Assembly (NCBI RefSeq): GCF_009807005.1
Contig: NZ_WUBR01000003.1
Location: forward strand, 62,001 to 126,000
Direction: 5' to 3'
From: Aurantiacibacter rhizosphaerae
GTDB lineage: Bacteria > Pseudomonadota > Alphaproteobacteria > Sphingomonadales > Sphingomonadaceae
Length of the DNA stretch: 64,000 bases
Of this stretch, positions 1 through 64,000 are shown in pieces (position 1 is the stretch's first letter; the number at the start of each line of letters is the position of its first letter). A program made the translations under genes and the position numbers. The notes below the pieces were generated by a model. The model did no database searches. It saw only the letters and a program-made list of their open reading frames with translations, and was not told where the DNA came from.

Positions 1-38
1 GCGTGGAAGCCTATCCGGGGCTCGCCAACCAGGCGTAA
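1..38 (+). CDS. C-terminal end of an unidentified protein (partial)
   Basis: A reading frame enters the window in frame 3 and ends at a TAA (36-38). The visible residues are VEAYPGLANQA. A strong rho-independent terminator follows about 90 bp later, which fits the end of a transcription unit. Eleven residues are too few to name a family. Ammonium transporters often sit beside P-II genes, but nothing here shows that this is one. Confidence 0.5.
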   Translation, partial: VEAYPGLANQA

Positions 39-128
39 CCCCACACCGAATTGGCGGGGGCGGGACCTTCCTCCTCTCCCCCCGACCCCGCCAACAATCG
101 TTCCTCCTGCGAACGTACAACTTGACAA

Positions 129-162
129 GGGCCGGAGCCGTAAAGCTCCGGCCCCTTTTTTT
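129..162 (+). terminator. Rho-independent terminator
   Basis: A perfect 10-bp stem (129-138 with 145-154, arm GGGCCGGAGC) closes a 6-nt loop and is followed by seven T residues (156-162). It lies between the partial first gene and the P-II gene and should end the upstream transcript. Confidence 0.9.
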
Positions 163-190
163 GCCTGTTTGCAGGGTCCGATCTTTTTAG

Positions 191-613
<423 letters not shown>

Positions 614-834
614 ATTGACGCTGCCAAAGAATTGTCACTGAAGAACGCGCGGCTGCTTAAGCCAGGATTGTGACATTCCGGCAACAGCAACCAGGCGCTG
701 GCCCGCATTGACCGGGCGAAGCACTTGAATTACATGGCCGATCTGTGCCGCGCAATATCAGGAAAAGCGAAAACAGAATTACTATCCTGATGTGTCTGGC
801 GCTAGGGAACAATACAGTCAAAGGTCACTTTAGA

Positions 835-863
835 TTGTCACGTTCGGTCCGCGCTCTTATGGG
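835..863 (+). promoter_or_regulatory. Possible promoter of the ompA-like gene
   Basis: TTGTCA (835-840) and TATGGG (858-863) are 17 bp apart, about 28 bp before the ATG of the OmpA gene. The -35 is good and the -10 is moderate. The rest of the 614-890 interval shows no open frame or hairpin worth naming. Confidence 0.4.
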
Positions 864-890
864 CTGAACAGAACTACTTGGGGAAACAAT

Positions 891-2003
891 ATGATACGTA
901 AGAGTGCTCTGGCCATCGGCGTTGCCGCAACGGCGCTTGCCGTTCCGGCAATGGCGCGTGATGGCGATGTGTACATCGGCCTTGATGCCGGTGCCATTGA
1001 GGTTGGTGAAACCGATCTCGATATTCCTGGCGTCTCCAGCGCCACCATCGATTACGACGCCGGCTTCGATGTCGATGCCGTCCTCGGTTACGACTGGGGC
1101 CCGATCCGTACGGAAATCGAAGGCTCCTACAAGGAAGTCGGCAGCGAAGATCTCAGCAGTGCTGCAGTTGGCGCGCCGATCCCTCCGCAGACGATTCCTT
1201 TCGCCGGTGTTGAGCAGCGCCTCACCTCCGTGATGGCCAATGCACTGCTCGATCTGGGCGGTGAAGAAGGCAAGGTCGGCTTCGCACTTGGTGGTGGTTT
1301 CGGCCGCACCTGGACCGGCATCGACACGGACAACACCGTGCTTGGCGGCAACCTGCTCGACGATGAAGACAATGCCTGGGCATACCAGGGTCTGGCGCAG
1401 GTTCGCCTGCCGGTTTCGGACAATATCGAGCTGGGCCTGAAGTATCGCTACTTCCGCACTGCCGAGCTGCGCGTCACCGATTCGCTGGGTCGTGACATCG
1501 ATTACAATGTCGATTCGCACTCTGGCCTGGTGAGCTTCATCTACAACTTCGGTGCAGCAGAAGTGGCTCCGCCGCCTCCGCCGCCGCCGCCTCCGCCTCC
1601 GCCGCCTCCGCCGCCGCCTCCTCCCCCGCCGCCGCCGCCTCCGGCCGCAGTGTGTGAGCAGGGCCCGTACATCGTGTTCTTCGATTGGGATCAGTCGGAC
1701 ATCACGCCGGAAGCAGCCACGGTTCTGAACTCTGCAATCACCGCCTATGGCGATTGCGGCACGGCAGCAATCATGCTGGCCGGTCACACTGACCGTTCGG
1801 GCAGCGTCCAGTACAACATCGGTCTCGCCGAACGTCGTAACGACTCGGTCGAGAACTACCTGACCGGTCGCGGCATTCCGTCGACCCGCATCACGACCGA
1901 AGCCTTTGGCGAAAGCATGCCTCGCGTGCCGACCGCTGACGGTGTTCGTGAACTGCAGAACCGGCGCGTGGAAATCACCTACGGTCCGGGTTCGGGGATG
2001 TAA
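891..2003 (+). CDS. OmpA-family outer membrane protein with polyproline linker
   Basis: The 370-residue protein has three parts. A signal peptide of about 22 residues ends PAMA. Residues about 23-225 form an OmpA-type eight-stranded barrel rich in alternating aromatic and glycine residues. Residues 227-251 are 25 consecutive prolines, followed by an OmpA C-terminal peptidoglycan-binding domain (about 256-370) with FDWDQSDIT, AGHTDRSG and NRRVEITY. It should sit in the outer membrane and tether it to peptidoglycan. The proline run replaces the short Ala/Pro hinge of E. coli OmpA. The gene is monocistronic, with its own terminator. Confidence 0.93.
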   Translation: MIRKSALAIGVAATALAVPAMARDGDVYIGLDAGAIEVGETDLDIPGVSSATIDYDAGFDVDAVLGYDWGPIRTEIEGSYKEVGSEDLSSAAVGAPIPPQTIPFAGVEQRLTSVMANALLDLGGEEGKVGFALGGGFGRTWTGIDTDNTVLGGNLLDDEDNAWAYQGLAQVRLPVSDNIELGLKYRYFRTAELRVTDSLGRDIDYNVDSHSGLVSFIYNFGAAEVAPPPPPPPPPPPPPPPPPPPPPPPPPAAVCEQGPYIVFFDWDQSDITPEAATVLNSAITAYGDCGTAAIMLAGHTDRSGSVQYNIGLAERRNDSVENYLTGRGIPSTRITTEAFGESMPRVPTADGVRELQNRRVEITYGPGSGM

Positions 2004-2029
2004 GCGATTACGCTTCTACGAATGTGAAA

Positions 2030-2065
2030 GGGGCCGGGGGAGCAATCCTCCGGCCCCTTTTTTTT
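2030..2065 (+). terminator. Rho-independent terminator of the ompA-like gene
   Basis: An 11-bp stem with one G-U pair (2030-2040 with 2047-2057), loop AGCAAT and eight T residues (2058-2065), starting 26 bp after the stop codon. Confidence 0.9.
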
Positions 2066-2086
2066 AACATTGCTCATGTCTCCCTA

Positions 2087-2980
2087 TTATCGGTGGCGTT
2101 TCCCGCGCGATGCCTCCCAGCGGGCCCGGATCATCTCCGATGTCTCGCGGCTATCATCGTGGCTCCAGCCCGGCGCACGCCAGATGTAGGATAATTTGTG
2201 TCGCCACGGCGCCCGCCACACGTCGCGCACTATGCCCAGCCATTCGTGAAAGACGACATGCAGCAGGTTGAAGCTGCCCAACTGGCTGACGATGCCGTAG
2301 CGAATCCGGTCCTCGTCATCCTCCGGCGCGAATGTGCCGAAAAGCTTGTCCCAGATGATGAAGGTGCCGGCGAAATTCCGGTCCAGATAGCGCGCGTTTA
2401 CCGCGTGATGCACGCGGTGGTGCGAAGGCGTGTTCATCACCGCCTCAAACCAGCGGGGCATGCGTTTCACCGTCTCTGTATGGATCCAGAACTGGTAGAC
2501 CAGATTCAAACCCGCGCATGCCAATATCATGCCCGGCTCAAACCCGGCAAGGGCCAGCGGCAGGCGAAAGATGAAGGACAGCGCGATAAATCCCGTCCAG
2601 CTTTGGCGCAGCGCGGTGGAGAGGTTGTAGTTCTGGCTGGAGTGGTGATTGACATGGCTTGCCCAGAACCACCGCACACGGTGGGCGCTTCGGTGAAAGG
2701 CGTAATAGGCCAGGTCGTCCAGCACGAAGCACAGGGGCCAAGCCCACCATGCCCATCCGATTGATAGGGGCAGCAAGCCATGCGCCCACACCAGCATCGC
2801 CGCCGTCAGCCCCCCGGTTGCCGCGGCCGCAATCGTACTGCCAAGACCGATTGCGAGGGAGGTGCCGGTATCGCGCCACTCATACGCATGGCCAGCACCC
2901 GTTTTGCGGGACCACATAAGTTCAGCCACGATGAGGGCGACGAACACGGGGATTGCATAAGCGACAGGATCGAACGGCAT
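2087..2980 (-). CDS. Fatty acid hydroxylase / sterol desaturase family membrane protein
   Basis: This 297-residue integral membrane protein belongs to the di-iron hydroxylase superfamily (PF04116). The histidine clusters are visible: HRSAH, then HVNHH, and a distal set SHHRVHH. They ligate a non-haem di-iron centre that hydroxylates or desaturates lipids. Hydrophobic segments near the N-terminus and between the clusters fit the usual topology. In sphingomonads relatives include carotenoid, sphingolipid and sterol-like modifiers; the substrate cannot be read from sequence. The next two genes lie upstream on the same strand, about 90 bp away. Confidence 0.85.
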   Translation of the reverse strand: MPFDPVAYAIPVFVALIVAELMWSRKTGAGHAYEWRDTGTSLAIGLGSTIAAAATGGLTAAMLVWAHGLLPLSIGWAWWAWPLCFVLDDLAYYAFHRSAHRVRWFWASHVNHHSSQNYNLSTALRQSWTGFIALSFIFRLPLALAGFEPGMILACAGLNLVYQFWIHTETVKRMPRWFEAVMNTPSHHRVHHAVNARYLDRNFAGTFIIWDKLFGTFAPEDDEDRIRYGIVSQLGSFNLLHVVFHEWLGIVRDVWRAPWRHKLSYIWRAPGWSHDDSRETSEMIRARWEASRGKRHR

Positions 2981-3073
2981 CCAGGCTTATTAGCATCGCT
3001 GTCAGTAGCGGCCCAGCCCTGACTGCGGCCCGGCATCCAGCCCTGTAATCAAGCCCTGTAGTCAAGCTCCGTA

Positions 3074-3463
3074 TCAGTTGCCGGGCGTTTGCCAGCGTTC
3101 GGCGCTTTCTCCCAGATCGAGCTGCAGGGATTCAATACCCGCGATTTGCAGCACGCCGTCCCTTGCGGTGATGGCGGAGCCTTCATTCAGCAGGCGAACG
3201 ACGAAGTGCGTGCCATGGGGCACCAGCACGGCGATTCGCCCCTGCGCATCACGCGCGATCGCCGATGCACCTTGCCGATCAAGCGCCAGGCTGGCTGGTT
3301 CAAACCCGCCTGGTGCAAGCTGGAACTGCGCGGTGGCTTCAGCCTCCGAATCCAGCTTTGCCGCGGTTCGAAAGCCTAGAAACCAGGTCAGCAGCACGAT
3401 CAGGACGACGGCGAGCAGTGACCCGAGAAACTGTACCCAGACCCCATCCACGCCGCCATCCAC
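3074..3463 (-). CDS. Hypothetical single-pass membrane protein
   Basis: No family recognised. A GTG start at 3463, just 4 bp after the stop of the upstream phosphatase gene, gives 129 residues; a second GTG at 3451 is possible. The open frame extends much further upstream, but that part only shadows the phosphatase gene. A strong membrane helix lies at about residues 10-30 (GSLLAVVLIVLLTWFLGF), followed by a roughly 95-residue soluble domain with alternating hydrophobic strands (RIAVLVPHGTHFVVRLL). This suggests a membrane-anchored periplasmic or cytoplasmic beta domain. The close spacing suggests translational coupling. Confidence 0.6.
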   Translation of the reverse strand: MDGGVDGVWVQFLGSLLAVVLIVLLTWFLGFRTAAKLDSEAEATAQFQLAPGGFEPASLALDRQGASAIARDAQGRIAVLVPHGTHFVVRLLNEGSAITARDGVLQIAGIESLQLDLGESAERWQTPGN

Positions 3464-3467
3464 CGCG

Positions 3468-3908
3468 TCAGTCGCGGGCCTTGTTGGCCAGCATTTCCAG
3501 CGTGGGTGTGATGGAACTGATGTCGTAGCGTGCACCCTGCGCGGCCTGCACCAGTTTCGCCGGGTCTTCCCCGCGGCTCGCCTGCGCCAGCGCCCACAAA
3601 TAGGTGGAGCGTGTGCCGGAGCGGCAATAGGCCAGCACCCTGCCATCCGCCACTTCCAGCGCATCGGCCATAGCTTTCACCTGCGCCTCTCCAAAACCTG
3701 CGTGGCCTACGGGAATGGCCGTATAGGCCATGCCATTGGCGGCGGCGGCGGCGCTGATGGCATCGCCCTCAGGCTGGCCTTCTTCCTCGTCATCGGGCCG
3801 ATTGTTGATCAGCAGCGTAACGCCCTGCTGCGCCGCATCGGCAACGTCCTGGACGGTGATCTGCGGGCTGGCCCACATTGATTCTGTCAGCTTGCGGAAA
3901 TCACTCAT
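3468..3908 (-). CDS. TIGR01244 / DUF442 family protein (phosphatase-like sulfur transferase)
   Basis: This 146-residue protein carries the cysteine-phosphatase loop YCRSGTRS in a C-X5-R arrangement near residues 99-106. DUF442/TIGR01244 proteins share the fold of dual-specificity phosphatases and often occur alone or fused to a BLH beta-lactamase domain in sulfide or biofilm loci. I chose the ATG giving MSDFRKLTESM because a GAGGGCAGG-type ribosome site precedes it; the longer frame adds 30 poorly conserved residues. The following hypothetical membrane gene starts 4 bp after its stop. The substrate is unknown. Confidence 0.8.
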   Translation of the reverse strand: MSDFRKLTESMWASPQITVQDVADAAQQGVTLLINNRPDDEEEGQPEGDAISAAAAANGMAYTAIPVGHAGFGEAQVKAMADALEVADGRVLAYCRSGTRSTYLWALAQASRGEDPAKLVQAAQGARYDISSITPTLEMLANKARD

Positions 3909-4085
3909 CCTGCCCTCGTCCTTTTGGTGAAACGCCGTTGCGCGCGGCCGATTTGCCGCGTTCAATGGCCCAAGACGGGCGGCTTCGCAAATGGTCATGG
4001 CGCTGTAATCTTAAATCATTCGCGTCCAACGCGATTATACGTTATAAACCTTGCCCGAAGTGTCGGGGAAAGTCCGTCATTTCCG

Positions 4086-4115
4086 GCCGCCGAGAATTTC
4101 GCTCGCGTCGGCGGC
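4086..4115 (+). promoter_or_regulatory. Hairpin in the leader of the cold-shock gene
   Basis: A perfect 8-bp inverted repeat, GCCGCCGA (4086-4093) and TCGGCGGC (4108-4115), lies 38 bp before the ATG of the cold-shock protein. Cold-shock mRNAs often have structured leaders that respond to temperature. Whether this hairpin does so is inference. An A/T-rich stretch with TTATAC and TATAAA (around 4030-4050) could hold the promoter. Confidence 0.4.
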
Positions 4116-4152
4116 TGGTGTTTCAGGGCGGGAATGAAGGTTTTGCGAATTC

Positions 4153-4917
4153 ATGGGTTATGATCGAGGACGTCGCGGTCGGGGACGCGACAAGAGGGAC
4201 AACATTGGCGAAGAAGGGTTCGATCCCTTCATGGACGGATCTCCGCCCATGGATAGCGGCGGCTGGCGTGACGGCGGCAATGATCGCGGCGGCTTCGGCG
4301 GCGGCGGCGGTGGCCGTTTCAACGACGATCGTGGCGGCGGCTTCGGCGGCGGTGATCGCGGCGGCGGCGGTGGCGGCTTTGGCGGCGGCGCAGGTCGCGG
4401 CGGACCGCGCGGTGGCGGCGGCGGCGGAATGCCGGCGCAGGTCGTTGGCGCAGGCCAGGGCAAGGTAAAATTCTTCAACGCACAGAAGGGCTTCGGCTTC
4501 ATCCAGCGCGATGAGGGCGGCGAAGATGTTTTCGTGCACATCAGCCAGGTCGAACGCGCCGGGCTTGAAGGTCTTGCCGAAGGGCAGGAGCTTCAGTTCA
4601 ACCTCGTTGATCGCGGTGGCAAGGTGTCCGCTGCCGATCTGCAGGTTGTGGGCGATGTGATCGAGGCACCGGCCAAGGCACCCCAGCGTGAGCTTACGGG
4701 CGAAAAGGCCGTGGGCACGGTGAAGTTCTTCAACGCCATGAAGGGCTTTGGCTTCATCACCCGCGATGATGGCAAGGAAGATGCCTTCGTGCATATCAGC
4801 GCTGTCGAACGGTCGGGCCTGCAAGGCGTTGCCGAAGGTGACCGATTCGAATTTGACCTCGAAGTTGATCGACGAGGCAAGTATTCGGCAGTCAACTTGG
4901 TGCCGGTGCAGGGCTAA
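4153..4917 (+). CDS. Glycine-rich protein with two cold-shock domains
   Basis: The 254-residue protein starts with about 95 residues of Gly/Arg/Asp low complexity containing RGG-like steps. Two cold-shock domains follow. The first (about 99-165) contains GKVKFFNAQKGFGFI and DVFVHIS; the second (about 185-253) contains GTVKFFNAMKGFGFI and DAFVHIS, so both RNP1 and RNP2 motifs are intact. Such domains bind single-stranded RNA and act as RNA chaperones. Twin-domain versions are common in alphaproteobacteria; the long glycine-rich head is not part of that core. The base composition of the head is GGC-rich, so the reverse strand shows long false frames. Confidence 0.9.
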   Translation: MGYDRGRRGRGRDKRDNIGEEGFDPFMDGSPPMDSGGWRDGGNDRGGFGGGGGGRFNDDRGGGFGGGDRGGGGGGFGGGAGRGGPRGGGGGGMPAQVVGAGQGKVKFFNAQKGFGFIQRDEGGEDVFVHISQVERAGLEGLAEGQELQFNLVDRGGKVSAADLQVVGDVIEAPAKAPQRELTGEKAVGTVKFFNAMKGFGFITRDDGKEDAFVHISAVERSGLQGVAEGDRFEFDLEVDRRGKYSAVNLVPVQG

Positions 4918-4944
4918 GGCCCCCACCTGCAACCACCCAAGGTA

Positions 4945-4976
4945 GTGGCGGCCGAGTATGTTTGACCGGCCGCCAC
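4945..4976 (+). repeat. Inverted repeat after the cold-shock gene
   Basis: A perfect 10-bp inverted repeat (GTGGCGGCCG at 4945-4954, complement at 4967-4976) with a 12-nt loop lies 28 bp after the cold-shock stop codon. No T-tract follows directly, so it may protect the mRNA 3' end rather than terminate. Confidence 0.6.
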
Positions 4977-5001
4977 CACCCTCCTAGATGAGAACGTAAT
5001 G

Positions 5002-5026
5002 GCGGTCCGGAGAGGCCGCTTTTTTT
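5002..5026 (+). terminator. Probable rho-independent terminator
   Basis: A 6-bp stem with one G-U pair (5002-5007 with 5014-5019), a 6-nt loop and seven T residues (5020-5026). It lies between the cold-shock gene and argD and probably ends the former transcript together with the inverted repeat just upstream. Confidence 0.65.
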
Positions 5027-5058
5027 GATTTCACGATTTCATCAAGGACGTTTTCAAC

Positions 5059-6249
5059 ATGTCGATCACCCCGCTTATGCCCGTCTACCCACGGTGCGAC
5101 GTGCGGCCCGTAGAGGGCGACAATTGCCACCTCATCACCGAGGACGGCACTCGTTATCTGGACTTTGCCGCAGGCATCGCGGTCAACCTGCTTGGCCATT
5201 CGCATCCAGGCCTGATCGGCGCGATCCAGGATCAGGCGGCCAGGTTGATGCATGTCTCCAACCTTTATGGCAGCCCCCAGGGCGAGGCACTGGCGCAGCG
5301 GCTGGTGGACAAGACTTTCGCTGACACGGTGTTCTTCACGAACTCTGGCGCCGAAGCGGTGGAAACCGCAATCAAGGTGGCGCGCGCCTATCACCAGCAC
5401 GTGGGTAATGATGAAAAGTTCGAACTGATCACTTTCAAGAACGCCTTCCACGGGCGGACGATGGCGACGATCAGCGCATCGAATCAGGAGAAGATGCACA
5501 AGGGTTTCAATCCCTTGCTGCCGGGCTTCAAATATGTCGATTTCGATGACCTGGAAGGGGTCAAGGCCGCCATCGGGCCAAACACCGCCGGCTTTCTGGT
5601 GGAGCCAGTGCAGGGCGAGGGCGGCATCCGCGTCGCCTCGAAGGAATTCATGCAGGGCCTGCGCAAACTGGCGGACGAGCATGATCTGATGCTGGTGCTG
5701 GACGAAGTGCAGTGCGGCGTCGCGCGCACCGGCACGCTCTACGCCTATGAACAGTTCGGCATCATTCCGGATGTGATGGCCACTGCCAAGGGTATCGGCG
5801 GCGGCTTCCCGATGGGTGCCTGTCTCGCCACCGAAAAGGCCGCGCGCGGCATGGTGTTCGGCACACACGGCTCCACCTATGGCGGCAATCCGCTGGCGAT
5901 GGCAGCCGGCATGGCGGTGATGGACGCCGTGGCCAATGACGAATTTCTGGCCGAAGTGCGCGCCAAGGGTGAGCGGCTGCGGTCACGGCTTGAACAGTTC
6001 ATCGGCAATTACCCCGACCTGTTTGAAAGCGTGCGCGGTATGGGCTTTATGCTGGGGATCAAGATGAAAGCCGAGCCAAGGCCCTTCATGCAGCATCTTC
6101 GCGATCACCACCAGCTGCTCACCGTCGCAGCGGGCGATTCCACGCTGCGGCTTTTGCCGCCGCTGGTGATCGAGGATGCAGAGATGGACGAATTTATCGA
6201 GAAGCTCTCCGCAGGAGCTGCAGATTACGAGGTCCCAGCCGAGTCATGA
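5059..6249 (+). CDS. argD: Acetylornithine aminotransferase
   Basis: A 396-residue class III PLP aminotransferase that converts N-acetylglutamate semialdehyde to N-acetylornithine in arginine synthesis; ArgD enzymes often also serve lysine synthesis. Visible features are NSGAEA (95-100), the PLP-contacting LDEVQCG (214-220) and the Schiff-base lysine Lys244 in [11 protein letters not shown]. The length is normal. Its stop overlaps the argF start by 4 bp (ATGA), so the two are translationally coupled, and the argF neighbour supports the arginine role over other class III transaminases. Confidence 0.95.
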
Positions 6250-7208
6250 CCACAAAACCTCCCTTGGAAGTATCTCCCGTGATCCGCAATTTCATCGATC
6301 TGTCCGACGCTGGCGGCAATGCGATGGCGGCCATGATCAACGGCGCGCAGGATCGCAAGAATGCGCGCCGTGGTTGGCCGAAGGCCATGCCAGACACAGA
6401 TCAGCCGCTGGCTGGCCACGTTCTGGGGATGGTGTTCGAGAAAAGCTCTACCCGCACACGGGTGAGTTTTGATATCGCCATGCGCCAATTGGGCGGCAGC
6501 GCTCTGATCCTGGATGCCAGCACATCACAACTGGGGCGGGGCGAATCGATTGCCGATACTGCCCGCGTGCTCAGTCGCATGGTCGATGCGATCATGGTGC
6601 GGACCGATGATCATGCCAAGATAGAGGAAATGGCGCATTACGCGCATGTGCCGGTCATCAACGGGCTGACGGACCGATCGCACCCCTGTCAGATCATGGC
6701 GGATCTGCTGACCATGATTGAACATCGCAAGGCGCTGCCAGGGCTGGAAGTCGCTTGGTTCGGGGATGGAAATAACGTGCTGCACTCAATTCTTGAGGCA
6801 GCAGCGCTGATGAAGTTCAACGTGCGCGTGGCAACGCCTGCGGGGTATGAGCCGGATGGCGAGTTCGTGCAGATGGCCCGCAAGGCAGGTTCCACCATCA
6901 CGCTCACCAATGATGCCGTGGCTGCCGCATCGGGGGCCGATGTGCTGATAACCGACACGTGGATATCAATGGGTCAGGACCACGCCGACGAGAAGTTGAC
7001 CGCAATGGAGCCATTCCGCGTGGATGCCGCGCTGATGGGGAACGCCAAGTCCGACGCGATCTTCCTGCACTGCCTGCCCGCCCATGTGGGGGACGAAGTG
7101 AGTGCCGAAGTTTTCGAAGGACGCCAATCGGTCGTTTTCGATGAAGCGGAAAACCGCATTCACGCGCAGAAATCCGTCTTGCTGTGGTGTTTCGGGAAGC
7201 TCGGCTAG
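6246..7208 (+). CDS. argF: Ornithine carbamoyltransferase
   Basis: The 320-residue enzyme joins carbamoyl phosphate and ornithine to make citrulline. The carbamoyl-phosphate loop KSSTRTR (66-72), the HPCQ motif (146-149) and the ornithine-binding HCLPA (275-279) are all intact, so it is a true anabolic-type OTCase. The start ATG overlaps the argD stop. The spacing to hslO is short (about 30 bp), so argD-argF-hslO could be one transcript. Confidence 0.96.
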
Positions 7209-7237
7209 GCGCTTCACAATACGGGACGGCGCACCAT

Positions 7238-8143
7238 ATGATGCGTATGAACGAAACCCGATCCGATACATTCTCCGACGAACTGCTCGGCTTTTCCATT
7301 CCGTCGCGCGATTCGCGCGGGCGCGCCGTAAGGCTTGGCCCCGTGGTGGAAGAGATTCTTGCCGCGCATGATTATCCCCCCGCGCTGAAACATGCCTTGG
7401 CAGAGGCGCTGGTTCTGGCCACGCTGATGGGCGGGCTGATGAAGGACGAAGGCGACCAGTTGACCATGCAGGCGCAGGGCGAGGGCGGCATCGTCAGCCT
7501 GCTGGTGTGCGATTACCGCGATGGCGCGATCCGCGGCTATATCGAGCATGACGAGGAGCAGATGGCGGCTGAGGGGGCTAACCCTTCGCTCGATGCGCTG
7601 TTCGGAAAGGCTCACCTCGCGATCACCTTCGACATCGCCAAGACGGGGAAGCGTTACCAAGGCATCGTACCGATGGAAGGCGATTCGCTATCGGCAGCGG
7701 TAGAAAGCTATTTTATGCAGAGTGAGCAGATCCCCACCCTGATCCGCACCGCCATCAGCTCCAGCAAGGGGCAAACCGTGGCGGCGGGCCTGCTGGTGCA
7801 GCACCTGCCCGAAGGAGAGGAAGGCCGTGAGCGCCTGCACGTAGAGCTTGATCATCCGGAGTGGGAGCATGTCTCCATCCTGGCTGACAGTCTGCGGCAT
7901 GAGGAGCTTGTCGAGCCGGGTCTGTCATTGGAAGATATCGTCTGGAGACTTTATCACGAGGAGGACAAGATCCTTGTCTCCCCGGGGGCGCAGCTTTCGA
8001 AGGGCTGCCGTTGCACCATCGAACATTTCGAAGAGGTTCTGGCGCGTTTTCCCAAGGAGGAACGCCGGGACATGGCCGATGATGAAGGGATCATTTTGGT
8101 CGACTGCGCATTCTGCTCGAAGGTTTTTCCAATCCAGGATTAA
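7238..8143 (+). CDS. hslO: Hsp33 redox-regulated chaperone
   Basis: The 301-residue protein is a redox-switched holdase. It carries the C-terminal zinc-binding cysteines as CXC (Cys257, Cys259, in GCRC) and CXXC (Cys290, Cys293, in DCAFC); their oxidation activates the chaperone in Hsp33 of E. coli. Three ATG codons (7238, 7241, 7247) are possible starts; the first has a GGGACGG ribosome site about 8 bp upstream. A longer frame back to 7184 only overlaps the end of argF. argF followed by hslO is, as I recall, a common order in sphingomonads. Confidence 0.93.
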   Translation: MMRMNETRSDTFSDELLGFSIPSRDSRGRAVRLGPVVEEILAAHDYPPALKHALAEALVLATLMGGLMKDEGDQLTMQAQGEGGIVSLLVCDYRDGAIRGYIEHDEEQMAAEGANPSLDALFGKAHLAITFDIAKTGKRYQGIVPMEGDSLSAAVESYFMQSEQIPTLIRTAISSSKGQTVAAGLLVQHLPEGEEGRERLHVELDHPEWEHVSILADSLRHEELVEPGLSLEDIVWRLYHEEDKILVSPGAQLSKGCRCTIEHFEEVLARFPKEERRDMADDEGIILVDCAFCSKVFPIQD

Positions 8144-8167
8144 CCATTCGTCGTACCTATAGTGCAA

Positions 8168-8196
8168 TTGGTCGTTCATGTTGGCCGTGCTATAAG
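8168..8196 (+). promoter_or_regulatory. Probable sigma-70-type promoter
   Basis: TTGGTC (8168-8173) and TATAAG (8191-8196) are exactly 17 bp apart, 24 bp before the GTG of the secreted-protein gene, with AGGAG between. It should drive that gene and perhaps queC. Confidence 0.55.
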
Positions 8197-8220
8197 CGAG
8201 CAAATAGGAGTCTAACCGTC

Positions 8221-8625
8221 GTGGCAGGTATCAAGGGAAAATTGGGTGTGTGGAGTGCGGCTGCGGCAGCTGTTTTTGCATTCTCACCAGTGTCCGCCCA
8301 AGCGCCAGAACTTGCGATGCTCGATAATTTGCAGCGCGGCGCATGGGAATTGCGCGTGCGCCCCGGAAACGCCACGCAGCGAATTTGCGTCCGCACCGGC
8401 CGCGAACTGATCCAGCTGCGCCATCGCCAGCCGTCCTGTGGCCGTTTCGTGGTGCAGGATGAATCGAATGAGGTGACAGTCCAATACACATGCCGTGGCA
8501 ATGGGTATGGCCGCACCACTATTCGCCGTGAGAGCCGCGATGTCGTGCAAATCCGCAGCCAGGGTATTCATGGGGGCTCGCCATTTTCGATCGAAGGCGA
8601 AGCGCGCCGCGTCGGCTCCTGCTGA
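8221..8625 (+). CDS. Secreted DUF3617-like small protein
   Basis: A 134-residue protein starting at GTG, 9 bp after AGGAG. It has a signal peptide (about 26 residues, ending VSAQA) and three further cysteines in a small extracytoplasmic domain (QRICV, PSCGRF, YTCRG) plus a terminal cysteine. The opening GAWELRVR and the R-x-C-V step resemble DUF3617 proteins, which are common in sphingomonads and have no known function. Family assignment is by pattern memory only. It stands alone between hslO and queC. Confidence 0.65.
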   Translation: MAGIKGKLGVWSAAAAAVFAFSPVSAQAPELAMLDNLQRGAWELRVRPGNATQRICVRTGRELIQLRHRQPSCGRFVVQDESNEVTVQYTCRGNGYGRTTIRRESRDVVQIRSQGIHGGSPFSIEGEARRVGSC

Positions 8626-8669
8626 TCGCGCCTCTTGCCCAATCGGGCATGACTGCCTAGCCAAATCTG

Positions 8670-9362
8670 ATGGATGATAATGGAAAGATCGCAGTCGTGC
8701 TGCTTTCGGGCGGGCTCGATTCGATGGTGACGAGCGCCATCGCACTGGAGCAGGGCTACCGCCTCAACGCGCTCACCATCGATTATGGCCAGCGCCATGT
8801 GCGTGAATTGCAATCGGCAGAGTTTATTGCGCAAAAACTGGGCGTGGAGCGGCATGTGCGGCTCCCGCTGGATCTCCGTCAGTTTGGCGCCTCCGCGCTG
8901 ACGGCGGATATCGACGTACCAAAGTCTGGCGTCGGCACAGATATCCCTGTCACCTACGTTCCCGCGCGCAATCTGCTGTTCCTGTCGTTGACAACGGCCT
9001 TTGCCGAGAGCGCGAGCGCGAGCGACATTTTCATCGGGGTCAATGCCCTGGATTATTCGGGATATCCCGACTGCCGGCCAGAATTCATCGCCAGCTTTGC
9101 CGAAACAGCTCGGCTGGGCACAAAGCAAGGGGTGGAAGGGCAAGCCTTTTGGATTCACGCGCCTCTTCAGCACATGACGAAGGCGGAAATTGCGCGAGAA
9201 TGTGCAAGGCTCGAGCTTGACCCGGCGTGGAGCTGGTCTTGCTATGATCCCACGCCGGATGGGCAGGCGTGCGGTTTATGCGATAGCTGCCGCCTGCGGC
9301 TGAAAGGCTTTGCTGAGGCTGATGTGAAGGACACGACTAACTACGCCAATAAACCCGAGTAG
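8670..9362 (+). CDS. queC: 7-cyano-7-deazaguanine synthase
   Basis: The 230-residue enzyme makes preQ0 from 7-carboxy-7-deazaguanine, ammonia and ATP, the last step before QueF in queuosine synthesis. The ATP pyrophosphatase P-loop SGGLDS (13-18) and the zinc-binding cysteines (Cys191, Cys201, Cys204, Cys207 in SWSC, ACGLCDSC) are present. No queD, queE or queF gene is adjacent, so the pathway genes are scattered. The ATG at 8670 places the P-loop at the usual distance from the N-terminus. Confidence 0.95.
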   Translation: MDDNGKIAVVLLSGGLDSMVTSAIALEQGYRLNALTIDYGQRHVRELQSAEFIAQKLGVERHVRLPLDLRQFGASALTADIDVPKSGVGTDIPVTYVPARNLLFLSLTTAFAESASASDIFIGVNALDYSGYPDCRPEFIASFAETARLGTKQGVEGQAFWIHAPLQHMTKAEIARECARLELDPAWSWSCYDPTPDGQACGLCDSCRLRLKGFAEADVKDTTNYANKPE

Positions 9363-9394
9363 TTAGCGCTCCTTACACGGAGCCATCCACAAAA

Positions 9395-9925
9395 TTAGCT
9401 TTGCGAGAAGACGCCGCAGGCTACGCGGCTTCCGGCATCGCCAGCAGGATCGGAGCGATAATCATCGGCGCCCTCGTGCACGACAAGAGCCGTGCCGTCC
9501 GCATCAAAAATCTCGGTCAACACCGTTGCGCGCGTCCCGCGAAGGGTCGTGCTAATGGTGCCAACGCCAGCTGAAGAGACTTCTGCATTGGGAAGATCAC
9601 CCAGGTGCGCGCCCTGAGGATTGAGGGTGCCGTGTTCATTGCCCATGGGGTTGAGGTGCCCGCCAGCGGACGTAAAATCGGTGGCGCTGCAATCGCCAGT
9701 GGTGTGCAGGTGTACGGCGTGTGTACCGGCAGGCATACCCTGCAGTGAAACGGATACCGTTACCTCGTCACCTTCGGAATACAGCATGGCAGAGCCAACA
9801 TTGTTACCGCTGCGATCCATCAGCATTGCAGATCCAAGCTCAGATCCTGTCTCTTCGTAGGCCGTGGCACAGCCGGAAGTGGCGAGCAGGGCGAGGGCGA
9901 CGAGGGGAAGGCTGCGATAGCGCAT
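9395..9925 (-). CDS. sodC: Cu/Zn superoxide dismutase, lipoprotein
   Basis: The 176-residue protein has a lipoprotein signal with lipobox around Cys19 (LLATSGC), so it is probably anchored in the periplasm. The copper/zinc ligands are visible: HLHTTGDC (His72, His74), GGHLNP (His90), NEHG (His98), and HEGADD further on. The disulfide pair would be Cys79 and Cys170. It converts superoxide to peroxide and oxygen and protects against external superoxide. It is convergent with queC (32 bp between stops). Confidence 0.92.
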   Translation of the reverse strand: MRYRSLPLVALALLATSGCATAYEETGSELGSAMLMDRSGNNVGSAMLYSEGDEVTVSVSLQGMPAGTHAVHLHTTGDCSATDFTSAGGHLNPMGNEHGTLNPQGAHLGDLPNAEVSSAGVGTISTTLRGTRATVLTEIFDADGTALVVHEGADDYRSDPAGDAGSRVACGVFSQS

Positions 9926-9982
9926 GATGGCTCCTTAAATTTGATCTCACCCTCACTACGCACACCTCCAAAGAAGGGTCCG

Positions 9983-10387
9983 TTATTCTGTGGCCAGGAT
10001 ACCAGCTGCCTTCAGTGCCTCCACGATCTCCCCGATTGCCGCGCGCGCCTCTGCATCCACCGTAGCACCTGCTACTGGCAGGTTGACGGCGGCAGGCACG
10101 ATCCATCCGCCGTTGTAGCGCGCAGTGCGGTTTGCCGACCGGTTGAATATCACCATGCCCTCAACCGGAGAGACAAACAGCCAGTTGCCACCTTGGCGGC
10201 AGGCGAATCGGCCCGCATTGCCAATCCATTCGCCGGTCGGCTGGCCACCGACGATCCAGCATTCGCCATCGGCTGGAGTGGCAGGGGGATTGTCGGCCAC
10301 TCCCTCTATCACGGGGTGTAGCAGGGCATCGATCAGTGCGAATGCCTCGTTCACCGTGAACTCTTTCTGCGCCTGTGCCGCACGCAT
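9983..10387 (-). pseudogene. DUF2793 phage/GTA-type protein, N-terminus lost by deletion
   Basis: The ATG at 10387 gives 134 residues beginning MRAAQAQKEFTVNEA, the signature normally found about 15 residues into DUF2793 proteins (usual form AAGQAQKE-x-T-x-NEAL). The rest, with ECWIVGG, TGEWIGNAG and GGWIVPA, is complete. DUF2793 proteins occur at the ends of GTA and prophage structural clusters. The missing start, and direct fusion out of frame to a cut terminase gene, show that this is the right end of a deletion. It may still be translated from the internal ATG, but its usual partners are absent. Confidence 0.75.
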
Positions 10388-10838
10388 AACCATGTTGCGG
10401 GCCGCGCAGCGATTCCGGTTCGCTGGCTGAGTACAATGTGGCCTGCGCGCCATTGGGCCAGGTGAGCCTGCGCAGAGAGGGTTCAAAATCCGGTGCTTCG
10501 GGATATTGGTGGCAGGCAATGATTCCGCTTTCTCCTTCCACCATGACGGCGCGCGCCTCCGCAATAGAGCGGGTTACCAACGCGATGCGGGCGTGCGGGT
10601 CTTCTTCTGCGATATGACGAACCCATTCGGCACCTGCCCGCGTCTTGCCGAAACCACGCCCAGCGCAGATCAGCCACAGGCGCCAGTCGCCGTTGGGCGG
10701 CATTTGTTCGGCACGGGCCCACAGGGGCCAGTGGCCTTCCAGCAGGTCTCTTTCATCGCCGCTCAGCTCTGAAAGGAAATCATAGCGTTCCGGATCGTCC
10801 AGCGCGGTGAGCGCGCGCCGGTTCTCAGTCCCGTTCAT
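10388..10838 (-). pseudogene. GTA/phage large terminase subunit, truncated after about 150 codons
   Basis: The first 150 codons are a clear terminase ATPase: WRLWLICAGRGFGKTRAGAEW carries the Walker A motif, and LYSASEPESLRGPQHGYA is the region leading to Walker B. At that point the match stops. The frame then runs on to 10161 with unrelated sequence that is the DUF2793 gene read in another frame. Walker B and the whole nuclease domain, together about two thirds of the protein, are gone. DNA packaging is therefore impossible. The start overlaps the small-terminase stop by 14 bp, the original coupled order. Confidence 0.85.
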
Positions 10839-11304
10839 TGGGAATGATCTCGATAACGCGATCCTCTTTCAGCAGGCGTTCGGCAGCGGCGCGGCGCTCG
10901 CGCATCCGGTCCAGCTTGGCATTCAGGCTGGCCAGAACGGCGGCCTTGTCTCGCTTGCCCTGGCGGGCCTTTTCCTTTGCCGCCGCCTCGCGATGTGCGG
11001 CCAGCAGCCTGAGGGCATTGGCGATATCGAACTTGGTATCGCCCGGCGGCGTGCCGAAACGCAGGCGCTGCAGCGTTTCCATCTCCAGGTGCTCATACCC
11101 CTCCAGCAGAGCGGCGCTCCACTGGGCGCGGAATTCCGGGCTCTCGCGCCGCCATTTATAGGCATAGGACGTCATCGCGCCCGATTTGCGCGCGGCCTCG
11201 GAAACATTGGAAGTCTCGGCCAGTGTTTCGAGGAAAATGAGCTTCCAGTTCTGGCTCAGGTTCTGACCTTTCTGGTCCTTTCGCGGTTTTACGCGTTTTG
11301 CCAT
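10825..11304 (-). CDS. GTA/phage small terminase-like protein
   Basis: This 159-residue protein opens with a basic tail, then a helix-turn-helix-like segment (NVSEAARKSGAMTSYAYKWR) followed by a long charged coiled region (about 100-150). This is the pattern of small terminase subunits at the head of alphaproteobacterial GTA clusters, and the large-terminase fragment directly downstream confirms it. The gene looks intact. With the large subunit truncated it can have no packaging role; retained DNA binding is conceivable but not shown. Confidence 0.75.
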   Translation of the reverse strand: MAKRVKPRKDQKGQNLSQNWKLIFLETLAETSNVSEAARKSGAMTSYAYKWRRESPEFRAQWSAALLEGYEHLEMETLQRLRFGTPPGDTKFDIANALRLLAAHREAAAKEKARQGKRDKAAVLASLNAKLDRMRERRAAAERLLKEDRVIEIIPNERD

Positions 11305-11350
11305 GTGACCCCACCCTTGCAGTTGCTTTGATCAGATCGGCTGCGGGCAC

Positions 11351-11420
11351 GAAAAAGGGCGGTTCCCCTGCGGGACCGCCCTGAAAACAGCTTGCTGCCG
11401 ACTCGCTTTATCGCGATGTT
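11351..11420 (-). ncRNA. Candidate small RNA or leader upstream of the terminase remnant
   Basis: On the minus strand a TTGACA box is followed 17 bp later by TAGAGA, then about 40 nt of sequence and a GC-rich hairpin ending in TTTTT. This could be a free small RNA of about 70 nt or an attenuated leader of the terminase genes, whose first ATG lies 46 bp further on. There is no open frame in it. The boundaries are estimates from promoter and terminator positions. Confidence 0.4.
11352..11382 (-). terminator. Terminator hairpin, minus strand
   Basis: Read on the minus strand, AGGGCGGT pairs with ACCGCCCT (8 bp, extended by three more pairs after a bulge), followed by five T residues. No annotated gene lies upstream on this strand, which is why a small RNA or leader is proposed. 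Confidence 0.65.
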
Positions 11421-11425
11421 CCTTT

Positions 11426-11454
11426 TCTCTAACCAAACAGTGTCACGATGTCAA
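11426..11454 (-). promoter_or_regulatory. Minus-strand promoter with consensus -35
   Basis: On the minus strand TTGACA (11449-11454) and TAGAGA (11426-11431) are 17 bp apart. The -35 box matches consensus fully and the -10 is moderate. It points toward the hairpin at 11352-11382 and the small terminase gene. Confidence 0.5.
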
Positions 11455-11540
11455 TGATAAAGTGCCATATGGGTTAGTTTGTAGGACTTGCCGGGCGTGC
11501 AAAGCTGCACTAAGCGGCGGACAGCAATTCAGGACCGGCC

Positions 11541-12197
11541 ATGCTTCGCGGATTATACAACTGGACTATGGCCAAGGCCGCGCATCCCCATGCGCAGTGG
11601 TGGCTAGCCTTCTTCTCCTTCATCGAATCAAGCTTCTTCCCCATCCCGCCGCATCCGCTGCTGGGACTGATGTGCCTGGCAGAGCCGAAGCGTGCGATCC
11701 GCTATGCCGCGATATGCACCGCGGCATCGGTGCTGGGCGGCCTGTTCGGCTATATGATCGGCTTCTTTTTGTACGAGGCGGTGGGCGAATGGCTAATCGG
11801 CGCGCTGGGCCTGACGGACAGTTTCCCGGCTGCGGCATGCTATATCCGCGAACAGGGCGCGATTGCCGTGTTCCTGGCGGCAGGCACGCCGATCCCGTTC
11901 AAGCTGATGACGATCACCGCCGGCTTTATCGAGATGAACCTCGTTACCTTCCTGATCGCCGCGATTGCCGGGCGCGCGCTTATCTTCATGGTGGTGGGCG
12001 TGCTGTTCCAGTTCTTCGGCGCACCGATCAAGGCCATTATTGACAAATATCTGGGCACGGTGACCACGATTTTCGTCGTGCTGGTGGTGGGCGGCTTCCT
12101 GGCGATCACGCAGCTTGGCGGCGGTCATGACGATACCGGCGCATCGGATGATCCATGTGCCAATGTCACTTCCATGGAAGATGTAAGGGCACAGTAA
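11541..12197 (+). CDS. DedA/VTT-domain (YqaA-like) membrane protein
   Basis: The 218-residue polytopic membrane protein fits the VTT/DedA (SNARE-associated) family. Markers are FFSFIESSFFPIPPHPLLG near residue 25 and the re-entrant-loop-type segment FLAAGTPIPFKLMTITAGF near residues 112-130, where DedA proteins carry conserved Pro and Gly. Family members move lipids such as undecaprenyl phosphate or affect proton-linked drug tolerance; some relatives accompany selenite or metal-resistance loci. It lies 27 bp upstream of arsC, so it may share that transcript. Confidence 0.8.
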   Translation: MLRGLYNWTMAKAAHPHAQWWLAFFSFIESSFFPIPPHPLLGLMCLAEPKRAIRYAAICTAASVLGGLFGYMIGFFLYEAVGEWLIGALGLTDSFPAAACYIREQGAIAVFLAAGTPIPFKLMTITAGFIEMNLVTFLIAAIAGRALIFMVVGVLFQFFGAPIKAIIDKYLGTVTTIFVVLVVGGFLAITQLGGGHDDTGASDDPCANVTSMEDVRAQ

Positions 12198-12224
12198 GCC
12201 GCATTCGCAAACCGGGGAGGGGCC

Positions 12225-12740
12225 ATGCGCAATATCCTGTTTCTCTGCACCGCCAATTCCGCGCGCTCGATACTGGCGGAGGCGATATTGCGCGATGCCG
12301 GTGCAGGCCGCTTTGCCGCCTTTTCTGCCGGCAGCACGCCGCGCGGCGTGCCCAATCCGCTGGCGTTGCAGCTGCTGATGGCAAAGGGGCACAGCGTGGA
12401 AGACATGCGATCGAAGAGCTGGGATGAATTCACCACGCCGCACGCACCGACGATCCACGCAGTCATCACGGTGTGCGACAATGCGAAGGGCGAAAGCTGC
12501 CCGATCTTCCCTGGCCATCCCGGTCAGGCGCACTGGGGCATTCCCGATCCCGCCAGCGTGGCGGCGGATGGCACGCATATCGACGGCGATCTCAGCGGAT
12601 TCGAGACCGCCTATCGCCGCCTGTCGAGCAGGATCGATGCGATGCTGGCGTTAGATGAAGAGGCGATCACGCAGCGCGAGTGGCGCGATGCTCTCACCCA
12701 AATCGGTCGCAACGCAGAAGGATCGACGGGAAATGGCTGA
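12225..12740 (+). CDS. arsC: Arsenate reductase, low-molecular-weight phosphatase type
   Basis: The 171-residue protein has the C-X5-R phosphatase loop at its N-terminus (Cys8 to Arg14 in CTANSARS), an aspartate loop IPDPAS near residue 107 and the fold of low-molecular-weight tyrosine phosphatases. Its helical C-terminus and length match ArsC proteins that reduce arsenate to arsenite with thioredoxin or glutaredoxin. The aquaporin gene downstream (8-bp overlap) strongly supports arsenic handling. No arsR regulator or arsB/acr3 pump lies nearby. Confidence 0.85.
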   Translation: MRNILFLCTANSARSILAEAILRDAGAGRFAAFSAGSTPRGVPNPLALQLLMAKGHSVEDMRSKSWDEFTTPHAPTIHAVITVCDNAKGESCPIFPGHPGQAHWGIPDPASVAADGTHIDGDLSGFETAYRRLSSRIDAMLALDEEAITQREWRDALTQIGRNAEGSTGNG

Positions 12741-13428
12741 GTTTGATCTGCCCAAACGCCTTGTAGCCGAAGCAATCGGAAGCTTTTTCCTGTTTGCAGG
12801 GGTGATCGGGTCCGGCGTCATGGCGGAAGCGCTGGCGGGCGGCAATGTGGCACTGGCACTGCTGGCCAACACGATTGCAACAGGCGCGATCCTCTATGTG
12901 GTTATCGTCATGCTGGGCCTTGTATCCGGTGCGCATTTCAATCCTGCGGTGACGCTGGCCTTTGCGCTGCGGAGAGAGATCGGATGGTGCGCGGGCGGGG
13001 CATATGTCGTCACGCAGATCGCTGCAGGGGCACTTGGGGCATGGGCGGTCCACGTGATGTTCGATCTGCCCATCCTGCAATTCTCCACGAAGGCTCGCGT
13101 CGGCATCGGCCAATGGACAGGCGAGTTCGTGGCAACGTTCGGCCTGGTGTTCACCATCCTCGCGCTGGTGCGATTGCGGGAAAGCGCCATCCCCACGGCA
13201 GTCGCGCTGTATATTACGGCGGCCTACTGGTTCACCAGTTCCACAAGCTTTGCCAATCCTGCGATCACGCTGGTGCGCAGCCTGTCTGACACATTCGCCG
13301 GTATCGCACCCGCCGATGTTCCGGGATTTATCGCGGCGCAGCTGGCCGGCGCGGTGATAGCCGTGGCACTGGCTGGCTGGATGTTTGAGAGCCAAGCCAG
13401 TGCTGCACGGTCTAAGTCGACGGACTGA
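12733..13428 (+). CDS. MIP family channel, probable AqpS-type arsenite channel
   Basis: The 231-residue protein has two asparagine-proline-alanine boxes, HFNPAVTL (NPA 70-72) and FANPAITL (175-177), and six hydrophobic segments, so it is an aquaporin/aquaglyceroporin. The ATG at 12733 overlaps the last codons of arsC, tying the two together. In Sinorhizobium an aqpS-arsC pair confers arsenate resistance: the cell reduces arsenate and arsenite leaves passively through the channel. The same logic is inferred here. Confidence 0.87.
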   Translation: MAEFDLPKRLVAEAIGSFFLFAGVIGSGVMAEALAGGNVALALLANTIATGAILYVVIVMLGLVSGAHFNPAVTLAFALRREIGWCAGGAYVVTQIAAGALGAWAVHVMFDLPILQFSTKARVGIGQWTGEFVATFGLVFTILALVRLRESAIPTAVALYITAAYWFTSSTSFANPAITLVRSLSDTFAGIAPADVPGFIAAQLAGAVIAVALAGWMFESQASAARSKSTD

Positions 13429-13860
13429 TTATCCCTCGAAGCTGGTTTCCAGCGTGATCTCGCAATTCAGCAGTTTGGAAATCGGGCAGCCTTCCTTCGC
13501 TTCGGCTGCCAGTTCCTCGAACTTTGCCTGATCCATGCCGGGGACCTTGGCCTTTGTCGCCAGCGCGGACTTGGTGACGGTGAAACCATCGCCATCCTTT
13601 TCCAGCGTAACCTCGGCATTGGTGGTGACGGAGCCGTCGGTGTGGCCAGCCTCCGCCAGCTTGAAGCTGAGCGCCATGGTGAAGCAGCTGGCATGGGCCG
13701 CGCCGATCAGTTCTTCGGGGTTGGTGCCGGCTGCATCCTCGAACCGCGTCTGAAATCCATAGGGCTGCGCAGACAGCGCGCCAGACCCGGTGGACACGTG
13801 GCCCTTACCATCTTTGCCAAGGCCTTCGTAAGTTGCGGAGCCGGTGTTCGTCGTCTTCAT
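13429..13860 (-). CDS. osmC: OsmC family peroxidase
   Basis: The 143-residue protein has the two redox cysteines of OsmC/Ohr proteins: Cys59 in HASCFTMAL and Cys125 in GCPISKLL. The second motif, with ISKLL, suits OsmC more than Ohr. These enzymes reduce organic hydroperoxides with dihydrolipoamide and are often under osmotic or general stress control. I chose the ATG after GGAAAGGAG; the longer frame reaches into spt. It abuts the aquaporin stop in convergent orientation. A near match to a general stress promoter lies just upstream. Confidence 0.9.
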   Translation of the reverse strand: MKTTNTGSATYEGLGKDGKGHVSTGSGALSAQPYGFQTRFEDAAGTNPEELIGAAHASCFTMALSFKLAEAGHTDGSVTTNAEVTLEKDGDGFTVTKSALATKAKVPGMDQAKFEELAAEAKEGCPISKLLNCEITLETSFEG

Positions 13861-13882
13861 GAAAAATTCTCCTTTCCATGAA

Positions 13883-13908
13883 GACGTGCAGGCCTGACCG
13901 CTGGTTCC
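13883..13908 (-). promoter_or_regulatory. Near match to an EcfG general-stress promoter before osmC
   Basis: On the minus strand GGAAC is followed after 17 bp by CGTC. The alphaproteobacterial EcfG consensus is GGAAC, 16-17 bp, CGTT, so there is one mismatch at the last base. The site sits between the spt stop and the osmC ribosome site. Confidence 0.35.
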
Positions 13909-13912
13909 GAAG

Positions 13913-15163
13913 CTAGATAATACCCACGGCCTTGCCCGCACGTTCGAACATGCCGAGAATGGTTTCCACCTCCTCGTCCGAATGTTCGGCGCAAAGCGAG
14001 CAGCGCAGCAGCGTCATGTTGGCAGGCGTTGCGGGCGGGCGCGCAAGGTTGACGTACAGGCCTTCTGTCAAAAGCGCGCTCCACATAGCAGCGCCTTTCT
14101 CAAGGTCAGGCATGATAACCGCCACGATGGCGCTTTGCGGTTCGTCCGTTCCTAGCGTGAAGCCCAGCTCCGTCAGCCCGCTGTGCAGCCTGCGCGAATT
14201 CTTCCACAAATGCTCACGCTTGGCCGAGGCCGTCATCAGCTTGCGGATGGAGGTGGCTGCCGTGGCCACCACCGATGGCGGCAGGGATGCCGTGAAGACA
14301 TAGGGGCGGCACACCAACCGCATGATTTCAAACTTGGGATGGTTGGAAACGCAGAAGCCGCCCACCGTGCCCACGCTTTTTGAGAAGGTGCCGATGATGA
14401 AATCGACATCGTCGATCACACCTGCATCTTCCACCACGCCGCGGCCGTTCTCGCCAATGAAGCCCATGGAATGCGCCTCGTCCACCAGCACCATGGCGCC
14501 GTTTTCCTTGGCGATGCGCACCATCTCCTTCAGCGGGGCGATATCGCCCAGCATGGAATAGACGCCTTCCAGAACCACCAGCTTGCCCGCGCCTTCGGGA
14601 ATGCGTTTCAGGCGCTTTTCCATGGCGGCAATGTCATTGTGCTTGAAGGGCACGATCTCGGCATTGCCCATGGCGCAGCCGTCCCAGATACTGGCATGGC
14701 TATCGATATCCAGCACCACATAGTCGCCCTTGCCCGCGATGGTGGAGATGATGCCGAGGTTGGCCTGGTATCCGGTGGAGAATACCATGGCATGATCCAT
14801 GTCATAGAACTCGCGCAGCGCGTCCTCGCACTCCTTGTGGCCCTGGTATGTGCCGTTCAACACGCGGCTGCCGGTGGTGCCCGATCCGAAATCGGCAAGG
14901 GCCTGCTGGCCTGCTGCCACGACATCGGGATCGAACGTCATGCCCATGTAATTATAGGTGCCCAGCAGGATCGTATCGCGCCCGTTGCAGATGGCGCGCG
15001 TGGGAGACAGGACCTGCTCCATCACCAGCGAGAAGGGATCCTCCACCCCGCTGGCAAGCAGGTTTTCGCGCAAGGCGATCGTATCGTCGAACTTGCTGAA
15101 AAGATCGGGCGTATCGCCCGTGCGCCGGGGCGGCTTGTCCGCCTGGATGATACCTTCGCTCAT
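13913..15163 (-). CDS. spt: Serine palmitoyltransferase
   Basis: The 416-residue PLP enzyme condenses serine with a C16 acyl thioester to give 3-ketosphinganine, the first step of sphingolipid synthesis. Features are HASIWDG (His156), the cofactor aspartate loop VDEAHSMG (227-234) and the Schiff-base lysine Lys262 in GTFSKSVGTVGG. Length and sequence style match the soluble Sphingomonas enzyme. The acyl carrier protein gene 7 bp upstream indicates acyl-ACP as possible substrate. The ATG at 15163 (MSEGIIQADK) is preferred over a longer start overlapping acp. Confidence 0.93.
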   Translation of the reverse strand: MSEGIIQADKPPRRTGDTPDLFSKFDDTIALRENLLASGVEDPFSLVMEQVLSPTRAICNGRDTILLGTYNYMGMTFDPDVVAAGQQALADFGSGTTGSRVLNGTYQGHKECEDALREFYDMDHAMVFSTGYQANLGIISTIAGKGDYVVLDIDSHASIWDGCAMGNAEIVPFKHNDIAAMEKRLKRIPEGAGKLVVLEGVYSMLGDIAPLKEMVRIAKENGAMVLVDEAHSMGFIGENGRGVVEDAGVIDDVDFIIGTFSKSVGTVGGFCVSNHPKFEIMRLVCRPYVFTASLPPSVVATAATSIRKLMTASAKREHLWKNSRRLHSGLTELGFTLGTDEPQSAIVAVIMPDLEKGAAMWSALLTEGLYVNLARPPATPANMTLLRCSLCAEHSDEEVETILGMFERAGKAVGII

Positions 15164-15170
15164 GATAGCC

Positions 15171-15413
15171 TCAATTGCTGACCTGGCTGTGCACTGCATC
15201 GACCAGCTGGCCGTATTTCTCGATTTCGGCCTGCTGGTTCATGGTGATGATGATATCGAAATCATCCTCGATCGCGGCGACGAAATCCATCACGGTCAGG
15301 CTGTCGAATTCAAGATCGCCAGCAAAGGTGGTGTCTTCGGTGATGACGATGCCCTTCTTGTTGAAGGGTTCGATGATCGTGCGGATGCGGGTGTCGACTT
15401 CGGCGCGGTCCAT
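15171..15413 (-). CDS. Acyl carrier protein dedicated to sphingolipid synthesis
   Basis: An 80-residue acidic carrier protein with the phosphopantetheine serine Ser38 in EFDSLTVMDF. It is not the fatty-acid synthase AcpP: the motif context (FDSL, then IEDDFDIIITMNQQ) resembles the ACP found beside spt in Caulobacter and sphingomonads. It directly precedes spt on the same strand with 7 bp between. It probably delivers the acyl chain to serine palmitoyltransferase. The dedicated acyl-ACP synthetase seen in Caulobacter is not in this window. Confidence 0.9.
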   Translation of the reverse strand: MDRAEVDTRIRTIIEPFNKKGIVITEDTTFAGDLEFDSLTVMDFVAAIEDDFDIIITMNQQAEIEKYGQLVDAVHSQVSN

Positions 15414-15659
15414 TGGGGAAAATTCCTCGGGCTAAAAAGCGGTTGCCCCCTATAGTGCAGGGCGGGCGTTGCGGCAAAGCTTTCGCGTCGCCGCTTGTCA
15501 AGCGCGGCCAGCAGGCGGCCTTCAAGCGCACAAGCACGTGGTGCGCTGAACAGGGCGTGAGCGAGCGTTGCGGGGGAGTCGCGGATGCGCCGCGTGCAAT
15601 CCTGGGATGGCCGCCAAAATGGCAACTCACGGTCGTGGACAGTCTTTTAACGGTCAGGT

Positions 15660-16049
15660 TTATTCGGCCGCTTCGGCAGTCGAATCTTCGACAAGATCCC
15701 TGACGGCTGCCATGAAAGGCCCGATGCTGACGGGCTTTGACAGGTAACTGTCCGCCCCCGAATCGCGAATGCGCTCCTCATCGCCCTTGCCGGCATAGGC
15801 TGTGACCGCCAGCACCGGCACATCGGCAAGCTCGGCATCGTGTTTTAGGATGGAGATGAGGTCCAGGCCAGATACGTCCTGAAGCTGAATGTCCATGACG
15901 ACCAGGTTCGGGGTGAAGGCCCGCGCCCTTTCGATGGCGAGGTTTCCGTCGGCAACAGGCTCGACCGAAAAGCCACCGGCCTGCAGCACGTCGCAGAAAA
16001 GCTTCCTATTTAAATCGTTGTCCTCGACAACGAGGATACGCTTCGTCAT
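15660..16049 (-). CDS. divK: Single-domain response regulator DivK
   Basis: The 129-residue protein is only a receiver domain. Acidic residues Glu9/Asp10, phosphoryl acceptor Asp53 in VVMDIQL and Lys105 in SKPVSIGPF are in place. The stretch AYAGKGDEERIR is nearly diagnostic of DivK. In Caulobacter, DivK is phosphorylated by DivJ, dephosphorylated by PleC, and through DivL and CckA controls CtrA activity. No histidine kinase is adjacent; ctrA itself lies 22 kb away in this window. The promoter side contains a 24-bp-spaced direct repeat. Confidence 0.92.
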   Translation of the reverse strand: MTKRILVVEDNDLNRKLFCDVLQAGGFSVEPVADGNLAIERARAFTPNLVVMDIQLQDVSGLDLISILKHDAELADVPVLAVTAYAGKGDEERIRDSGADSYLSKPVSIGPFMAAVRDLVEDSTAEAAE

Positions 16050-16095
16050 TTAGCCCCCAAACGCCTCCAGCTTCTGTGGAGGTCTGCAACCAGTT

Positions 16096-16136
16096 ATTGT
16101 TATATCGGACCAGATTACAATTGTTATATCGGACCA
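16096..16136. repeat. Direct repeat in the divK/DUF3572 divergent region
   Basis: ATTGTTATATCGGACCA occurs at 16096-16112 and again, identical, at 16120-16136. The copies are 24 bp apart and sit between the divergent divK and DUF3572 starts. On the minus strand each copy contains GATATAACAAT, which resembles a -10 box. Confidence 0.8.
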
Positions 16137-16142
16137 CTTACA

Positions 16143-16418
16143 ATTAGCAACGTCAATGAAAATTCCGTTAAGGATGCCTCCGCACTCGCCCTGGCAGCGC
16201 TCGGCTGGGTGCTGGCGGATGATGCCCGTGCGCAGCGCCTGCTGGACCTGACGGGCCTCACGCCAGACGGTCTGCGCGATGGCATCACCGAGACGCAAAC
16301 CCACCGCGCAATCCTGGATTTCCTCTGCCAGCACGAGCCGGACCTGATCGGCGCGGCAGAGGCGCTGGAGATTGCGCCAGAGCAACTGGTGGCCGCAGCC
16401 AGGGAGTTACACCGATGA
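16143..16418 (+). CDS. DUF3572 family protein, start codon uncertain (ATT at 16143 or GTG at 16209)
   Basis: The C-terminal 69 residues from GTG 16209 (VLADDARAQRLLDLTGLTPDGLR onward in the frame) match DUF3572. The preceding in-frame codons encode ASALALAALGW, the normal beginning of this domain, so translation must start further upstream. No ATG, GTG or TTG occurs in frame there; an ATT at 16143 would give 91 residues beginning as ISNVNENS. The function of DUF3572 is unknown. The stop overlaps the HAD gene start by 4 bp, so it heads a coupled gene run. Confidence 0.7.
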   Translation: MSNVNENSVKDASALALAALGWVLADDARAQRLLDLTGLTPDGLRDGITETQTHRAILDFLCQHEPDLIGAAEALEIAPEQLVAAARELHR

Positions 16419-17044
16419 GCCGTCCACTGGTGGTTACCGATTGCGACGAGGTGTTGCTGCACATGGTGCGCCACTTCCGCGAATGGCTGGATACGCAGCA
16501 TGACATCGAGTTTCAGCTGGAGGGCAATCCGTTCGTTCAGTCGATGCAGCGGCGCGGCAGTGACGAGGCGCTGGCGGAAAAGGAAGTGTGGGCCCTGCTG
16601 GGCGGATTTTTCGACACGCAGATGAACAGCCAGTTGCCCATCGAAGGCTCTGTCGATGCCATCGCGCAATTGCAACGCGATGCCGACGTGGTTGTCCTCA
16701 CCAACCTTACCGATGCCCGCAACGAAGCGCGCCAGCACCAGCTGAAGACACTGGGCATCGATGCGAAAGTCTTCACCAACCAGGGGCCGAAAGGCGAGGC
16801 GCTGAAGCGGATCGTGGAGGAGCACGGGAGCCAGCGCGCCGTCTTCATCGATGATCTGGCGCAGCACCACCAATCGGCCTTTGAAACGGTGCCGCATGTC
16901 CACCGCCTGCATTTCTGCGGAGAGCCTGCCATTGCCCCGCATATCCCGTGCGCGCAGCAGGCAGGCCATGCCAACGCGCGAATAGACAATTGGGCCGATG
17001 CCCTGCCATGGATCCAGGAAACCCTGCACGGAGAGACACGATGA
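16415..17044 (+). CDS. HAD superfamily hydrolase
   Basis: The 209-residue protein has a HAD-type motif I in modified form near its start (VVTDCDEVLL, where Asp8 and Asp10 would be nucleophile and acid/base), motif II as VVLTNLT, and motif III/IV as VFIDDLAQHH. These phosphotransferases act on small phosphorylated molecules. It overlaps DUF3572 upstream and RidA downstream by 4 bp each. The substrate is not evident. Confidence 0.78.
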   Translation: MSRPLVVTDCDEVLLHMVRHFREWLDTQHDIEFQLEGNPFVQSMQRRGSDEALAEKEVWALLGGFFDTQMNSQLPIEGSVDAIAQLQRDADVVVLTNLTDARNEARQHQLKTLGIDAKVFTNQGPKGEALKRIVEEHGSQRAVFIDDLAQHHQSAFETVPHVHRLHFCGEPAIAPHIPCAQQAGHANARIDNWADALPWIQETLHGETR

Positions 17045-17502
17045 GCATTGAACAGCGTCTGCAAGAACTGGGCATCGAACTGCCCGAAGTATCGCCGCCC
17101 TTGGCAAGTTATGTGCCGGTGATGGTGCAGGGTGATCTGGCTTTTGTTTCAGGCCAGCTGCCTTTCATCGATGGGGAACTGGTTACGGGCACGCTGGGTG
17201 ACGATGTGGACGTGGATCGCGCAATGGCCGCAGCCCGTGCCTGCGGCCTGATGATCCTTGCCCAGTTGCAGGGGGTGATCGGCTCGCTCGACAAGGTAGA
17301 GCGAATCGTCAAGCTGGGCGGCTTCGTTGCCTCCACCCCGTCGTTCACCGATCAGCACAAGGTGGTGAACGGCGCATCCGATCTGATGTTCGAAGTGTTT
17401 GACGAGGCCGGACGCCATGCCCGTGCCGCCGTGGGCGTGCCCAGCCTGCCGCTGGGCGCTGCGGTGGAGGTGGACGCGGTGATTGCCATTCGCGGCAACT
17501 GA
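17041..17502 (+). CDS. RidA family protein (YjgF-like)
   Basis: A 153-residue member of the YjgF/YER057c/UK114 group, which hydrolyse reactive enamine or imine intermediates. Seen are LAFVSGQLP, an internal VVNGASDLMFEVFDEAGRHARAAVGV-type helix and the C-terminal LPLGAAVEVDAVIAI; the arginine-alanine-x-VG step near residue 127 is the usual substrate-binding arginine region. The ATG at 17041 overlaps the HAD stop. It belongs to the longer RidA subgroup (about 150 residues) rather than the 130-residue RidA proper. Confidence 0.88.
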   Translation: MSIEQRLQELGIELPEVSPPLASYVPVMVQGDLAFVSGQLPFIDGELVTGTLGDDVDVDRAMAAARACGLMILAQLQGVIGSLDKVERIVKLGGFVASTPSFTDQHKVVNGASDLMFEVFDEAGRHARAAVGVPSLPLGAAVEVDAVIAIRGN

Positions 17503-17505
17503 TCG

Positions 17506-18252
17506 ATGTCGCGGGCCGAGCAGATTGCGGCACTGAAGGCCAGCGCGTATGCCCATCGCGGCCTGCATGATAGCGCCGTGCCCGAAAATTCTCTCGCCAG
17601 CTTTCGCGCGGCGATTGCCGCCGGGCTGGGCATTGAATGCGACATTCGCAAAAGCAGCGATGGCCGCGCAGTCGTGTTCCACGATGCCGATCTGGAGCGG
17701 ATGACGGGCCGCGCCGGGCCGACCGCCGCATCTCCAGTGGGGGAACTCACCCGCATGATGCTGACCGGCAGCGAGGAACCCATTCCCACCTTGCGCGATG
17801 TGCTTGATCTGGTGAATGGGCAGGTGCCGCTGCTGCTGGAGATCAAGAGCGATGATCGCCGCCCGATCGATGCCATCTGCCGTGCCGTGCGCCGCGATCT
17901 GGATGGATATCGGGGCGCTGCCGGTGTGATGAGTTTTGATCCGCGCGTGTCCCGCTGGTTTGCCGCTAACGAGCCGGATTGCCCGCGCGGACTGGTGATG
18001 ACCCAGCAGAATGCCCGCACGTTGACAGGCGCGATCAAGCGCAGGCTTTCGATCGTAACCGCCAGGCCGGATTTTCTTGCGCTCGACATTCGCGATCTGC
18101 CCAGCAGCCTGTCACGCGCGCAGGGGCGCAAGGGCAGGGCACTGTTCAGCTGGACCGTGCGCACCGCCGCGCAGCTGGATACGGCGCTGGAAAGCGGCGC
18201 CGTGCCGATTATGGAAGCTGCAGGGGTGGCAGCCTGGCAGGGCGGCGCCTAG
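17506..18252 (+). CDS. Glycerophosphodiester phosphodiesterase
   Basis: The 248-residue TIM-barrel enzyme has AHRGLH (His17-Arg18), PENSLASF, the metal-binding ECDIRKSSDGRAVVFHD block and LLLEIKSD, all hallmarks of the GDPD/UgpQ family. It would split glycerophosphodiesters from phospholipid turnover into glycerol 3-phosphate and an alcohol. No signal peptide is visible, so it is cytoplasmic. It follows RidA by 3 bp and precedes the GNAT gene by about 10 bp, so the whole run is probably one operon. Confidence 0.9.
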   Translation: MSRAEQIAALKASAYAHRGLHDSAVPENSLASFRAAIAAGLGIECDIRKSSDGRAVVFHDADLERMTGRAGPTAASPVGELTRMMLTGSEEPIPTLRDVLDLVNGQVPLLLEIKSDDRRPIDAICRAVRRDLDGYRGAAGVMSFDPRVSRWFAANEPDCPRGLVMTQQNARTLTGAIKRRLSIVTARPDFLALDIRDLPSSLSRAQGRKGRALFSWTVRTAAQLDTALESGAVPIMEAAGVAAWQGGA

Positions 18253-18262
18253 ATAGGCGCGG

Positions 18263-19399
18263 ATGACCCAAACCGCGCTCTCTGCAAGAATTGCTCCTGC
18301 CGTCGGCAGCATCGCGCAGGCCGATTGGGACAGGCTGGCAGGTCCTGACAATCCCTTCACCAGCCATGCGTTTCTAACCCTGCTGGAAGATTCGGGCAGC
18401 GTCGGCCCCGGCAGCGGCTGGCAGGCGGCGCCGCTGCTGCTGGAAGATGGCAACGGCAGGCTGGTTGGCGCGCTGCCCAGCTATCTGAAAGGGCATAGCC
18501 AAGGCGAATATGTGTTCGATCACGCCTGGGCCGATGCGTGGGAAAGGGCGGGCGGCGATTACTATCCCAAATTGCAGGTCTGCGTGCCATTCACGCCCGC
18601 CACCGGCCCGCGGCTGCTGCTGGAAGACAATCGCTATGCCGCGCCCATGCTGCGCGCAGCAGAGCAACTGGTGGATCAGAACGGCTGGTCCGGCGCGCAT
18701 GCGACATTTGTGGAACCCGCCCAGCACGATCTGTTTGAGGACGCGGGATGGCTGCGGCGAGAGGATATCCAGTTCCACTGGTACAACCGCGACTATGCCG
18801 ATTTCGACGGTTTCCTGGCCGATCTCACCAGCCGCAAGCGCAAGGATCTGCGCAAGGAACGGCTGGCGGCAAACGAAGGCATTTCCATAGAGGCGCTGAC
18901 CGGCGCGGATATCAAACCCGAGCATTGGGATGCCTTCTGGCTGTTCTACCAGGATACCGGAGCGCGCAAGTGGGGCACCCCCTATCTGACGCGTGAAGCG
19001 TTTGACCTGATGGGGCAACGCATGGCCGACAAGCTGTTGCTGCTGCTGGCGTTCGAGGATGGCATACCGATTGCAGGCGCGCTGAATTTCATCGGCACGA
19101 AGGCGCTTTACGGTCGCTATTGGGGCTGCCTGTCAGACCGCCGCTTCCTGCATTTCGAGCTTTGCTATTACCGGGCCATCGATGCCGCCATCGAGCTGGG
19201 GCTGGAGCGGGTGGAGGCTGGTGCGCAAGGCGGGCACAAGCTGGCCCGCGGATATGAACCGGTGGCGACAGTGTCGATGCACTATATCGCCGATCCGGGT
19301 TTTCGCGACGCGGTGGAAGATTTCCTCTCCCGCGAGCGCATGGGCGTGGGCATGGACCAGTTGCACCTGGCCGAGCGAACGCCGTTCAAGCAGCGTTAG
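18263..19399 (+). CDS. GNAT-fold acyltransferase of the DUF482 / peptidogalycan type
   Basis: The 378-residue protein matches the DUF482 (peptidogalycan biosynthesis, FemAB-like) family: NPFTSHAFL near the start, SYLKGHSQGEYVFDHAWA around residue 80, and HKLARGYEP near the C-terminus. These are double GNAT-fold proteins thought to transfer amino-acyl or acyl groups. It is the last gene of the DUF3572-HAD-RidA-GDPD run. The exact substrate is unknown. Confidence 0.8.
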   Translation: MTQTALSARIAPAVGSIAQADWDRLAGPDNPFTSHAFLTLLEDSGSVGPGSGWQAAPLLLEDGNGRLVGALPSYLKGHSQGEYVFDHAWADAWERAGGDYYPKLQVCVPFTPATGPRLLLEDNRYAAPMLRAAEQLVDQNGWSGAHATFVEPAQHDLFEDAGWLRREDIQFHWYNRDYADFDGFLADLTSRKRKDLRKERLAANEGISIEALTGADIKPEHWDAFWLFYQDTGARKWGTPYLTREAFDLMGQRMADKLLLLLAFEDGIPIAGALNFIGTKALYGRYWGCLSDRRFLHFELCYYRAIDAAIELGLERVEAGAQGGHKLARGYEPVATVSMHYIADPGFRDAVEDFLSRERMGVGMDQLHLAERTPFKQR

Positions 19400-19414
19400 C
19401 TACGCCACACTTGC

Positions 19415-19747
19415 TCAAGCGGCCTTGCGCACGCCCTGACGAAGCCATTCGCGAGCCCGGCGCTGCGCCTCTGCAATATCGCGGGCGGTCATCTCATCCG
19501 ATACATCGGCACGGCACCAGCTGGCAGCTTCATGACCATGCGCGGCGGCAAGGTTGAACCACTTGTGCGCTTCGATCAGATCGCAGTTCACACCGTGGCT
19601 GCCGGTGGAATAGGCAACGCCAAGGTCGTAATAGGCATCGGTGTCACCCTCTGCTGCGGCTGCCAGGCAGCGCGGCACCAGCATGTCCGCCGCCGAAACA
19701 TCGGCTGACTGGATTTTTGCGAAAGTCTCGATCTTGGCAAGTTCCAT
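19415..19747 (-). CDS. Sel1-repeat small protein
   Basis: The 110-residue protein contains one clear Sel1-like repeat (DAYYDLGVAYSTG, then AHKWFNLAAAHGHEAA) of helix-turn-helix type used in protein-protein contacts. The ATG giving MELAKIETF is preferred over a longer start in poor context. It has no signal peptide. It converges with the GNAT gene. Similar short Sel1 proteins are frequent in sphingomonads, with no assigned role. Confidence 0.75.
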   Translation of the reverse strand: MELAKIETFAKIQSADVSAADMLVPRCLAAAAEGDTDAYYDLGVAYSTGSHGVNCDLIEAHKWFNLAAAHGHEAASWCRADVSDEMTARDIAEAQRRAREWLRQGVRKAA

Positions 19748-20034
19748 GATCGTAAGTCCCCTGTTTAAGTCCGATCCCCTGTGTCCGGACAAGCCCATTT
19801 CTTCGCCAACGTGGTCAAGAAATGGTTAACAAGGCTGCGAATTTATGGATGCGCCCCTTCAGACAGCTTCATATCGGTGCCAATTTAGATTGCCGCTTGT
19901 GCCAGCATTGCGGGCACCGTATAGGCCCGCCGGATCACGGCTTCAGCAGCCGGGGGGATAGAGCCCGATAAATATGGGCCGGTCACCGGATGCAGCAGGG
20001 GAAGCCCCCCGCGATCGGATTTCGGAGTGACTGA

Positions 20035-20493
20035 ATGGCCATAGCCACACATGACGATATCGACATCCTTGCCAAGGCGAAGCGAGCCCTGCCTGCTGAT
20101 TATTCGCCCAGCGAAGATGAAGAGTATATGTCAGAAAAGCAGCTGAACTATTTTCGCGTTCTGCTGCTGGAATGGAAGAAGAGCATCGTCTCGGCATCTG
20201 CGGGGACACTGCAGAATCTGCAAGACGGGCCTATTCGGGAGCCTGACCTGAATGACCGTGCTTCCAGCGAAACCGACTGGGGCATAGAGCTGCGCACGCG
20301 AGACCGGCAGCGCAAGCTGATTTCCAAGATTGATGCCGCCCTGCGCCGCCTGGACGAGGGTGAATACGGCTGGTGTGACAAGACGGGCGAACCCATCGGC
20401 ATCAACCGCCTGATCGCCCGCCCCATCGCCACGATGACGGTGGAGGCGCAGCAGGCGCACGAACGCCGTGAGAAGATTTCGCGCGACAATTGA
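20035..20493 (+). CDS. dksA: RNA polymerase-binding transcription factor DksA
   Basis: The 152-residue protein has the coiled-coil domain of DksA (about 35-105, with DLNDRASSETDW at the tip) and the C-terminal finger region YGWCDKTGEPIGINRL. DksA enters the RNA polymerase secondary channel and works with ppGpp in the stringent response. Only one of the four zinc cysteines of E. coli DksA remains (in GWC), as in other alphaproteobacterial DksA proteins, so zinc binding is probably lost. The first 30 residues are variable; a start at the internal ATG before SEKQLNYF is also possible. Confidence 0.92.
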   Translation: MAIATHDDIDILAKAKRALPADYSPSEDEEYMSEKQLNYFRVLLLEWKKSIVSASAGTLQNLQDGPIREPDLNDRASSETDWGIELRTRDRQRKLISKIDAALRRLDEGEYGWCDKTGEPIGINRLIARPIATMTVEAQQAHERREKISRDN

Positions 20494-20544
20494 GAGCCTC
20501 GGAACTGGCCCAGAATGGGACAGGGCATGCACGCATTGGATATC

Positions 20545-20559
20545 TTAACGTCTCGTTAG
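20545..20559 (+). promoter_or_regulatory. CtrA-box-like site
   Basis: TTAA, 7 bp, TTAG (20545-20559) differs by one base from the CtrA consensus TTAA-N7-TTAA. It lies about 120 bp before the PilZ gene, between dksA and it. Confidence 0.3.
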
Positions 20560-20678
20560 CTATTCGGCCCGCATTCCGGCGGTAACTATTCACAAGCCCG
20601 GATTGCCACCGCCACCCGGCAGGCGTGCAAAACAGGCCGGGCACGACAGGATCGCAAAACACCGATGAGGGCCAACGC

Positions 20679-21038
20679 ATGAGTAACGTCGATACCCGCC
20701 AGGTCGATCGCGACAGCCTGTTCCTGTTGGCACAATTGCGTGTCGACGGGCAGAGTGAGATTTTTCGCGTGAAGGTGCGCAATCTTTCTGCCGGCGGCAT
20801 GATGGCAGAGGGCGAAGTGCGGGTTATCCGCGGTGCTCTGGTCGAGGTGGAACTGCGCAATATCGGCTGGATCGAGGGGACCGTCGCCTGGAAGCAGGAC
20901 AACCGTTTCGGCATTGCCTTTGTCGACGAAATCGATCCCAAGCGCGCCCGTGCACCCGTGACGGGCAGCACGGTTTCGCAATATTCCGCCACCACCCATG
21001 CCCCGCAGTCAGAGCCGCAGGTGCTGCGCAAATTGTAA
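20679..21038 (+). CDS. PilZ domain protein
   Basis: The 119-residue protein is essentially one PilZ domain, a c-di-GMP receptor fold: a short basic N-terminus (RQVDRDS), VRNLSAGGMMAE (33-44) as the second half of the binding motif, and GTVAWKQDNRFGIAF. The usual RxxxR first half is weak (DTRQVDR), so ligand binding is uncertain. I prefer the ATG at 20679, preceded by GAGGG, to the one at 20625. A possible CtrA site upstream would connect it to cell-cycle or motility control. Confidence 0.82.
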   Translation: MSNVDTRQVDRDSLFLLAQLRVDGQSEIFRVKVRNLSAGGMMAEGEVRVIRGALVEVELRNIGWIEGTVAWKQDNRFGIAFVDEIDPKRARAPVTGSTVSQYSATTHAPQSEPQVLRKL

Positions 21039-21091
21039 TCCGGCGTCAGCGCGGTTGAAGCGATGGCGCGCGCGGCCTATTCGCATGGGCG

Positions 21092-22573
21092 ATGATCGCG
21101 CGCCGCTCCATAGTTTTGCCTGCCATGTGCCTGGCCCTTGCGGCCTGCGGGTCCAGTGACGACGGCGCCATCGATGTTGCGCTGATCGGCTCTCCTGAAG
21201 ATGTGCTGACCAGCAGCCTGCGCCTGAACAGTTCCGCGCAGCACGTGCGCGCGGCCACGCAATCGGGTCTCGTTACGCTCAATCCTCAAGGCGAAACCGT
21301 GCCGGCCCTGGCAGAACGCTGGATCGTGACGGATGACGGGCGCAGCTTCATCTTTCGCCTGCGAGAAGGCAACTGGCCAGATGGCACCCCGATGAGCGCC
21401 GCCAGCGCCCGCGATGCCCTGCTGGAAGCACTGGCGGGGTTGGAGGGCACTTCGCTGGGCCTTGATCTTGAGCCGATTGAGGAAGTGCGCGCCATGGCCG
21501 GGCGCGTGATCGAGCTGCGCCTTTCCAAGCCAGAGCCCTATTTGCTGCAAATGCTGGCCCAGCCTGAAATGGCGTTGCGGCAGCCCGGCGGGGAAACCGG
21601 CCCCATGGTGCTGGAACGCGAGGAGGACAGCCTTGCGCTGGCACTGAAGCCCCCGCTCGAACGCGGCCTGCCGGATGATGAGGAATGGCAGCGCGATGTG
21701 CGCGAGATCCGCCTGCACATCGCACCGGCGCGCGAATCGATCGCCCTGTTCTCCAGCGGGGAGGCTGAGGCGGTGCTGGGCGGCACGCTGGGCGATCTGG
21801 TGCTGGTGGAAACCGGCCCGCTTTCCTCCGGCACGCTGCGGCTGGACACCACCCTTGGCCTGTTCGGGCTGCAGGTGCGAGCGGATGACGGCCTGCTTTC
21901 CAACACCGGTGTGCGCGAGGGGCTGGCGATGGCAATCGACAGGCAGGCCCTGATGGCGCCGTATAACATCAGTGGCTGGATACCGACCACGCGGCCCGTA
22001 TCGCCGGGTCTGCCGGGCGATCCCGGCCTGATCCGCGAACGCTGGGACGGGGAAGATCTGGACGGCCTGCGAGCAGAAGCGGCGGCCCGGATCGCCGCGT
22101 GGCGCGAACAGTTCGATACGGGCGATCGCTCCCAACCGGCCACCATCACCATCGCCATGGGCAGCGCGCCCGGCTGGGACATGCTGTATCGCGATCTGGC
22201 GCGGCAATTGTCCACCATCGGCCTGCGGCTGGTGCGCGCGCAGGATGCATCCACGGCGGATCTCGTGCTGGTGGACCGCGTGGCGCGCTATCCCGCACCG
22301 CGGTGGTTCCTCAACCAGTTCAATTGCTCGCTCGACAGGGGCCTGTGCGAGGAAGATGTCGACGCCCTTGTGGAGCAGGCGCTGGAGGAGACGGACCCCG
22401 CCCTGCGCGCCCGCACGCTGGCGCAGGCCGAGGCGGAACTGACGCTGGCGAATGTCTATATTCCTTTCGGCGCGCCGCTGCGCTGGTCATTGGTGCGCGG
22501 CACGGTGGAGGCGTTCATGCCCAACCCCTACGCCTTCCATCCCTTGCCGGAGCTGGCGCAAATACCCAGATAA
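21092..22573 (+). CDS. Peptide-type ABC transporter substrate-binding lipoprotein (orphan)
   Basis: The 493-residue protein has a lipoprotein signal with Cys19 in LALAACG and matches solute-binding family 5: VTLNPQGETVPALAERW, FIFRLREGNWPDGTPM, and VREGLAMAIDRQAL are typical. Family members bind oligopeptides, nickel or similar ligands and hand them to an ABC permease. No permease or ATPase gene is near, so it is an orphan here; such orphans can borrow another transporter or act in signalling. DUF4112 follows 19 bp later. Confidence 0.85.
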   Translation: MIARRSIVLPAMCLALAACGSSDDGAIDVALIGSPEDVLTSSLRLNSSAQHVRAATQSGLVTLNPQGETVPALAERWIVTDDGRSFIFRLREGNWPDGTPMSAASARDALLEALAGLEGTSLGLDLEPIEEVRAMAGRVIELRLSKPEPYLLQMLAQPEMALRQPGGETGPMVLEREEDSLALALKPPLERGLPDDEEWQRDVREIRLHIAPARESIALFSSGEAEAVLGGTLGDLVLVETGPLSSGTLRLDTTLGLFGLQVRADDGLLSNTGVREGLAMAIDRQALMAPYNISGWIPTTRPVSPGLPGDPGLIRERWDGEDLDGLRAEAAARIAAWREQFDTGDRSQPATITIAMGSAPGWDMLYRDLARQLSTIGLRLVRAQDASTADLVLVDRVARYPAPRWFLNQFNCSLDRGLCEEDVDALVEQALEETDPALRARTLAQAEAELTLANVYIPFGAPLRWSLVRGTVEAFMPNPYAFHPLPELAQIPR

Positions 22574-22592
22574 GCAGGAAGGAGAGCTGAGA

Positions 22593-23021
22593 ATGATGGC
22601 CGAAAACCTGCAAAAACCGCGCCCTATGGCGATGAGCCAGGACCTGCCCGTGGGCAAGGATCCGGTCTCCATTCGCCGCCGGATAGAGGCGATGGAGAAG
22701 GTGCTGGAGCGCAGCTTCGTGGTGCCGGGCATCAATCGCCCCGTGGGCCTGGACGCGATCATCGGACTTGTGCCGGTGGTGGGCGATATCATCGCCATGG
22801 GCATGGGCGCCTATATCGTGTGGGAAGCCCGCAATCTGGGCTTGCCGAAATGGAAGCTGCTGCGCATGGCTGGCAATGTCGCCTTTGACAGTGCCGTGGG
22901 CGCGGTGCCGTTCGTGGGCGACGTGTTCGACTTCATGTTCCGCTCCAACACTCGCAACCTGCGCATCGTGAAAAAGCATCTCGACAAGCATCATCCCGGC
23001 TCAAGGGTGATAGAGCAGTAG
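22593..23021 (+). CDS. DUF4112 membrane protein
   Basis: The 142-residue protein matches DUF4112: LDAIIGLVPVVGDIIAMGMGAYIV and the repeat-like VPFVGDVFDFMFRSNTRN. Two membrane segments flank a short loop; the paired P-x-VGD motifs are the family signature. The ATG at 22593 has AGGAAGGAG upstream. The function is unknown. It probably forms a two-gene unit with the binding protein. Confidence 0.85.
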   Translation: MMAENLQKPRPMAMSQDLPVGKDPVSIRRRIEAMEKVLERSFVVPGINRPVGLDAIIGLVPVVGDIIAMGMGAYIVWEARNLGLPKWKLLRMAGNVAFDSAVGAVPFVGDVFDFMFRSNTRNLRIVKKHLDKHHPGSRVIEQ

Positions 23022-23056
23022 TTTCAAATGCGACTTCGTGTCGCTAAGGCAGGGTG

Positions 23057-23851
23057 ATGGCCAACAGCGACGTAACCTATTCCTCCTATCTCGATCTGGA
23101 TCGCATTCTTTCGGCGCAGCACCCTGCGTCAGACGCGCATGACGAGTTCCTGTTCATCATCGTGCATCAGGCCAGCGAATTGTGGCTGAAGCTTTGCCTG
23201 CACGAGCTGGAAGCCGCGCGAGAGCAGGTGATTGCCGACACGCTTGGCCCTGCGTTCAAGATGCTGGCGCGCGTGGCACAGGCGCAGCGGCAACTTATCG
23301 CCAGCTGGGATGTGCTGGCCACCATGACGCCGCATGATTATTCCCTCGTGCGCCCGCATCTGGGCAATTCCAGCGGCTTTCAATCGGCGCAATATCGGCT
23401 GATGGAGTTCATTCTGGGTGGCCGCAATCCCGATATGGTGACCATGCATGAGGCGACGCCGGATGTTGCCGCAAAGCTGCGGGCCGAGCTTGCCCGACCC
23501 AGCCTTTACGACGAGGTTTTGCGCCTGCTACAGCGGCGCGGCTTCGACATTCCCGATGCCCTGATAGAGCGCGATCTGGAAGGCCCGCACGAGCCGGTGG
23601 AGGCGATCACGGCGGCGTGGGCGCAGGTGTATCGCGACCCGCAGCAATATTGGGATCTGTATGAACTGGCCGAAAAGCTGGTGGATCTGGAATATCATTT
23701 CCAGCGCTGGCGTTTCGGCCATCTGAAGACGGTGGAGCGCGTGATCGGCTTCAAGCGTGGCACTGGCGGCACGGCGGGCGTGCCATATCTGGAAAGCGTG
23801 TTGAAACTGGGGTTCTTCCCCGAATTGCTGGCGGTGAGGACACAGATTTGA
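23057..23851 (+). CDS. kynA: Tryptophan 2,3-dioxygenase
   Basis: The 264-residue haem enzyme opens the indole ring of tryptophan to N-formylkynurenine. Visible are YSSYLDLDRIL, FIIVHQASELWLK (distal His region), SLVRPHLGNSSGFQSAQYR and the haem-ligand histidine in WRFGHLKTVER. A GTG directly before the ATG (23054) could also start it. Its stop overlaps the kynureninase start (TTGA), so the pair forms a degradation unit. Confidence 0.94.
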   Translation: MANSDVTYSSYLDLDRILSAQHPASDAHDEFLFIIVHQASELWLKLCLHELEAAREQVIADTLGPAFKMLARVAQAQRQLIASWDVLATMTPHDYSLVRPHLGNSSGFQSAQYRLMEFILGGRNPDMVTMHEATPDVAAKLRAELARPSLYDEVLRLLQRRGFDIPDALIERDLEGPHEPVEAITAAWAQVYRDPQQYWDLYELAEKLVDLEYHFQRWRFGHLKTVERVIGFKRGTGGTAGVPYLESVLKLGFFPELLAVRTQI

Positions 23852-25074
23852 CCGACTGGAAAGCCGAGGCAGAGCGGCTCGACAAGGCCGATCCGCTGGC
23901 GCGGTATCGCGGCGATTTCCTGCTGGATGATGACCTTGCCTATCTCGATGGCAATTCGCTGGGAGCACTGCCCAGGGCCACGCCCGCGCGGATAGAGGGC
24001 GTGGTGCAGGAAGAGTGGGGCAAGGGCCTGATCTCGAGCTGGAACACCGCGAACTGGATCGATCTGCCGCAACGCGTGGGCGCGAAGATCGCCCCGCTGG
24101 TGGGCGCGCACGAAAACGAGATCGTGGTGGCCGACAGCGTCTCTGTAAACCTGTTCAAGCTGATCAGCGCCGCGCTTTCGATGCGCGATGGCCGCAAGGT
24201 GGTGCTGTCGGAACCCGGCAATTTCCCAACCGACCTTTACATGATCGATGGGCTGGAAGGGCAGGGCCTGGCGCAGCGGCGGCTGGCCGAGCGGGATGGG
24301 ATCGAGGCCGCGCTGGATAATGACGTGGCGCTGCTGTTGCTGACCCATGTGCATTACAAGTCTGGCGAGATGTTCGACATGGCGCGCCTGACGAAAGCCG
24401 CGCATGATGCAGGCGCGCTGGTGCTGTGGGATCTTTCGCACAGCGTGGGCGCGGTGCCCGTGGATTTGAACGGCGCGGGCGCGGATTTTGCCGTGGGCTG
24501 CGGCTACAAATATCTGAACGGCGGCCCCGGCGCGCCCGGCTTTGCCTTCGTGGCGCAGCGGCATCACGATGGCTTGCAGCAACCGCTGAGCGGCTGGATG
24601 GGCCACGCAAAGCCGTTTGAATTCTCTGACGATTACCGACCCGCCCCCGGCGTTGACCAATTGCTGTGCGGCACGCCGCCGATCCTTTCGATGAGCGCGC
24701 TGGAAGTGGGCGTGGACCTGATGACCGGCATCGGCATTGATGCGCTGGTGAAAAAATCGCGCCAGCTTTCCGAATTCACGCGCGCGGCGATGGCGCAGGC
24801 TTTGCCTGAACTGCCGTGCATTTCACCCGATGAGCCGGAGCGCCGGGGCAGCCAGCTCTCCTTCCGGCATGATCATGCCTATGAGCTGTGCCAGGCCCTG
24901 ATCGCGCGCAAGGTGATCGGCGATTTCCGCGCGCCCGATATCCTGCGGCTGGGTTTTGCACCCGCCTATGTCCGCTTTGCCGATTGCTGGCGTGCGGTCA
25001 GCGAATTGCGCGATATTCTGGAGAGCGGGGAATGGCAGAAGGCTGAATATGCGGAGCGGGCGCCGGTAACCTAA
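23848..25074 (+). CDS. kynU: Kynureninase
   Basis: The 408-residue PLP enzyme cleaves kynurenine to anthranilate and alanine. Features are LDGNSLGALP, SWNTANWIDLP, WDLSHSVGAVP and the Schiff-base lysine Lys221 in GCGYKYLNGGPG. The start is TTG at 23848, overlapping the kynA stop in TTGA; no ATG is available at a suitable place. Kynurenine formamidase (kynB), which acts between the two enzymes, is not next to them. Confidence 0.93.
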   Translation: MTDWKAEAERLDKADPLARYRGDFLLDDDLAYLDGNSLGALPRATPARIEGVVQEEWGKGLISSWNTANWIDLPQRVGAKIAPLVGAHENEIVVADSVSVNLFKLISAALSMRDGRKVVLSEPGNFPTDLYMIDGLEGQGLAQRRLAERDGIEAALDNDVALLLLTHVHYKSGEMFDMARLTKAAHDAGALVLWDLSHSVGAVPVDLNGAGADFAVGCGYKYLNGGPGAPGFAFVAQRHHDGLQQPLSGWMGHAKPFEFSDDYRPAPGVDQLLCGTPPILSMSALEVGVDLMTGIGIDALVKKSRQLSEFTRAAMAQALPELPCISPDEPERRGSQLSFRHDHAYELCQALIARKVIGDFRAPDILRLGFAPAYVRFADCWRAVSELRDILESGEWQKAEYAERAPVT

Positions 25075-25149
25075 GGCGGTAGCAAGCCCTTCAAATCCGC
25101 CCTGTGTTGCGATCGGACAATGCCGTGAATTTCGGAGTGAAAGCTGTTC

Positions 25150-25557
25150 TCAGCGCGTTTGAGGATAAAGAAACGCTCGGTCCGAAACCGGCATGCCAAT
25201 TTTCTGATAGAAGCCAACAGCGTCTGGTGCGGATATCAGAAGCAACATCGCTTCTTCGCCAACCAGTGTGCGAGTCTCCTCGATCAACCGCCTCCCGATA
25301 CCGCGCCCTTTGAACGCCGCGTCCACAGCCAGGTCTGAAAGATAGGTGGCATAGGACCAATCGGTGATCGAACGCGCAATTCCAACCAGTTGCCCGGTCT
25401 CGGCCAGCCTTGCAGTGACAATCAGATTGGCATTGTCGAGCATACGTTGAAGCCGGGGAAAATCGCTTACGGGTCTTCGCTGGGCAAGTCCGGATTTGTG
25501 CAACAAGTCCGCAAACTGCGCGGCGGTTACGGTTTCGCGCTTATATCGAAACTCCAT
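25150..25557 (-). CDS. GNAT family N-acetyltransferase
   Basis: A 135-residue single GNAT domain. The acetyl-CoA loop is clear as LAVDAAFKGRGIGRRLIEE (the R-G-x-G-x-G/R signature), preceded by the strand LVGIARSITD. The ATG giving MEFRYKRE is preferred over the longer frame. The substrate cannot be told. It stands alone between kynU (convergent) and a small membrane gene. Confidence 0.85.
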   Translation of the reverse strand: MEFRYKRETVTAAQFADLLHKSGLAQRRPVSDFPRLQRMLDNANLIVTARLAETGQLVGIARSITDWSYATYLSDLAVDAAFKGRGIGRRLIEETRTLVGEEAMLLLISAPDAVGFYQKIGMPVSDRAFLYPQTR

Positions 25558-25677
25558 ATCGTGACCTGTCCACTCAGCTTGTTTTGCCGTTACCTGATGA
25601 AGAAAATGCAATAGATATGGGCAGCGGCCTTGTCCACGCCGCCTGGCCCCCGCCAGACCCTATCAACTAACGATTGA

Positions 25678-25890
25678 TCAGAGGTCGAACCCGGGCTGCG
25701 GGGTTAGCGCGGCCAGTTCCATGCGAACGACCGGAGCGTTCTCCGGATGCAGCATGTCGTTGATGAATACGCCGAAGACAGCCGCGCTCGACAGCATGAC
25801 GACGAACATCAGCACGCACCACGCCCGTTGCATTGCGCCAAGAGGTTTGCGTTCGCCCTCGTCGAAAGTGTGGGTTTCATCAGCAGACAT
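25678..25890 (-). CDS. Small single-pass membrane protein
   Basis: A 70-residue protein with an acidic N-terminus, one membrane helix at about residues 24-46 (WCVLMFVVMLSSAAVFGVFI) and a short periplasmic tail rich in prolines. No family recognised. Codon use and spacing to neighbours look normal, so it is probably a real gene. Confidence 0.55.
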   Translation of the reverse strand: MSADETHTFDEGERKPLGAMQRAWCVLMFVVMLSSAAVFGVFINDMLHPENAPVVRMELAALTPQPGFDL

Positions 25891-25944
25891 AGCTAGCGCA
25901 CGATAGCTGGCCGGGGTTGCAAAACGGTTAAGTGAGAGGGCGCG

Positions 25945-26553
25945 CTATTCCTCCAGCTCGATATCCCAATACAGCCAGTCCCGCCATGTTTCGTGCAGAT
26001 AGTTGGGCGGAAACGCCTTTCCGTGCTGCTGCAACTGCCATGTGGTTGGGCGGATCGGCTTGACCCGCAATTGCATGCCCGCCTCTCTTGGCGTGCGACC
26101 GCCCTTTTTCATGTTGCAGGGCGCGCATGCGGTGGCAATATTTTCCCACGTGGTTTTCCCGCCCTGTCGGCGCGGGATGACGTGATCGTAGGTAAGGTGC
26201 TGCTGATTGCCGCAATACTGGCAGGCAAAGCGATCGCGCAGGAACAGGTTGAAGCGTGTGAAGGCGGGAAATTCGCTGGTTTTCACATATTGGCGCAGCG
26301 CGATCACGGATGGCACCTGCATATCCAGCGATTGGGAATGCACGGCGCGATCGTAACTCGCCACGATATCCACCCGCTCAAGGAACACCGCCTTGATCGC
26401 GGTTTGCCACGGCCACAGGCTGAGCGGATAGTAGGACAGCGGCGTGTAATCGGCATTGAGCACAAGCGCCGGGCAGCTATCCAGCGTCCGGGTCGGGTCC
26501 TCCGCCGCGCTCCGGAAATTCGCGGCCCGTTCAATCAGTTCGGCTTTGAACAC
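25945..26553 (-). CDS. HNH endonuclease
   Basis: The 202-residue protein has a complete HNH fold near its middle: CQYCGNQ (Cys111, Cys114), YDHVIPRRQGG (Asp123-His124), NIATACAPCN (Asn138, Cys143, Cys146). I chose the GTG at 26553, six bases after AGGGAGGA, since the earlier ATG lies before that ribosome site. This chromosomal HNH type, with N-terminal ALVLNADYTPLSYYPLSLW, is found as a single gene in most alphaproteobacteria and is not tied to mobile elements. Its biological role is unknown. Confidence 0.88.
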   Translation of the reverse strand: MFKAELIERAANFRSAAEDPTRTLDSCPALVLNADYTPLSYYPLSLWPWQTAIKAVFLERVDIVASYDRAVHSQSLDMQVPSVIALRQYVKTSEFPAFTRFNLFLRDRFACQYCGNQQHLTYDHVIPRRQGGKTTWENIATACAPCNMKKGGRTPREAGMQLRVKPIRPTTWQLQQHGKAFPPNYLHETWRDWLYWDIELEE

Positions 26554-26674
26554 GGTGTGTCCTCCCTGATAAAACCAAGAATGCATTTGCACGCCAAAGC
26601 GTCAAGCCTGTTACAGACAGGCTATCCACAGTGATATTCACAAGGCCAAAGCCAATTTTCGAGTCGCACCACGC

Positions 26675-27532
26675 ATGATCGTTACCCGCTTCGCACCCAG
26701 TCCCAACGGCCCGCTGCACCTTGGCCATGCCTATTCCGCGATTGTGGCGCATGATCTGGCACGCGATGCGGGCGGGCGTTTTCTGCTGCGGATAGAGGAT
26801 ATCGACGGCGCACGATCACGCCCCGAATTGGCCGATAATTTCCGCCGTGATCTGGAATGGCTGGGGCTGGAATGGGAGGAAGTGCCCGCGCAATCCACCC
26901 GGCTGGACAGCTATGAGGCAGCAGCGCGGCGGCTGATGGAAGAAGGACTGCTGTACCGCTGTACCTGCACCCGGGCGGAGATTCAGGCGCTTGAGCCGCG
27001 CATGGGGGCGGAAGGGCTGGTGTATCCCGGCACCTGCAGGGGAGAGCGTTTCGATCCATCGCGCCCGTCGGCCATGCGGCTGGACATGGAAGCCGCGATG
27101 GCGCGAGCGGGGGAAATCGTGTGGGAGGATGCAGACGCGGGCGCCGTCATCGCCGATCCGCGTGAATTCGGGGACGTGGTGCTGGTGCGCAAGGATGCGC
27201 CCGCCAGCTATCACCTTGCCGCCACGCTGGATGATGCGGCGGACGGTGTTTCACTGGTTACGCGGGGGATGGACCTGTTCTTCGCCAGCCACATTCACCG
27301 CGTGTTGCAGCAATTGCTGAACCTGCCCGTGCCGCGCTGGCACCATCACCAGCTGTTGCTGGACGACGATGGCCGAAAGCTGGCGAAAAGCCGCAATTCG
27401 GGGGAGGGCAGGCTGGGCCTGTCTGAATTGCGTATCGCCGGGGAAGATGGCACTGCGCTTGCCGATCGTCTGCGCATGGGCCAAATCCCGTGTGGCATTA
27501 CGCTGTCACGCTACCCACATGGTGCATCATGA
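26675..27532 (+). CDS. gluQ: Glutamyl-Q tRNA(Asp) synthetase
   Basis: The 285-residue protein is a shortened glutamyl-tRNA synthetase without the anticodon-binding domain. It glutamylates queuosine in tRNA(Asp). The class I motif HLGH (15-18) and the second motif LAKSR (in DGRKLAKSR) are present, as is the zinc-binding set starting YRCTCTRAE. It fits functionally with queC in the same window. Its stop overlaps the following small gene by 4 bp. Confidence 0.94.
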   Translation: MIVTRFAPSPNGPLHLGHAYSAIVAHDLARDAGGRFLLRIEDIDGARSRPELADNFRRDLEWLGLEWEEVPAQSTRLDSYEAAARRLMEEGLLYRCTCTRAEIQALEPRMGAEGLVYPGTCRGERFDPSRPSAMRLDMEAAMARAGEIVWEDADAGAVIADPREFGDVVLVRKDAPASYHLAATLDDAADGVSLVTRGMDLFFASHIHRVLQQLLNLPVPRWHHHQLLLDDDGRKLAKSRNSGEGRLGLSELRIAGEDGTALADRLRMGQIPCGITLSRYPHGAS

Positions 27533-27756
27533 ACACATTTCTCGTCATCCTCATCGCCATTTTCGCCATTCTGGTCGTCGTCTCGCTGGTGCGCGGCATC
27601 GTGGCTTTTCTACAAACCACCAAGGTGGACCTGGAAAGCGGCGGCGAAAATTCGAAACGCCTGATGGAAGTGCAGAACAAGGCGATGTTCAACCGCATCA
27701 AGTATCAGGCGTTGGCCATCGTGGTGGTGGCCGTGCTGCTGATGGTGAACAGCTGA
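27529..27756 (+). CDS. Twin transmembrane helix small protein
   Basis: A 75-residue protein with two membrane helices (about 3-24 and 55-74) and a short charged loop (TTKVDLESGGENSKRLMEVQNKAMFNRIKYQ, given here only as a region of residues 27-57). This arrangement matches the small HIG1-like proteins that lie next to cobalamin adenosyltransferase in many alphaproteobacteria. ATG overlaps the gluQ stop, and the adenosyltransferase starts 1 bp after its own stop. Confidence 0.8.
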   Translation: MNTFLVILIAIFAILVVVSLVRGIVAFLQTTKVDLESGGENSKRLMEVQNKAMFNRIKYQALAIVVVAVLLMVNS

Positions 27757-27757
27757 G

Positions 27758-28339
27758 GTGGTAAAGCTCAACAAGATCTACACCCGCACAGGAGACGATG
27801 GCACCACCGGGCTGGTGGACGGATCACGCCTGGCAAAACATGCCTTGCGCATGCAGGCGGTGGGCGATGTTGACGAGGCGAACTCCTCTCTCGGCTTTGC
27901 CGCGGTGGAGGCGGATGGTGATCTGAAGGCCGATCTCGTTCGCTTTCAGAACGACCTGTTCGATCTGGGCGCCGATCTGGCAACGCCGCTGGGCGAAGTT
28001 GGCGGAGAGGATTTCGAACCGTCTGAAATGGTTTTGCGCATGGTGCCCTCGCAGGCGAGCCATGTGGAGGCCCGCATCGATGCTTTGAATGACAGGCTGG
28101 AGCCGCTGACCAGCTTCGTGCTGCCCGGCGGCACGGAACTTGCCGCGCGCCTGCACCATGCGCGCACCGTCACACGCCGCGCAGAACGTTGTATGACGGC
28201 GCTGGCAGAGGCGGAGCCGGTTAACCCCGCCGCACTCGCCTACATCAATCGCCTGTCCGACTGGCTGTTCGTCGCCGCGCGTATTGCCAATGACGAAGGC
28301 CGCGCCGATGTGAAGTGGGTGCCCGGCGCCAATCGATAG
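27758..28339 (+). CDS. Cob(I)yrinic acid a,c-diamide adenosyltransferase (PduO type)
   Basis: The 193-residue enzyme transfers adenosyl from ATP to cob(I)alamin to make coenzyme B12. The N-terminal ATP-binding stretch YTRTGDDGTTGL and the later RRAERCMTAL and NRLSDWLFVAAR are family signatures. A GTG start (GTGGTAAAG) follows the twin-TM gene by 1 bp. Sequence shows PduO rather than CobA or EutT type. Confidence 0.94.
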   Translation: MVKLNKIYTRTGDDGTTGLVDGSRLAKHALRMQAVGDVDEANSSLGFAAVEADGDLKADLVRFQNDLFDLGADLATPLGEVGGEDFEPSEMVLRMVPSQASHVEARIDALNDRLEPLTSFVLPGGTELAARLHHARTVTRRAERCMTALAEAEPVNPAALAYINRLSDWLFVAARIANDEGRADVKWVPGANR

Positions 28340-28342
28340 CGT

Positions 28343-28368
28343 GGAACAAGCCGCCTTTGCCGCCCGTT
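28343..28368 (+). promoter_or_regulatory. Putative EcfG general-stress promoter
   Basis: GGAAC (28343-28347), 17 bp, CGTT (28365-28368): an exact match to the GGAAC-N16/17-CGTT consensus of the alphaproteobacterial EcfG sigma factor. It lies 24 bp before the ATG of a hydrophilic protein gene, with AAAGGAG between. Confidence 0.55.
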
Positions 28369-28391
28369 GATAGGGCAAAGGAGAAATTCAC

Positions 28392-28736
28392 ATGACCGAC
28401 ACCACCAAGAAATCCGATCCTGAATCGCAAGAACAGCGCATGGCCGACCTCGCGCCGGAAACGCATAATGACGAGCAGGACGATCACCGCATGCAGGCGC
28501 AGGAAGTCGCCGAAGAGGCTCAGCAGACCACGGGCAGCACCCGCTCTCCCACGGAAAGCACCAAGAGCCCCACCAAGTCTGACCTGATGGGCGATTCCAC
28601 GCAGGACACGGTGGACAAGATGCGCGACATGGAAAGCTCCGGCCGTATCGACATGCACGCCTATGATGGTGAGCCGAACCACGACGATAACACCGGCAAA
28701 TATGGCAAGGGCCATATGCCGTCCGACAACAGCTGA
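28392..28736 (+). CDS. Highly hydrophilic, probably disordered protein
   Basis: The 114-residue protein has almost no aromatic residues or long hydrophobic stretch; it is rich in Asp, Glu, Gln, Ser, Thr and Lys, with a short Ser/Thr/Pro repeat (STRSPTESTKSPTKS). It resembles hydrophilin-type stress proteins in composition, not in a recognisable domain. The exact EcfG-type promoter upstream supports a stress role. Its stop codon abuts the mutS stop with no base between them. Confidence 0.6.
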   Translation: MTDTTKKSDPESQEQRMADLAPETHNDEQDDHRMQAQEVAEEAQQTTGSTRSPTESTKSPTKSDLMGDSTQDTVDKMRDMESSGRIDMHAYDGEPNHDDNTGKYGKGHMPSDNS

Positions 28737-31346
28737 TCAGATTTCGCGCTTGAGCTCGTAAAGCAGGTCAAGCGCCTCACGCGGGGACAGGGCGTCTACA
28801 TCAACGCCCTCCAGCTTCTCGCGCAGGGTATCGCACTCTTCTTCCTCCGCCTCCATGGCGGCGGCAAACAGGGGCAATTCGCCGAGGCCAGCGGCAATCC
28901 CGCCGGTCTCGGCGCGACCTTTTTCAAGCTTGTCCAGCACGCTGCGCGCACGCTTCACCACCGGGGCAGGTACGCCTGCCAGCTTGGCCACGGCTAAGCC
29001 GTAGGAGCGATCTGCCGCGCCTTCGGATAACTCGTGCAGCAGCACCAGATCGCCCTTCCATTCTTTGGCGCGCACGTGATGCAGCGACAACGCGTCGCAG
29101 CTATCGGCCAAACGTGCCATCTCGTGATAATGGGTGGCGAACAGGCAGCGGGACCGATTGGTTTCGTGAATCGCCTCCGCCACGGCCCATGCCAGCGCGA
29201 GGCCATCATAGGTGCTGGTGCCGCGCCCCACCTCGTCCAGTATCACGAAGCTGCGCTCGCTCGCTTGGGACAGGATGGCGGCGGTTTCCACCATTTCCAC
29301 CATGAAGGTGGAGCGGCCACGGGCCAGATTGTCCGACGCGCCCACCCGGCTGAACAACTGGTCCACAAGGCCGATATGGGCAGAGCGGGCAGGCACAAAG
29401 CCGCCCGCCTGCGCCATCAGCACGATCAGCGCGTTCTGGCGCAGGAAGGTGGATTTGCCGCCCATGTTCGGCCCGCCGACCAGCCACAGCCGGTCTTTTT
29501 CCGACAGCGAGCAGTCGTTCGCCACAAACCGCTCCCCATTCGCCGCCAGCGCTGCTTCCACCACCGGATGGCGCCCGGCCTCGATTGCCAGCATGGGCTC
29601 TTCCGAAACCCTCGGGCGGCACCATTCGCCGTCGGAGGCTCGCTCCGCCTGCCCCGCCGCCACGTCCAGCCGCGCCAGCGCCGCAGCGGTGGCGGCAATC
29701 GCCTCGCGCCGGGCAGCGATGCGGTCCACCAGTTCCTCGAAATGCGATTCCTCGGCTGCCAGCGCGTGGCCGCCTGCCTCGGCAATGCGGCTCGCTTCCT
29801 CGTGCAGGGTGAGGGAGTTGAAGCGCACCGCATTCGCCATGGTCTGGCGATGGGTGAAGCCGCTGTCGGCATCCATCAGCTTGTCGGCATGCTTGCTGGG
29901 CACTTCAATGAAATAGCCGAGCACGCCGTTGTGCTTGATCTTCAGCGATGGCGTGTCGGTTTCGCTGCGATAGCGCGCCTCCATCGCCGCGATGGCGCGC
30001 CGCGCGCTGCCGCTGACTTCGCGCAGTTCATCCAGCGCGGCGTCATATCCTTGCGCGATATAGCCGCCCGATTGCCGCTCCGTCGGCGGGGCGGGGACCA
30101 GCGCGCGGGACAGCAAATCCGTCAGTTCGCCGTGCCCCGCAAGGCTGGGCAGTAATTGGTCGAGCAGGGCAGGCCGCTCTCCCTTCGCTTTCAGCAATTC
30201 GTGCAGGCGGCGCGCCTCGCCAAGGCCATCGCGGATCTGGCCAAGATCACGCGGGCTGCCGCGCCCTGCCACCAATCGGCCAAGCGCCCGGCCAATATCG
30301 GGAAGGCTGCGCAATATGGTGCGCAGATCGCCGCGCAGCAGCGGATCGCCCAGCATATAGTCCACCAGCGCCAGCCGCGCCTCGATCTGCGCCCGTTCGG
30401 CCAGCGGGGCGGACAGGTCTTCGGCCAATTGCCGCGCGCCGGCGCCTGTCACGCAGCGGTCTATCGCGGCAATCAGGCTGCCGCTTCGCCCACCCTGCTG
30501 GCTGGCGAGGATTTCCAGGCTGGCGCGCGTCGCCTCGTCCATGGCCATGTGCCCGCCGCTGGCGCGCAGGGTGGGCGGCAGCAGCAGCGGCAGGTCGCCG
30601 CGCCCGGCGTGTTCCAGATAGGCGACGAGGCCGCCCGCTGCCGCCAGCATCGCGCGGCTGAATTGCGCGAAGCCATCCAGCGTGGCCACGCCGTGCACCT
30701 TTTTCAGCTGCGCCTCGCCCCTGTCGCTGCTGAAGTCCCCGCGCGGACGAACCACGGCGTCTACTGGCATGTCGTTCCAACCTTCCGGCACCACGATCTC
30801 GCTCGCGCCGATGCGCGCCAATACGGCGGGCAGGCGCTGCGGTTCGCATTCCTCCAGCTGCATCGCGCCTGTAGAGATATCGCAGGCCGCAACGCCGCAT
30901 GTGCCGCGCAGGTCGCACACGGCGGCCAGCATATTGGCGCGGCGCGGTTCCAGCAGCGCCTCTTCCGTCAGCGTGCCCGCCGTCACGAAGCGCACGATGT
31001 CACGCTTCACCAATGCCTTTGACGATGGCGTGCCCTCACGCTTGGCACGTGCCTTTGCCTCCTCCGGGGTTTCCACCTGCTCGGCGATGGCCACGCGGCA
31101 TCCTGCGCGGATCAGCCGGGCGAGGTAGTTTTCCGCCGCATGCACGGGCACGCCGCACATCGGCACCGGCTCTCCTGCATGTTCGCCGCGCGTGGTGAGC
31201 GCGATGTCCAGCACGCCGGCGGCGATCTTCGCGTCCTCGAAGAACAGCTCGAAAAAGTCGCCCATGCGATAAAAAAGCAGGCAATCTCCCGCCTCGGTCT
31301 TGAGGTTGGAATATTGCGCCATCATAGGGGTGGGAGAGCCGGACAT
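28737..31346 (-). CDS. mutS: DNA mismatch repair protein MutS
   Basis: The 869-residue protein binds mismatches as a dimer and recruits MutL. The N-terminal mismatch-recognition loop has the Phe-x-Glu motif within YRMGDFFELFFEDA, and the ABC-type ATPase carries Walker A GPNMGGKST (about 622-630) and the signature region STFMVEM, followed by LDEVGRGTST. The length is normal for MutS. I chose the ATG giving MSGSPTPMMAQY, which avoids overlapping the divergent malic enzyme leader more than needed. Confidence 0.96.
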   Translation of the reverse strand: MSGSPTPMMAQYSNLKTEAGDCLLFYRMGDFFELFFEDAKIAAGVLDIALTTRGEHAGEPVPMCGVPVHAAENYLARLIRAGCRVAIAEQVETPEEAKARAKREGTPSSKALVKRDIVRFVTAGTLTEEALLEPRRANMLAAVCDLRGTCGVAACDISTGAMQLEECEPQRLPAVLARIGASEIVVPEGWNDMPVDAVVRPRGDFSSDRGEAQLKKVHGVATLDGFAQFSRAMLAAAGGLVAYLEHAGRGDLPLLLPPTLRASGGHMAMDEATRASLEILASQQGGRSGSLIAAIDRCVTGAGARQLAEDLSAPLAERAQIEARLALVDYMLGDPLLRGDLRTILRSLPDIGRALGRLVAGRGSPRDLGQIRDGLGEARRLHELLKAKGERPALLDQLLPSLAGHGELTDLLSRALVPAPPTERQSGGYIAQGYDAALDELREVSGSARRAIAAMEARYRSETDTPSLKIKHNGVLGYFIEVPSKHADKLMDADSGFTHRQTMANAVRFNSLTLHEEASRIAEAGGHALAAEESHFEELVDRIAARREAIAATAAALARLDVAAGQAERASDGEWCRPRVSEEPMLAIEAGRHPVVEAALAANGERFVANDCSLSEKDRLWLVGGPNMGGKSTFLRQNALIVLMAQAGGFVPARSAHIGLVDQLFSRVGASDNLARGRSTFMVEMVETAAILSQASERSFVILDEVGRGTSTYDGLALAWAVAEAIHETNRSRCLFATHYHEMARLADSCDALSLHHVRAKEWKGDLVLLHELSEGAADRSYGLAVAKLAGVPAPVVKRARSVLDKLEKGRAETGGIAAGLGELPLFAAAMEAEEEECDTLREKLEGVDVDALSPREALDLLYELKREI

Positions 31347-31461
31347 TGCGCCTGCGCGAATACATGGCAGCACGCCGATTCGGGAAGGGGCGATGTCCCG
31401 CTTTCCCCTATCGCAGCGGCGAATAGGGCTCTATGGCCCCACTCAACACGGGAGATTCAGC

Positions 31462-33726
31462 TTGGCAGACGAAAAAAACAACAGCTTCACGGCGCGCGAG
31501 GCACTGTTTTATCACGAGACTATCCGGCCAGGTAAGATAGAGATCATCGCGTCCAAGCCGATGACGACCCAGCGCGATCTTAGCCTGGCATATTCGCCCG
31601 GCGTCGCCGTTCCCGTGGAAGAAATCGCCCGTGATCCTTCGCTGGCTGCGCGATATACCGCACGCGCCAATCTGGTTGCCGTGATCTCCAACGGCACCGC
31701 CATCCTTGGCCTGGGCAATCTGGGCGCGCTGGCATCCAAGCCGGTGATGGAAGGCAAGGCCGTGCTGTTCAAACGCTTTGCCGACGTTGATTCCATCGAT
31801 ATCGAGCTGGACACCGAAGACCCCGAGAAATTCATCGAAGCCGTCGCCCTGATGGAGCCATCGTTCGGCGGCATCAATCTTGAGGATATCAAGGCGCCGG
31901 AATGCTTCATCATCGAGCAAGCCCTGCGTGAGCGGATGAATATCCCGATCATGCATGATGATCAGCACGGCACCGCCATTATCGCGGCGGCTGGCCTGAT
32001 CAATGCCGCCTATCTGACGGGCCGCGATCTGAAGGATTGCAGGATGGTGGTGAACGGGGCAGGCGCATCCGCGCTGGCCTGCACCGCGCTGATCAAATCG
32101 GTTGGCGTGCCGCATGAAAACGTGATCGTGTGTGACCGTTCTGGCCCGATCTATCCCGGCCGTGATGGCGTGGACCAGTGGAAGAGCGCCCATGCCGTGG
32201 AGACGGACGCGCGCAGCCTGGAAGAGGCGCTGGATGGCGCGGATATCTTCCTCGGCCTGTCAGCCGCTGGCGCGCTGAAGCCTGAATGGGTGAAGAAGAT
32301 GGCGGACAGCCCGATCATCTTTGCCATGGCCAATCCCACGCCCGAAATCATGCCGGACGAGGCAAAGGCCGTGCGCCCCGATGCCATCATCGCCACCGGG
32401 CGCAGCGATTTTCCCAACCAGGTGAACAACGTGCTGGGCTTCCCCTTCATCTTCCGCGGTGCGCTGGATGTGCGCGCAACCACGATCAATGAAGAGATGA
32501 AGGTCGCCGCAGCCCGCGCCATCGCCGAACTGGCGAGAGAGCGCGTGCCGGAAGAGGTGGCCGCGGCATATGGCATGAACCAGCAGTTCGGGCGGGAATA
32601 CATCATCCCCGCACCCTTCGATTCGCGCCTGATGGAACGGGTTTCCTGCGCCGTGGCAAAGGCGGCGATGGATTCCGGCGTGGCGCAGGATCCGATCAAG
32701 GATTTCGACGAATACACGCTGCGCCTGCGCAGCCGCCTGAACCCCACCACATCCGCGCTGACGCGGGTGTATGAGGATGCCAAGGCCAATCCGAAGCGCA
32801 TGGTGTTTGCCGAGGCGGAAGAGGACGTGGCGCTGCGGGCCGCAATCCAGTTCCGCGATTTCGGCTATGGCACGCCCATTCTCGTGGGCCGTACCGAACG
32901 GGTTCTGGAAAAGCTGCGAGAGCTGCAGGTGGACGATCCTGAAAGCTATGAAATCGCCAATTCGGCCAATTACGCCGAGATAGAGCCGATGGTGGAGTAC
33001 CTCTACAAGCGGCTGCAACGGCGCGGCTACACGGAACGTGACGTGCGCCGCATGGTGAACCAGGAACGCAATGTCTTTGCCGCCCTGCTGGTGGCGCTGG
33101 GCAAGGGTGACGGCATGATCACCGGCCTTACCCGCCCGTTCAGCCAGTCTGCGCGCGATATCGGCAAGGTTCTCGATTCCAAGGAAGGCGCAACGCCGTT
33201 CGGCATTCACATGGTGCTGGGCAAGAACCACACCACCTTCCTGGCAGATACCACCATCAACGAGCGGCCAACTGCCGAGCAGCTGGCGCATATCGCCAAG
33301 GAAACCGCTGCCGTTGCCACGCGCATGGGCCACGAACCGCGCGTCGCCTTCCTCTCCTATTCCACATTCGGCAATCCATCGGGCCAGTGGCTTGGCAATA
33401 TTCGCGATGCGGTTGCCATTCTGGATGCCGATGAAAGCGTGAATTTCGAATATGAGGGCGAGATGGCGCCGGACGCCGCGCTGAATGCCAAGGTGATGGA
33501 GCTGTATCCCTTCAGCCGCCTTTCAGGCCCTGCAAACGTGCTGATCCTGCCAGGTCTGCAGAGCGCCAATCTCTCTGCCAAGCTGCTGCGCGAATTGTCT
33601 GGCGATGCAGTGATCGGGCCGATGATGATCGGTTCGGAAAAGCCGGTGCAGATCGCCCCGATGACGTCCATCGCGCCCGATATTCTGACACTGGCCGTGC
33701 TGGCAAGCGCCGGGATCCTTGGATAA
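31462..33726 (+). CDS. maeB: NADP-dependent malic enzyme, MaeB type
   Basis: The protein decarboxylates malate to pyruvate. From a TTG at 31462, preceded by GGGAGA, it has 754 residues: the standard size of the alphaproteobacterial fusion enzyme. Domains are malic N-terminal (about 20-150, with YSPGVA), NAD(P)-binding (about 165-400, VVNGAGASALA), and a C-terminal phosphotransacetylase-like domain (about 430-750, VFAEAEEDVALRAA). The last is regulatory, not catalytic, in characterised enzymes. An upstream ATG at 31393 is possible but less well placed. Confidence 0.93.
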   Translation: MADEKNNSFTAREALFYHETIRPGKIEIIASKPMTTQRDLSLAYSPGVAVPVEEIARDPSLAARYTARANLVAVISNGTAILGLGNLGALASKPVMEGKAVLFKRFADVDSIDIELDTEDPEKFIEAVALMEPSFGGINLEDIKAPECFIIEQALRERMNIPIMHDDQHGTAIIAAAGLINAAYLTGRDLKDCRMVVNGAGASALACTALIKSVGVPHENVIVCDRSGPIYPGRDGVDQWKSAHAVETDARSLEEALDGADIFLGLSAAGALKPEWVKKMADSPIIFAMANPTPEIMPDEAKAVRPDAIIATGRSDFPNQVNNVLGFPFIFRGALDVRATTINEEMKVAAARAIAELARERVPEEVAAAYGMNQQFGREYIIPAPFDSRLMERVSCAVAKAAMDSGVAQDPIKDFDEYTLRLRSRLNPTTSALTRVYEDAKANPKRMVFAEAEEDVALRAAIQFRDFGYGTPILVGRTERVLEKLRELQVDDPESYEIANSANYAEIEPMVEYLYKRLQRRGYTERDVRRMVNQERNVFAALLVALGKGDGMITGLTRPFSQSARDIGKVLDSKEGATPFGIHMVLGKNHTTFLADTTINERPTAEQLAHIAKETAAVATRMGHEPRVAFLSYSTFGNPSGQWLGNIRDAVAILDADESVNFEYEGEMAPDAALNAKVMELYPFSRLSGPANVLILPGLQSANLSAKLLRELSGDAVIGPMMIGSEKPVQIAPMTSIAPDILTLAVLASAGILG

Positions 33727-33915
33727 GGAAGGGCCGGGCAAGGCCTTAATTCCGGGCCATCTTTTCAGAATATTATACCGCTTCGCTATCGTTCCACGGG
33801 ACGGGCGGAGCGGCCTGTCCCATCGCCATGGCCTGCCTGCATCCGGTTCATTTCGCAGCAAGCGGCGGGGCCGAATTGGCGGTTTGTGCATGTAACCCGC
33901 ACGAAAGGACAGATT

Positions 33916-34518
33916 ATGAAAAAGACAACCGCAGCTATCGCAATCATCATCGGCATGGCGGCAACGCCTGCCATGGCGCAGGATGCAGGGCCAGGCGGCC
34001 TCTATGTTGGTGTTATCGGCGGATACGAGGGGCTGAGCGTTGATTCGGATGACGGCGTCGTTACCGCAGATGGCGATTCCGCCGTCTATGGTGTGACGGC
34101 CGGATATGATCTTTCGCTGGGCAATGCCTTTGTCGGCGTGGAGGGTGAAATCTCCAAAAGCGGCGGTTCCACCGAATTTCCCAGCAATTTTGCCGGCGCT
34201 CGCGATGGGCTGGATACCGATGGGCAATATTACGTCGGCGCGCGCGCCGGTGTGGCCTTGACCCCCGGCATCGCCGCCTATGGCAAGGTAGGCTATACCG
34301 CGCTGGATACGCGCGCCTTCACCTCCTCAGGATCGCTGACGGAGCTGGAAGAGAACGCCGATGGCATCCGCTTTGGCGGCGGTTTGCAGATCCAGCTACC
34401 CGGCCCGCTGGAAGCGCGCGTCGAATACCGCCGATCGCAATATAACGATGTTGGCGATGCGGACTTTGGCGATGCCACCACCGATCAGGTTGTCGCAGGC
34501 GTCGGCCTTCGCTTCTAA
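33916..34518 (+). CDS. Outer membrane beta-barrel (porin-like) protein
   Basis: The 200-residue protein has a signal peptide (MKKTTAAIAIIIGMAATPAMA) and an eight-stranded barrel pattern: GLYVGVIGGYEG at the start, GYDLSLGNAFVGVEGEI, repeated alternation, and the terminal VVAGVGLRF with aromatic last residue for BamA recognition. It resembles the OmpA-barrel/Opa-like outer membrane family (PF13505). The ATG at 33916 with AAAGGA upstream is preferred over one ten codons earlier. Confidence 0.85.
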   Translation: MKKTTAAIAIIIGMAATPAMAQDAGPGGLYVGVIGGYEGLSVDSDDGVVTADGDSAVYGVTAGYDLSLGNAFVGVEGEISKSGGSTEFPSNFAGARDGLDTDGQYYVGARAGVALTPGIAAYGKVGYTALDTRAFTSSGSLTELEENADGIRFGGGLQIQLPGPLEARVEYRRSQYNDVGDADFGDATTDQVVAGVGLRF

Positions 34519-34532
34519 ACTTCGTACAACGA

Positions 34533-34558
34533 GGGGCCGCTGTGCAGATGGCGGCCCC
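34533..34558. terminator. Convergent hairpin between the barrel gene and trmB
   Basis: A perfect 8-bp stem (GGGGCCGC 34533-34540 with 34551-34558) and 10-nt loop between two convergent stop codons. There is no T-tract, so it may be a weak bidirectional terminator. Confidence 0.45.
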
Positions 34559-34574
34559 GCATTACCTGCCCGCC

Positions 34575-35276
34575 CTATTTACGGCGGTAGCGGAAGTACC
34601 AGACTTCGTGCCCCATCTTCGTGCGGGCCTTGTTCTCATAGCGGGTTTCAGACCAGCCCGACGGGCGATTGCGGAAGGCGTCCGGCCCGTCTGCCACCCA
34701 TTCGAACACATCGGTAAACCGGCGCATCACCATCAGCGCGTGGCGCACATAGATCGGGTGATCGGTGCCAAAGCGGAATTCGCCGCCGGGTTTCAGCTTG
34801 TCCGCGATCATTTGCACCGGGCCATCGTTCATCATCCGCCGCTTGGCATGGCGCGCTTTTGGCCACGGATCGGGATGCAGCAGATAGGCCATGGTCAGCG
34901 CGCCATCGGGCACGCGGCCCAGCACTTCCAGCGCGTCTCCAGCGTGCAGGCGGACATTCGCCAGCTTGCCATCGCGGATATGCGTCAGCGCCTGCGCCAC
35001 GCCGTTGATAAAGGGTTCTGCACCGATGAAGCCGTGATTGGGCAGCAGGTCCGCGCGGTAGGCCAGGTGCTCTCCGCCGCCGAAGCCGATCTCGAAATGC
35101 AGCGGGCAATCCTCGCCAAACAGGCGCTGCGCCGTAACCGGGCCTTCATCGGGCACGGAAATCTTGGGCAGGAAGCTGTCGACCAGATCCTGCTGCTGCG
35201 CGCGCAGCGGCTTGCCGATGGATCGGCCATATAGCCGTTTGAGCGTAGTGGGATCGCCGTCCTTGTGGGCTGTCAT
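34575..35276 (-). CDS. trmB: tRNA (guanine-N7)-methyltransferase
   Basis: The 233-residue SAM-dependent enzyme methylates G46 of tRNAs. Seen are FEIGFGGGEHL (SAM loop), FIGAEPFINGV, and the nearly diagnostic HPDPWPKARHAKRR. The C-terminal TRYENKA step is also typical. The ATG at 35276 (MTAHKDGDP) is chosen; the frame is open a further 25 codons with another ATG at 35321. It may share a leader with metK elsewhere in other genomes, but here metK is 18 kb away. Confidence 0.93.
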   Translation of the reverse strand: MTAHKDGDPTTLKRLYGRSIGKPLRAQQQDLVDSFLPKISVPDEGPVTAQRLFGEDCPLHFEIGFGGGEHLAYRADLLPNHGFIGAEPFINGVAQALTHIRDGKLANVRLHAGDALEVLGRVPDGALTMAYLLHPDPWPKARHAKRRMMNDGPVQMIADKLKPGGEFRFGTDHPIYVRHALMVMRRFTDVFEWVADGPDAFRNRPSGWSETRYENKARTKMGHEVWYFRYRRK

Positions 35277-35376
35277 GTCGCGCTCGCTAGAGGGGGCAGG
35301 CGGGTCTTGTCCAGATGGCATGTGAAAGCGCTGGGGGTTGAGCAGCGCCATCGCTCTCGGCTAGGCGCGCGAGGAC

Positions 35377-36588
35377 ATGGATCAGGCACTCAATCTTTTC
35401 GACGCGCAACCGGTGTGGGCGCAATCGGCCATCGGGCTTGTCGCCCTTGCGCTGGTGGCGCTGGCGGTGAACTTCCTGCTGAAAAAGGTGCTGCTGCGGC
35501 TGGCCGCGCCCTTTCTCGATACGCGCACGCTGACGGCAGACCGGGCCGCCGCGCGGCTGGCCACGGTGGCGCCGCTGCTGATCATTGCCAACGGCATCGA
35601 CCTGGTCCCCTATCTCTATCCCTTCGTGCGCACTTTCGTGCACAATATCGCGATGGCCAGCGTGGTGCTGAGCGTGGCGATGGCGATCAGCAAGGGGCTG
35701 GATTACGTCAACGAGCTGTATGAGCGGCAGCCGCAGGCGAAGAACAAGCCGATCAAGGGCTATGTCCAGGTCCTGAAGATCGTTGTCTATTGCGCCGCTG
35801 CCATACTGGCGATTGCCGCGCTGATCGAACAGTCGCCGCTGCTGCTGCTATCGGGTCTTGGCGCAATGGCGGCCGTGCTGCTGCTGGTGTTCAAGGACAC
35901 GATCCTCTCGCTGGTGGCATCCGTGCAATTGTCCAGCAACGATATGCTGCGCGTGGGCGACTGGATCGAGATGCCATCCATGAATGCCGATGGCGACGTG
36001 ATCGATATCGCCCTGCACACGGTGAAGGTGCAGAATTTCGACAAGACGATCACCACCATTCCCACCTATCGGCTGATCGGTGACAGCTACAAGAACTGGC
36101 GCGGCATGCAGGATGCAGGCGGACGCCGCATCAAGCGCGCCCTGCCGCTGGACCAGAACTCCGTCCGCTTCATGACGCAGGAGGAGGTGGAGGAGATCAG
36201 CCGTTTTCGCCTGCTTTCCGATTACCTGGTGGATAAGGACAAGGAGCTGGCCGAATGGAACGCGCGGGAGCTGGCTGGAAACAGCAATCCCGTGAACGCC
36301 CGGCGGATCACCAATATCGGCACCTTCCGCGCCTATGTGATCGCCTATCTGCGAGCCCATTCGGAATTGAAGGGTGCAGGCTTCACCCTGCTGGTGCGTC
36401 AGCTGGACCCCACGCCGCAGGGGCTGCCGCTGGAAATCTATTGCTTTGCCGACACCACCGACTGGAACGAGTTCGAGCGGATCCAGGCCGATGTGTTCGA
36501 CCACCTGATTGCCATACTGCCAGAATTCGGCCTGCGCCTGTTTCAGGAACCGAGCGGGCTGGACCTGCAGGGTCTCAAATCCGTCTGA
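35377..36588 (+). CDS. MscS-family mechanosensitive channel (YbdG-like)
   Basis: The 403-residue protein has three to five membrane helices in the first 190 residues, the pore-helix segment LGAMAAVLLLVFKDTILSLVASVQL, the beta domain with VGDWIEMPSMNADGDVIDIALHTVKVQNFDKTI, and a longer C-terminal domain (RALPLDQNSVRFM onward). This order matches the larger YbdG/MscM subgroup rather than MscS itself. It would open under hypo-osmotic tension. Confidence 0.88.
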   Translation: MDQALNLFDAQPVWAQSAIGLVALALVALAVNFLLKKVLLRLAAPFLDTRTLTADRAAARLATVAPLLIIANGIDLVPYLYPFVRTFVHNIAMASVVLSVAMAISKGLDYVNELYERQPQAKNKPIKGYVQVLKIVVYCAAAILAIAALIEQSPLLLLSGLGAMAAVLLLVFKDTILSLVASVQLSSNDMLRVGDWIEMPSMNADGDVIDIALHTVKVQNFDKTITTIPTYRLIGDSYKNWRGMQDAGGRRIKRALPLDQNSVRFMTQEEVEEISRFRLLSDYLVDKDKELAEWNARELAGNSNPVNARRITNIGTFRAYVIAYLRAHSELKGAGFTLLVRQLDPTPQGLPLEIYCFADTTDWNEFERIQADVFDHLIAILPEFGLRLFQEPSGLDLQGLKSV

Positions 36589-36604
36589 GCCGCGCTGCGA
36601 CCGG

Positions 36605-37708
36605 TCAGTCGGCCTGTCTCTCCAGCCAGGCTTGCGCCCAGGCTATCTCGTCCGCGACACCGCCTTCGGGGAAGGGCACATCGGGCTGAACGCCCACATT
36701 GTCGAACGGTTCTTCCGGCAGGCGCATGGATCGTGTCATCGGCCACGCAAGTTCGAAATCGCCCGATGGCGCGGGTGCTGTCAGGACGTTGGAATAATCG
36801 ATCACGCCCGCCGTCGGTCCGCCCAGCAGGCTTACCTTGTAACTGGCGCGGGCATCGATGGCGAACTGGTCTCCCGATGATCCCGCGCCCTCGGCCAATA
36901 TGCCAACACGCCGTGGAAATTCATAGATCTGCGGATAGGTTACGATCTGGAAGCCGCCTTCGGCCAAAGGCACGAAATCACTGTCTGACGCCGCTGCACG
37001 GTCCAGCACGTTCTGCACGAAATCGTGCACTTCCGGAGGATATTCGCCTTCGTCGATATTGGCCTGCAGCGATGCAAGATTGCGCGGTGTATCGCGCAGT
37101 TCCACGCCGATCTGATAGATGGGGCGCGTATAGAGGTAGCTCATCAGCCGCTGATACATACTGTCCGATCCGCCATTGTTGCCACGCAGGTCAATCAGCA
37201 GGTTCGGCGTCGAGGTGATCGTTTCGTGATGCTCTTCCAGTAAATCCTCGAACTCTTCCAGATACTCTATGTGGAATGTTGGCACGCGCAGAAGCACCGT
37301 GTCGGGCGACAGGCGGCGAAAGGCAAATTCGTTACCCGGTGAAGGCGTGAAATTGCGAGAAGCGCTGTCGTCACCTTCATCAGCCCAAGGATTGGGCGGC
37401 GAGACGATATTGCTCCGTATGCTGATATGGTCATCCTCGAACCAGTCGAGGATGGCGGCCAGCGCCCACATGCGCGCTTCGGGATTTTCGGCAATGCGCT
37501 GGCGGGCAATGGCCACCGCGCTTTCAAATTCAGCCTCTTTACCGTCCGCCGTCTTCGTTTCCCAACCTGCGTAATCGGTGCGCAGCACATCGAGGACGAA
37601 ATCGATGTCATCATCATAGGCAGTTGTCTGCGCCATGGCGGCAACGGGCGTCAGCAGGATTGCCAGGGCGGCGAGCAAGGCCCTGATGTGCCAGTGAATC
37701 GTTTTCAT
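36605..37708 (-). CDS. S41 family peptidase, secreted
   Basis: The 367-residue protein has a signal peptide ending VAAMAQ and the C-terminal-processing-peptidase core: LLRVPTF, NLLIDLRGNNGGSDS, and GILAEGAGSSGDQFA, where the serine after AGS is the likely nucleophile. It lacks an obvious PDZ domain, as in shorter S41 members. It probably acts in the periplasm or outside. The ATG giving MKTIHWH follows a poor but plausible leader; the longer frame overlaps the ctrA terminator. Confidence 0.8.
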   Translation of the reverse strand: MKTIHWHIRALLAALAILLTPVAAMAQTTAYDDDIDFVLDVLRTDYAGWETKTADGKEAEFESAVAIARQRIAENPEARMWALAAILDWFEDDHISIRSNIVSPPNPWADEGDDSASRNFTPSPGNEFAFRRLSPDTVLLRVPTFHIEYLEEFEDLLEEHHETITSTPNLLIDLRGNNGGSDSMYQRLMSYLYTRPIYQIGVELRDTPRNLASLQANIDEGEYPPEVHDFVQNVLDRAAASDSDFVPLAEGGFQIVTYPQIYEFPRRVGILAEGAGSSGDQFAIDARASYKVSLLGGPTAGVIDYSNVLTAPAPSGDFELAWPMTRSMRLPEEPFDNVGVQPDVPFPEGGVADEIAWAQAWLERQAD

Positions 37709-37767
37709 CCCCCTTTTATGCGCCCGCTTTTGAAAATCTTGAAAACAATTTTGCAGCGGACAAGACA

Positions 37768-37798
37768 AGGCCCCGGAAACGCAATGCTTCCGGGGCCT
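37768..37798 (-). terminator. Hairpin terminator after ctrA
   Basis: A perfect 11-bp stem (AGGCCCCGGAA at 37768-37778 with its complement at 37788-37798) with a 9-nt loop lies 44 bp past the ctrA stop on the minus strand. The following bases are only moderately T-rich. Confidence 0.65.
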
Positions 37799-37842
37799 CG
37801 ATACTCTCGTCCAAGAGTTGTTCGTCAGTTTCGTGGCAAGCG

Positions 37843-38544
37843 TCAGGCTGCCTCGGTTTCCTCGGCAGCATCGGGATCGCGCAGCACGTAGCCGCGGCCC
37901 CACACCGTTTCGATGTAGTTCTCACCGCCGCATGCGCTGGAAAGCTTCTTGCGCAGCTTGCAGATGAACACGTCGATGATCTTCAGTTCCGGCTCGTCCA
38001 TGCCGCCATAAAGGTGGTTCAGGAACATTTCCTTGGTCAGCGTGGTGCCCTTGCGCAGGCTGAGCAGTTCCAGCATCGCGTATTCCTTGCCCGTCAGGTG
38101 AACGCGGGCACCGTCGACTTCCACGGTCTTGGCATCCAGGTTCACGGCCAGCTTGCCGGTGCGGATGATCGACTGGCTGTGGCCCTTAGAACGGCGCACA
38201 ACGGCGTGAATGCGGGCAACCAGCTCGTCCCGGTGGAAAGGCTTGGTCACGTAATCATCGGCGCCAAAGCCGAAGGAGCGGATCTTGCTATCCATCTCGG
38301 CAATGCCGGAAAGGATAAGGACCGGGGTCTGTACCTTGGCAACGCGCAGCTTCTTCAGCACGTCATACCCGTGCATATCCGGCAGGTTCAGGTCCAGCAG
38401 GATGATATCGTAATCATACAGCTTGCCCAGATCGAGGCCTTCCTCGCCAAGGTCCGTCGAATAGACATTGAAGCCTTCGGTGGTGAGCATCAGCTCGATT
38501 GCCTTTGCCGTTGTCGGCTCGTCTTCGATCAACAGAACGCGCAT
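37843..38544 (-). CDS. ctrA: Cell-cycle response regulator CtrA
   Basis: The 233-residue protein has a receiver domain with phosphoryl acceptor Asp51 (ILLDLNLPD) and an OmpR-type winged helix. MRVLLIEDE at the start, [25 protein letters not shown] and [17 protein letters not shown] are all characteristic of CtrA. It is the master regulator of the alphaproteobacterial cell cycle, acting on TTAA-N7-TTAA sites; in sphingomonads it also controls motility. The ATG seven codons into the frame is chosen by homology to MRVLLIEDE. DivK, in this window, acts upstream of it. Confidence 0.96.
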
Positions 38545-38862
38545 TGTGTCAAACCCCTTCATGTCCCCGCAGGTGACCTCCGGCCAGGAGGTGTTGCCTG
38601 TTATTAACCACGCAACTTCTCACCAAAAAAGGTTAACAAAGAGTTTCAGCTGTTAAGACTTTGTGGGTGCGCCCTTTTGGTTACAGTGCCTTGAGCGGCT
38701 TTTCAGGGTCATTTTTCCAGCCGTAAGCCGCCCGTTTTACGGATAGAATAGCGCCGCATCTGGCAAGGCGCGGCGGCGCGCGGCCCGCCGTTAAGGGGTT
38801 GGCCGCCAGCCGTTAAGATCGCGGGCGGCGGCCGATGTTCACCAATGCTGTTTGCCGGGCGA
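38545..38862 (-). promoter_or_regulatory. ctrA upstream region with CtrA-like half-sites
   Basis: This 318-bp gap holds no gene. On the plus strand it contains TTAACC (around 38600), GTTAAC (around 38630), GTTAAG (around 38650) and two copies of GCCGTTAAG (38787-38795 and 38809-38817, 22 bp apart). CtrA binds TTAACC-type half-sites in its own promoter in Caulobacter. No GANTC methylation site occurs here, unlike the Caulobacter P1 promoter. Confidence 0.4.
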
Positions 38863-39798
38863 TTACAGGCGCAGGGTGAGCGAGACGAGAGCCTGGACGT
38901 AATCATAGCCGGAGCCGACAACCGCATTATTGCCGGGCGTCTGCGAATAGATGGCCTCTCCCGAAATCGTCAGATTGCTATCCGGAGGGCTGACGACGCG
39001 AAGCTGCGCGAAGTTGGATTGCTGCCAATCCGTGCCGGTGCTGCGCTGCGCGCCGATGCCGCCTGCCGCAAGCAGCTGCCAGCCATCCACAAAGCGCCTG
39101 ACCTGCACGACGGGCAGGATCTGTCCGTAATCCTCTGGTGAGAAGTAATCGAATTCGCCCGGCACCGTGCTGTGAAAATAGCGCGTGCGCAGCTGTGCGC
39201 TGATGCCAAGATCGCTATCCACCACGTGGACATAGTTTCCGCGCAGATGCAGGCGAACATTGTCGCCGGTAAACTCCTGCACGCCGCCCAGCACGGTGAA
39301 AATGTTGTTCTCGTCAGCCGGCAGATCGACCGCCGCGCCGATGAAGGTGGTGTAAATGCCTTCATCAAGCCCGCGCGGCGTTTCCACGATGTCCCGCTCG
39401 ATGAAGGCTTCCTTGCGGAACTTCGAAGTGTCGTTGATGGAGGCTGCACCGATGATCGTGTCGCCATCCGTGCCAACGCGCGCGGACCATTCCACATTGC
39501 CGCCGCGGTCCGCCATTTGCAGGAACACGCGTTCACGCTCCACCGTGCCCCGGCCCAGCGGATCGTACCACGCCTTTTCCACGCGCACGCCAAGGCGGCT
39601 GCCGTCAGGATCGTTGCGCAGGTCAAAATCGCCGGCAACGCGCAGCACGCTGGTATCGTCGCTGTCGCTGGATACGAACACCTCAGTACCGATGGCAGGA
39701 CGGATTGCGGAACCGGCATCGGCACCGTCCTGCGCCATGGCGGGCGCGGCCAGCGTGAGAAGGCCGATCAGGCTTGCTGATTTCGGTAAGTAATTCAC
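38863..39798 (-). CDS. Outer membrane beta-barrel protein coupled to a glycosyltransferase
   Basis: The 311-residue protein has a signal peptide (about 22 residues, ending PAMAQ) and a barrel pattern: many strands with alternate polar and hydrophobic residues, acidic turns and a terminal leucine-rich strand (VQALVSLTLRL). The GTG at 39798 overlaps the upstream glycosyltransferase stop (GTGA), so expression is coupled; the longer open frame before it only shadows that gene. I infer an export or modification role for the polysaccharide made by its partner. It has no detectable TPR domain, unlike PgaA or BcsC. Confidence 0.65.
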   Translation of the reverse strand: MNYLPKSASLIGLLTLAAPAMAQDGADAGSAIRPAIGTEVFVSSDSDDTSVLRVAGDFDLRNDPDGSRLGVRVEKAWYDPLGRGTVERERVFLQMADRGGNVEWSARVGTDGDTIIGAASINDTSKFRKEAFIERDIVETPRGLDEGIYTTFIGAAVDLPADENNIFTVLGGVQEFTGDNVRLHLRGNYVHVVDSDLGISAQLRTRYFHSTVPGEFDYFSPEDYGQILPVVQVRRFVDGWQLLAAGGIGAQRSTGTDWQQSNFAQLRVVSPPDSNLTISGEAIYSQTPGNNAVVGSGYDYVQALVSLTLRL

Positions 39799-41261
39799 TG
39801 CCACTCTTTCTTTCGTCCGAACAGTTCCGAGGCATATCCCCAGACGGAAACGGGTTGCATGATGAAGGGATAGATGAAGGCGAACAGCAGGAAGCCTGCG
39901 AAGCTTTTCTTCATCTCGATGTCGTTGCGCCTCAGCATCCGCGTCTGGATGCGGAAGATCACGATGTTCCATAGCCCCGCCAGCGGCAGCACCAGCAGGG
40001 TAACCGGCCCGGCAAGCCAGAAGATGCCGAAGGCGGCCAGCAGCAGGCCCGGAATAAAGGCAAGCGTGAATGCCAGATCAATGCTGATGAACATCAGGTT
40101 CCAGTAGATAAACATGGTGGAGAGGCGAGGCTTGAACAGCAGGCTCTTGTGGATGGCCAGCGCCTCTATCATGCCGCGCGCCCAGCGTTTTCTTTGCCGG
40201 GATAGTGCGCCCCAGCTTTCGGGCGCGTGGGTCCATGCCACCGCGTCCTCCGCATGGCGCACGATATAGCCGCGCCGCAGCAGCGACCAGGTCAGCACGA
40301 TATCCTCACCAACGGTATCGGGCCAGCCGCCCGCCTGTTCCAGTGCATCGCGGCGATAGAGCGAGAATGCGCCCTGTGCCACCAGCGTGCCATTGAAGTT
40401 GCCCTGCATCCGCTTGACCGCGGAAATGCCGTGGAAATAGTCCCACTGCTGCGCGCGGGTGGACCAACTTTCCATCGGGTTCGCCAACAGGATGGCCCCG
40501 GCAATCGCGGCCGTCTGCGGCGGGCTGGCATACAGATGCGCCACGATGGAACTGAGGCTGCCGGGCTCCAGCAGCGTATCGGCATCGATCGTGACGATCA
40601 GATCATAGGTGGCAAGCGTCAGCCCGTGATTGAGGGCCTGCGCCTTGCCGCTGTTGCGCGCCATACGCTCCACATGCAGCGAGAACCGGGGATGACCGGC
40701 GAACAGCGACTGGCAGGCCTGCGCCCTTGCAAGTGTATCGTCCTTCGAACCATCGTCGATCACGATCACTTCCACCAGGCCCGCGTAATCCAGCGCGGCC
40801 AGGTTCTCCAGCGTATTCGCGATCAGCGCTTCCTCCTGATAGGCGGCCACCAGGATGGAGATCGCCGGCCAGTGTTCGGGATTTTCCTTCAATGCCGATG
40901 GCCTGAGCGCCAGCGTGGACAGCAGGAAGGCGTTCATGAAGCCCGGAACATAGGCGATGAATGTCAGCACGGTCAGCGCAACGACCGGGTGCGACAATTG
41001 CGAAAGATCGCTCAGCCACGGCAGCGACAGCCATACGCTGAAAAAGGCCCATGCCGTGGCAATAAGGCAGGATGTGGCGAAAATCGTATTCCTGCGCCGG
41101 GCGCGCCCGCGCCAGTACCCGGTATCGCGGCGCAATCCGAACGCGCGGCGTTCAGGCTGGCTGTAATAGATATCGGAGCCAGAGGCAGAGACAGGTTCAG
41201 GCGCGGGATCAGTTACCGGGCCGGTTGCTGGCGAAGCCGCATCTCGTTGCGTGTAATCCAT
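39795..41261 (-). CDS. Processive family 2 glycosyltransferase, PgaC-like
   Basis: The 488-residue membrane protein has two N-terminal helices (about 58-80 and 90-117), a GT-A domain and a C-terminal set of helices. The catalytic motifs are VIVIDDGS (Asp169-Asp170), DADTL (226-230), GED (318-320) and QRKRW (356-360), the processive polysaccharide-synthase set of cellulose and poly-GlcNAc synthases. It probably polymerises and extrudes a beta-linked glycan through its own channel. The donor sugar cannot be told. Its partner is the coupled barrel gene; no deacetylase is present. Confidence 0.85.
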   Translation of the reverse strand: MDYTQRDAASPATGPVTDPAPEPVSASGSDIYYSQPERRAFGLRRDTGYWRGRARRRNTIFATSCLIATAWAFFSVWLSLPWLSDLSQLSHPVVALTVLTFIAYVPGFMNAFLLSTLALRPSALKENPEHWPAISILVAAYQEEALIANTLENLAALDYAGLVEVIVIDDGSKDDTLARAQACQSLFAGHPRFSLHVERMARNSGKAQALNHGLTLATYDLIVTIDADTLLEPGSLSSIVAHLYASPPQTAAIAGAILLANPMESWSTRAQQWDYFHGISAVKRMQGNFNGTLVAQGAFSLYRRDALEQAGGWPDTVGEDIVLTWSLLRRGYIVRHAEDAVAWTHAPESWGALSRQRKRWARGMIEALAIHKSLLFKPRLSTMFIYWNLMFISIDLAFTLAFIPGLLLAAFGIFWLAGPVTLLVLPLAGLWNIVIFRIQTRMLRRNDIEMKKSFAGFLLFAFIYPFIMQPVSVWGYASELFGRKKEWQ

Positions 41262-41371
41262 GCTTGGATAAGTCCTAGACCGACCATGCTAAACAGGTCG
41301 GTAACGAAAGATCGAAGGTAATTCGCAAGGTGGGGCGCCCATTCATGCTCCACCCCCACGGAGACCCGATC

Positions 41372-41464
41372 ATGACAGCCCCGCTATACGAACGTTTTGG
41401 TGACGTGCTGTTAACAGTCGGCATCTTCGCCACGAAGGCTTACATCGCCATTTCATTGATGTGA
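41372..41464 (+). CDS. Possible 30-residue membrane peptide
   Basis: ATG at 41372, preceded by GGAG at good spacing, opens a 30-codon frame: MTAPLYERFGDVLLTVGIFA then TKAYIAISLM. One hydrophobic helix could cross the membrane. Nothing else is coded in the interval 41262-41505. Real status is uncertain; short membrane peptides are often missed by gene finders. Confidence 0.4.
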   Translation: MTAPLYERFGDVLLTVGIFATKAYIAISLM

Positions 41465-41505
41465 GTTGAAATTTGACTGGAGAATAACGCCGAACAAGAT
41501 GGCGA

Positions 41506-41718
41506 TTATTCGACCAGCCCCTTCACGGCGAGCGGTTCCGGGATCAACCCCGCCTCTATGCCTGCGCTTATCAAAGTGAAGGCAAGATACACGCAAATGA
41601 TCGTCGCAAGGGCTACGCACAGCGCCAGCGCGAACACCATCCTTGGGTTGGTATTTGCGAATCGATAAGATCCTGCAGCATCTGCACTCTTATCCAGTTT
41701 CCATTCGGGTTCAGCCAT
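41506..41718 (-). CDS. Small membrane protein
   Basis: A 70-residue protein with a soluble N-terminus (MAEPEWKLDKSADAAGSYRF) and one clear membrane helix (about residues 27-52, MVFALALCVALATIICVYLAF). No family recognised. It lies downstream of rpoN on the same strand, separated by 175 bp that contain a 10-bp tandem repeat. Confidence 0.5.
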   Translation of the reverse strand: MAEPEWKLDKSADAAGSYRFANTNPRMVFALALCVALATIICVYLAFTLISAGIEAGLIPEPLAVKGLVE

Positions 41719-41800
41719 ATCGGCTGCCTAACGCACTAAATGGCAAAAGGTTTGCCAACAATTGCGAAAATTACGTAGTGATGCGGGTGTCGCCCCCCCC

Positions 41801-41850
41801 GGTCTGCTTGGGTCTGCATAGGGCGGCATGGGGCTGCACGGGTCTGCGTG
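41801..41850. repeat. Five-copy 10-bp degenerate tandem repeat
   Basis: Five contiguous decamers: GGTCTGCTTG, GGTCTGCATA, GGGCGGCATG, GGGCTGCACG, GGTCTGCGTG. They are preceded directly by eight C residues (41793-41800). The array lies just downstream of rpoN and upstream of a small membrane gene. Confidence 0.75.
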
Positions 41851-41893
41851 GCGCATATCCGCCCTGCGCATGCCCTATCCGCAGGCCTAGCGA

Positions 41894-43351
41894 TCAGCCC
41901 ATCGCAGCCAGCTTTTTCGCCCGCCGTCGCTGCACTGATGATCCGATCCCGATAGCTTCCCGGTATTTCGCAACGGTGCGCCGTGCTAGGTCGAACCCTT
42001 CGTCCTTCAGCAATTCCACCAGCTTGTCGTCCGACAGGATCTTCTTCGGGTCTTCTGCATCGGTCAGCGCCTTTATACGCGCCTTCACCGCCTCGGCACT
42101 GGCGCCTTCGCCGTCCGAACCGCCGCCAACTCCGCTGGTAAAGAAGTATTTGAGTTCAAAGGTGCCGCGTTCGCAGTGGAGGAACTTGTTGCTGGTGACG
42201 CGTGACACGGTGCTTTCATGCATCTCGATCGCCTCTGCCACGGTCTTCAACGTCAGCGGGCGCAGCTCGGATACGCCGCGGCGAAAGAAGCCATCCTGCT
42301 GCTTCACGATCTCCGCCGCGGTTTTCAGGATGGTTTTCTGCCGCTGATCCAGCGCCTTTATCAGCCAGTTGGCATCGGCCAGCTTCTCGCTCAGCCAGCC
42401 TTTCGCCTCCTTGCCGGTGCAGCCAGCGCGCAGCTCCACGTAATAGCTGCGGTTCACCACCAGCCGCGGCAGGGTCGCCTCGTTCAGCTGGATGTCCCAG
42501 CCTTCATTCCCTTGCGCATCGCGTGCCGCTTTCAGCAGGACATCGGGCACTACCGCGCTACTGGGAGAACCGCCGAATTTCAGGCCCGGCTTGGGGTCAT
42601 ATTCCCGCAACTCGGACAGCATGTCAGCGAAATCCTCGTCATCCACGTTACAGATGCGCCTGAGATGCGCGAAGGAGCCCTTGGCGATCAGCTCGAGGTT
42701 GTTGATCAGCACTTCCATGCACGGATCGAAGCGGTCCGCCTCCTTCGCCTGCAGCGTCAGGCATTCGGACAGGGATCGCGCGCCAACGCCGGTGGGGTCC
42801 AGCGATTGCACCACCTCCAGCGCGGCTTCCACGCGGGCCAGCGGTACATCCAGGTTGGTGGCAATGTCGCGCAGGTCGGCGGAAAGATATCCCGCCTCGT
42901 CCAGCAGGCCGATGATGTGGCGGGCGATGAACTGGGTGCGTGCATCGGGCGATGCCGGGCCAACCTGCGCATCAAGGTGATCGGCCAGCGACAGCTCCTC
43001 GCTGCTGCGGTTTTCGAAATCAGGCGCCTCCGCACTGCCGCCTGCATGTTCGGCAGACCAGTCGCCTGTGTCGCGATCCATATCCAGCGCGCCGGCATCG
43101 ATATCCAGCGCCTCGTTCCCGTCGCTGGCGGTGGAATCGGCGATCTGCGGCTCTTCACTTTCGGGCGCGACATCGCGATCCTCCGCGCGCACTTCACCCG
43201 CTTCCAGCAGCGGATTGCTTTCCAACGCATCGCCGATGAAAGTCTCTATCTCAAGGTTCGACAGCGCCAGCAGCTTGATCGCCTGCTGCAACTGCGGCGT
43301 CATCACCAGCGATTGCGATTGCCTGAGGTCTAGCCTTGGCCCCAGAGCCAT
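41894..43351 (-). CDS. rpoN: RNA polymerase sigma-54 factor
   Basis: The 485-residue sigma factor has the glutamine-rich activator-interacting region I (LRQSQSLVMTPQLQQAIKLL), an acidic region II (about 60-115), the core-binding region and the C-terminal RpoN box ARRTVAKYREA (about 456-466), which reads the -24 element. It serves nitrogen and other enhancer-dependent promoters. lptB lies upstream with 32 bp between, the usual alphaproteobacterial order. Confidence 0.95.
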   Translation of the reverse strand: MALGPRLDLRQSQSLVMTPQLQQAIKLLALSNLEIETFIGDALESNPLLEAGEVRAEDRDVAPESEEPQIADSTASDGNEALDIDAGALDMDRDTGDWSAEHAGGSAEAPDFENRSSEELSLADHLDAQVGPASPDARTQFIARHIIGLLDEAGYLSADLRDIATNLDVPLARVEAALEVVQSLDPTGVGARSLSECLTLQAKEADRFDPCMEVLINNLELIAKGSFAHLRRICNVDDEDFADMLSELREYDPKPGLKFGGSPSSAVVPDVLLKAARDAQGNEGWDIQLNEATLPRLVVNRSYYVELRAGCTGKEAKGWLSEKLADANWLIKALDQRQKTILKTAAEIVKQQDGFFRRGVSELRPLTLKTVAEAIEMHESTVSRVTSNKFLHCERGTFELKYFFTSGVGGGSDGEGASAEAVKARIKALTDAEDPKKILSDDKLVELLKDEGFDLARRTVAKYREAIGIGSSVQRRRAKKLAAMG

Positions 43352-43383
43352 ATCAGACCCCCAAAGTCATTGCCGGACTGGCA

Positions 43384-44199
43384 TTACAATTCAAAGCCTT
43401 CGCCAAGGTAAAGGCGGCGCACGTTCTCATCCGCCACCAGTTCTTGCGGGCTGCCCGCGAACAGCACCTGACCGCCGTAGATGATGCAGGCCCGGTCCAC
43501 GATATCCAGTGTTTCGCGCACGTTGTGATCGGTGATCAGCACGCCGATGCCGCGCCGCTTCAGGTCTTTCACAAGATCGCGGATATCGCTGATGGACAGC
43601 GGATCGATCCCGGCGAAGGGTTCGTCCAGCAGCATGATTGAAGGTTTTGCCGCCAGCGCGCGGGCAATTTCGCAGCGGCGCCGTTCACCGCCGGACAATG
43701 CCATGGCGGCACTGTCGCGCAGGCGGGTGATGTTGAATTCGTCCAGCAGCCGTTCCAGCTCGGCTTCTCGCGTCGCCTTGTCCGGCTCCACCATTTCCAG
43801 CACGCAGCGGATGTTCTGTTCCACCGTCATGCCGCGAAAGATGCTGGTTTCCTGTGGCAGATACCCAAGCCCCAGAATCGCGCGGCGATACATCGGCAGC
43901 TTGGTAACATCCACGCCATCCATCATGATGCGGCCGCTATCGGGTTTCACCAGCCCCATGATGGAATAGAAACAGGTGGTCTTGCCTGCGCCGTTCGGCC
44001 CCAGCAGGCCCAGCACTTCGCCCTTCGCCACGGTCAGCGAGATATCGGAAAGAACCGCCCGCTTGTCATAGCTCTTGGCGATGGAAATCACCTCAAGCCC
44101 GCCCGATTCGGGCAGGTCGGGCGCGGCGTTCGATGGCGCTTCGGCCATCGCTTCCGCCAGTGCCTCTTCATCCAGAAATTCATCGTTAAGCGCGCTCAT
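43384..44199 (-). CDS. lptB: LPS export ABC transporter ATP-binding protein
   Basis: The 271-residue ATPase powers LptFG-driven transport of lipopolysaccharide to the outer membrane. Walker A GPNGAGKTT (67-75), signature LSGGERRR, Walker B LLDEPFAGIDP and the switch His in ITDHN are complete. The strings FRGMTVEQNI and EEN-like tail are LptB-specific. An N-terminal acidic extension of about 33 residues precedes the domain. I chose the ATG giving MSALNDEF; lptA and lptC are not next to it. Confidence 0.93.
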   Translation of the reverse strand: MSALNDEFLDEEALAEAMAEAPSNAAPDLPESGGLEVISIAKSYDKRAVLSDISLTVAKGEVLGLLGPNGAGKTTCFYSIMGLVKPDSGRIMMDGVDVTKLPMYRRAILGLGYLPQETSIFRGMTVEQNIRCVLEMVEPDKATREAELERLLDEFNITRLRDSAAMALSGGERRRCEIARALAAKPSIMLLDEPFAGIDPLSISDIRDLVKDLKRRGIGVLITDHNVRETLDIVDRACIIYGGQVLFAGSPQELVADENVRRLYLGEGFEL

Positions 44200-44407
44200 G
44201 CTGTGCCATCTAGCATGATTGCCTTCGCTTTGAAGGGGCTTTGAGGCCTGTTTGGCAAGATTCGTGCATGGGAGCATTGTTTCACACCTGCACGCGGGCA
44301 CCCTGGCATGATATGACACATCGCGATCGGCGCATCGTCAGCGGCCTTGCCAGATTGCCATATAAGTGAAATACCTCTGAGTCGGGTTAAAGAGAGGGGA
44401 AGGCCTG

Positions 44408-44830
44408 ATGAACAAGGCACTCGACCGGTCGCACGCACGCACAGTAGCGCGCACAGTGGCACGTCATGCATCGAATGAAGGCATGCACGCACACGCTGGG
44501 TACAAGCTCGACTGGCGTCGCAAGATCAGCAACCACGTGGCCTATGGCCTGCTGGCCTACACCGGCCTGCATATCTTCCTCACCATGAAAGAGCTGAAAA
44601 CCGGCAGCGGATCATTGCTGCCCTATATGGCGCTGGTGGTGCTGGTGGCTGCCATCATTCCGGCGGCCCGCTGGTTCGAAATGCGCTGGAGAGAGCTTTC
44701 CGACGCAGAAGCAAGCGACCCGGCGCTGGCCCCTGCTTTCCGGCGCGAGGTTACCCTGTTGTGGCTGACGGCGATTGGCCTGCCCGCCGCGCTGACCTTC
44801 GGCTTCATGGCCGTTGCCTCTCTTTTCTGA
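44408..44830 (+). CDS. Hypothetical membrane protein
   Basis: The 140-residue protein has a basic, His/Arg-rich N-terminus (about 1-38) and three predicted membrane helices (about 44-60, 70-86, 117-138). No family recognised. The MscS-BON gene follows 25 bp later, so they may be cotranscribed. The stretch before it (44200-44407) shows no gene. Confidence 0.6.
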   Translation: MNKALDRSHARTVARTVARHASNEGMHAHAGYKLDWRRKISNHVAYGLLAYTGLHIFLTMKELKTGSGSLLPYMALVVLVAAIIPAARWFEMRWRELSDAEASDPALAPAFRREVTLLWLTAIGLPAALTFGFMAVASLF

Positions 44831-44855
44831 AAAATCCTGATCTGAAGCGCTTTTC

Positions 44856-46289
44856 TTGATCATCCTTCGCCGCCTTGTTGCCGCGCTGCTGTTCAGCCTG
44901 CTGGCAGTGCAGGCCCATGCCACCGCATTGGTGCCGGATACCGCGGCAGAGACAGAAGCCGCCACGCCAGCGCCGGAAGCGGGCTCCATTGAACTGTCGC
45001 AAGACCCCGGCGAGGATGGGCGCATCGAAGCGCGCCTTAACGACATCTTCGCCAACGTCCCCAGCCTGGCCCAGGTTGATGTGAACGTGCGCCGGGGCGT
45101 GGTGATCCTGTCCGGCACCGTGCCCGACGATGCAGCCGCCGCCCGGGCAGAGGCCATCGCCGCCGGTGTGGAAGGCGTGGCCACCGTGGAAAACGGCATC
45201 GAACGCGATGTCTCCGTCAATCTTGAAGAGGGGATCGGCGGGCTGGGCGACCGGGTGCAGAAGTTCACCCGCGTGCTGCCGCTGGCAGGCGCGGCGCTGT
45301 TGATTGCGCTGCTGATCGCGGCTTTTGGCTATCTCATCGCGTCGTTCACGGGCTTTTGGCATCGCGTTGCGCCTAACGGATTTCTCGCCGAACTGATCGT
45401 CAGCGCGATTCGCTTTGTCTTCGTCATTCTCGGCATCGTCATCGCGCTGGACATGATCGGTGCGGGCGCGCTGCTGGGCGCTGTGCTGGGCGGTGCGGGC
45501 GTGGTGGGTATCGCGCTGGGCTTTGCGATGCGCGATACGGTGGAGAATTACGTCGCCTCCCTGATGCTGAGCCTGCGCCAGCCATTCCGCGCGAATGACC
45601 ACGTGGTGATCGAAAGCCACGAAGGCCGCGTGATCCGCCTGACCAGCCGCGCCACCGTGCTGATGACGCTGGATGGCAATCACCTGCGCATTCCCAATTC
45701 CACGGTCTTCAAGGCGGTAATTCTCAATTACACGCGCAATCCGCAGCGCCGTTTCGATTTCGAACTGGGCGTGGATGCGGATGACGATGCCGAGGCCGCC
45801 CGGCGGCTGGGCCGTGATACGCTGGGCGCGCTGGCCTTTGTGTTGAACGATCCATCACCCGAAGTGCGCATCACGCAGGTTGGCGATTCCAACGTGATCC
45901 TGCGCTTCCTGGGCTGGGTGGATCAGCGCGAGGCGGACTGGCACAAGGCCAAGAGCCGATCCATCGCGGCGTGTAAAACGGCGCTGGAGGAGGCAGGCTT
46001 CGCCCTGCCAGAGCCGATCTACCGCCTGCGGTTTGACCAGCGCACGATGCCATTGCCGTTCGAGAATGTTGGCGAAATCAGCGGCACCAAGACTAGCGCG
46101 CGGCCTGCGGTGCCTGAGCCTGCAACAGAACCGGCACCCGAATCCACGCCATCACCGGCTCCGGCAAAGACCATGCTGGAAGAAGACGTGGGGCCGGAGG
46201 ACGAAATTGCCCGCATGGTGGAAGATGAACGCGCCAGCGATAGTGATCAGGCGAAGGACCTGCTCGATTCGTCCCGCCCCGTGGAATGA
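44856..46289 (+). CDS. MscS-family channel with N-terminal BON domain
   Basis: The 477-residue protein starts with a signal peptide from TTG (MIILRRLVAALLFSLLAVQAHA). A BON domain follows (about 50-120, DVNVRRGVVILSGTVPDD), then three membrane helices (about 140-220), the MscS pore segment LGAVLGGAGVVGIALGFAMRD and the MscS beta domain (VVIESHEGRVIRLTSRATVL). The last 70 residues are a Pro/Ala/Glu tail. The periplasmic BON domain probably binds phospholipid and couples to the outer membrane or lipid state. Confidence 0.85.
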   Translation: MIILRRLVAALLFSLLAVQAHATALVPDTAAETEAATPAPEAGSIELSQDPGEDGRIEARLNDIFANVPSLAQVDVNVRRGVVILSGTVPDDAAAARAEAIAAGVEGVATVENGIERDVSVNLEEGIGGLGDRVQKFTRVLPLAGAALLIALLIAAFGYLIASFTGFWHRVAPNGFLAELIVSAIRFVFVILGIVIALDMIGAGALLGAVLGGAGVVGIALGFAMRDTVENYVASLMLSLRQPFRANDHVVIESHEGRVIRLTSRATVLMTLDGNHLRIPNSTVFKAVILNYTRNPQRRFDFELGVDADDDAEAARRLGRDTLGALAFVLNDPSPEVRITQVGDSNVILRFLGWVDQREADWHKAKSRSIAACKTALEEAGFALPEPIYRLRFDQRTMPLPFENVGEISGTKTSARPAVPEPATEPAPESTPSPAPAKTMLEEDVGPEDEIARMVEDERASDSDQAKDLLDSSRPVE

Positions 46290-46383
46290 TCATCCAGCCG
46301 GATTAAGCTGGCATCGCGGTGTGCTGTATAGTCCGCACTGCAAAAACAGCGCCTTCAGGAAATAAGGGCTGGCGGCCGGATTG

Positions 46384-46418
46384 ACAGACCCGGCCCCGCG
46401 CTCGGCATCCGGGTCTGT
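46384..46418 (-). terminator. Hairpin at the 3' end of ppa
   Basis: ACAGACCCGG (46384-46393) and CCGGGTCTGT (46409-46418) form a perfect 10-bp stem with a 15-nt loop. It starts at the ppa stop codon on the minus strand. There is no T-tract; it may stabilise the mRNA or act as a weak terminator. Confidence 0.55.
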
Positions 46419-46963
46419 TACCCGTTTGCCTTCTTGTCTGCCTCGTAACGCTCGATCGCTTCGAGAACGATCTGCTTGGCTTCTGCGGCGTCGCCCCATT
46501 CGCCAACGCGCACCCACTTCTCCTTCTCCAGATCCTTGTAGTGGGTGAAGAAGTGTTCGATCTGCTGGAAGATGATGCTGGGCAGATCCTTCGTTTCGCC
46601 AACGTCGGAATAATAGGGGAAGGTGGTGTCCACCGGCACGCAGATCAGCTTTTCGTCGCCGCCATGCTCGTCTTCCAGGTTCAGCACGCCGATGGGGCGC
46701 GCACGCACCACGCAGCCTGCGATGAACGGGGAGCGCGCGATCACCAGCGCATCCAGCGGATCGCCATCGGGTGAAAGGGTGTGCGGCACGAATCCGTAGT
46801 TTGCCGGATAGCGCATCGGCGTGTGCAGGATACGATCCACGAACAGCGCGCCCGATGGCTTGTCGAACTCATACTTCACCGGTTCGCCGCCGGTGGGAAC
46901 TTCGATGATGACGTTCAGGCTGTCAGGCGGATTGTCGCCCACGGGAATATGTTCGATGCGCAT
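46418..46963 (-). CDS. ppa: Inorganic pyrophosphatase
   Basis: The 181-residue family I pyrophosphatase has EFDKPSGALFVDR, YPANYGFVPHT and the metal-binding aspartate cluster DGDPLDALV, with a later VDTTFPYYSDV-type loop. It removes pyrophosphate and drives biosynthesis forward. Length and motifs are typical of bacteria. It is monocistronic and divergent from hisS. Confidence 0.95.
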   Translation of the reverse strand: MRIEHIPVGDNPPDSLNVIIEVPTGGEPVKYEFDKPSGALFVDRILHTPMRYPANYGFVPHTLSPDGDPLDALVIARSPFIAGCVVRARPIGVLNLEDEHGGDEKLICVPVDTTFPYYSDVGETKDLPSIIFQQIEHFFTHYKDLEKEKWVRVGEWGDAAEAKQIVLEAIERYEADKKANG

Positions 46964-47161
46964 TGCTTTACCTTGTCATGCGGGCGCCGAAACTCTTCTG
47001 CAGAGCAGGCCCTTGTTAGTCTTGGCGGGCACCTAGCCGCGCGGTTTCGGAAAGAAAAGGGTGCGTTGAAACTGAATCGCCTCTGCGCGGCCCTGATTGC
47101 GGCCTGTGCCGTTTCGGGAAATGTTGCGGGGAGTTTGCGCGCGGCCTAAAGGCCTCCTCCC

Positions 47162-48418
47162 ATGAGCAAGAGCAAAACACCGTCCGTGAAGACTCCCCAG
47201 GCCATTCGCGGCACGCAGGATATCTTCGGGCCCGAAGCAGAAGCCTTCGCCTTCGTCGTCGAGACGTTCGAGCGGGTGCGCAAGCTGTATCGCTTCCGCC
47301 GGGTTGAAATGCCGGTGTTCGAAAAGACCGAGGTGTTCGCCCGCTCGATCGGCGAAACCACCGACATCGTCTCCAAGGAAATGTATTCTTTCGAGGACCG
47401 CGGCGGAGAATCGCTGACGCTGCGCCCGGAATTCACCGCCGGTATCGCCCGCGCTTTCCTGACGAATGGCTGGCAGCAGCATGCCCCGCTGAAGGTGGGC
47501 ACACACGGCCCGCTGTTCCGTTACGAACGTCCGCAGAAAGGCCGTTATCGCCAGTTCCACCAGATCGACGCCGAGATCATCGGCGCCGCCGAACCGCAGG
47601 CGGACGTGGAACTGCTGGCCATGGCGGACCAGATCATTCGCGAGCTGGGCATCGAGGATGTGACGCTGCACCTCAACACGCTGGGCGATGGCGATAGCCG
47701 CGATGCATGGCGCGCGGCGCTGATCGAATATTTCGGCGCGGTGAAGGATGAATTGTCTGAGGATTCGCAGGAGCGGCTGGAAAAGAACCCGCTGCGCATT
47801 CTCGACAGCAAGGATCGGCGCGACCAGAAATTCGTGGCCGATGCGCCGAAGATCGACGCCTATCTGTCGGACGAGGCGACCGCCTTCTTCGATGCCGTCA
47901 CCAGCGGGCTGGATGCGGCGGGCGTGAAGTGGAAGCGCGCTGAAAGCCTCGTGCGCGGCCTCGACTATTACCGCCACACCGCGTTCGAGTTCATTCCCGA
48001 CGAAGGTTCGGCTGCGGCGGATGCGCTGGGTTCTCAGAGCACGATCCTTGGCGGCGGGCGTTACGATGGCCTTATGGAATCGCTCGGTGGCGCGCCGACG
48101 CCTGCGGTGGGTTGGGCCGCCGGGATCGAGCGGCTGGCGATGCTGGTGGGCGAAAAGGGCGAAGCGCCTGCGGATGCTACTGTCGTGGTAGAGGACGACA
48201 GCCTGATAACCGAAGGCGTGCGCTCGCTGGGCAGGCTGCGGGCCGAGGGCCTGTCTGCCGAAATGATCGCCAGCGGCAGCCCGCGCAAGCGTTTCGACAA
48301 GGCGGTGAAAGCTGGCGCGCGTGCCATAGTGGGCCTTTCGGTGCAGGACGGCGAGACGAACGTCCGCATCAAGGCGGAAGACGACATGACCGCTCGCATC
48401 AAGGCAGTGCTGAATTGA
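47162..48418 (+). CDS. hisS: Histidyl-tRNA synthetase
   Basis: The 418-residue class II synthetase has motif 1 ([19 protein letters not shown]), motif 2 ([13 protein letters not shown], then [19 protein letters not shown]) and the His-specific [15 protein letters not shown] and GGGRYDGL, followed by the small anticodon-binding domain. ATG at 47162 is eight codons before the family core. prfA starts inside its stop codon. Confidence 0.95.
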
Positions 48419-49482
48419 GCATTCCCGCCGAACGCCTGCGCCAGATCGCAAACCGCTTCGCCGAGCTGGAAGCGCGCATGGCCAGCGGCCAGCTAGAGGG
48501 CGACGAGTTCGTCCAGGCAAGCCGCGACTATTCCGAACTGGAGCCGGTGGCGCAGATCGCCGCCGAGGTTTCCGCCATGCGCGAGGAAATCGCAGGGCTG
48601 GAGGATATGCTCTCCGACCCTGAGATGAAGGCGATGGCGGAAGAGGAGCTGGACGCGCTGCGCAAGGCGCTGCCCGAAGCAGAGCGCAAGCTCTCCCTCG
48701 CCATGCTGCCGCGCGACAGCGCCGATGCGCGTCCCGCCATGCTGGAAATCCGCGCCGGCACGGGCGGGGACGAGGCCGCGCTGTTCGCGGGCGATCTCTA
48801 CCGCATGTACGAGAAATACGCGGCAGAGCAGGGCTGGAAGGTGGAACCTGTCAGCATGAACGCGGCCGAAGTCGGCGGCTTCAAGGAAGTGGTGGCCAAC
48901 ATCAAGGGCACCGGCGTGTTCGCCAAGCTGAAGTTCGAAAGCGGCGTGCACCGCGTGCAGCGCGTGCCCGTTACCGAGAGCGGCGGGCGCATCCATACCA
49001 GTGCCGCCACCGTCGCCGTGCTGCCGGAGCCGGACGAGGTGGACATCCATATCGACCCGACTGACCTCAAGGTGGATACCTATCGCGCCAGCGGGGCAGG
49101 CGGCCAGCACGTGAACACAACGGACAGCGCGATCCGCATCACGCACGAACCCTCCGGCCTCGTCGTCACCTGCCAGGACGGGCGTAGCCAACACAAGAAC
49201 CGCGAGAAGGCGATGCAAGTGCTGCGCGCGCGCCTGTATGAAAAGACCCGCGACGAAGCGCAGGGCGCGGAGGCCGAGGCGCGGAAGGCGATGGTGGGCA
49301 GCGGTGACCGTTCCGAACGCATCCGCACCTATAATTTCCCCCAAGGCCGCGTGACCGATCACCGCATCGGGCTGACGCTGCACAAGCTGCCGGAGGTGCT
49401 GGAAGGCACCGGTCTTGGCGAAATGGTGGACGCACTGATTGCGGAGGACGAGGCCAAGCGGCTTTCGGCGATGGATGGCTGA
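48415..49482 (+). CDS. prfA: Peptide chain release factor 1
   Basis: The 355-residue factor reads UAA and UAG. The tripeptide anticodon is PVT (185-187, in [14 protein letters not shown]) and the catalytic GGQ is at 229-231 ([12 protein letters not shown]). It starts with TTG at 48415, overlapping the hisS stop in TTGA; this places [10 protein letters not shown] at the expected distance. The prmC gene, which methylates its GGQ, overlaps its end by 8 bp. Confidence 0.95.
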
Positions 49483-50344
49483 CACGGTCGCCAGCGCCAT
49501 CCGGGAGGCCGCCACGCGCCTCTCCGGCACCAGCGACACCGCCCGGCTTGATGCTGAACTGCTGATGGCGCATGCGCTGGGTTGCAGCCGGTCTGACATG
49601 TTGCTGCGGCGCATGCAGGACGCCGCGCCCGCAGGTTTCGCCTCGTTGGTGGATCGCCGCGCCGCGTGTGAACCGGTGGCCTATATCATCGGCGCGCAAG
49701 AGTTTTACGGGCGCAGCTTTGCCGTCACGCCCGATGTGCTGATCCCGCGCGGAGATAGCGAAAGCGTGGTGGAAGCGGCCCTGAATGCTGTACTGAATGC
49801 TGCACCCGAAGCGCCGCGCATCCTCGATTGCGGCACCGGCTCCGGCGCGCTGCTGCTGACATTGCTGGCAGAACTGCCGGACGCGCAGGGCGTGGGTATC
49901 GATGCGTCTGCACCGGCGGTGGAGGTGGCGCGCGGCAATGCTGCCCGGCTTGGCATGACAGGCAGGGCGGACATTCGCGTGGCGGACTGGACCGTGCCCG
50001 GCTGGGCCGATGATCTTGGCCAGTTCGATCTCATCATCGCCAACCCGCCCTATGTGGAAAGCGATGCACAACTGGATGCCGATGTGCGCGATTACGAACC
50101 TGCAAGCGCACTTTTCGCCGGGCCGGATGGGCTGGACGATTATGCAATCCTGATCCCGCAATTGCCCAAACTGTTGATGAAAAACGGCATCGCCGTGCTG
50201 GAAATCGGGTCCACACAGGCTGAAATGGTTAGCGAAATCGCGCAACAGCATGGCTTTGCCGCAACTGCACATAAAGACCTTGGGCAGCGCGACAGGGCGC
50301 TTTTACTGCGATTAAGGCTTGGCAAAGCCGAATCGAGTGGCTAA
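49475..50344 (+). CDS. prmC: Release factor glutamine methyltransferase
   Basis: The 289-residue SAM enzyme methylates the GGQ glutamine of release factors. Signature parts are the N-terminal helical domain, [12 protein letters not shown] (117-128) and the substrate-binding NPPY (190-193). The start ATG overlaps prfA, so enzyme and substrate are co-made. It is a prfA-prmC pair conserved in most bacteria. Confidence 0.94.
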
Positions 50345-50471
50345 CCCTGATATCAGGTCCACGGCGCAAGGCGCTGGATCAAACCCCAACATTTGCCAGC
50401 TAAGCGGCGATAAGGCCGCAGCGCGACTGTTCAGAACAGAATAGGGCAGACAAGGGATCGGGATGCCTCGT

Positions 50472-50500
50472 GACATGCTGTTTTGACGACATGCTGTTTT
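50472..50500. repeat. 16-bp-spaced direct repeat before the DUF4167 gene
   Basis: GACATGCTGTTTT occurs at 50472-50484 and 50488-50500. A possible -35, TTGACG, spans the end of the first copy (50483-50488). The DUF4167 gene begins 62 bp after the second copy. Confidence 0.7.
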
Positions 50501-50561
50501 CACGATGGATTATATGGCCGGACGGCTTTTGCCGCAGCCAGATTGAGGAAGCGAATAGCCC

Positions 50562-51341
50562 TTGAATAACAATCGGAACAACAATCGTCGTCGCGGCCGC
50601 GGTAACAACAATAACAACAATCGCGGCGGAGGCGGTGGTAACCTCTCCAACAACCGGATCGATTCCCGCGCGCGTGGCAACGCCCCGCAGATGCTGGAAA
50701 AATACAAGAAGCTGGCCAGCGAAGCCCAGCTGAATGACGATCGGGTGCAGACCGAATATTATCTGCAATTCGCGGATCACTATTTCCGCGTCCTGGCCGA
50801 TAACAAGGCACAGAAGGACGAGGCGCAGGCCAAGCGCAATGCAGAGCGCGGCACTGACAATTCCGACGATGACGACGATAATGACGACGACGATCGCAAT
50901 GATCGCGGCGACCGGAATGATCGCAACAGCCGCAGTGACCGCGGTGATCGGAATGACCGCAATGATCGTGGTCGCAATGGCCGCGGGAACAGCCGCAATC
51001 GCCGCGACAGCGACGATGATATGGACGAGGGCGTAGAAGGCGCAGCGGGCAATCAGGAGGATGATGACAATCCCTTCACCCGCGATGCCCGCGAAGAAAA
51101 GCCCAAGAGGGCGCGCAAGCCAGCCGCTCGCAAACCTGCCACCCGCAAGCGCAAGGATGCGGAAGACCAGGTGGAAGACGATGGCAGCCTGGACCCCAGC
51201 ATGCTGCCGCCCGCCATCGCGCGCGCATCCGAAGATGACGATGCCGCAGAAGCAAAGCCGAAGCGCAAGCCCGCCACCCGTACGCGCCGCAAGAAAACGG
51301 ACGAGGACGATGGCGGAGAGGCGCTTGAAGCGGTAGGCTGA
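50562..51341 (+). CDS. DUF4167 protein with low-complexity Arg/Asp/Asn tracts
   Basis: The 259-residue protein has an Asn/Arg/Gly head (about 1-38), a conserved DUF4167 core (about 36-85, NAPQMLEKYKKLASEAQ and ADHYFRVLADN), then a long run of Asp, Arg and Asn steps (about 98-150, repeating RNDRGD) and a basic tail with KPAARKPATRKRK. It resembles an RNA-binding or ribosome-associated protein by composition. It starts at TTG. DUF4167 genes follow prmC in many alphaproteobacteria. Function unknown. Confidence 0.82.
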   Translation: MNNNRNNNRRRGRGNNNNNNRGGGGGNLSNNRIDSRARGNAPQMLEKYKKLASEAQLNDDRVQTEYYLQFADHYFRVLADNKAQKDEAQAKRNAERGTDNSDDDDDNDDDDRNDRGDRNDRNSRSDRGDRNDRNDRGRNGRGNSRNRRDSDDDMDEGVEGAAGNQEDDDNPFTRDAREEKPKRARKPAARKPATRKRKDAEDQVEDDGSLDPSMLPPAIARASEDDDAAEAKPKRKPATRTRRKKTDEDDGGEALEAVG

Positions 51342-51385
51342 CAGGCGCGGTTGCGGCATAGCCCACGCGGCAGGACGCGACAGCA

Positions 51386-53026
51386 ATGGCCAGCGGGCAT
51401 TCCCTGAAACAGCATTCGGTGACCCAGCCCTCGGTGACACAGCGGCTTGATGCCCACCCGCATTTGGCGTCGCTGGGTCTTGGCCTGTTGTCCGCCACCG
51501 GGTTTCAACCGTTGGGCCTGTGGCCCGTCGCCTTGCTGGCAGTGGGGCTGTTTGCCCTGATCGCCGCCAATACCGCCAGCTGGCTGCGCGCGTTCAGACT
51601 GGGCTGGCTGTTCGGCGTGGCGCATTTCACCCTTGGCAACAACTGGATTGCCACGGCCTTCACCTTCCAATCCGAAATGCCCGCGATGCTGGGCTGGGCC
51701 GCCGTGCCGCTGCTGGCGCTGTATCTTGCCGTGTATCCCGCGCTGGCCGCGATAATCGCGCGGCTGGTGGTAAGAAACCGCGCAGGGCTGGCCTTTGCGC
51801 TCACCTTTGCCGGGGCCTGGATATTTACGGAATGGCTGCGAAGCTGGGTTTTCTCCGGCTATGTCTGGAACCCGCTTGGCATGGTCCTCCTCGGTCCGAT
51901 GGACCGCCCTGGCCTCGCCGCGATCACGCCCATCATGGGCACCTATGCCCTGTCTGGCCTGGCGGTGTTGCTGGGCTGCGCGCTGGTGCTGATGCTGAAA
52001 GAGCGAAACTGGCTGGCGGCCGGGGCCACCGCGCTGCTGCTGGTGGCAGGAATGTTTTGGCCCGCCGGAGAAGCGCAGCAGGGTGATCTGCTGGTCACGA
52101 TAGTCCAGCCCGATATCCGGCAGGAGAGAATTTCCGATCCGCGCTTTTTCGAGGCGAATTACAACCGACTGGCGCAGCTTTCCCGGCGCGAAGAAAGTGG
52201 CGCCGGTACGAATACCGACGCCGAACCGCGCATCGTCCTATGGCCCGAAAGCGGCATGGCGGATTATCTGCGAGAGGGATATCCGCAACGCTATTACGAT
52301 CGCACCACCGCCTTGGGCAGCCCGCTCTATGCCCGCCGCCGCCTGGCCACCGCCGTGGGTGATGACAGCGTGCTGCTGACAGGCGCAGTGGACCTTGAAA
52401 TAGGCGCGGACGAGACTGGCTTTGTGCGTGCATTGGGTGCGCGCAACGCCGTCACCGCGATTGGCAGTGATGGTGAACTTCTGGGCGGCTATGCCAAGGC
52501 GCATCTTGTCCCCTATGGCGAATATTTGCCCATGCGCGAATGGCTGGAGCCGCTGGGCCTCACCCGGCTGGTGGCGGGCTCTATCGATTTCTGGCCCGGC
52601 CCCGGCCCGCGCACGCTGGACTTGGGCGAATATGGCAAGGTCAGCCCGCAGGTCTGCTATGAAATCATCTTCAGCGGGCAGGTGACGGATCGCAGCAACC
52701 GCGCCGATTATATCTTCAACCCGTCTAACGAGGCATGGTTCGGCGGCAATGCACAGCCGCAGTTTCTGGCCCAGTCCCGCATGCGCGCGATAGAGGAGGG
52801 ACTGCCCGTCCTGCGCGCCACCACTACCGGAATCAGCGCGGTGATCGATGCGCGCGGCGTGGTGCGGCAACACCTTGCCCAGCACGTGCAGGGACGCATT
52901 GATGCACGCGTGCCACCCGCAACCGCGCCAACGCTTTTTGCGCGTTTCGGGAACATGCTGGGCCTGGCATGGTCCATCGTCTTGATGCTGGCAGGTTTTG
53001 TTGCCATGCGTCGGCAGCCTGTCTAG
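51386..53026 (+). CDS. lnt: Apolipoprotein N-acyltransferase
   Basis: The 546-residue inner membrane enzyme adds the third acyl chain to lipoproteins. It has six to eight membrane helices (about 30-230) and a periplasmic nitrilase-like domain with the catalytic triad Glu288 (WPESG), Lys371 (YAKAHLVPYGEY) and Cys424 (QVCYEIIF). The first 25 residues are a cytoplasmic tail. metK follows 50 bp downstream. Confidence 0.94.
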   Translation: MASGHSLKQHSVTQPSVTQRLDAHPHLASLGLGLLSATGFQPLGLWPVALLAVGLFALIAANTASWLRAFRLGWLFGVAHFTLGNNWIATAFTFQSEMPAMLGWAAVPLLALYLAVYPALAAIIARLVVRNRAGLAFALTFAGAWIFTEWLRSWVFSGYVWNPLGMVLLGPMDRPGLAAITPIMGTYALSGLAVLLGCALVLMLKERNWLAAGATALLLVAGMFWPAGEAQQGDLLVTIVQPDIRQERISDPRFFEANYNRLAQLSRREESGAGTNTDAEPRIVLWPESGMADYLREGYPQRYYDRTTALGSPLYARRRLATAVGDDSVLLTGAVDLEIGADETGFVRALGARNAVTAIGSDGELLGGYAKAHLVPYGEYLPMREWLEPLGLTRLVAGSIDFWPGPGPRTLDLGEYGKVSPQVCYEIIFSGQVTDRSNRADYIFNPSNEAWFGGNAQPQFLAQSRMRAIEEGLPVLRATTTGISAVIDARGVVRQHLAQHVQGRIDARVPPATAPTLFARFGNMLGLAWSIVLMLAGFVAMRRQPV

Positions 53027-53076
53027 GGCCGCCTGTCGAAGCAATCGATTAACCAAAAGAGAAGGCAATCTCCAAC

Positions 53077-54297
53077 ATGCGCCAATCCTATCTGTTCACG
53101 TCCGAAAGCGTTTCCGAAGGCCATCCGGACAAGGTATCGGACCAGATCTCCGATGCCGTGGTCGATCTTTTCCTGTCGAAAGATCCCGAAGCGCGCGTGG
53201 CCTGTGAAACGCTCACCACCACCAACAATGTGGTGCTGGCCGGCGAAGTGCGCGGCAAGGGCATGATTGATACAGATGGCAATTGGGTGATCGGCGCAAA
53301 GGCAGAGATCGAGAAGGCCGTGCGCGATACGGTGAAGGCCATCGGCTATGAACAGTCCGGCTTTCACTGGGGTGACCTGACTTTCGTCAACCACCTGCAC
53401 CCGCAAAGCGCGGACATCGCGCAGGGCGTGGATGCGGGCACCGAAGGCTCCAACAAGGATGAAGGCGCGGGCGATCAGGGCATCATGTTCGGCTTCGCCT
53501 GTGACGAGACGCCGGACCTGATGCCGGCCCCCATCGATTACAGCCACAAGATCCTGGAACAGATGGCGGCAGACCGGAAGAACGGCACAGCCCCGTTCCT
53601 GGAGCCTGACAGCAAGAGCCAGGTTACGCTGCGCTACGAGGACGGCAAGCCCGTTGCCTGCACGGCAGTGGTCGTCTCCACCCAGCATGCCGAAGGATAT
53701 GACGAGGGCGACAAGGAAGCCGAGCTGCACAATTATGTGAAGGGCGTTGTCCGCAACATCCTGCCGGACGGCTTCCTGTCGGACGACACCGCGTGGCACA
53801 TCAACCCCACCGGCAAGTTCGTGATCGGCGGCCCCGATGGCGATGCCGGCCTTACCGGGCGCAAGATCATCGTCGATACCTATGGCGGCGCGGCCCCGCA
53901 TGGCGGCGGCGCGTTCAGCGGGAAGGACCCCACCAAGGTGGACCGTTCTGCCGCATACATCACCCGCCACCTAGCAAAGAACGTGGTGGCCGCCGGCCTC
54001 GCCACGCGCTGCACCATCCAGATCGCCTATGCCATCGGCGTGTCGGAGCCGTTGTCGCTCTATGTCGACACGCACGGTACGGGCACGGTTGCCGACGACA
54101 AGATCGAGGATGCCATTCGCGGTATCGACAAGCTGGGCGGCCTGACCCCGCGCGGCATCCGCACCTACCTTGGCCTCAACAAACCGATCTACCAGACCAG
54201 CGCCGCCTACGGGCACTTCGGCCGTAAGGCTGAGGGCGACCTGTTCCCGTGGGAGCGCACGGATCTGGCGGATGATCTGAAGGCAGCGCTGGCGTAA
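53077..54297 (+). CDS. metK: S-adenosylmethionine synthetase
   Basis: The 406-residue enzyme makes SAM from methionine and [12 protein letters not shown] (15-23), [10 protein letters not shown] and the phosphate loop [16 protein letters not shown] are intact. The 50-bp leader is too short for a known SAM riboswitch and shows no such fold. It is followed by a DUF418 gene on the same strand. Confidence 0.97.
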
Positions 54298-54318
54298 ACG
54301 CTTCAAGGGGCGGCGCGG

Positions 54319-55581
54319 GTGAGCGATCACGGCACCGCCTTGACCTCCACGCCATCGGCGAACAGGCGCATCGCGGCGCTAGACGCACTGCGCGGCGTGG
54401 CGATCATCGGCATCATTCCGATGAACGTCATCGCCTTTTCCATGCCCGCCGCGGCCTATATCAACCCGCGCGCCTTTGGCGGGCACGATCTGGGCGAAAC
54501 GCTGCTGTGGGCGATCAGCTTCGTGCTGGTGGAGGACAAGTTCCGCGCACTGTTCGCCATGATGTTTGGCGCGGGCGTGGCGATCCTGCTGGACAAGCGC
54601 AGCGCCCATCCCCTGCGCGATCATTTTGCCCGCATGGCGGCACTGCTGGTGATAGCCGTGGCCCATGCGGTGTTCCTCGCTAATAACGACGTGCTGCGAA
54701 GCTACGCCGTGGCCGGCTTGCTGCTGCCACTGGCGTTGCGCTGGCGTGTGCGCACATTGCTGCTGGTCTCCGGCGCGCTGGTGGCGGGTCAGCTAGCGGT
54801 GTCTGGCTGGTATGCCTGGGACTGGCTGGCCTACTGGCAACAGCGGGCCGGCGGCGCGCTGGTGGACCCGGCACCGTGGCAGGTGGCGGAGGCGGCATAT
54901 GGTTTCAATCCCGATGCGATCACCGCCGCTATCCAGCGCAATGACGCAGGGCTGTGGGAGCGGGTGACGCTGCGACTCTCGCAGGCAGAGCAGCAGTTGC
55001 GCTTCGTTGCCGCTTCGCTGCCATCGGCGCTGGCGGCGATGCTGCTGGGCATGGCTTTCTGGCGCTGCGGATTGCTGGCGGGGCAGTGGGAGGCGCGGCG
55101 CGCCATGCGCCTTGGCCTGATATGTGCGAGCGCGTCGCTCCCCGTGTTAATGGCACTGGCGGGATGGACGATGAACAGCGGTTTCGATCCCATCGTGACC
55201 GCTGCAAATGTGCTGGTGTGGAGCGCACCCTTCGACCTCGCGCTGGGCGTAGCCTATGCCGCGTTCGCGATGGCGCTGTTTGGCAGCTCGCTGAAAGAGC
55301 ATCGCTCTACAATGCTTCTTGCCGCTGCCGGACGGATGGCGCTGACCAATTACCTCTCCACCAGCCTGATCTTCGCTGTCATGTTCGCAGGCTGGGGCCT
55401 TGGCCTGTTTGCCGAGGTTTCGCGCGGGCAGGCGTTGCTGCTCTGCCTTGTGCCTACCGCCGCAATACTGGCGTGGTCCGCCCCGTGGCTGCGGCATTTC
55501 CGCATGGGTCCGGCGGAGTGGCTGTGGCGCAGCCTCGCCGATCTCAAGCCACGGGCCCTGCGGCGGGAGGCGGGGTCCTGA
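54319..55581 (+). CDS. DUF418 family membrane protein
   Basis: The 420-residue protein has about nine membrane helices. RIAALDALRGVAIIGI near the start and the C-terminal GRMALTNYLSTSLIF with GPAEWLWR are DUF418/YeiB signatures, related to acyltransferase-3-type folds. It starts at GTG (54319). Function unknown. Its 3' end overlaps the convergent MFS gene by 38 bp. Confidence 0.87.
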   Translation: MSDHGTALTSTPSANRRIAALDALRGVAIIGIIPMNVIAFSMPAAAYINPRAFGGHDLGETLLWAISFVLVEDKFRALFAMMFGAGVAILLDKRSAHPLRDHFARMAALLVIAVAHAVFLANNDVLRSYAVAGLLLPLALRWRVRTLLLVSGALVAGQLAVSGWYAWDWLAYWQQRAGGALVDPAPWQVAEAAYGFNPDAITAAIQRNDAGLWERVTLRLSQAEQQLRFVAASLPSALAAMLLGMAFWRCGLLAGQWEARRAMRLGLICASASLPVLMALAGWTMNSGFDPIVTAANVLVWSAPFDLALGVAYAAFAMALFGSSLKEHRSTMLLAAAGRMALTNYLSTSLIFAVMFAGWGLGLFAEVSRGQALLLCLVPTAAILAWSAPWLRHFRMGPAEWLWRSLADLKPRALRREAGS

Positions 55582-56827
55582 CACTGTCCATATCGGCGGG
55601 CAGCCGGCGCGCTGCGATAAAGTAATGCGCGGAGGCCCACAGGTAGCCAAGCCCGCTCACCGCCATGGCAACCGCCAGCCCGCGCGCCGCGCCATATTCG
55701 GGCGAAAGCGTGTCGCTCAGCAACCCCAGCAGCGATGGGCCAAGGCCGCCTGCCACGCCATATACGCCGTTGAGGATTGCCGCTGCCGTCGCTCGCATGC
55801 GCGGGTGCATCAAATTCTGCAAGGTGGCGTAGGTGATGCCGAGATAGCCGAAGTTCAGGAAGGTCGCGATGCTGACGAGGCCCAGCAGCAGCGGCAGATC
55901 CGTGCGCGTGATTGCAAAGGCATAAAGCGGCGCGCCGATCAGCAGGGAGACTGCGGGGATCAGCGCATAGGCGCGTGGGTTGCCCGCGCCCAGCCTGTCT
56001 CCCAGCCAGCCGCTGCCCACCACCGAAAGCGCCGCGGGCAGGCTGGCGATAAGGCCGGCGTAAAGCCCCGCCTCTGCCAGCCCCACGCCGAATTCGCGCA
56101 CCATCAGGGAGGCAAAGAAGAAGTTGAGGCCGAAGCCCAGCATTGCCGCCAGCGCCGATCCGATGACGAGGTTGCGCGCGCTTGGCAGGCGGAACAGGCG
56201 CGCCAGCACGGCGGAGATAGGCGGCACGTCCTCGCTGGCGCCGGGATCGTGCTGCCCGCGCTTCGGCTCTGCGATGAAGAACCATGCGACAAAGCCCATC
56301 AACAGCCCCGGTATCGCGGCGATCAGGAAGGTCATGCGCCAGCCGAATTCCTGCGCGATCCAGCCACCGCCCACAAAGCCGATGAAGGCGCCGAGCGGCG
56401 GGGAGAGCAGGAGGCAGGAAATCGCGAAACCGCGCCTGTTTGCGGGGAAATAGTCTGCCACCACGGACTGGTTCGCGGGCAGGCCGATGGCTTCTCCCAA
56501 CCCCACGCCCATGCGCGCCACCAGCAATTGCACCCAGCTTCCCGCCCAGCCGCAGGCCGCCGTGGCAATGGACCAGATGATCGTGCCGAAGGAAATCAGC
56601 GTGAGGCGCCGCACCCGCTCCGCAGTGCGCGCCACCACCAGCCCGGCGCCGATATTGAGCAGCGCAAAGGCCCAGGCCATCAGCGAAACCTGCGCATCGG
56701 AAAGGCCGAATTCGACCTTCACCGGCTCCACCAGCACATTCACCACGATCCGGTCGATAAAGCCGACGGTCGCGATCGATGCGATCACCACCAGTGCCAG
56801 CGTCGGCGATGCCTTGCGCGTTTTCAT
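55544..56827 (-). CDS. MFS transporter
   Basis: The 427-residue protein has twelve hydrophobic segments. It shows the MFS motif A region in loop 2-3 in a weak form (RTAERVRRLTLISFG) and the LLSPPLGAFIGFVGGGWIAQEFGWRMTFL region of motif C/helix 5. Subgroup and substrate are unclear; sequence style is like the spinster/organic-anion type, common in sphingomonads. I chose the ATG giving MKTRKASPTLALVV; the earlier frame is not conserved in style. Confidence 0.83.
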   Translation of the reverse strand: MKTRKASPTLALVVIASIATVGFIDRIVVNVLVEPVKVEFGLSDAQVSLMAWAFALLNIGAGLVVARTAERVRRLTLISFGTIIWSIATAACGWAGSWVQLLVARMGVGLGEAIGLPANQSVVADYFPANRRGFAISCLLLSPPLGAFIGFVGGGWIAQEFGWRMTFLIAAIPGLLMGFVAWFFIAEPKRGQHDPGASEDVPPISAVLARLFRLPSARNLVIGSALAAMLGFGLNFFFASLMVREFGVGLAEAGLYAGLIASLPAALSVVGSGWLGDRLGAGNPRAYALIPAVSLLIGAPLYAFAITRTDLPLLLGLVSIATFLNFGYLGITYATLQNLMHPRMRATAAAILNGVYGVAGGLGPSLLGLLSDTLSPEYGAARGLAVAMAVSGLGYLWASAHYFIAARRLPADMDSVRTPPPAAGPVA

Positions 56828-57101
56828 GTCCCTCTCCCGCAACAAGGCATAGACGAAATAGGCGACCCCGCAATGAAGCGAGGCTATTGCTGGCGATCTG
56901 GAACGGCGAAGGGGGGCTTTTGGAAATCGGCAATTGCCCGATTTATCGTTTGCGCGCAGCGCGATAGCTGCAGAACGAGAGACCGCTCTGTGACTTTTCG
57001 ATCCATCTGCCCTCGCAGCATGAGGGGAGTGGGAATGAGGAAGGCTGCGCATGGGGCCATCCGGCCATGCGCAGCCTCTTGTAGGAAAGCCTGGCACCCG
57101 G

Positions 57102-57476
57102 TCAGGCGGGTTTCGCGCCGTGGTTCTCGCGCACCCAGCGGCCCACCTTGCGGCCGTAGCGGGCGATCATCTGCATGTTGAAGAAGTGCCAGCAGCCCAG
57201 CACCATCACCGCCAGCCCCACCTTGGTGGCGACGAAGCGGATGGCTTCGGCCAGCGTGGTCGGCTCTGCACCAAGGCTGATCGTCAGCAGGATGAAGCCG
57301 ATGTTGACGAGGTAGAACCCCACCACCAGCAGGTGATTGGTGCTGCGCGCCAGCACCTCGTCATGGCCGAAGCAATCGACCAGGAAAACCTCCCCGTTCA
57401 CGCTCAGCGTGCGCGCCACCCAGCCGATGAGGGCAATGGCGATGAAGAGATAGGCGAAATAGCTCAGTTCGGTCAT
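57102..57476 (-). CDS. Membrane protein of the MarR/GbsR-linked gene set
   Basis: The 124-residue protein has three membrane helices (about 6-22, 46-66, 83-104) and a basic C-terminal tail. No family recognised. It starts 14 bp after the previous gene and so belongs to the regulator-headed operon. Its stop lies before a 270-bp gap that separates it from the MFS gene. Confidence 0.65.
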   Translation of the reverse strand: MTELSYFAYLFIAIALIGWVARTLSVNGEVFLVDCFGHDEVLARSTNHLLVVGFYLVNIGFILLTISLGAEPTTLAEAIRFVATKVGLAVMVLGCWHFFNMQMIARYGRKVGRWVRENHGAKPA

Positions 57477-57490
57477 CGTACTTCTCCTGC

Positions 57491-58030
57491 TTAGTAAATC
57501 ATGTCGTGGAAGGGGTTGGTGGGGGCGCCTTCCGGCCCATCGGCCGCGCGAGCGACGTCTTCACGATAGCTGCCCCAGATTTTGCCGCAGACGCCGCCTG
57601 CCAATGCGCCGAACAGACCAAAGAAAAATCCAATCCAGAGCGTGCCACTGTTGAATGCGCCTTCCAACAAGGCGGCAAAGAGCATCGGCAAGACCAGTCC
57701 ACCAACCATGCCGACTGCGGCGAAGATGGGCGCGCGCTCCCGGCGAAATTGGCGAAGCAGGGCGGTCAGCGGTAGGCCGATCAGAAGCATGCCAATCAGT
57801 GTTCCGGCCAAGGCGATTCCCAGCGGCAGCAGGCCCAGCAACAGGCCCTGCGGGTCGCCCTGCGAGATCATGGCTGTCAGGCCCGCCGGTACTGTAAAGA
57901 CCAAGAAGAAACCGCCGCCAGCCACCGCGCCCCAGCCTGTGGCACGGAAGAAGGAGCCGATCATCAGGCCTAGCTCCTTGTCAGTAATTTCTGTAATTTC
58001 AGAAACGGTATTGCGTGGATCGGCAGTCAT
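57491..58030 (-). CDS. Membrane protein under a MarR/GbsR-type operator, start uncertain
   Basis: The frame from ATG 58030 has 179 residues with four membrane helices and a C-terminal hydrophilic stretch ending TNPFHDMIY. A second ATG at 57964 (MIGSFFRATGW, 157 residues) is preceded by AAGGAG and lies 23 bp from an exact copy of the regulator's operator. It may be the true start when transcription begins at the internal promoter. No family recognised. Confidence 0.65.
   Translation of the reverse strand: MTADPRNTVSEITEITDKELGLMIGSFFRATGWGAVAGGGFFLVFTVPAGLTAMISQGDPQGLLLGLLPLGIALAGTLIGMLLIGLPLTALLRQFRRERAPIFAAVGMVGGLVLPMLFAALLEGAFNSGTLWIGFFFGLFGALAGGVCGKIWGSYREDVARAADGPEGAPTNPFHDMIY
57988..58005. 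promoter_or_regulatory. Operator copy 1, palindrome
   Basis: TTTCTGTAATTTCAGAAA, an 18-bp palindrome (6-bp arms, 6-bp centre). It lies 23 bp before ATG 57964 and inside the longer frame from ATG 58030. On the minus strand TTGTCA (58030-58035) lies 24 bp before it and could be a -35. Confidence 0.8.
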
Positions 58031-58056
58031 GACAATTGATCCTTTCGTATCGGGAG

Positions 58057-58605
58057 TTAGCTGTCGCTTTGCTTGCGGGCGGGGATGAAGCGGGCGACCT
58101 TGCCGCCAAGGTTCATCAGGGTGATGAGCGTGCCCTTGGGCAGCTTGCGGACATCGTCGAACCAGCCGGTCAGCGTGCCCATGAAGGTATGCATGCGTCC
58201 AATCCGCTCAGCGATATGCGGCGGCACGTCCTTGCGGCCTTCCAGCCTGGCAGAGAGTTCTGCCAGCGTGGCGAGCGTGGGGTCGATCTCGCGCTTCTTG
58301 CGCTCCAACGTGATGCGCATCAGCATTTCCCACAGGTCCGTTTCCGCCACGAAATGATCACGCCTGTCGCCGATGATGTGGGTGCGGCGGATGATACCGT
58401 AGCTCTGTAATTCCTTCAGCGCGGTGGAGACATTGCTGCGGGCAAGGCCCAGCGTATCGCAGATCTCTTCGGCATGCAGCGGCTTGTCCGAGAGGTAGAG
58501 CAGGGCATGCACCTGGCTGACCGAGCGGTTCACACCCCAATGCGAGCCCATTTCCCCCCAGTGGAGTATGAAGGCTTCGGCTTCGGGAATGTCTGTCACT
58601 CGCAC
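58057..58605 (-). CDS. GbsR/MarR family transcriptional regulator
   Basis: The 182-residue protein has a winged-helix domain (about 25-90, LYLSDKPLHAEEICDTLGLARSNVSTALKEL as recognition part) and a C-terminal helical dimer domain, matching the GbsR branch of MarR (choline/glycine-betaine and other small-molecule sensors). It starts at GTG (58605), with AAAAAGG upstream. A palindrome identical to operator copy 1 lies directly upstream, implying autoregulation. The two genes after it on the same strand are probable targets. Confidence 0.85.
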   Translation of the reverse strand: MRVTDIPEAEAFILHWGEMGSHWGVNRSVSQVHALLYLSDKPLHAEEICDTLGLARSNVSTALKELQSYGIIRRTHIIGDRRDHFVAETDLWEMLMRITLERKKREIDPTLATLAELSARLEGRKDVPPHIAERIGRMHTFMGTLTGWFDDVRKLPKGTLITLMNLGGKVARFIPARKQSDS

Positions 58606-58627
58606 GACTCGGTGCCGCCTTTTTCTA

Positions 58628-58645
58628 TTTCTGTAATTTCAGAAA
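58628..58645. promoter_or_regulatory. Operator copy 2, palindrome
   Basis: TTTCTGTAATTTCAGAAA again, identical to 57988-58005, 22 bp before the regulator's GTG. On the minus strand TTGACG (58665-58670) lies 19 bp upstream, so the palindrome covers the expected -10 and could block RNA polymerase. Confidence 0.85.
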
Positions 58646-58691
58646 TGCACGATAACGCAGCAGCCGTCAACTCTCGCCCGCCAACACATGG

Positions 58692-59375
58692 TCAGGTGGC
58701 GCGGAAATCTTCTACGATCTTGCCCGCCGCGCCCACTTCCGCTTCGTGGCTTTCCTCCCGCCAGGATTCCGCCAGCGCGGCATCTTCCCATTCGCGCATG
58801 GCCGGCAGCGCCAGCATCCGGTCCACCCAGGCTTGGCCAGCGCCCACATCAAGGGCGAAGGTGCGGATACGGAATACGACGGGCGCGAAGAACGCATCCA
58901 TCGCGGTGAAATCCGGCCCCGCCAGCCACGGCCCGCCAAAGCGATGGAGCCCCATCTCAAACAGTTCCTTCAGCCGCATCACGTCCTTTGCCAGCGCTGT
59001 ATCCATCGGCCCTGTCTGCACGCGCACGCCCACATTCATCGGGCACTGGTTGCGCAGGGCTGAAAAGCCGCCATGCATCTCTGCCACCGCGCTCATGGCG
59101 AAGGCGCTTGCCTCTTCATCCAGCGGCCAGATGCCGTCATGTCGCTGCGCCAGATACATCGTGATGCCGAGCGAATCCCAGATAGTGCGCGCGCCATCGC
59201 GCAGCACGGGCACCTGTCCGGTGGGGGAGAATGCGCGAAATTCGTCCCAGTTCACGGGCTTGGTAAAAGGCTCCACCCGGTCCGTGAAGTGGATGCCGAG
59301 TTCCTTCATCAGCACCCACGGACGCAAAGACCAGCTGGAGTAATTGCGGTTTGCGGTAATCAGTTCATAAGCCAT
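58692..59375 (-). CDS. Glutathione S-transferase
   Basis: The 227-residue protein has a thioredoxin-like N-terminal domain (NRNYSSWSLRPWVLMKELGI, where the serine after SW is the likely glutathione contact) and an all-helical C-terminal domain (about 85-220). PVLRDGARTIWDSLGI is the second glutathione motif. The ATG giving MAYELITA is chosen over one nine codons earlier. It overlaps the next upstream gene by one base. Substrate unknown. Confidence 0.88.
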   Translation of the reverse strand: MAYELITANRNYSSWSLRPWVLMKELGIHFTDRVEPFTKPVNWDEFRAFSPTGQVPVLRDGARTIWDSLGITMYLAQRHDGIWPLDEEASAFAMSAVAEMHGGFSALRNQCPMNVGVRVQTGPMDTALAKDVMRLKELFEMGLHRFGGPWLAGPDFTAMDAFFAPVVFRIRTFALDVGAGQAWVDRMLALPAMREWEDAALAESWREESHEAEVGAAGKIVEDFRAT

Positions 59376-59698
59376 CAGCGATTGTCCTTTGGTTGCTGCC
59401 ACAGCATGGGCGCGGTGCCGATCACGAAGCCCAGGAACAGGCTCTGGAATTGCAGGGCGCGAAACAGGTCAAGCCAATCCGTGCGATAGGCATACCAGCT
59501 GTTCACGCCCACATCGGCCAGCATCACCAGTACACCCAGCACAACGCCCGCGCGCTGGCGCAGTGCCACCAATGCGCCCACGATCACATCGATCGGCAGC
59601 AGCAGCGTCCAGAACCAATTGAGCGCCAGTGGCGCGTAATCATACGGCAGCCAGCCATCGGCCAGCACATCGGCCGTGTGATTGCGGATGCCGATCAC
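59375..59698 (-). CDS. Small membrane protein before the GST gene
   Basis: From GTG 59698 the frame codes 107 residues with three hydrophobic segments (about 27-46, 50-66, 80-98). No family recognised. The frame stays open upstream and encodes GIRLLWVVGFV, a good membrane start, but has no standard start codon there, so the true N-terminus is unclear. It lies between scoB and GST on the same strand. Confidence 0.5.
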   Translation of the reverse strand: MIGIRNHTADVLADGWLPYDYAPLALNWFWTLLLPIDVIVGALVALRQRAGVVLGVLVMLADVGVNSWYAYRTDWLDLFRALQFQSLFLGFVIGTAPMLWQQPKDNR

Positions 59699-59744
59699 GA
59701 AACCGACAACCCACAGCAGGCGAATGCCTGTGACCAGGCGAGGC

Positions 59745-60410
59745 TCAGCTATCGTAATGCGCCGTGGTCTTTGCGGCCACTTCCTCTGCGGTAACGCCGG
59801 GAGCGAGTTCGATCAGCTTGAACGGGCTGTCATGATCGTCCCGCTTGAACACGGCGAGATCGGTGATGATCATGTCGACCACGTTCGTGCCGGTCAGCGG
59901 CAGGGTGCATTCGGGGATGAACTTGGGGTCACTATGCTTGCTGGTGTGTTCCATCACCACGATGATTTTCTTCACGCCGGCGACAAGGTCCATGGCGCCG
60001 CCCATGCCCTTCACCATCTTGCCGGGGATCATCCAGTTGGCGATATCGCCGTTCTGGGCCACTTCCATCGCGCCCAGCACGGTGAGGTCGATATGGCCGC
60101 CGCGGATCATGGAGAAGCTGGTGGCGCTGTCGAAATAGGCGGAATGCGGCAGTTCGCTGATGGTCTGCTTGCCAGCGTTGATCAGGTCGGCGTCCTCCTC
60201 GCCTTCATAGGGGAAGGGGCCGATGCCCAGCATGCCGTTCTCGCTCTGCAGGGTTACCTGCATGCCATCGGGAATGTGGTTCGCCACCAGCGTGGGGATG
60301 CCGATGCCCAGGTTGACGTAATAGCCATCCTGCAATTCATTCGCCGCGCGGGCGGCCATCTGGTTGCGATCCCAACCCTTGGTTTGTGCCTTGGTATCCT
60401 GGCTCATCAT
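59745..60410 (-). CDS. scoB: 3-oxoacid CoA-transferase subunit B
   Basis: The 221-residue beta subunit carries the catalytic glutamate Glu57 in [11 protein letters not shown], typical of succinyl-CoA:3-ketoacid CoA transferases. [11 protein letters not shown] and [11 protein letters not shown] are further family marks. Its ATG overlaps the subunit A stop (ATGA), so the two subunits are made together. The pair activates acetoacetate with succinyl-CoA. Confidence 0.93.
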
Positions 60411-61126
60411 GCGGTCTCCCGTTCGCGAGTCGTGACGAATTCGATTTTCTTGTCGTAAGGCGCGCCCACCACCATGCGGTTCACGAAGACGCCGGGCAGG
60501 TGGATGCAATCAGGGTCCAGCGATCCGGCAGGCACAACTTCTTCAACCTCGACAACGCAGATCTTGCCGCAGGTGGCGGCAGGCTGATTGAAATTGCGTG
60601 CGGTCTTGCGGAACATCAGGTTGCCCGTCTCATCCGCCTTCCATGCCTTTACGATGGAAAGATCGGCAAAGATCCCGCGCTCAAGGATGAAGTCTTCCGG
60701 GCCATCGCCCTTGTCGAAGCTTTTCACTTCCTTGCCCTCTGCCACCTGCGTGCCGACGCCTGTCTTGGTGTAAAAGCCGGGAATGCCCGCGCCGCCTGCG
60801 CGCATGCGTTCTGCCAGAGTGCCTTGCGGGCAGAACTCCACCTCCAGCTCTCCGGAGAGATACTGCCGCTCGAACTCCTTGTTCTCTCCCACATAGCTGG
60901 AGATCATCTTGGCCACCTGCTTGCTGCGCAGGAGCATGCCGATGCCTTCATTGTCGATCCCGGCATTGTTGCTGGCGAAGGTGAGATTCTTCACGCCGCT
61001 GTCCTGAATGGCCTTCAGCAGCCGTTCCGGGATGCCGCACAGGCCAAAGCCTCCGCTGGCGATCAGCATGCCATCATGCAGCACGCCTTCCAGAGCGGCT
61101 TCGGCGGAAGGAAAGAGTTTTTGCAT
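60407..61126 (-). CDS. scoA: 3-oxoacid CoA-transferase subunit A
   Basis: The 239-residue alpha subunit shows the CoA-binding [10 protein letters not shown] near residue 25 and [16 protein letters not shown]. Together with subunit B it forms succinyl-CoA:acetoacetate CoA transferase, used for ketone-body or acetoacetate breakdown. It is the first gene of the operon; a good promoter lies 160 bp upstream. Confidence 0.93.
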
Positions 61127-61287
61127 CGCGGCGTCCTTGATTGTGGTCGGTGCAGGTCGTGAGCTTGCGCATAATGCGAAGAGGCTAAATTGTCACCAGC
61201 GAAACGAGAAATGCCGCAATGCAGCAAACATGTTTTTCCAAAAGCTGATTCACCATTCAGTTTCTGCACTTCCATCCAAGTGCATGC

Positions 61288-61316
61288 ATTATAAATTACT
61301 GATCCAAAACAGTTAA
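61288..61316 (-). promoter_or_regulatory. Promoter of scoAB
   Basis: On the minus strand TTAACT (61311-61316) and a perfect TATAAT (61288-61293) are 17 bp apart. The leader to the scoA ATG would be about 155 nt. Confidence 0.65.
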
Positions 61317-61323
61317 CCATAGA

Positions 61324-61342
61324 TGTTGCACGTCATGCAACA
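61324..61342. promoter_or_regulatory. Palindromic site upstream of the scoAB promoter
   Basis: TGTTGCA (61324-61330), 5 bp, TGCAACA (61336-61342): a perfect 7-bp dyad. It sits 7 bp upstream of the scoAB -35 box, a position used by activators, and also before the candidate small RNA on the other strand. Confidence 0.6.
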
Positions 61343-61396
61343 CGCGATGAGCTTTTCGCACTTGCGAGATTGGGCGGATCGACGCATATGTCTCCC

Positions 61397-61458
61397 TGCC
61401 TTTCAGGCATCCTCTCCCAAAACTTTTAGGCCCGGTCGGCAACGATCGGGCCTTTTTT
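61397..61458 (+). ncRNA. Candidate small RNA with CU-rich single strand
   Basis: A strong terminator (61429-61458) lies on the plus strand with no plus-strand gene before it for more than 5 kb. Upstream, TTGCGA (61362-61367) and CATATG (61385-61390), 17 bp apart, could start transcription near 61397. The predicted RNA would have a 5-bp hairpin TGCCT-TTC-AGGCA (starting about 61397), an unpaired CCTCTCCC element and the terminator. The CU-rich part could pair with ribosome-binding sites. Alternatively it is a leader of the CDC48 gene 160 bp on. Confidence 0.5.
61429..61458 (+). terminator. Strong rho-independent terminator with GCAA loop
   Basis: A 10-bp stem (61429-61438 with 61443-61452, one G-T pair) capped by a GCAA tetraloop and followed by six T residues. 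The only genes upstream are on the other strand. Confidence 0.88.
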
Positions 61459-61617
61459 CTTTGGTCGAGAATTCTCCCTCGAAACTGTCCTGAAACTGGG
61501 CCGATACTGCACTGGGCCACAGGTTTTTCGGCACGATAATCGGGCCCGCCTGTTTGCAATAGCAGCGGGTGCTTCCTAGCTCCGCTGGATAGAAACTACC
61601 CAAAGGACAGGACAGCA

Positions 61618-63924
61618 ATGGCCGAGGCGGATGCAGCAAAAGTGGAAGATGGCACGGTAAGATTGCAGGTGGCCGCCGCCCGGCAAGAAGAATCGGGCCG
61701 CGGCGTGGTGCGCATGCCGCGCAGCGCGTTTCAGAAGCTGGGCATCACCGAAGGCGATCCCGTAGAGATCGAGGGCAAGCGCGCCACCGTGGCCGTGGCC
61801 GCGCCATCCTATGAGGAGGACGAGGCGCTCGACGTCATTCGGCTGGACGGTTTGCAGCGCGGCAATGCTGAAACCGCATCGGGAGAGCATGTGACCGTGC
61901 GCCGCGCGGAAACAAAGCCGGCCACCCGCGTGGTGTTTGCCCCGTCCCGCCGCGAAATGCGCCTGCATGGGCCGGGGGAAGCGTTGAAGAAGGTGTTCTT
62001 CAAACAGCCGCTGACCGCAGGCGATCTGGTGGCCACGCACGGGCAGCAGCCGGTGCAGAACGTGCCGCCAGAGGTTCGCCGCATGTTCAACGCGCCCGCC
62101 TATGCGCTGACGCAGATCCGCCTGCAGGTGGTGAGCACGGTGCCCAAGGGCTTTGTCCATATCGACGAGAATACCGAAGTTGAATTGCGCGCCGAATTCG
62201 AAGAGCCGCGCGATGCCCGCGGCATGATCAATTACGATGACGTGGGCGGCATGGCAGACACCATCACCGCTCTGCGCGAAATGGTGGAACTGCCGCTGCG
62301 CTATCCGGAGCTGTTTACCCGCCTTGGCGTAGACCCGCCCAAGGGTGTGTTGCTGCATGGCCCGCCCGGCACTGGCAAGACCCGGCTGGCGCAGGCCGTG
62401 GCGAACGAATCGGATGCGCAATTCTTCACCATCAACGGCCCGGAAATCATGGGCAGCGCCTATGGCGAATCGGAAAAACGCCTGCGCGAGGTTTTCGAGG
62501 AAGCCGAGCGCAGCCAGCCCGCCATTGTCTTCATCGACGAGGTCGATTCCATCGCGCCCAAGCGTGAACGCGTGCAGGGCGAGGCGGAGAAACGCCTCGT
62601 CGCCCAGCTCCTCACCCTGATGGACGGGTTGCAGGCGCGCGCGAACCTGGTGGTGATCGCCGCCACCAACCGGCCTGACGCCATTGACGAGGCGCTGCGC
62701 CGTCCCGGCCGTTTCGATCGCGAAATCGTGATCGGTGTGCCTGACGAGGGCGGTCGCCGCGAAATTCTGGCCATTCACACGCGCGGTATGCCGCTGGGTG
62801 AAGGGGTGGATCTGAAGGAACTGTCCCGCGCCACGCACGGATTTGTGGGAGCAGACCTTGCCGCCCTGACGCGGGAGGCCGCGATCGAGGCGGTGCGCCG
62901 CATCATGCCCAAGCTGGATCTGGACGAACGTGAAATTCCGTCTGCCGTGCTGGAAGAGCTGTGCGTGGAAAAGAACGACTTTCGCGAGGCGCTGAAACGC
63001 GTGCAGCCAAGCGCCATGCGCGAAGTGATGGTGCAGGCGCCAACCGTCGGCTGGGACGATATCGGCGGATTGGACGATGCTGCGGAGAAGCTGAAGGAGG
63101 GCGTGGAACTGCCCCTGAAGAACCCGCGCGCGTTTGAACAATTGGGCATACGCCCGGCCAAGGGCTTTCTCCTTTATGGCCCTCCCGGCACCGGCAAAAC
63201 CTTGCTGGCCAAGGCCGTGGCGAAGGAGGCAGAGGCCAACTTCATCTCGATCAAGAGCAGCGATCTCCTGTCCAAATGGTATGGCGAGAGCGAGCAGCAG
63301 ATCGCCAAGATGTTCGCCCGCGCCCGTGCCGTGGCGCCGTGCGTGATCTTCATCGACGAGATCGACAGCCTGGTGCCCGCGCGCGGATCATCCGCGAACG
63401 AGCCGCAGGTGACGGCCCGCGTCGTGAACACCATTCTCGCCGAGATGGACGGGATGGAGGAAATGTCCTCCATCGTGGTGATCGGGGCGACGAACCGGCC
63501 AACGCTGGTAGACCCTGCATTGCTGCGTCCGGGCCGGTTTGACGAATTGGTGTATGTCGGCGCGCCCGATCAGAAGGGGCGTGAGCATATCCTTGGCATC
63601 CACACCTCTGCCATGCCGATGGCGGACGATGTGGACCTTGCAGCGATTGCGAAGGAAACCGAACGCTTCACCGGTGCTGACCTGGAGGATGTGGTGCGCC
63701 GCGCTGGCCTCAACGCCATCCGCCGGGCCAAGGGCTCTCCTGACAAGGTGACCAATCAGGACTTTACTGAGGCGCTGGAAGACAGCCGCGCCACGGTGAC
63801 GGAAAAGATGGAAGCCGAGTACAAGAAGATGAAGGGCGAGCTGAAGAAGCGCGCGATGGAAGTGAACCCCATTGGCTTCATCACCGATGGCATGGTGGAA
63901 AGCACGCGCGAATCGAAACACTGA
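61618..63924 (+). CDS. CDC48/p97-type AAA ATPase
   Basis: The 768-residue protein has the domain order of eukaryotic and archaeal CDC48: an N-terminal double-psi barrel and four-stranded domain (about 10-205, with [17 protein letters not shown]), ATPase D1 with Walker A GPPGTGKT (248-255) and Walker B VFIDEVDS, and ATPase D2 with Walker A at about 521-528 and IFIDEIDS. Both second-region-of-homology arginines ([19 protein letters not shown]) are present. Such unfoldases extract proteins from complexes. It ends in a short charged tail. It is a single gene with its own leader. Confidence 0.93.
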
Positions 63925-64000
63925 TCTCGTGAGTTTTTGAATCAAGGGGCGGTCGCAGCTGCGGTCGCCCCCGCGCTGTTTAACGCCCGCTATCCATTCC

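Follow-up and report, generated by a model that had tools for sequence, protein, structure and literature searches.

According to the accessible part of PMC9836097, about half of the Sphingomonadales and two other orders have GTA genes, conserved to a varying extent. The part of PMC10883770 that is openly available names DUF2793 as a GTA tail fibre and discusses repeated loss of GTA production across the Alphaproteobacteria, which resembles what we describe here; the loss treated there proceeds via pseudogenes and a deletion bias, whereas a single repeated base-exact cut does not appear in that part. In the titles and abstract openings that were searched, a scope outside which subscription papers and preprints lay, no description of a base-exact GTA join was found.

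The locus analyzed here, from Aurantiacibacter rhizosphaerae, shares with RcGTA-type clusters the small terminase gene (TerS), the start of the large terminase gene (TerL) and the DUF2793 tail fibre, which mark both ends of the cluster, and a relative carries the whole cluster in the same place. It differs in that the genes between these ends are absent and that the genome contains no TerL C-terminus. Two further kinds of system invite comparison. The nifD element and skin each bring a recombinase and direct repeats with them, and the interrupted gene is restored. The GTA deletion resembles them in that a defined intragenic block is lost with single-base precision, but its join has no repeat and the joined TerL and DUF2793 frames are out of phase. 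Serine recombinases cut with a 2-bp stagger, and the large serine integrases described so far require an identical central dinucleotide at their two sites. The 2-bp stagger would fit the join, and a large serine recombinase with both typical domains (Resolvase, PF00239, and Recombinase, PF07508), which we call LSR-A, is enriched in genomes with the deletion. In contrast, the join sites lack a common central dinucleotide or site sequence, no recombinase gene lies beside the GTA locus, and LSR-A is a candidate enzyme.

The GTA remnant of Aurantiacibacter rhizosphaerae

The window, i.e. the whole 64-kb stretch of DNA that was analyzed, belongs to a genome of 3,418,029 bases in 6 contigs (G000), which was searched as a whole. 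All GTA features of the window lie on the minus strand. The open reading frame of TerS (10825..11304) matches the PHROG 4044 terminase small subunit (6.6e-10) and is 96% identical to that of G031, the nearest relative within the genus; the gene is intact, as originally proposed. It is followed by a TerL N-terminus of about 150 codons (10382..10838) with 93% identity to residues 1-152 of the G031 TerL, and the Terminase_6N match (E = 2.1e-10) covers residues 57-151 of the ORF 10161-10838. The TerL match stops after SLRGPQHGYA and another frame over the same bases reads AAQAQKE; the ORF in this frame (9983-10564) matches DUF2793 at 1.9e-24, so that both domain matches confirm what had been read from the letters. 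What remains of the DUF2793 tail-fibre gene (9983..10381) is in frame +1 relative to TerL, has no native start and is matched by residues 19-149 of the G031 gene at 65%. From the QH codons of TerL to the QAQKE codons of DUF2793 the junction comprises 16 bp (10376..10391), with GT at its positions 9-10 (10382..10383) as in the TerL of G031.

G031 contains a full TerL and the whole GTA cluster at the place where G000 has the remnant, with the same flanking genes on both sides. Using blastn, the window gave two alignments with G031, 10381-12122 and 7869-10381, which meet at the single base 10381. The first aligns to positions 3100-1358 of the G031 locus (L062) at 85%, and the identity of the other flank is 73%. 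The segment L062 3101-16477, about 13.4 kb, is missing from G000. Read against G031, TerL letters reach 10382, the G at 10381 fits both genes, and DUF letters begin at 10380. The original prediction was correct in seeing a deletion join, but its placement at 10385-10392 has to be shifted, because the flanks meet at 10381. The flanks carry a Cu/Zn superoxide dismutase gene (9395..9925, minus strand; Sod_Cu 9.3e-36), which is also found beside the intact G031 cluster (L062 16905-17462), and on the TerS side a VTT-domain gene (11541..12197, plus strand; VTT_dom 4.7e-08) in DNA common to the G031 flank. The superoxide dismutase gene, which adjoins the tail-fibre gene, also matches a PHROG phage family (7.6e-33).

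A comparison of the G031 cluster proteins with the 64-kb window revealed matches only for TerS, the TerL N-terminus and DUF2793, apart from flanking genes; portal, protease, capsid and tail are absent there. The search of the whole genome yielded one DUF2793 and one TerL N-terminus, and no match to the TerL C-terminus. A functional RcGTA-type GTA needs a complete large terminase, and TerL ends here after about 150 codons. The locus is a remnant of a GTA cluster, and the deletion of the block between TerL and DUF2793 at the original site, as first suggested, is demonstrated by the intact cluster of G031, which is syntenic on both sides.

Recurrence of the exact join

When 84,980 species were scanned for the pattern, with any gap from 1 to 31 bases permitted, 47 stretches matched, 44 of them with a gap of 16 and two with a gap of 17; the third stretch that deviates from 16 (L101, gap 24) was discarded as a chance match. 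The names among the matches include Qipengyuania, Erythrobacter, Porphyrobacter, Croceicoccus, Tsuneonella, Croceibacterium and Novosphingobium, with isolates as well as MAGs. In the genus of the window the query matched 33 of 40 genomes, two of which (G018 and G023) matched only beyond TerL; the join is present in 5 of the remaining 31 with a TerL N-terminus (G000, G028, G004, G024 and G006), and G018, in which a further deletion extends to TerS, still has the 16-bp join. Searched at the protein level, 309 of 397 genomes in the family have a TerL N-terminus. Among the matches listed, 24 of the 29 candidates with a short frame contain the join (with a gap of 16 bp in 22 of them and of 17 in 2), and the 16-bp register thus also occurs in loci that were found outside the pattern. 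Open-frame length was rejected as a sign of an intact TerL, because G265 and G397 have long frames and yet carry the join. The junction was found in none of 30 further loci from 29 genomes, mostly of other genera. In the distinct deleted loci of the tree set described below, the gap is exactly 16 bp in 52 of 54. Many species have lost a block of about 13 kb, one end of which is fixed to the base in TerL, behind the GC of the QHSHA-W alanine codon, and the other in DUF2793, immediately before AGQAQKE.

The TerL C-terminus is absent in 28 of the 31 deleted genomes searched, whereas it is found in each of the three intact controls (G031, G107 and G185). In the other three deleted genomes the search hit a different terminase elsewhere (G111, 52%; G004, 40%; G175, 26%). 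The GTA block is gone rather than relocated. The terminases of G111 (L220) and G004 (L221) are second, distinct enzymes moderately similar to the C-terminus of GTA TerL.

GTA deletions with different ends also exist (L075, L164, L172, L205, L216 and L071), and therefore not all loss is of the 16-bp kind. Around position 1948 of L164 (G140), TerL is broken near the same base and joined to other DNA, which is followed by later GTA genes. Around position 8287 of L216 the C-terminus of the major capsid protein is fused in frame to DUF2793. This fusion first seemed to mark the DUF site as a general breakpoint, but it proved to be ordinary microhomology at a shared GGGCAG.

An assembly error at the join had been named as a possible objection. 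This is unlikely, since the exact join occurs in many independent assemblies and three of four checked contigs agree with the assembler names: the base totals of G365:C1, G024:C9 and G397:C11 equal those in the assembler's own contig names, with real letters at the ends, and G006:C10 is 34 bases below its name.

Probable independent events and the bases at the join

The tree of the TerL N-terminus comprised 114 rows (54 deleted, 53 intact, 7 unclear) with few columns and many open forks; L127 and L105, which contain stops, and loci with fewer than 125 codons upstream were left out. Deleted and intact states change at least 30 times on this tree, compared with 35.9 times for shuffled labels, and at least 9 changes are forced by strongly supported branches. 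As few as 30 changes occurred in 11 of 500 shuffles, and deleted loci are therefore slightly clustered. Closely related pairs that differ in state are L124/L194 (93% of TerL nucleotides), G118/G185 (88%) and L114/L202 (90%). On both sides of the join each lineage has its own letters, and lineage-specific TerL letters extend to the join itself, e.g. HGYA in G000 and G031 and HHIA in L102 and L201. The best pair consists of a deleted MAG contig (L096) and an intact contig from IMG/VR (handles L322 and L459); the two are identical in 260 of 260 nt to the left and 399 of 399 nt to the right of the join. Their TerL identity ends after base 8 and the DUF identity starts at base 9, without any shared base, so intact and deleted alleles coexist within one species. 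TerL searches for further same-species pairs in IMG/VR returned only L096/L322; elsewhere the best identity was 78% among the matches listed. Neither the fused junction nor a circle junction had a match in viral contigs (0 each).

Tree mixing and own-lineage flanks indicate that the same base-exact junction arose in independent events, as expected of site-specific recombination: the join is more probably recurrent than one old event. The original view of a scar private to one lineage is not supported, because the same join is found in many species, mixed with intact loci. Relatives with the same short arrangement, which had been named as a counter-argument, do exist, but the arrangement recurs at the tips beside intact relatives and is not ancestral.

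The bases at the join were compared using 25 intact loci; 12 of 37 had to be dropped as unfit for the pattern. In the register of the 16-bp join the mean longest run shared by both sites is 2.24 and the identity 24%, which is within the range of 79 other registers. The TerL and DUF sites of these loci contain no common core sequence and no repeat. Among the deleted loci, 52 have the 16-bp gap; their letter frequencies agree with those of intact TerL at positions 1-8 and with those of intact DUF2793 at positions 12-16. The pair at positions 9-10 is TC (18), CT (15), TT (9), AC (4), GT (3), AT (2) or TA (1). Assigned to a parent, 18 are TerL pairs (CT/GT), 22 are DUF pairs (TC/AC), 11 fit both (TT/AT) and one (TA) fits neither, so that this dinucleotide is of the TerL type in some species and of the DUF type in others. 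CC or GC, expected from a crossover between both bases, occurred in 0 of 52. From these letters, positions 9-10 look like the pair of one parent and would fit a 2-bp crossover overlap, the tally being an indirect one. The type differs even between close relatives (L089 TC and L114 TT; L171 TC and L178 CT). The two intact sites lack the identical central dinucleotide that the att pair of a large serine integrase needs: TerL has CT/GT/AT/TT, DUF mostly TC/TT/AC/AT. At the left site SH is more common in deleted (51/54) than in intact loci (40/53; p = 0.007), which could mean a site preference or a short inherited tract.

A possible donor tract was searched for by comparing pairs of loci at equal distance. 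Near the join, deleted pairs are no more alike than intact pairs, except in the first 200 nt of DUF2793 for the two bins of lowest TerL similarity (0.532 and 0.541 versus 0.456 and 0.513). In the bins of higher similarity this difference is gone or reversed, and in the 60 nt left of the join there is none. Apart from this small excess, no donor tract common to the deleted loci was found near the join. For the TerL N-terminus, with synonymous sites partly saturated, five deleted groups gave dN/dS ratios of 0.09-0.21 and five intact groups ratios of 0.10-0.17. A dN/dS comparison had been recommended for the small terminase; carried out on the TerL N-terminus of the deleted groups, it gave no sign of decay, and this part of TerL is under purifying selection as in the intact groups, which would be expected of young deletions.

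Origin of the deletion and the candidate recombinase

Recurrence at the same base without matching DNA at the ends points to a precise cut-and-join mechanism and not to random decay. We assign recurrent site-specific excision a probability of roughly 0.55, and a serine-recombinase mechanism would be its most likely form. Cuts staggered by 2 bases would be made at both sites, the ends exchanged and joined again, and the mismatched middle pair at positions 9-10 would be settled by replication. A mobile large serine recombinase may be the agent, or may be carried by the elements that bring it. The resulting cell would be unable to make GTA particles and would keep TerS and a TerL fragment, presumably without its Walker B residues.

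The main rival is a single ancient deletion that has been kept within or between species as an alternative allele of GTA non-producers, its flanks overwritten by homologous recombination with intact alleles. It would account for one register everywhere without any enzyme and for both alleles in one species, the accessible part of PMC10883770 discusses such loss and cheater dynamics, and the SH enrichment as well as the DUF2793 excess in the low-similarity bins could be remains of an inherited tract. That excess, however, vanishes or reverses at higher similarity and is missing left of the join, own-lineage letters extend to the exact join on both sides, and close relatives differ in positions 9-10. 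Some junctions have TerL-type dinucleotides there; these pairs lie outside the sequence common to TerL and a DUF-type junction, and overwriting should therefore not reach them. We regard this explanation as doubtful. A repeated mobile element that removed the GTA block, lay between TerL and DUF2793 and later left exactly is still less probable. In two genomes, G178 (L472/L473) and G270 (L474/L475), the TerL half and the DUF half are on separate contigs whose ends coincide exactly with the join (8+8 letters with no shared base, and 11+6 with one shared G, respectively), and neither genome has a TerL C-terminus. Such splits would result from an element between the halves, but also from a mixture of intact and deleted forms in the sample; no element was seen between both halves in the loci read, and the TerL and DUF sites have no common target sequence.

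It is very improbable that selection acts on the short locus as a unit in its own right, consisting of TerS, the TerL N-terminus and DUF2793 expressed by frameshift. The low dN/dS of the deleted groups and a DUF frame of 128-132 codons past the join in most complete loci are in line with this idea; the intact groups show the same dN/dS, and therefore no extra constraint is needed. Moreover, the TerL frame runs on for a very variable length (19 to 323 codons), some TerL halves are broken by stops (L105, L127), and the position of a possible ATG of DUF2793 in the 51 SH loci reads CAT in 28 and CAC in 23, so that there is no common start codon. The least probable explanation, and one we give hardly any weight, is that illegitimate deletion of the ordinary, microhomology-based kind happened to recur at conserved motifs. 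According to the accessible part of PMC10883770, loss of the GTA is common among the Alphaproteobacteria, and nearby GTA deletions such as the capsid-DUF2793 fusion of L216 look ordinary. The 16-bp join does not: shared letters are not in excess in its register, the same-strain pair L096 and L322/L459 has no shared base, and the gap was 16 in 44 of 47 stretches although 1-31 was permitted. The microhomology that had been suggested from the GC-rich letters at the join can be abandoned on these grounds.

Returning to site-specific excision, genes with a resolvase domain are present in 28 of the 40 genomes of the genus. LSR-A of G000 (L498; G000:C1:700291-702087) has 599 aa with the Resolvase and Recombinase domains. 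Relatives were defined by at least 58% identity; other serine recombinases reach at most 57%, nearly all below 50%, and the single 57% match is a piece of 54 residues in G018. LSR-A was detected in 13 of 34 deleted and 0 of 37 intact genomes. With two intact genomes added that were later found to be positive, the ratio is 13/34 to 2/40 (Fisher 4.5e-4; within-genus permutation 4e-5, with four genomes of different genera in one stratum), and outside the discovery genus it is 9/28 to 2/29 (p = 0.021). In the 397-genome sample 14 genomes contain LSR-A, comprising 11 deleted, 2 intact (G167 and G294) and 1 without TerL (G302). LSR-A does not accompany every deletion: 21 of the 34 deleted genomes are without it, where it may have been lost later, and G167 and G294 have it together with an intact GTA. 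Serine recombinases of every sort are more numerous in deleted genomes (mean 3.5 versus 1.7 matches, at a cut of E < 1e-70 chosen after the list was seen), and the link with LSR-A may therefore only reflect genomes rich in mobile elements. Attachment sites resembling TerL or DUF beside the LSR-A genes gave weak matches, none of them convincing. The neighborhoods in 13 genomes show no conserved neighbors, with a tyrosine integrase in 6/13 and a nuclease-like gene in 5/13, and a common cargo was missing in most loci. As excision enzyme, LSR-A is a candidate lead. A copy of LSR-A is also carried by the 172-kb plasmid pWH01K of an Erythrobacteraceae strain (CP115967.1 95630-97426; L570; fits G167), next to TniQ/TniB/Mu-type transposition genes, an AAA ATPase, a nucleotide cyclase and a thermonuclease gene.

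A more far-reaching and tentative proposal, which we think rather unlikely as a whole, is that mobile large serine recombinases spreading in the Erythrobacteraceae and their Novosphingobium relatives recognize the TerL and tail-fibre coding sites and excise the GTA block, as a GTA off-switch or anti-GTA system. Single strains would then undergo exact erasure while selection keeps the GTA in the lineage.

The original prediction was right about the deletion, but it interpreted a repeated, base-exact event as a private scar left by microhomology. The usual interpretation of GTA loss is drift, or takeover by cheaters through random decay. If a deletion recurs at one base from species to species, and exists alongside the intact form within a single species, a defined molecular act would be what turns GTA production off. 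It would also represent a site-specific deletion between two sites without a common core sequence. Why GTAs survive when non-producers ought to prevail could then be tested directly in culturable, harmless aquatic bacteria.
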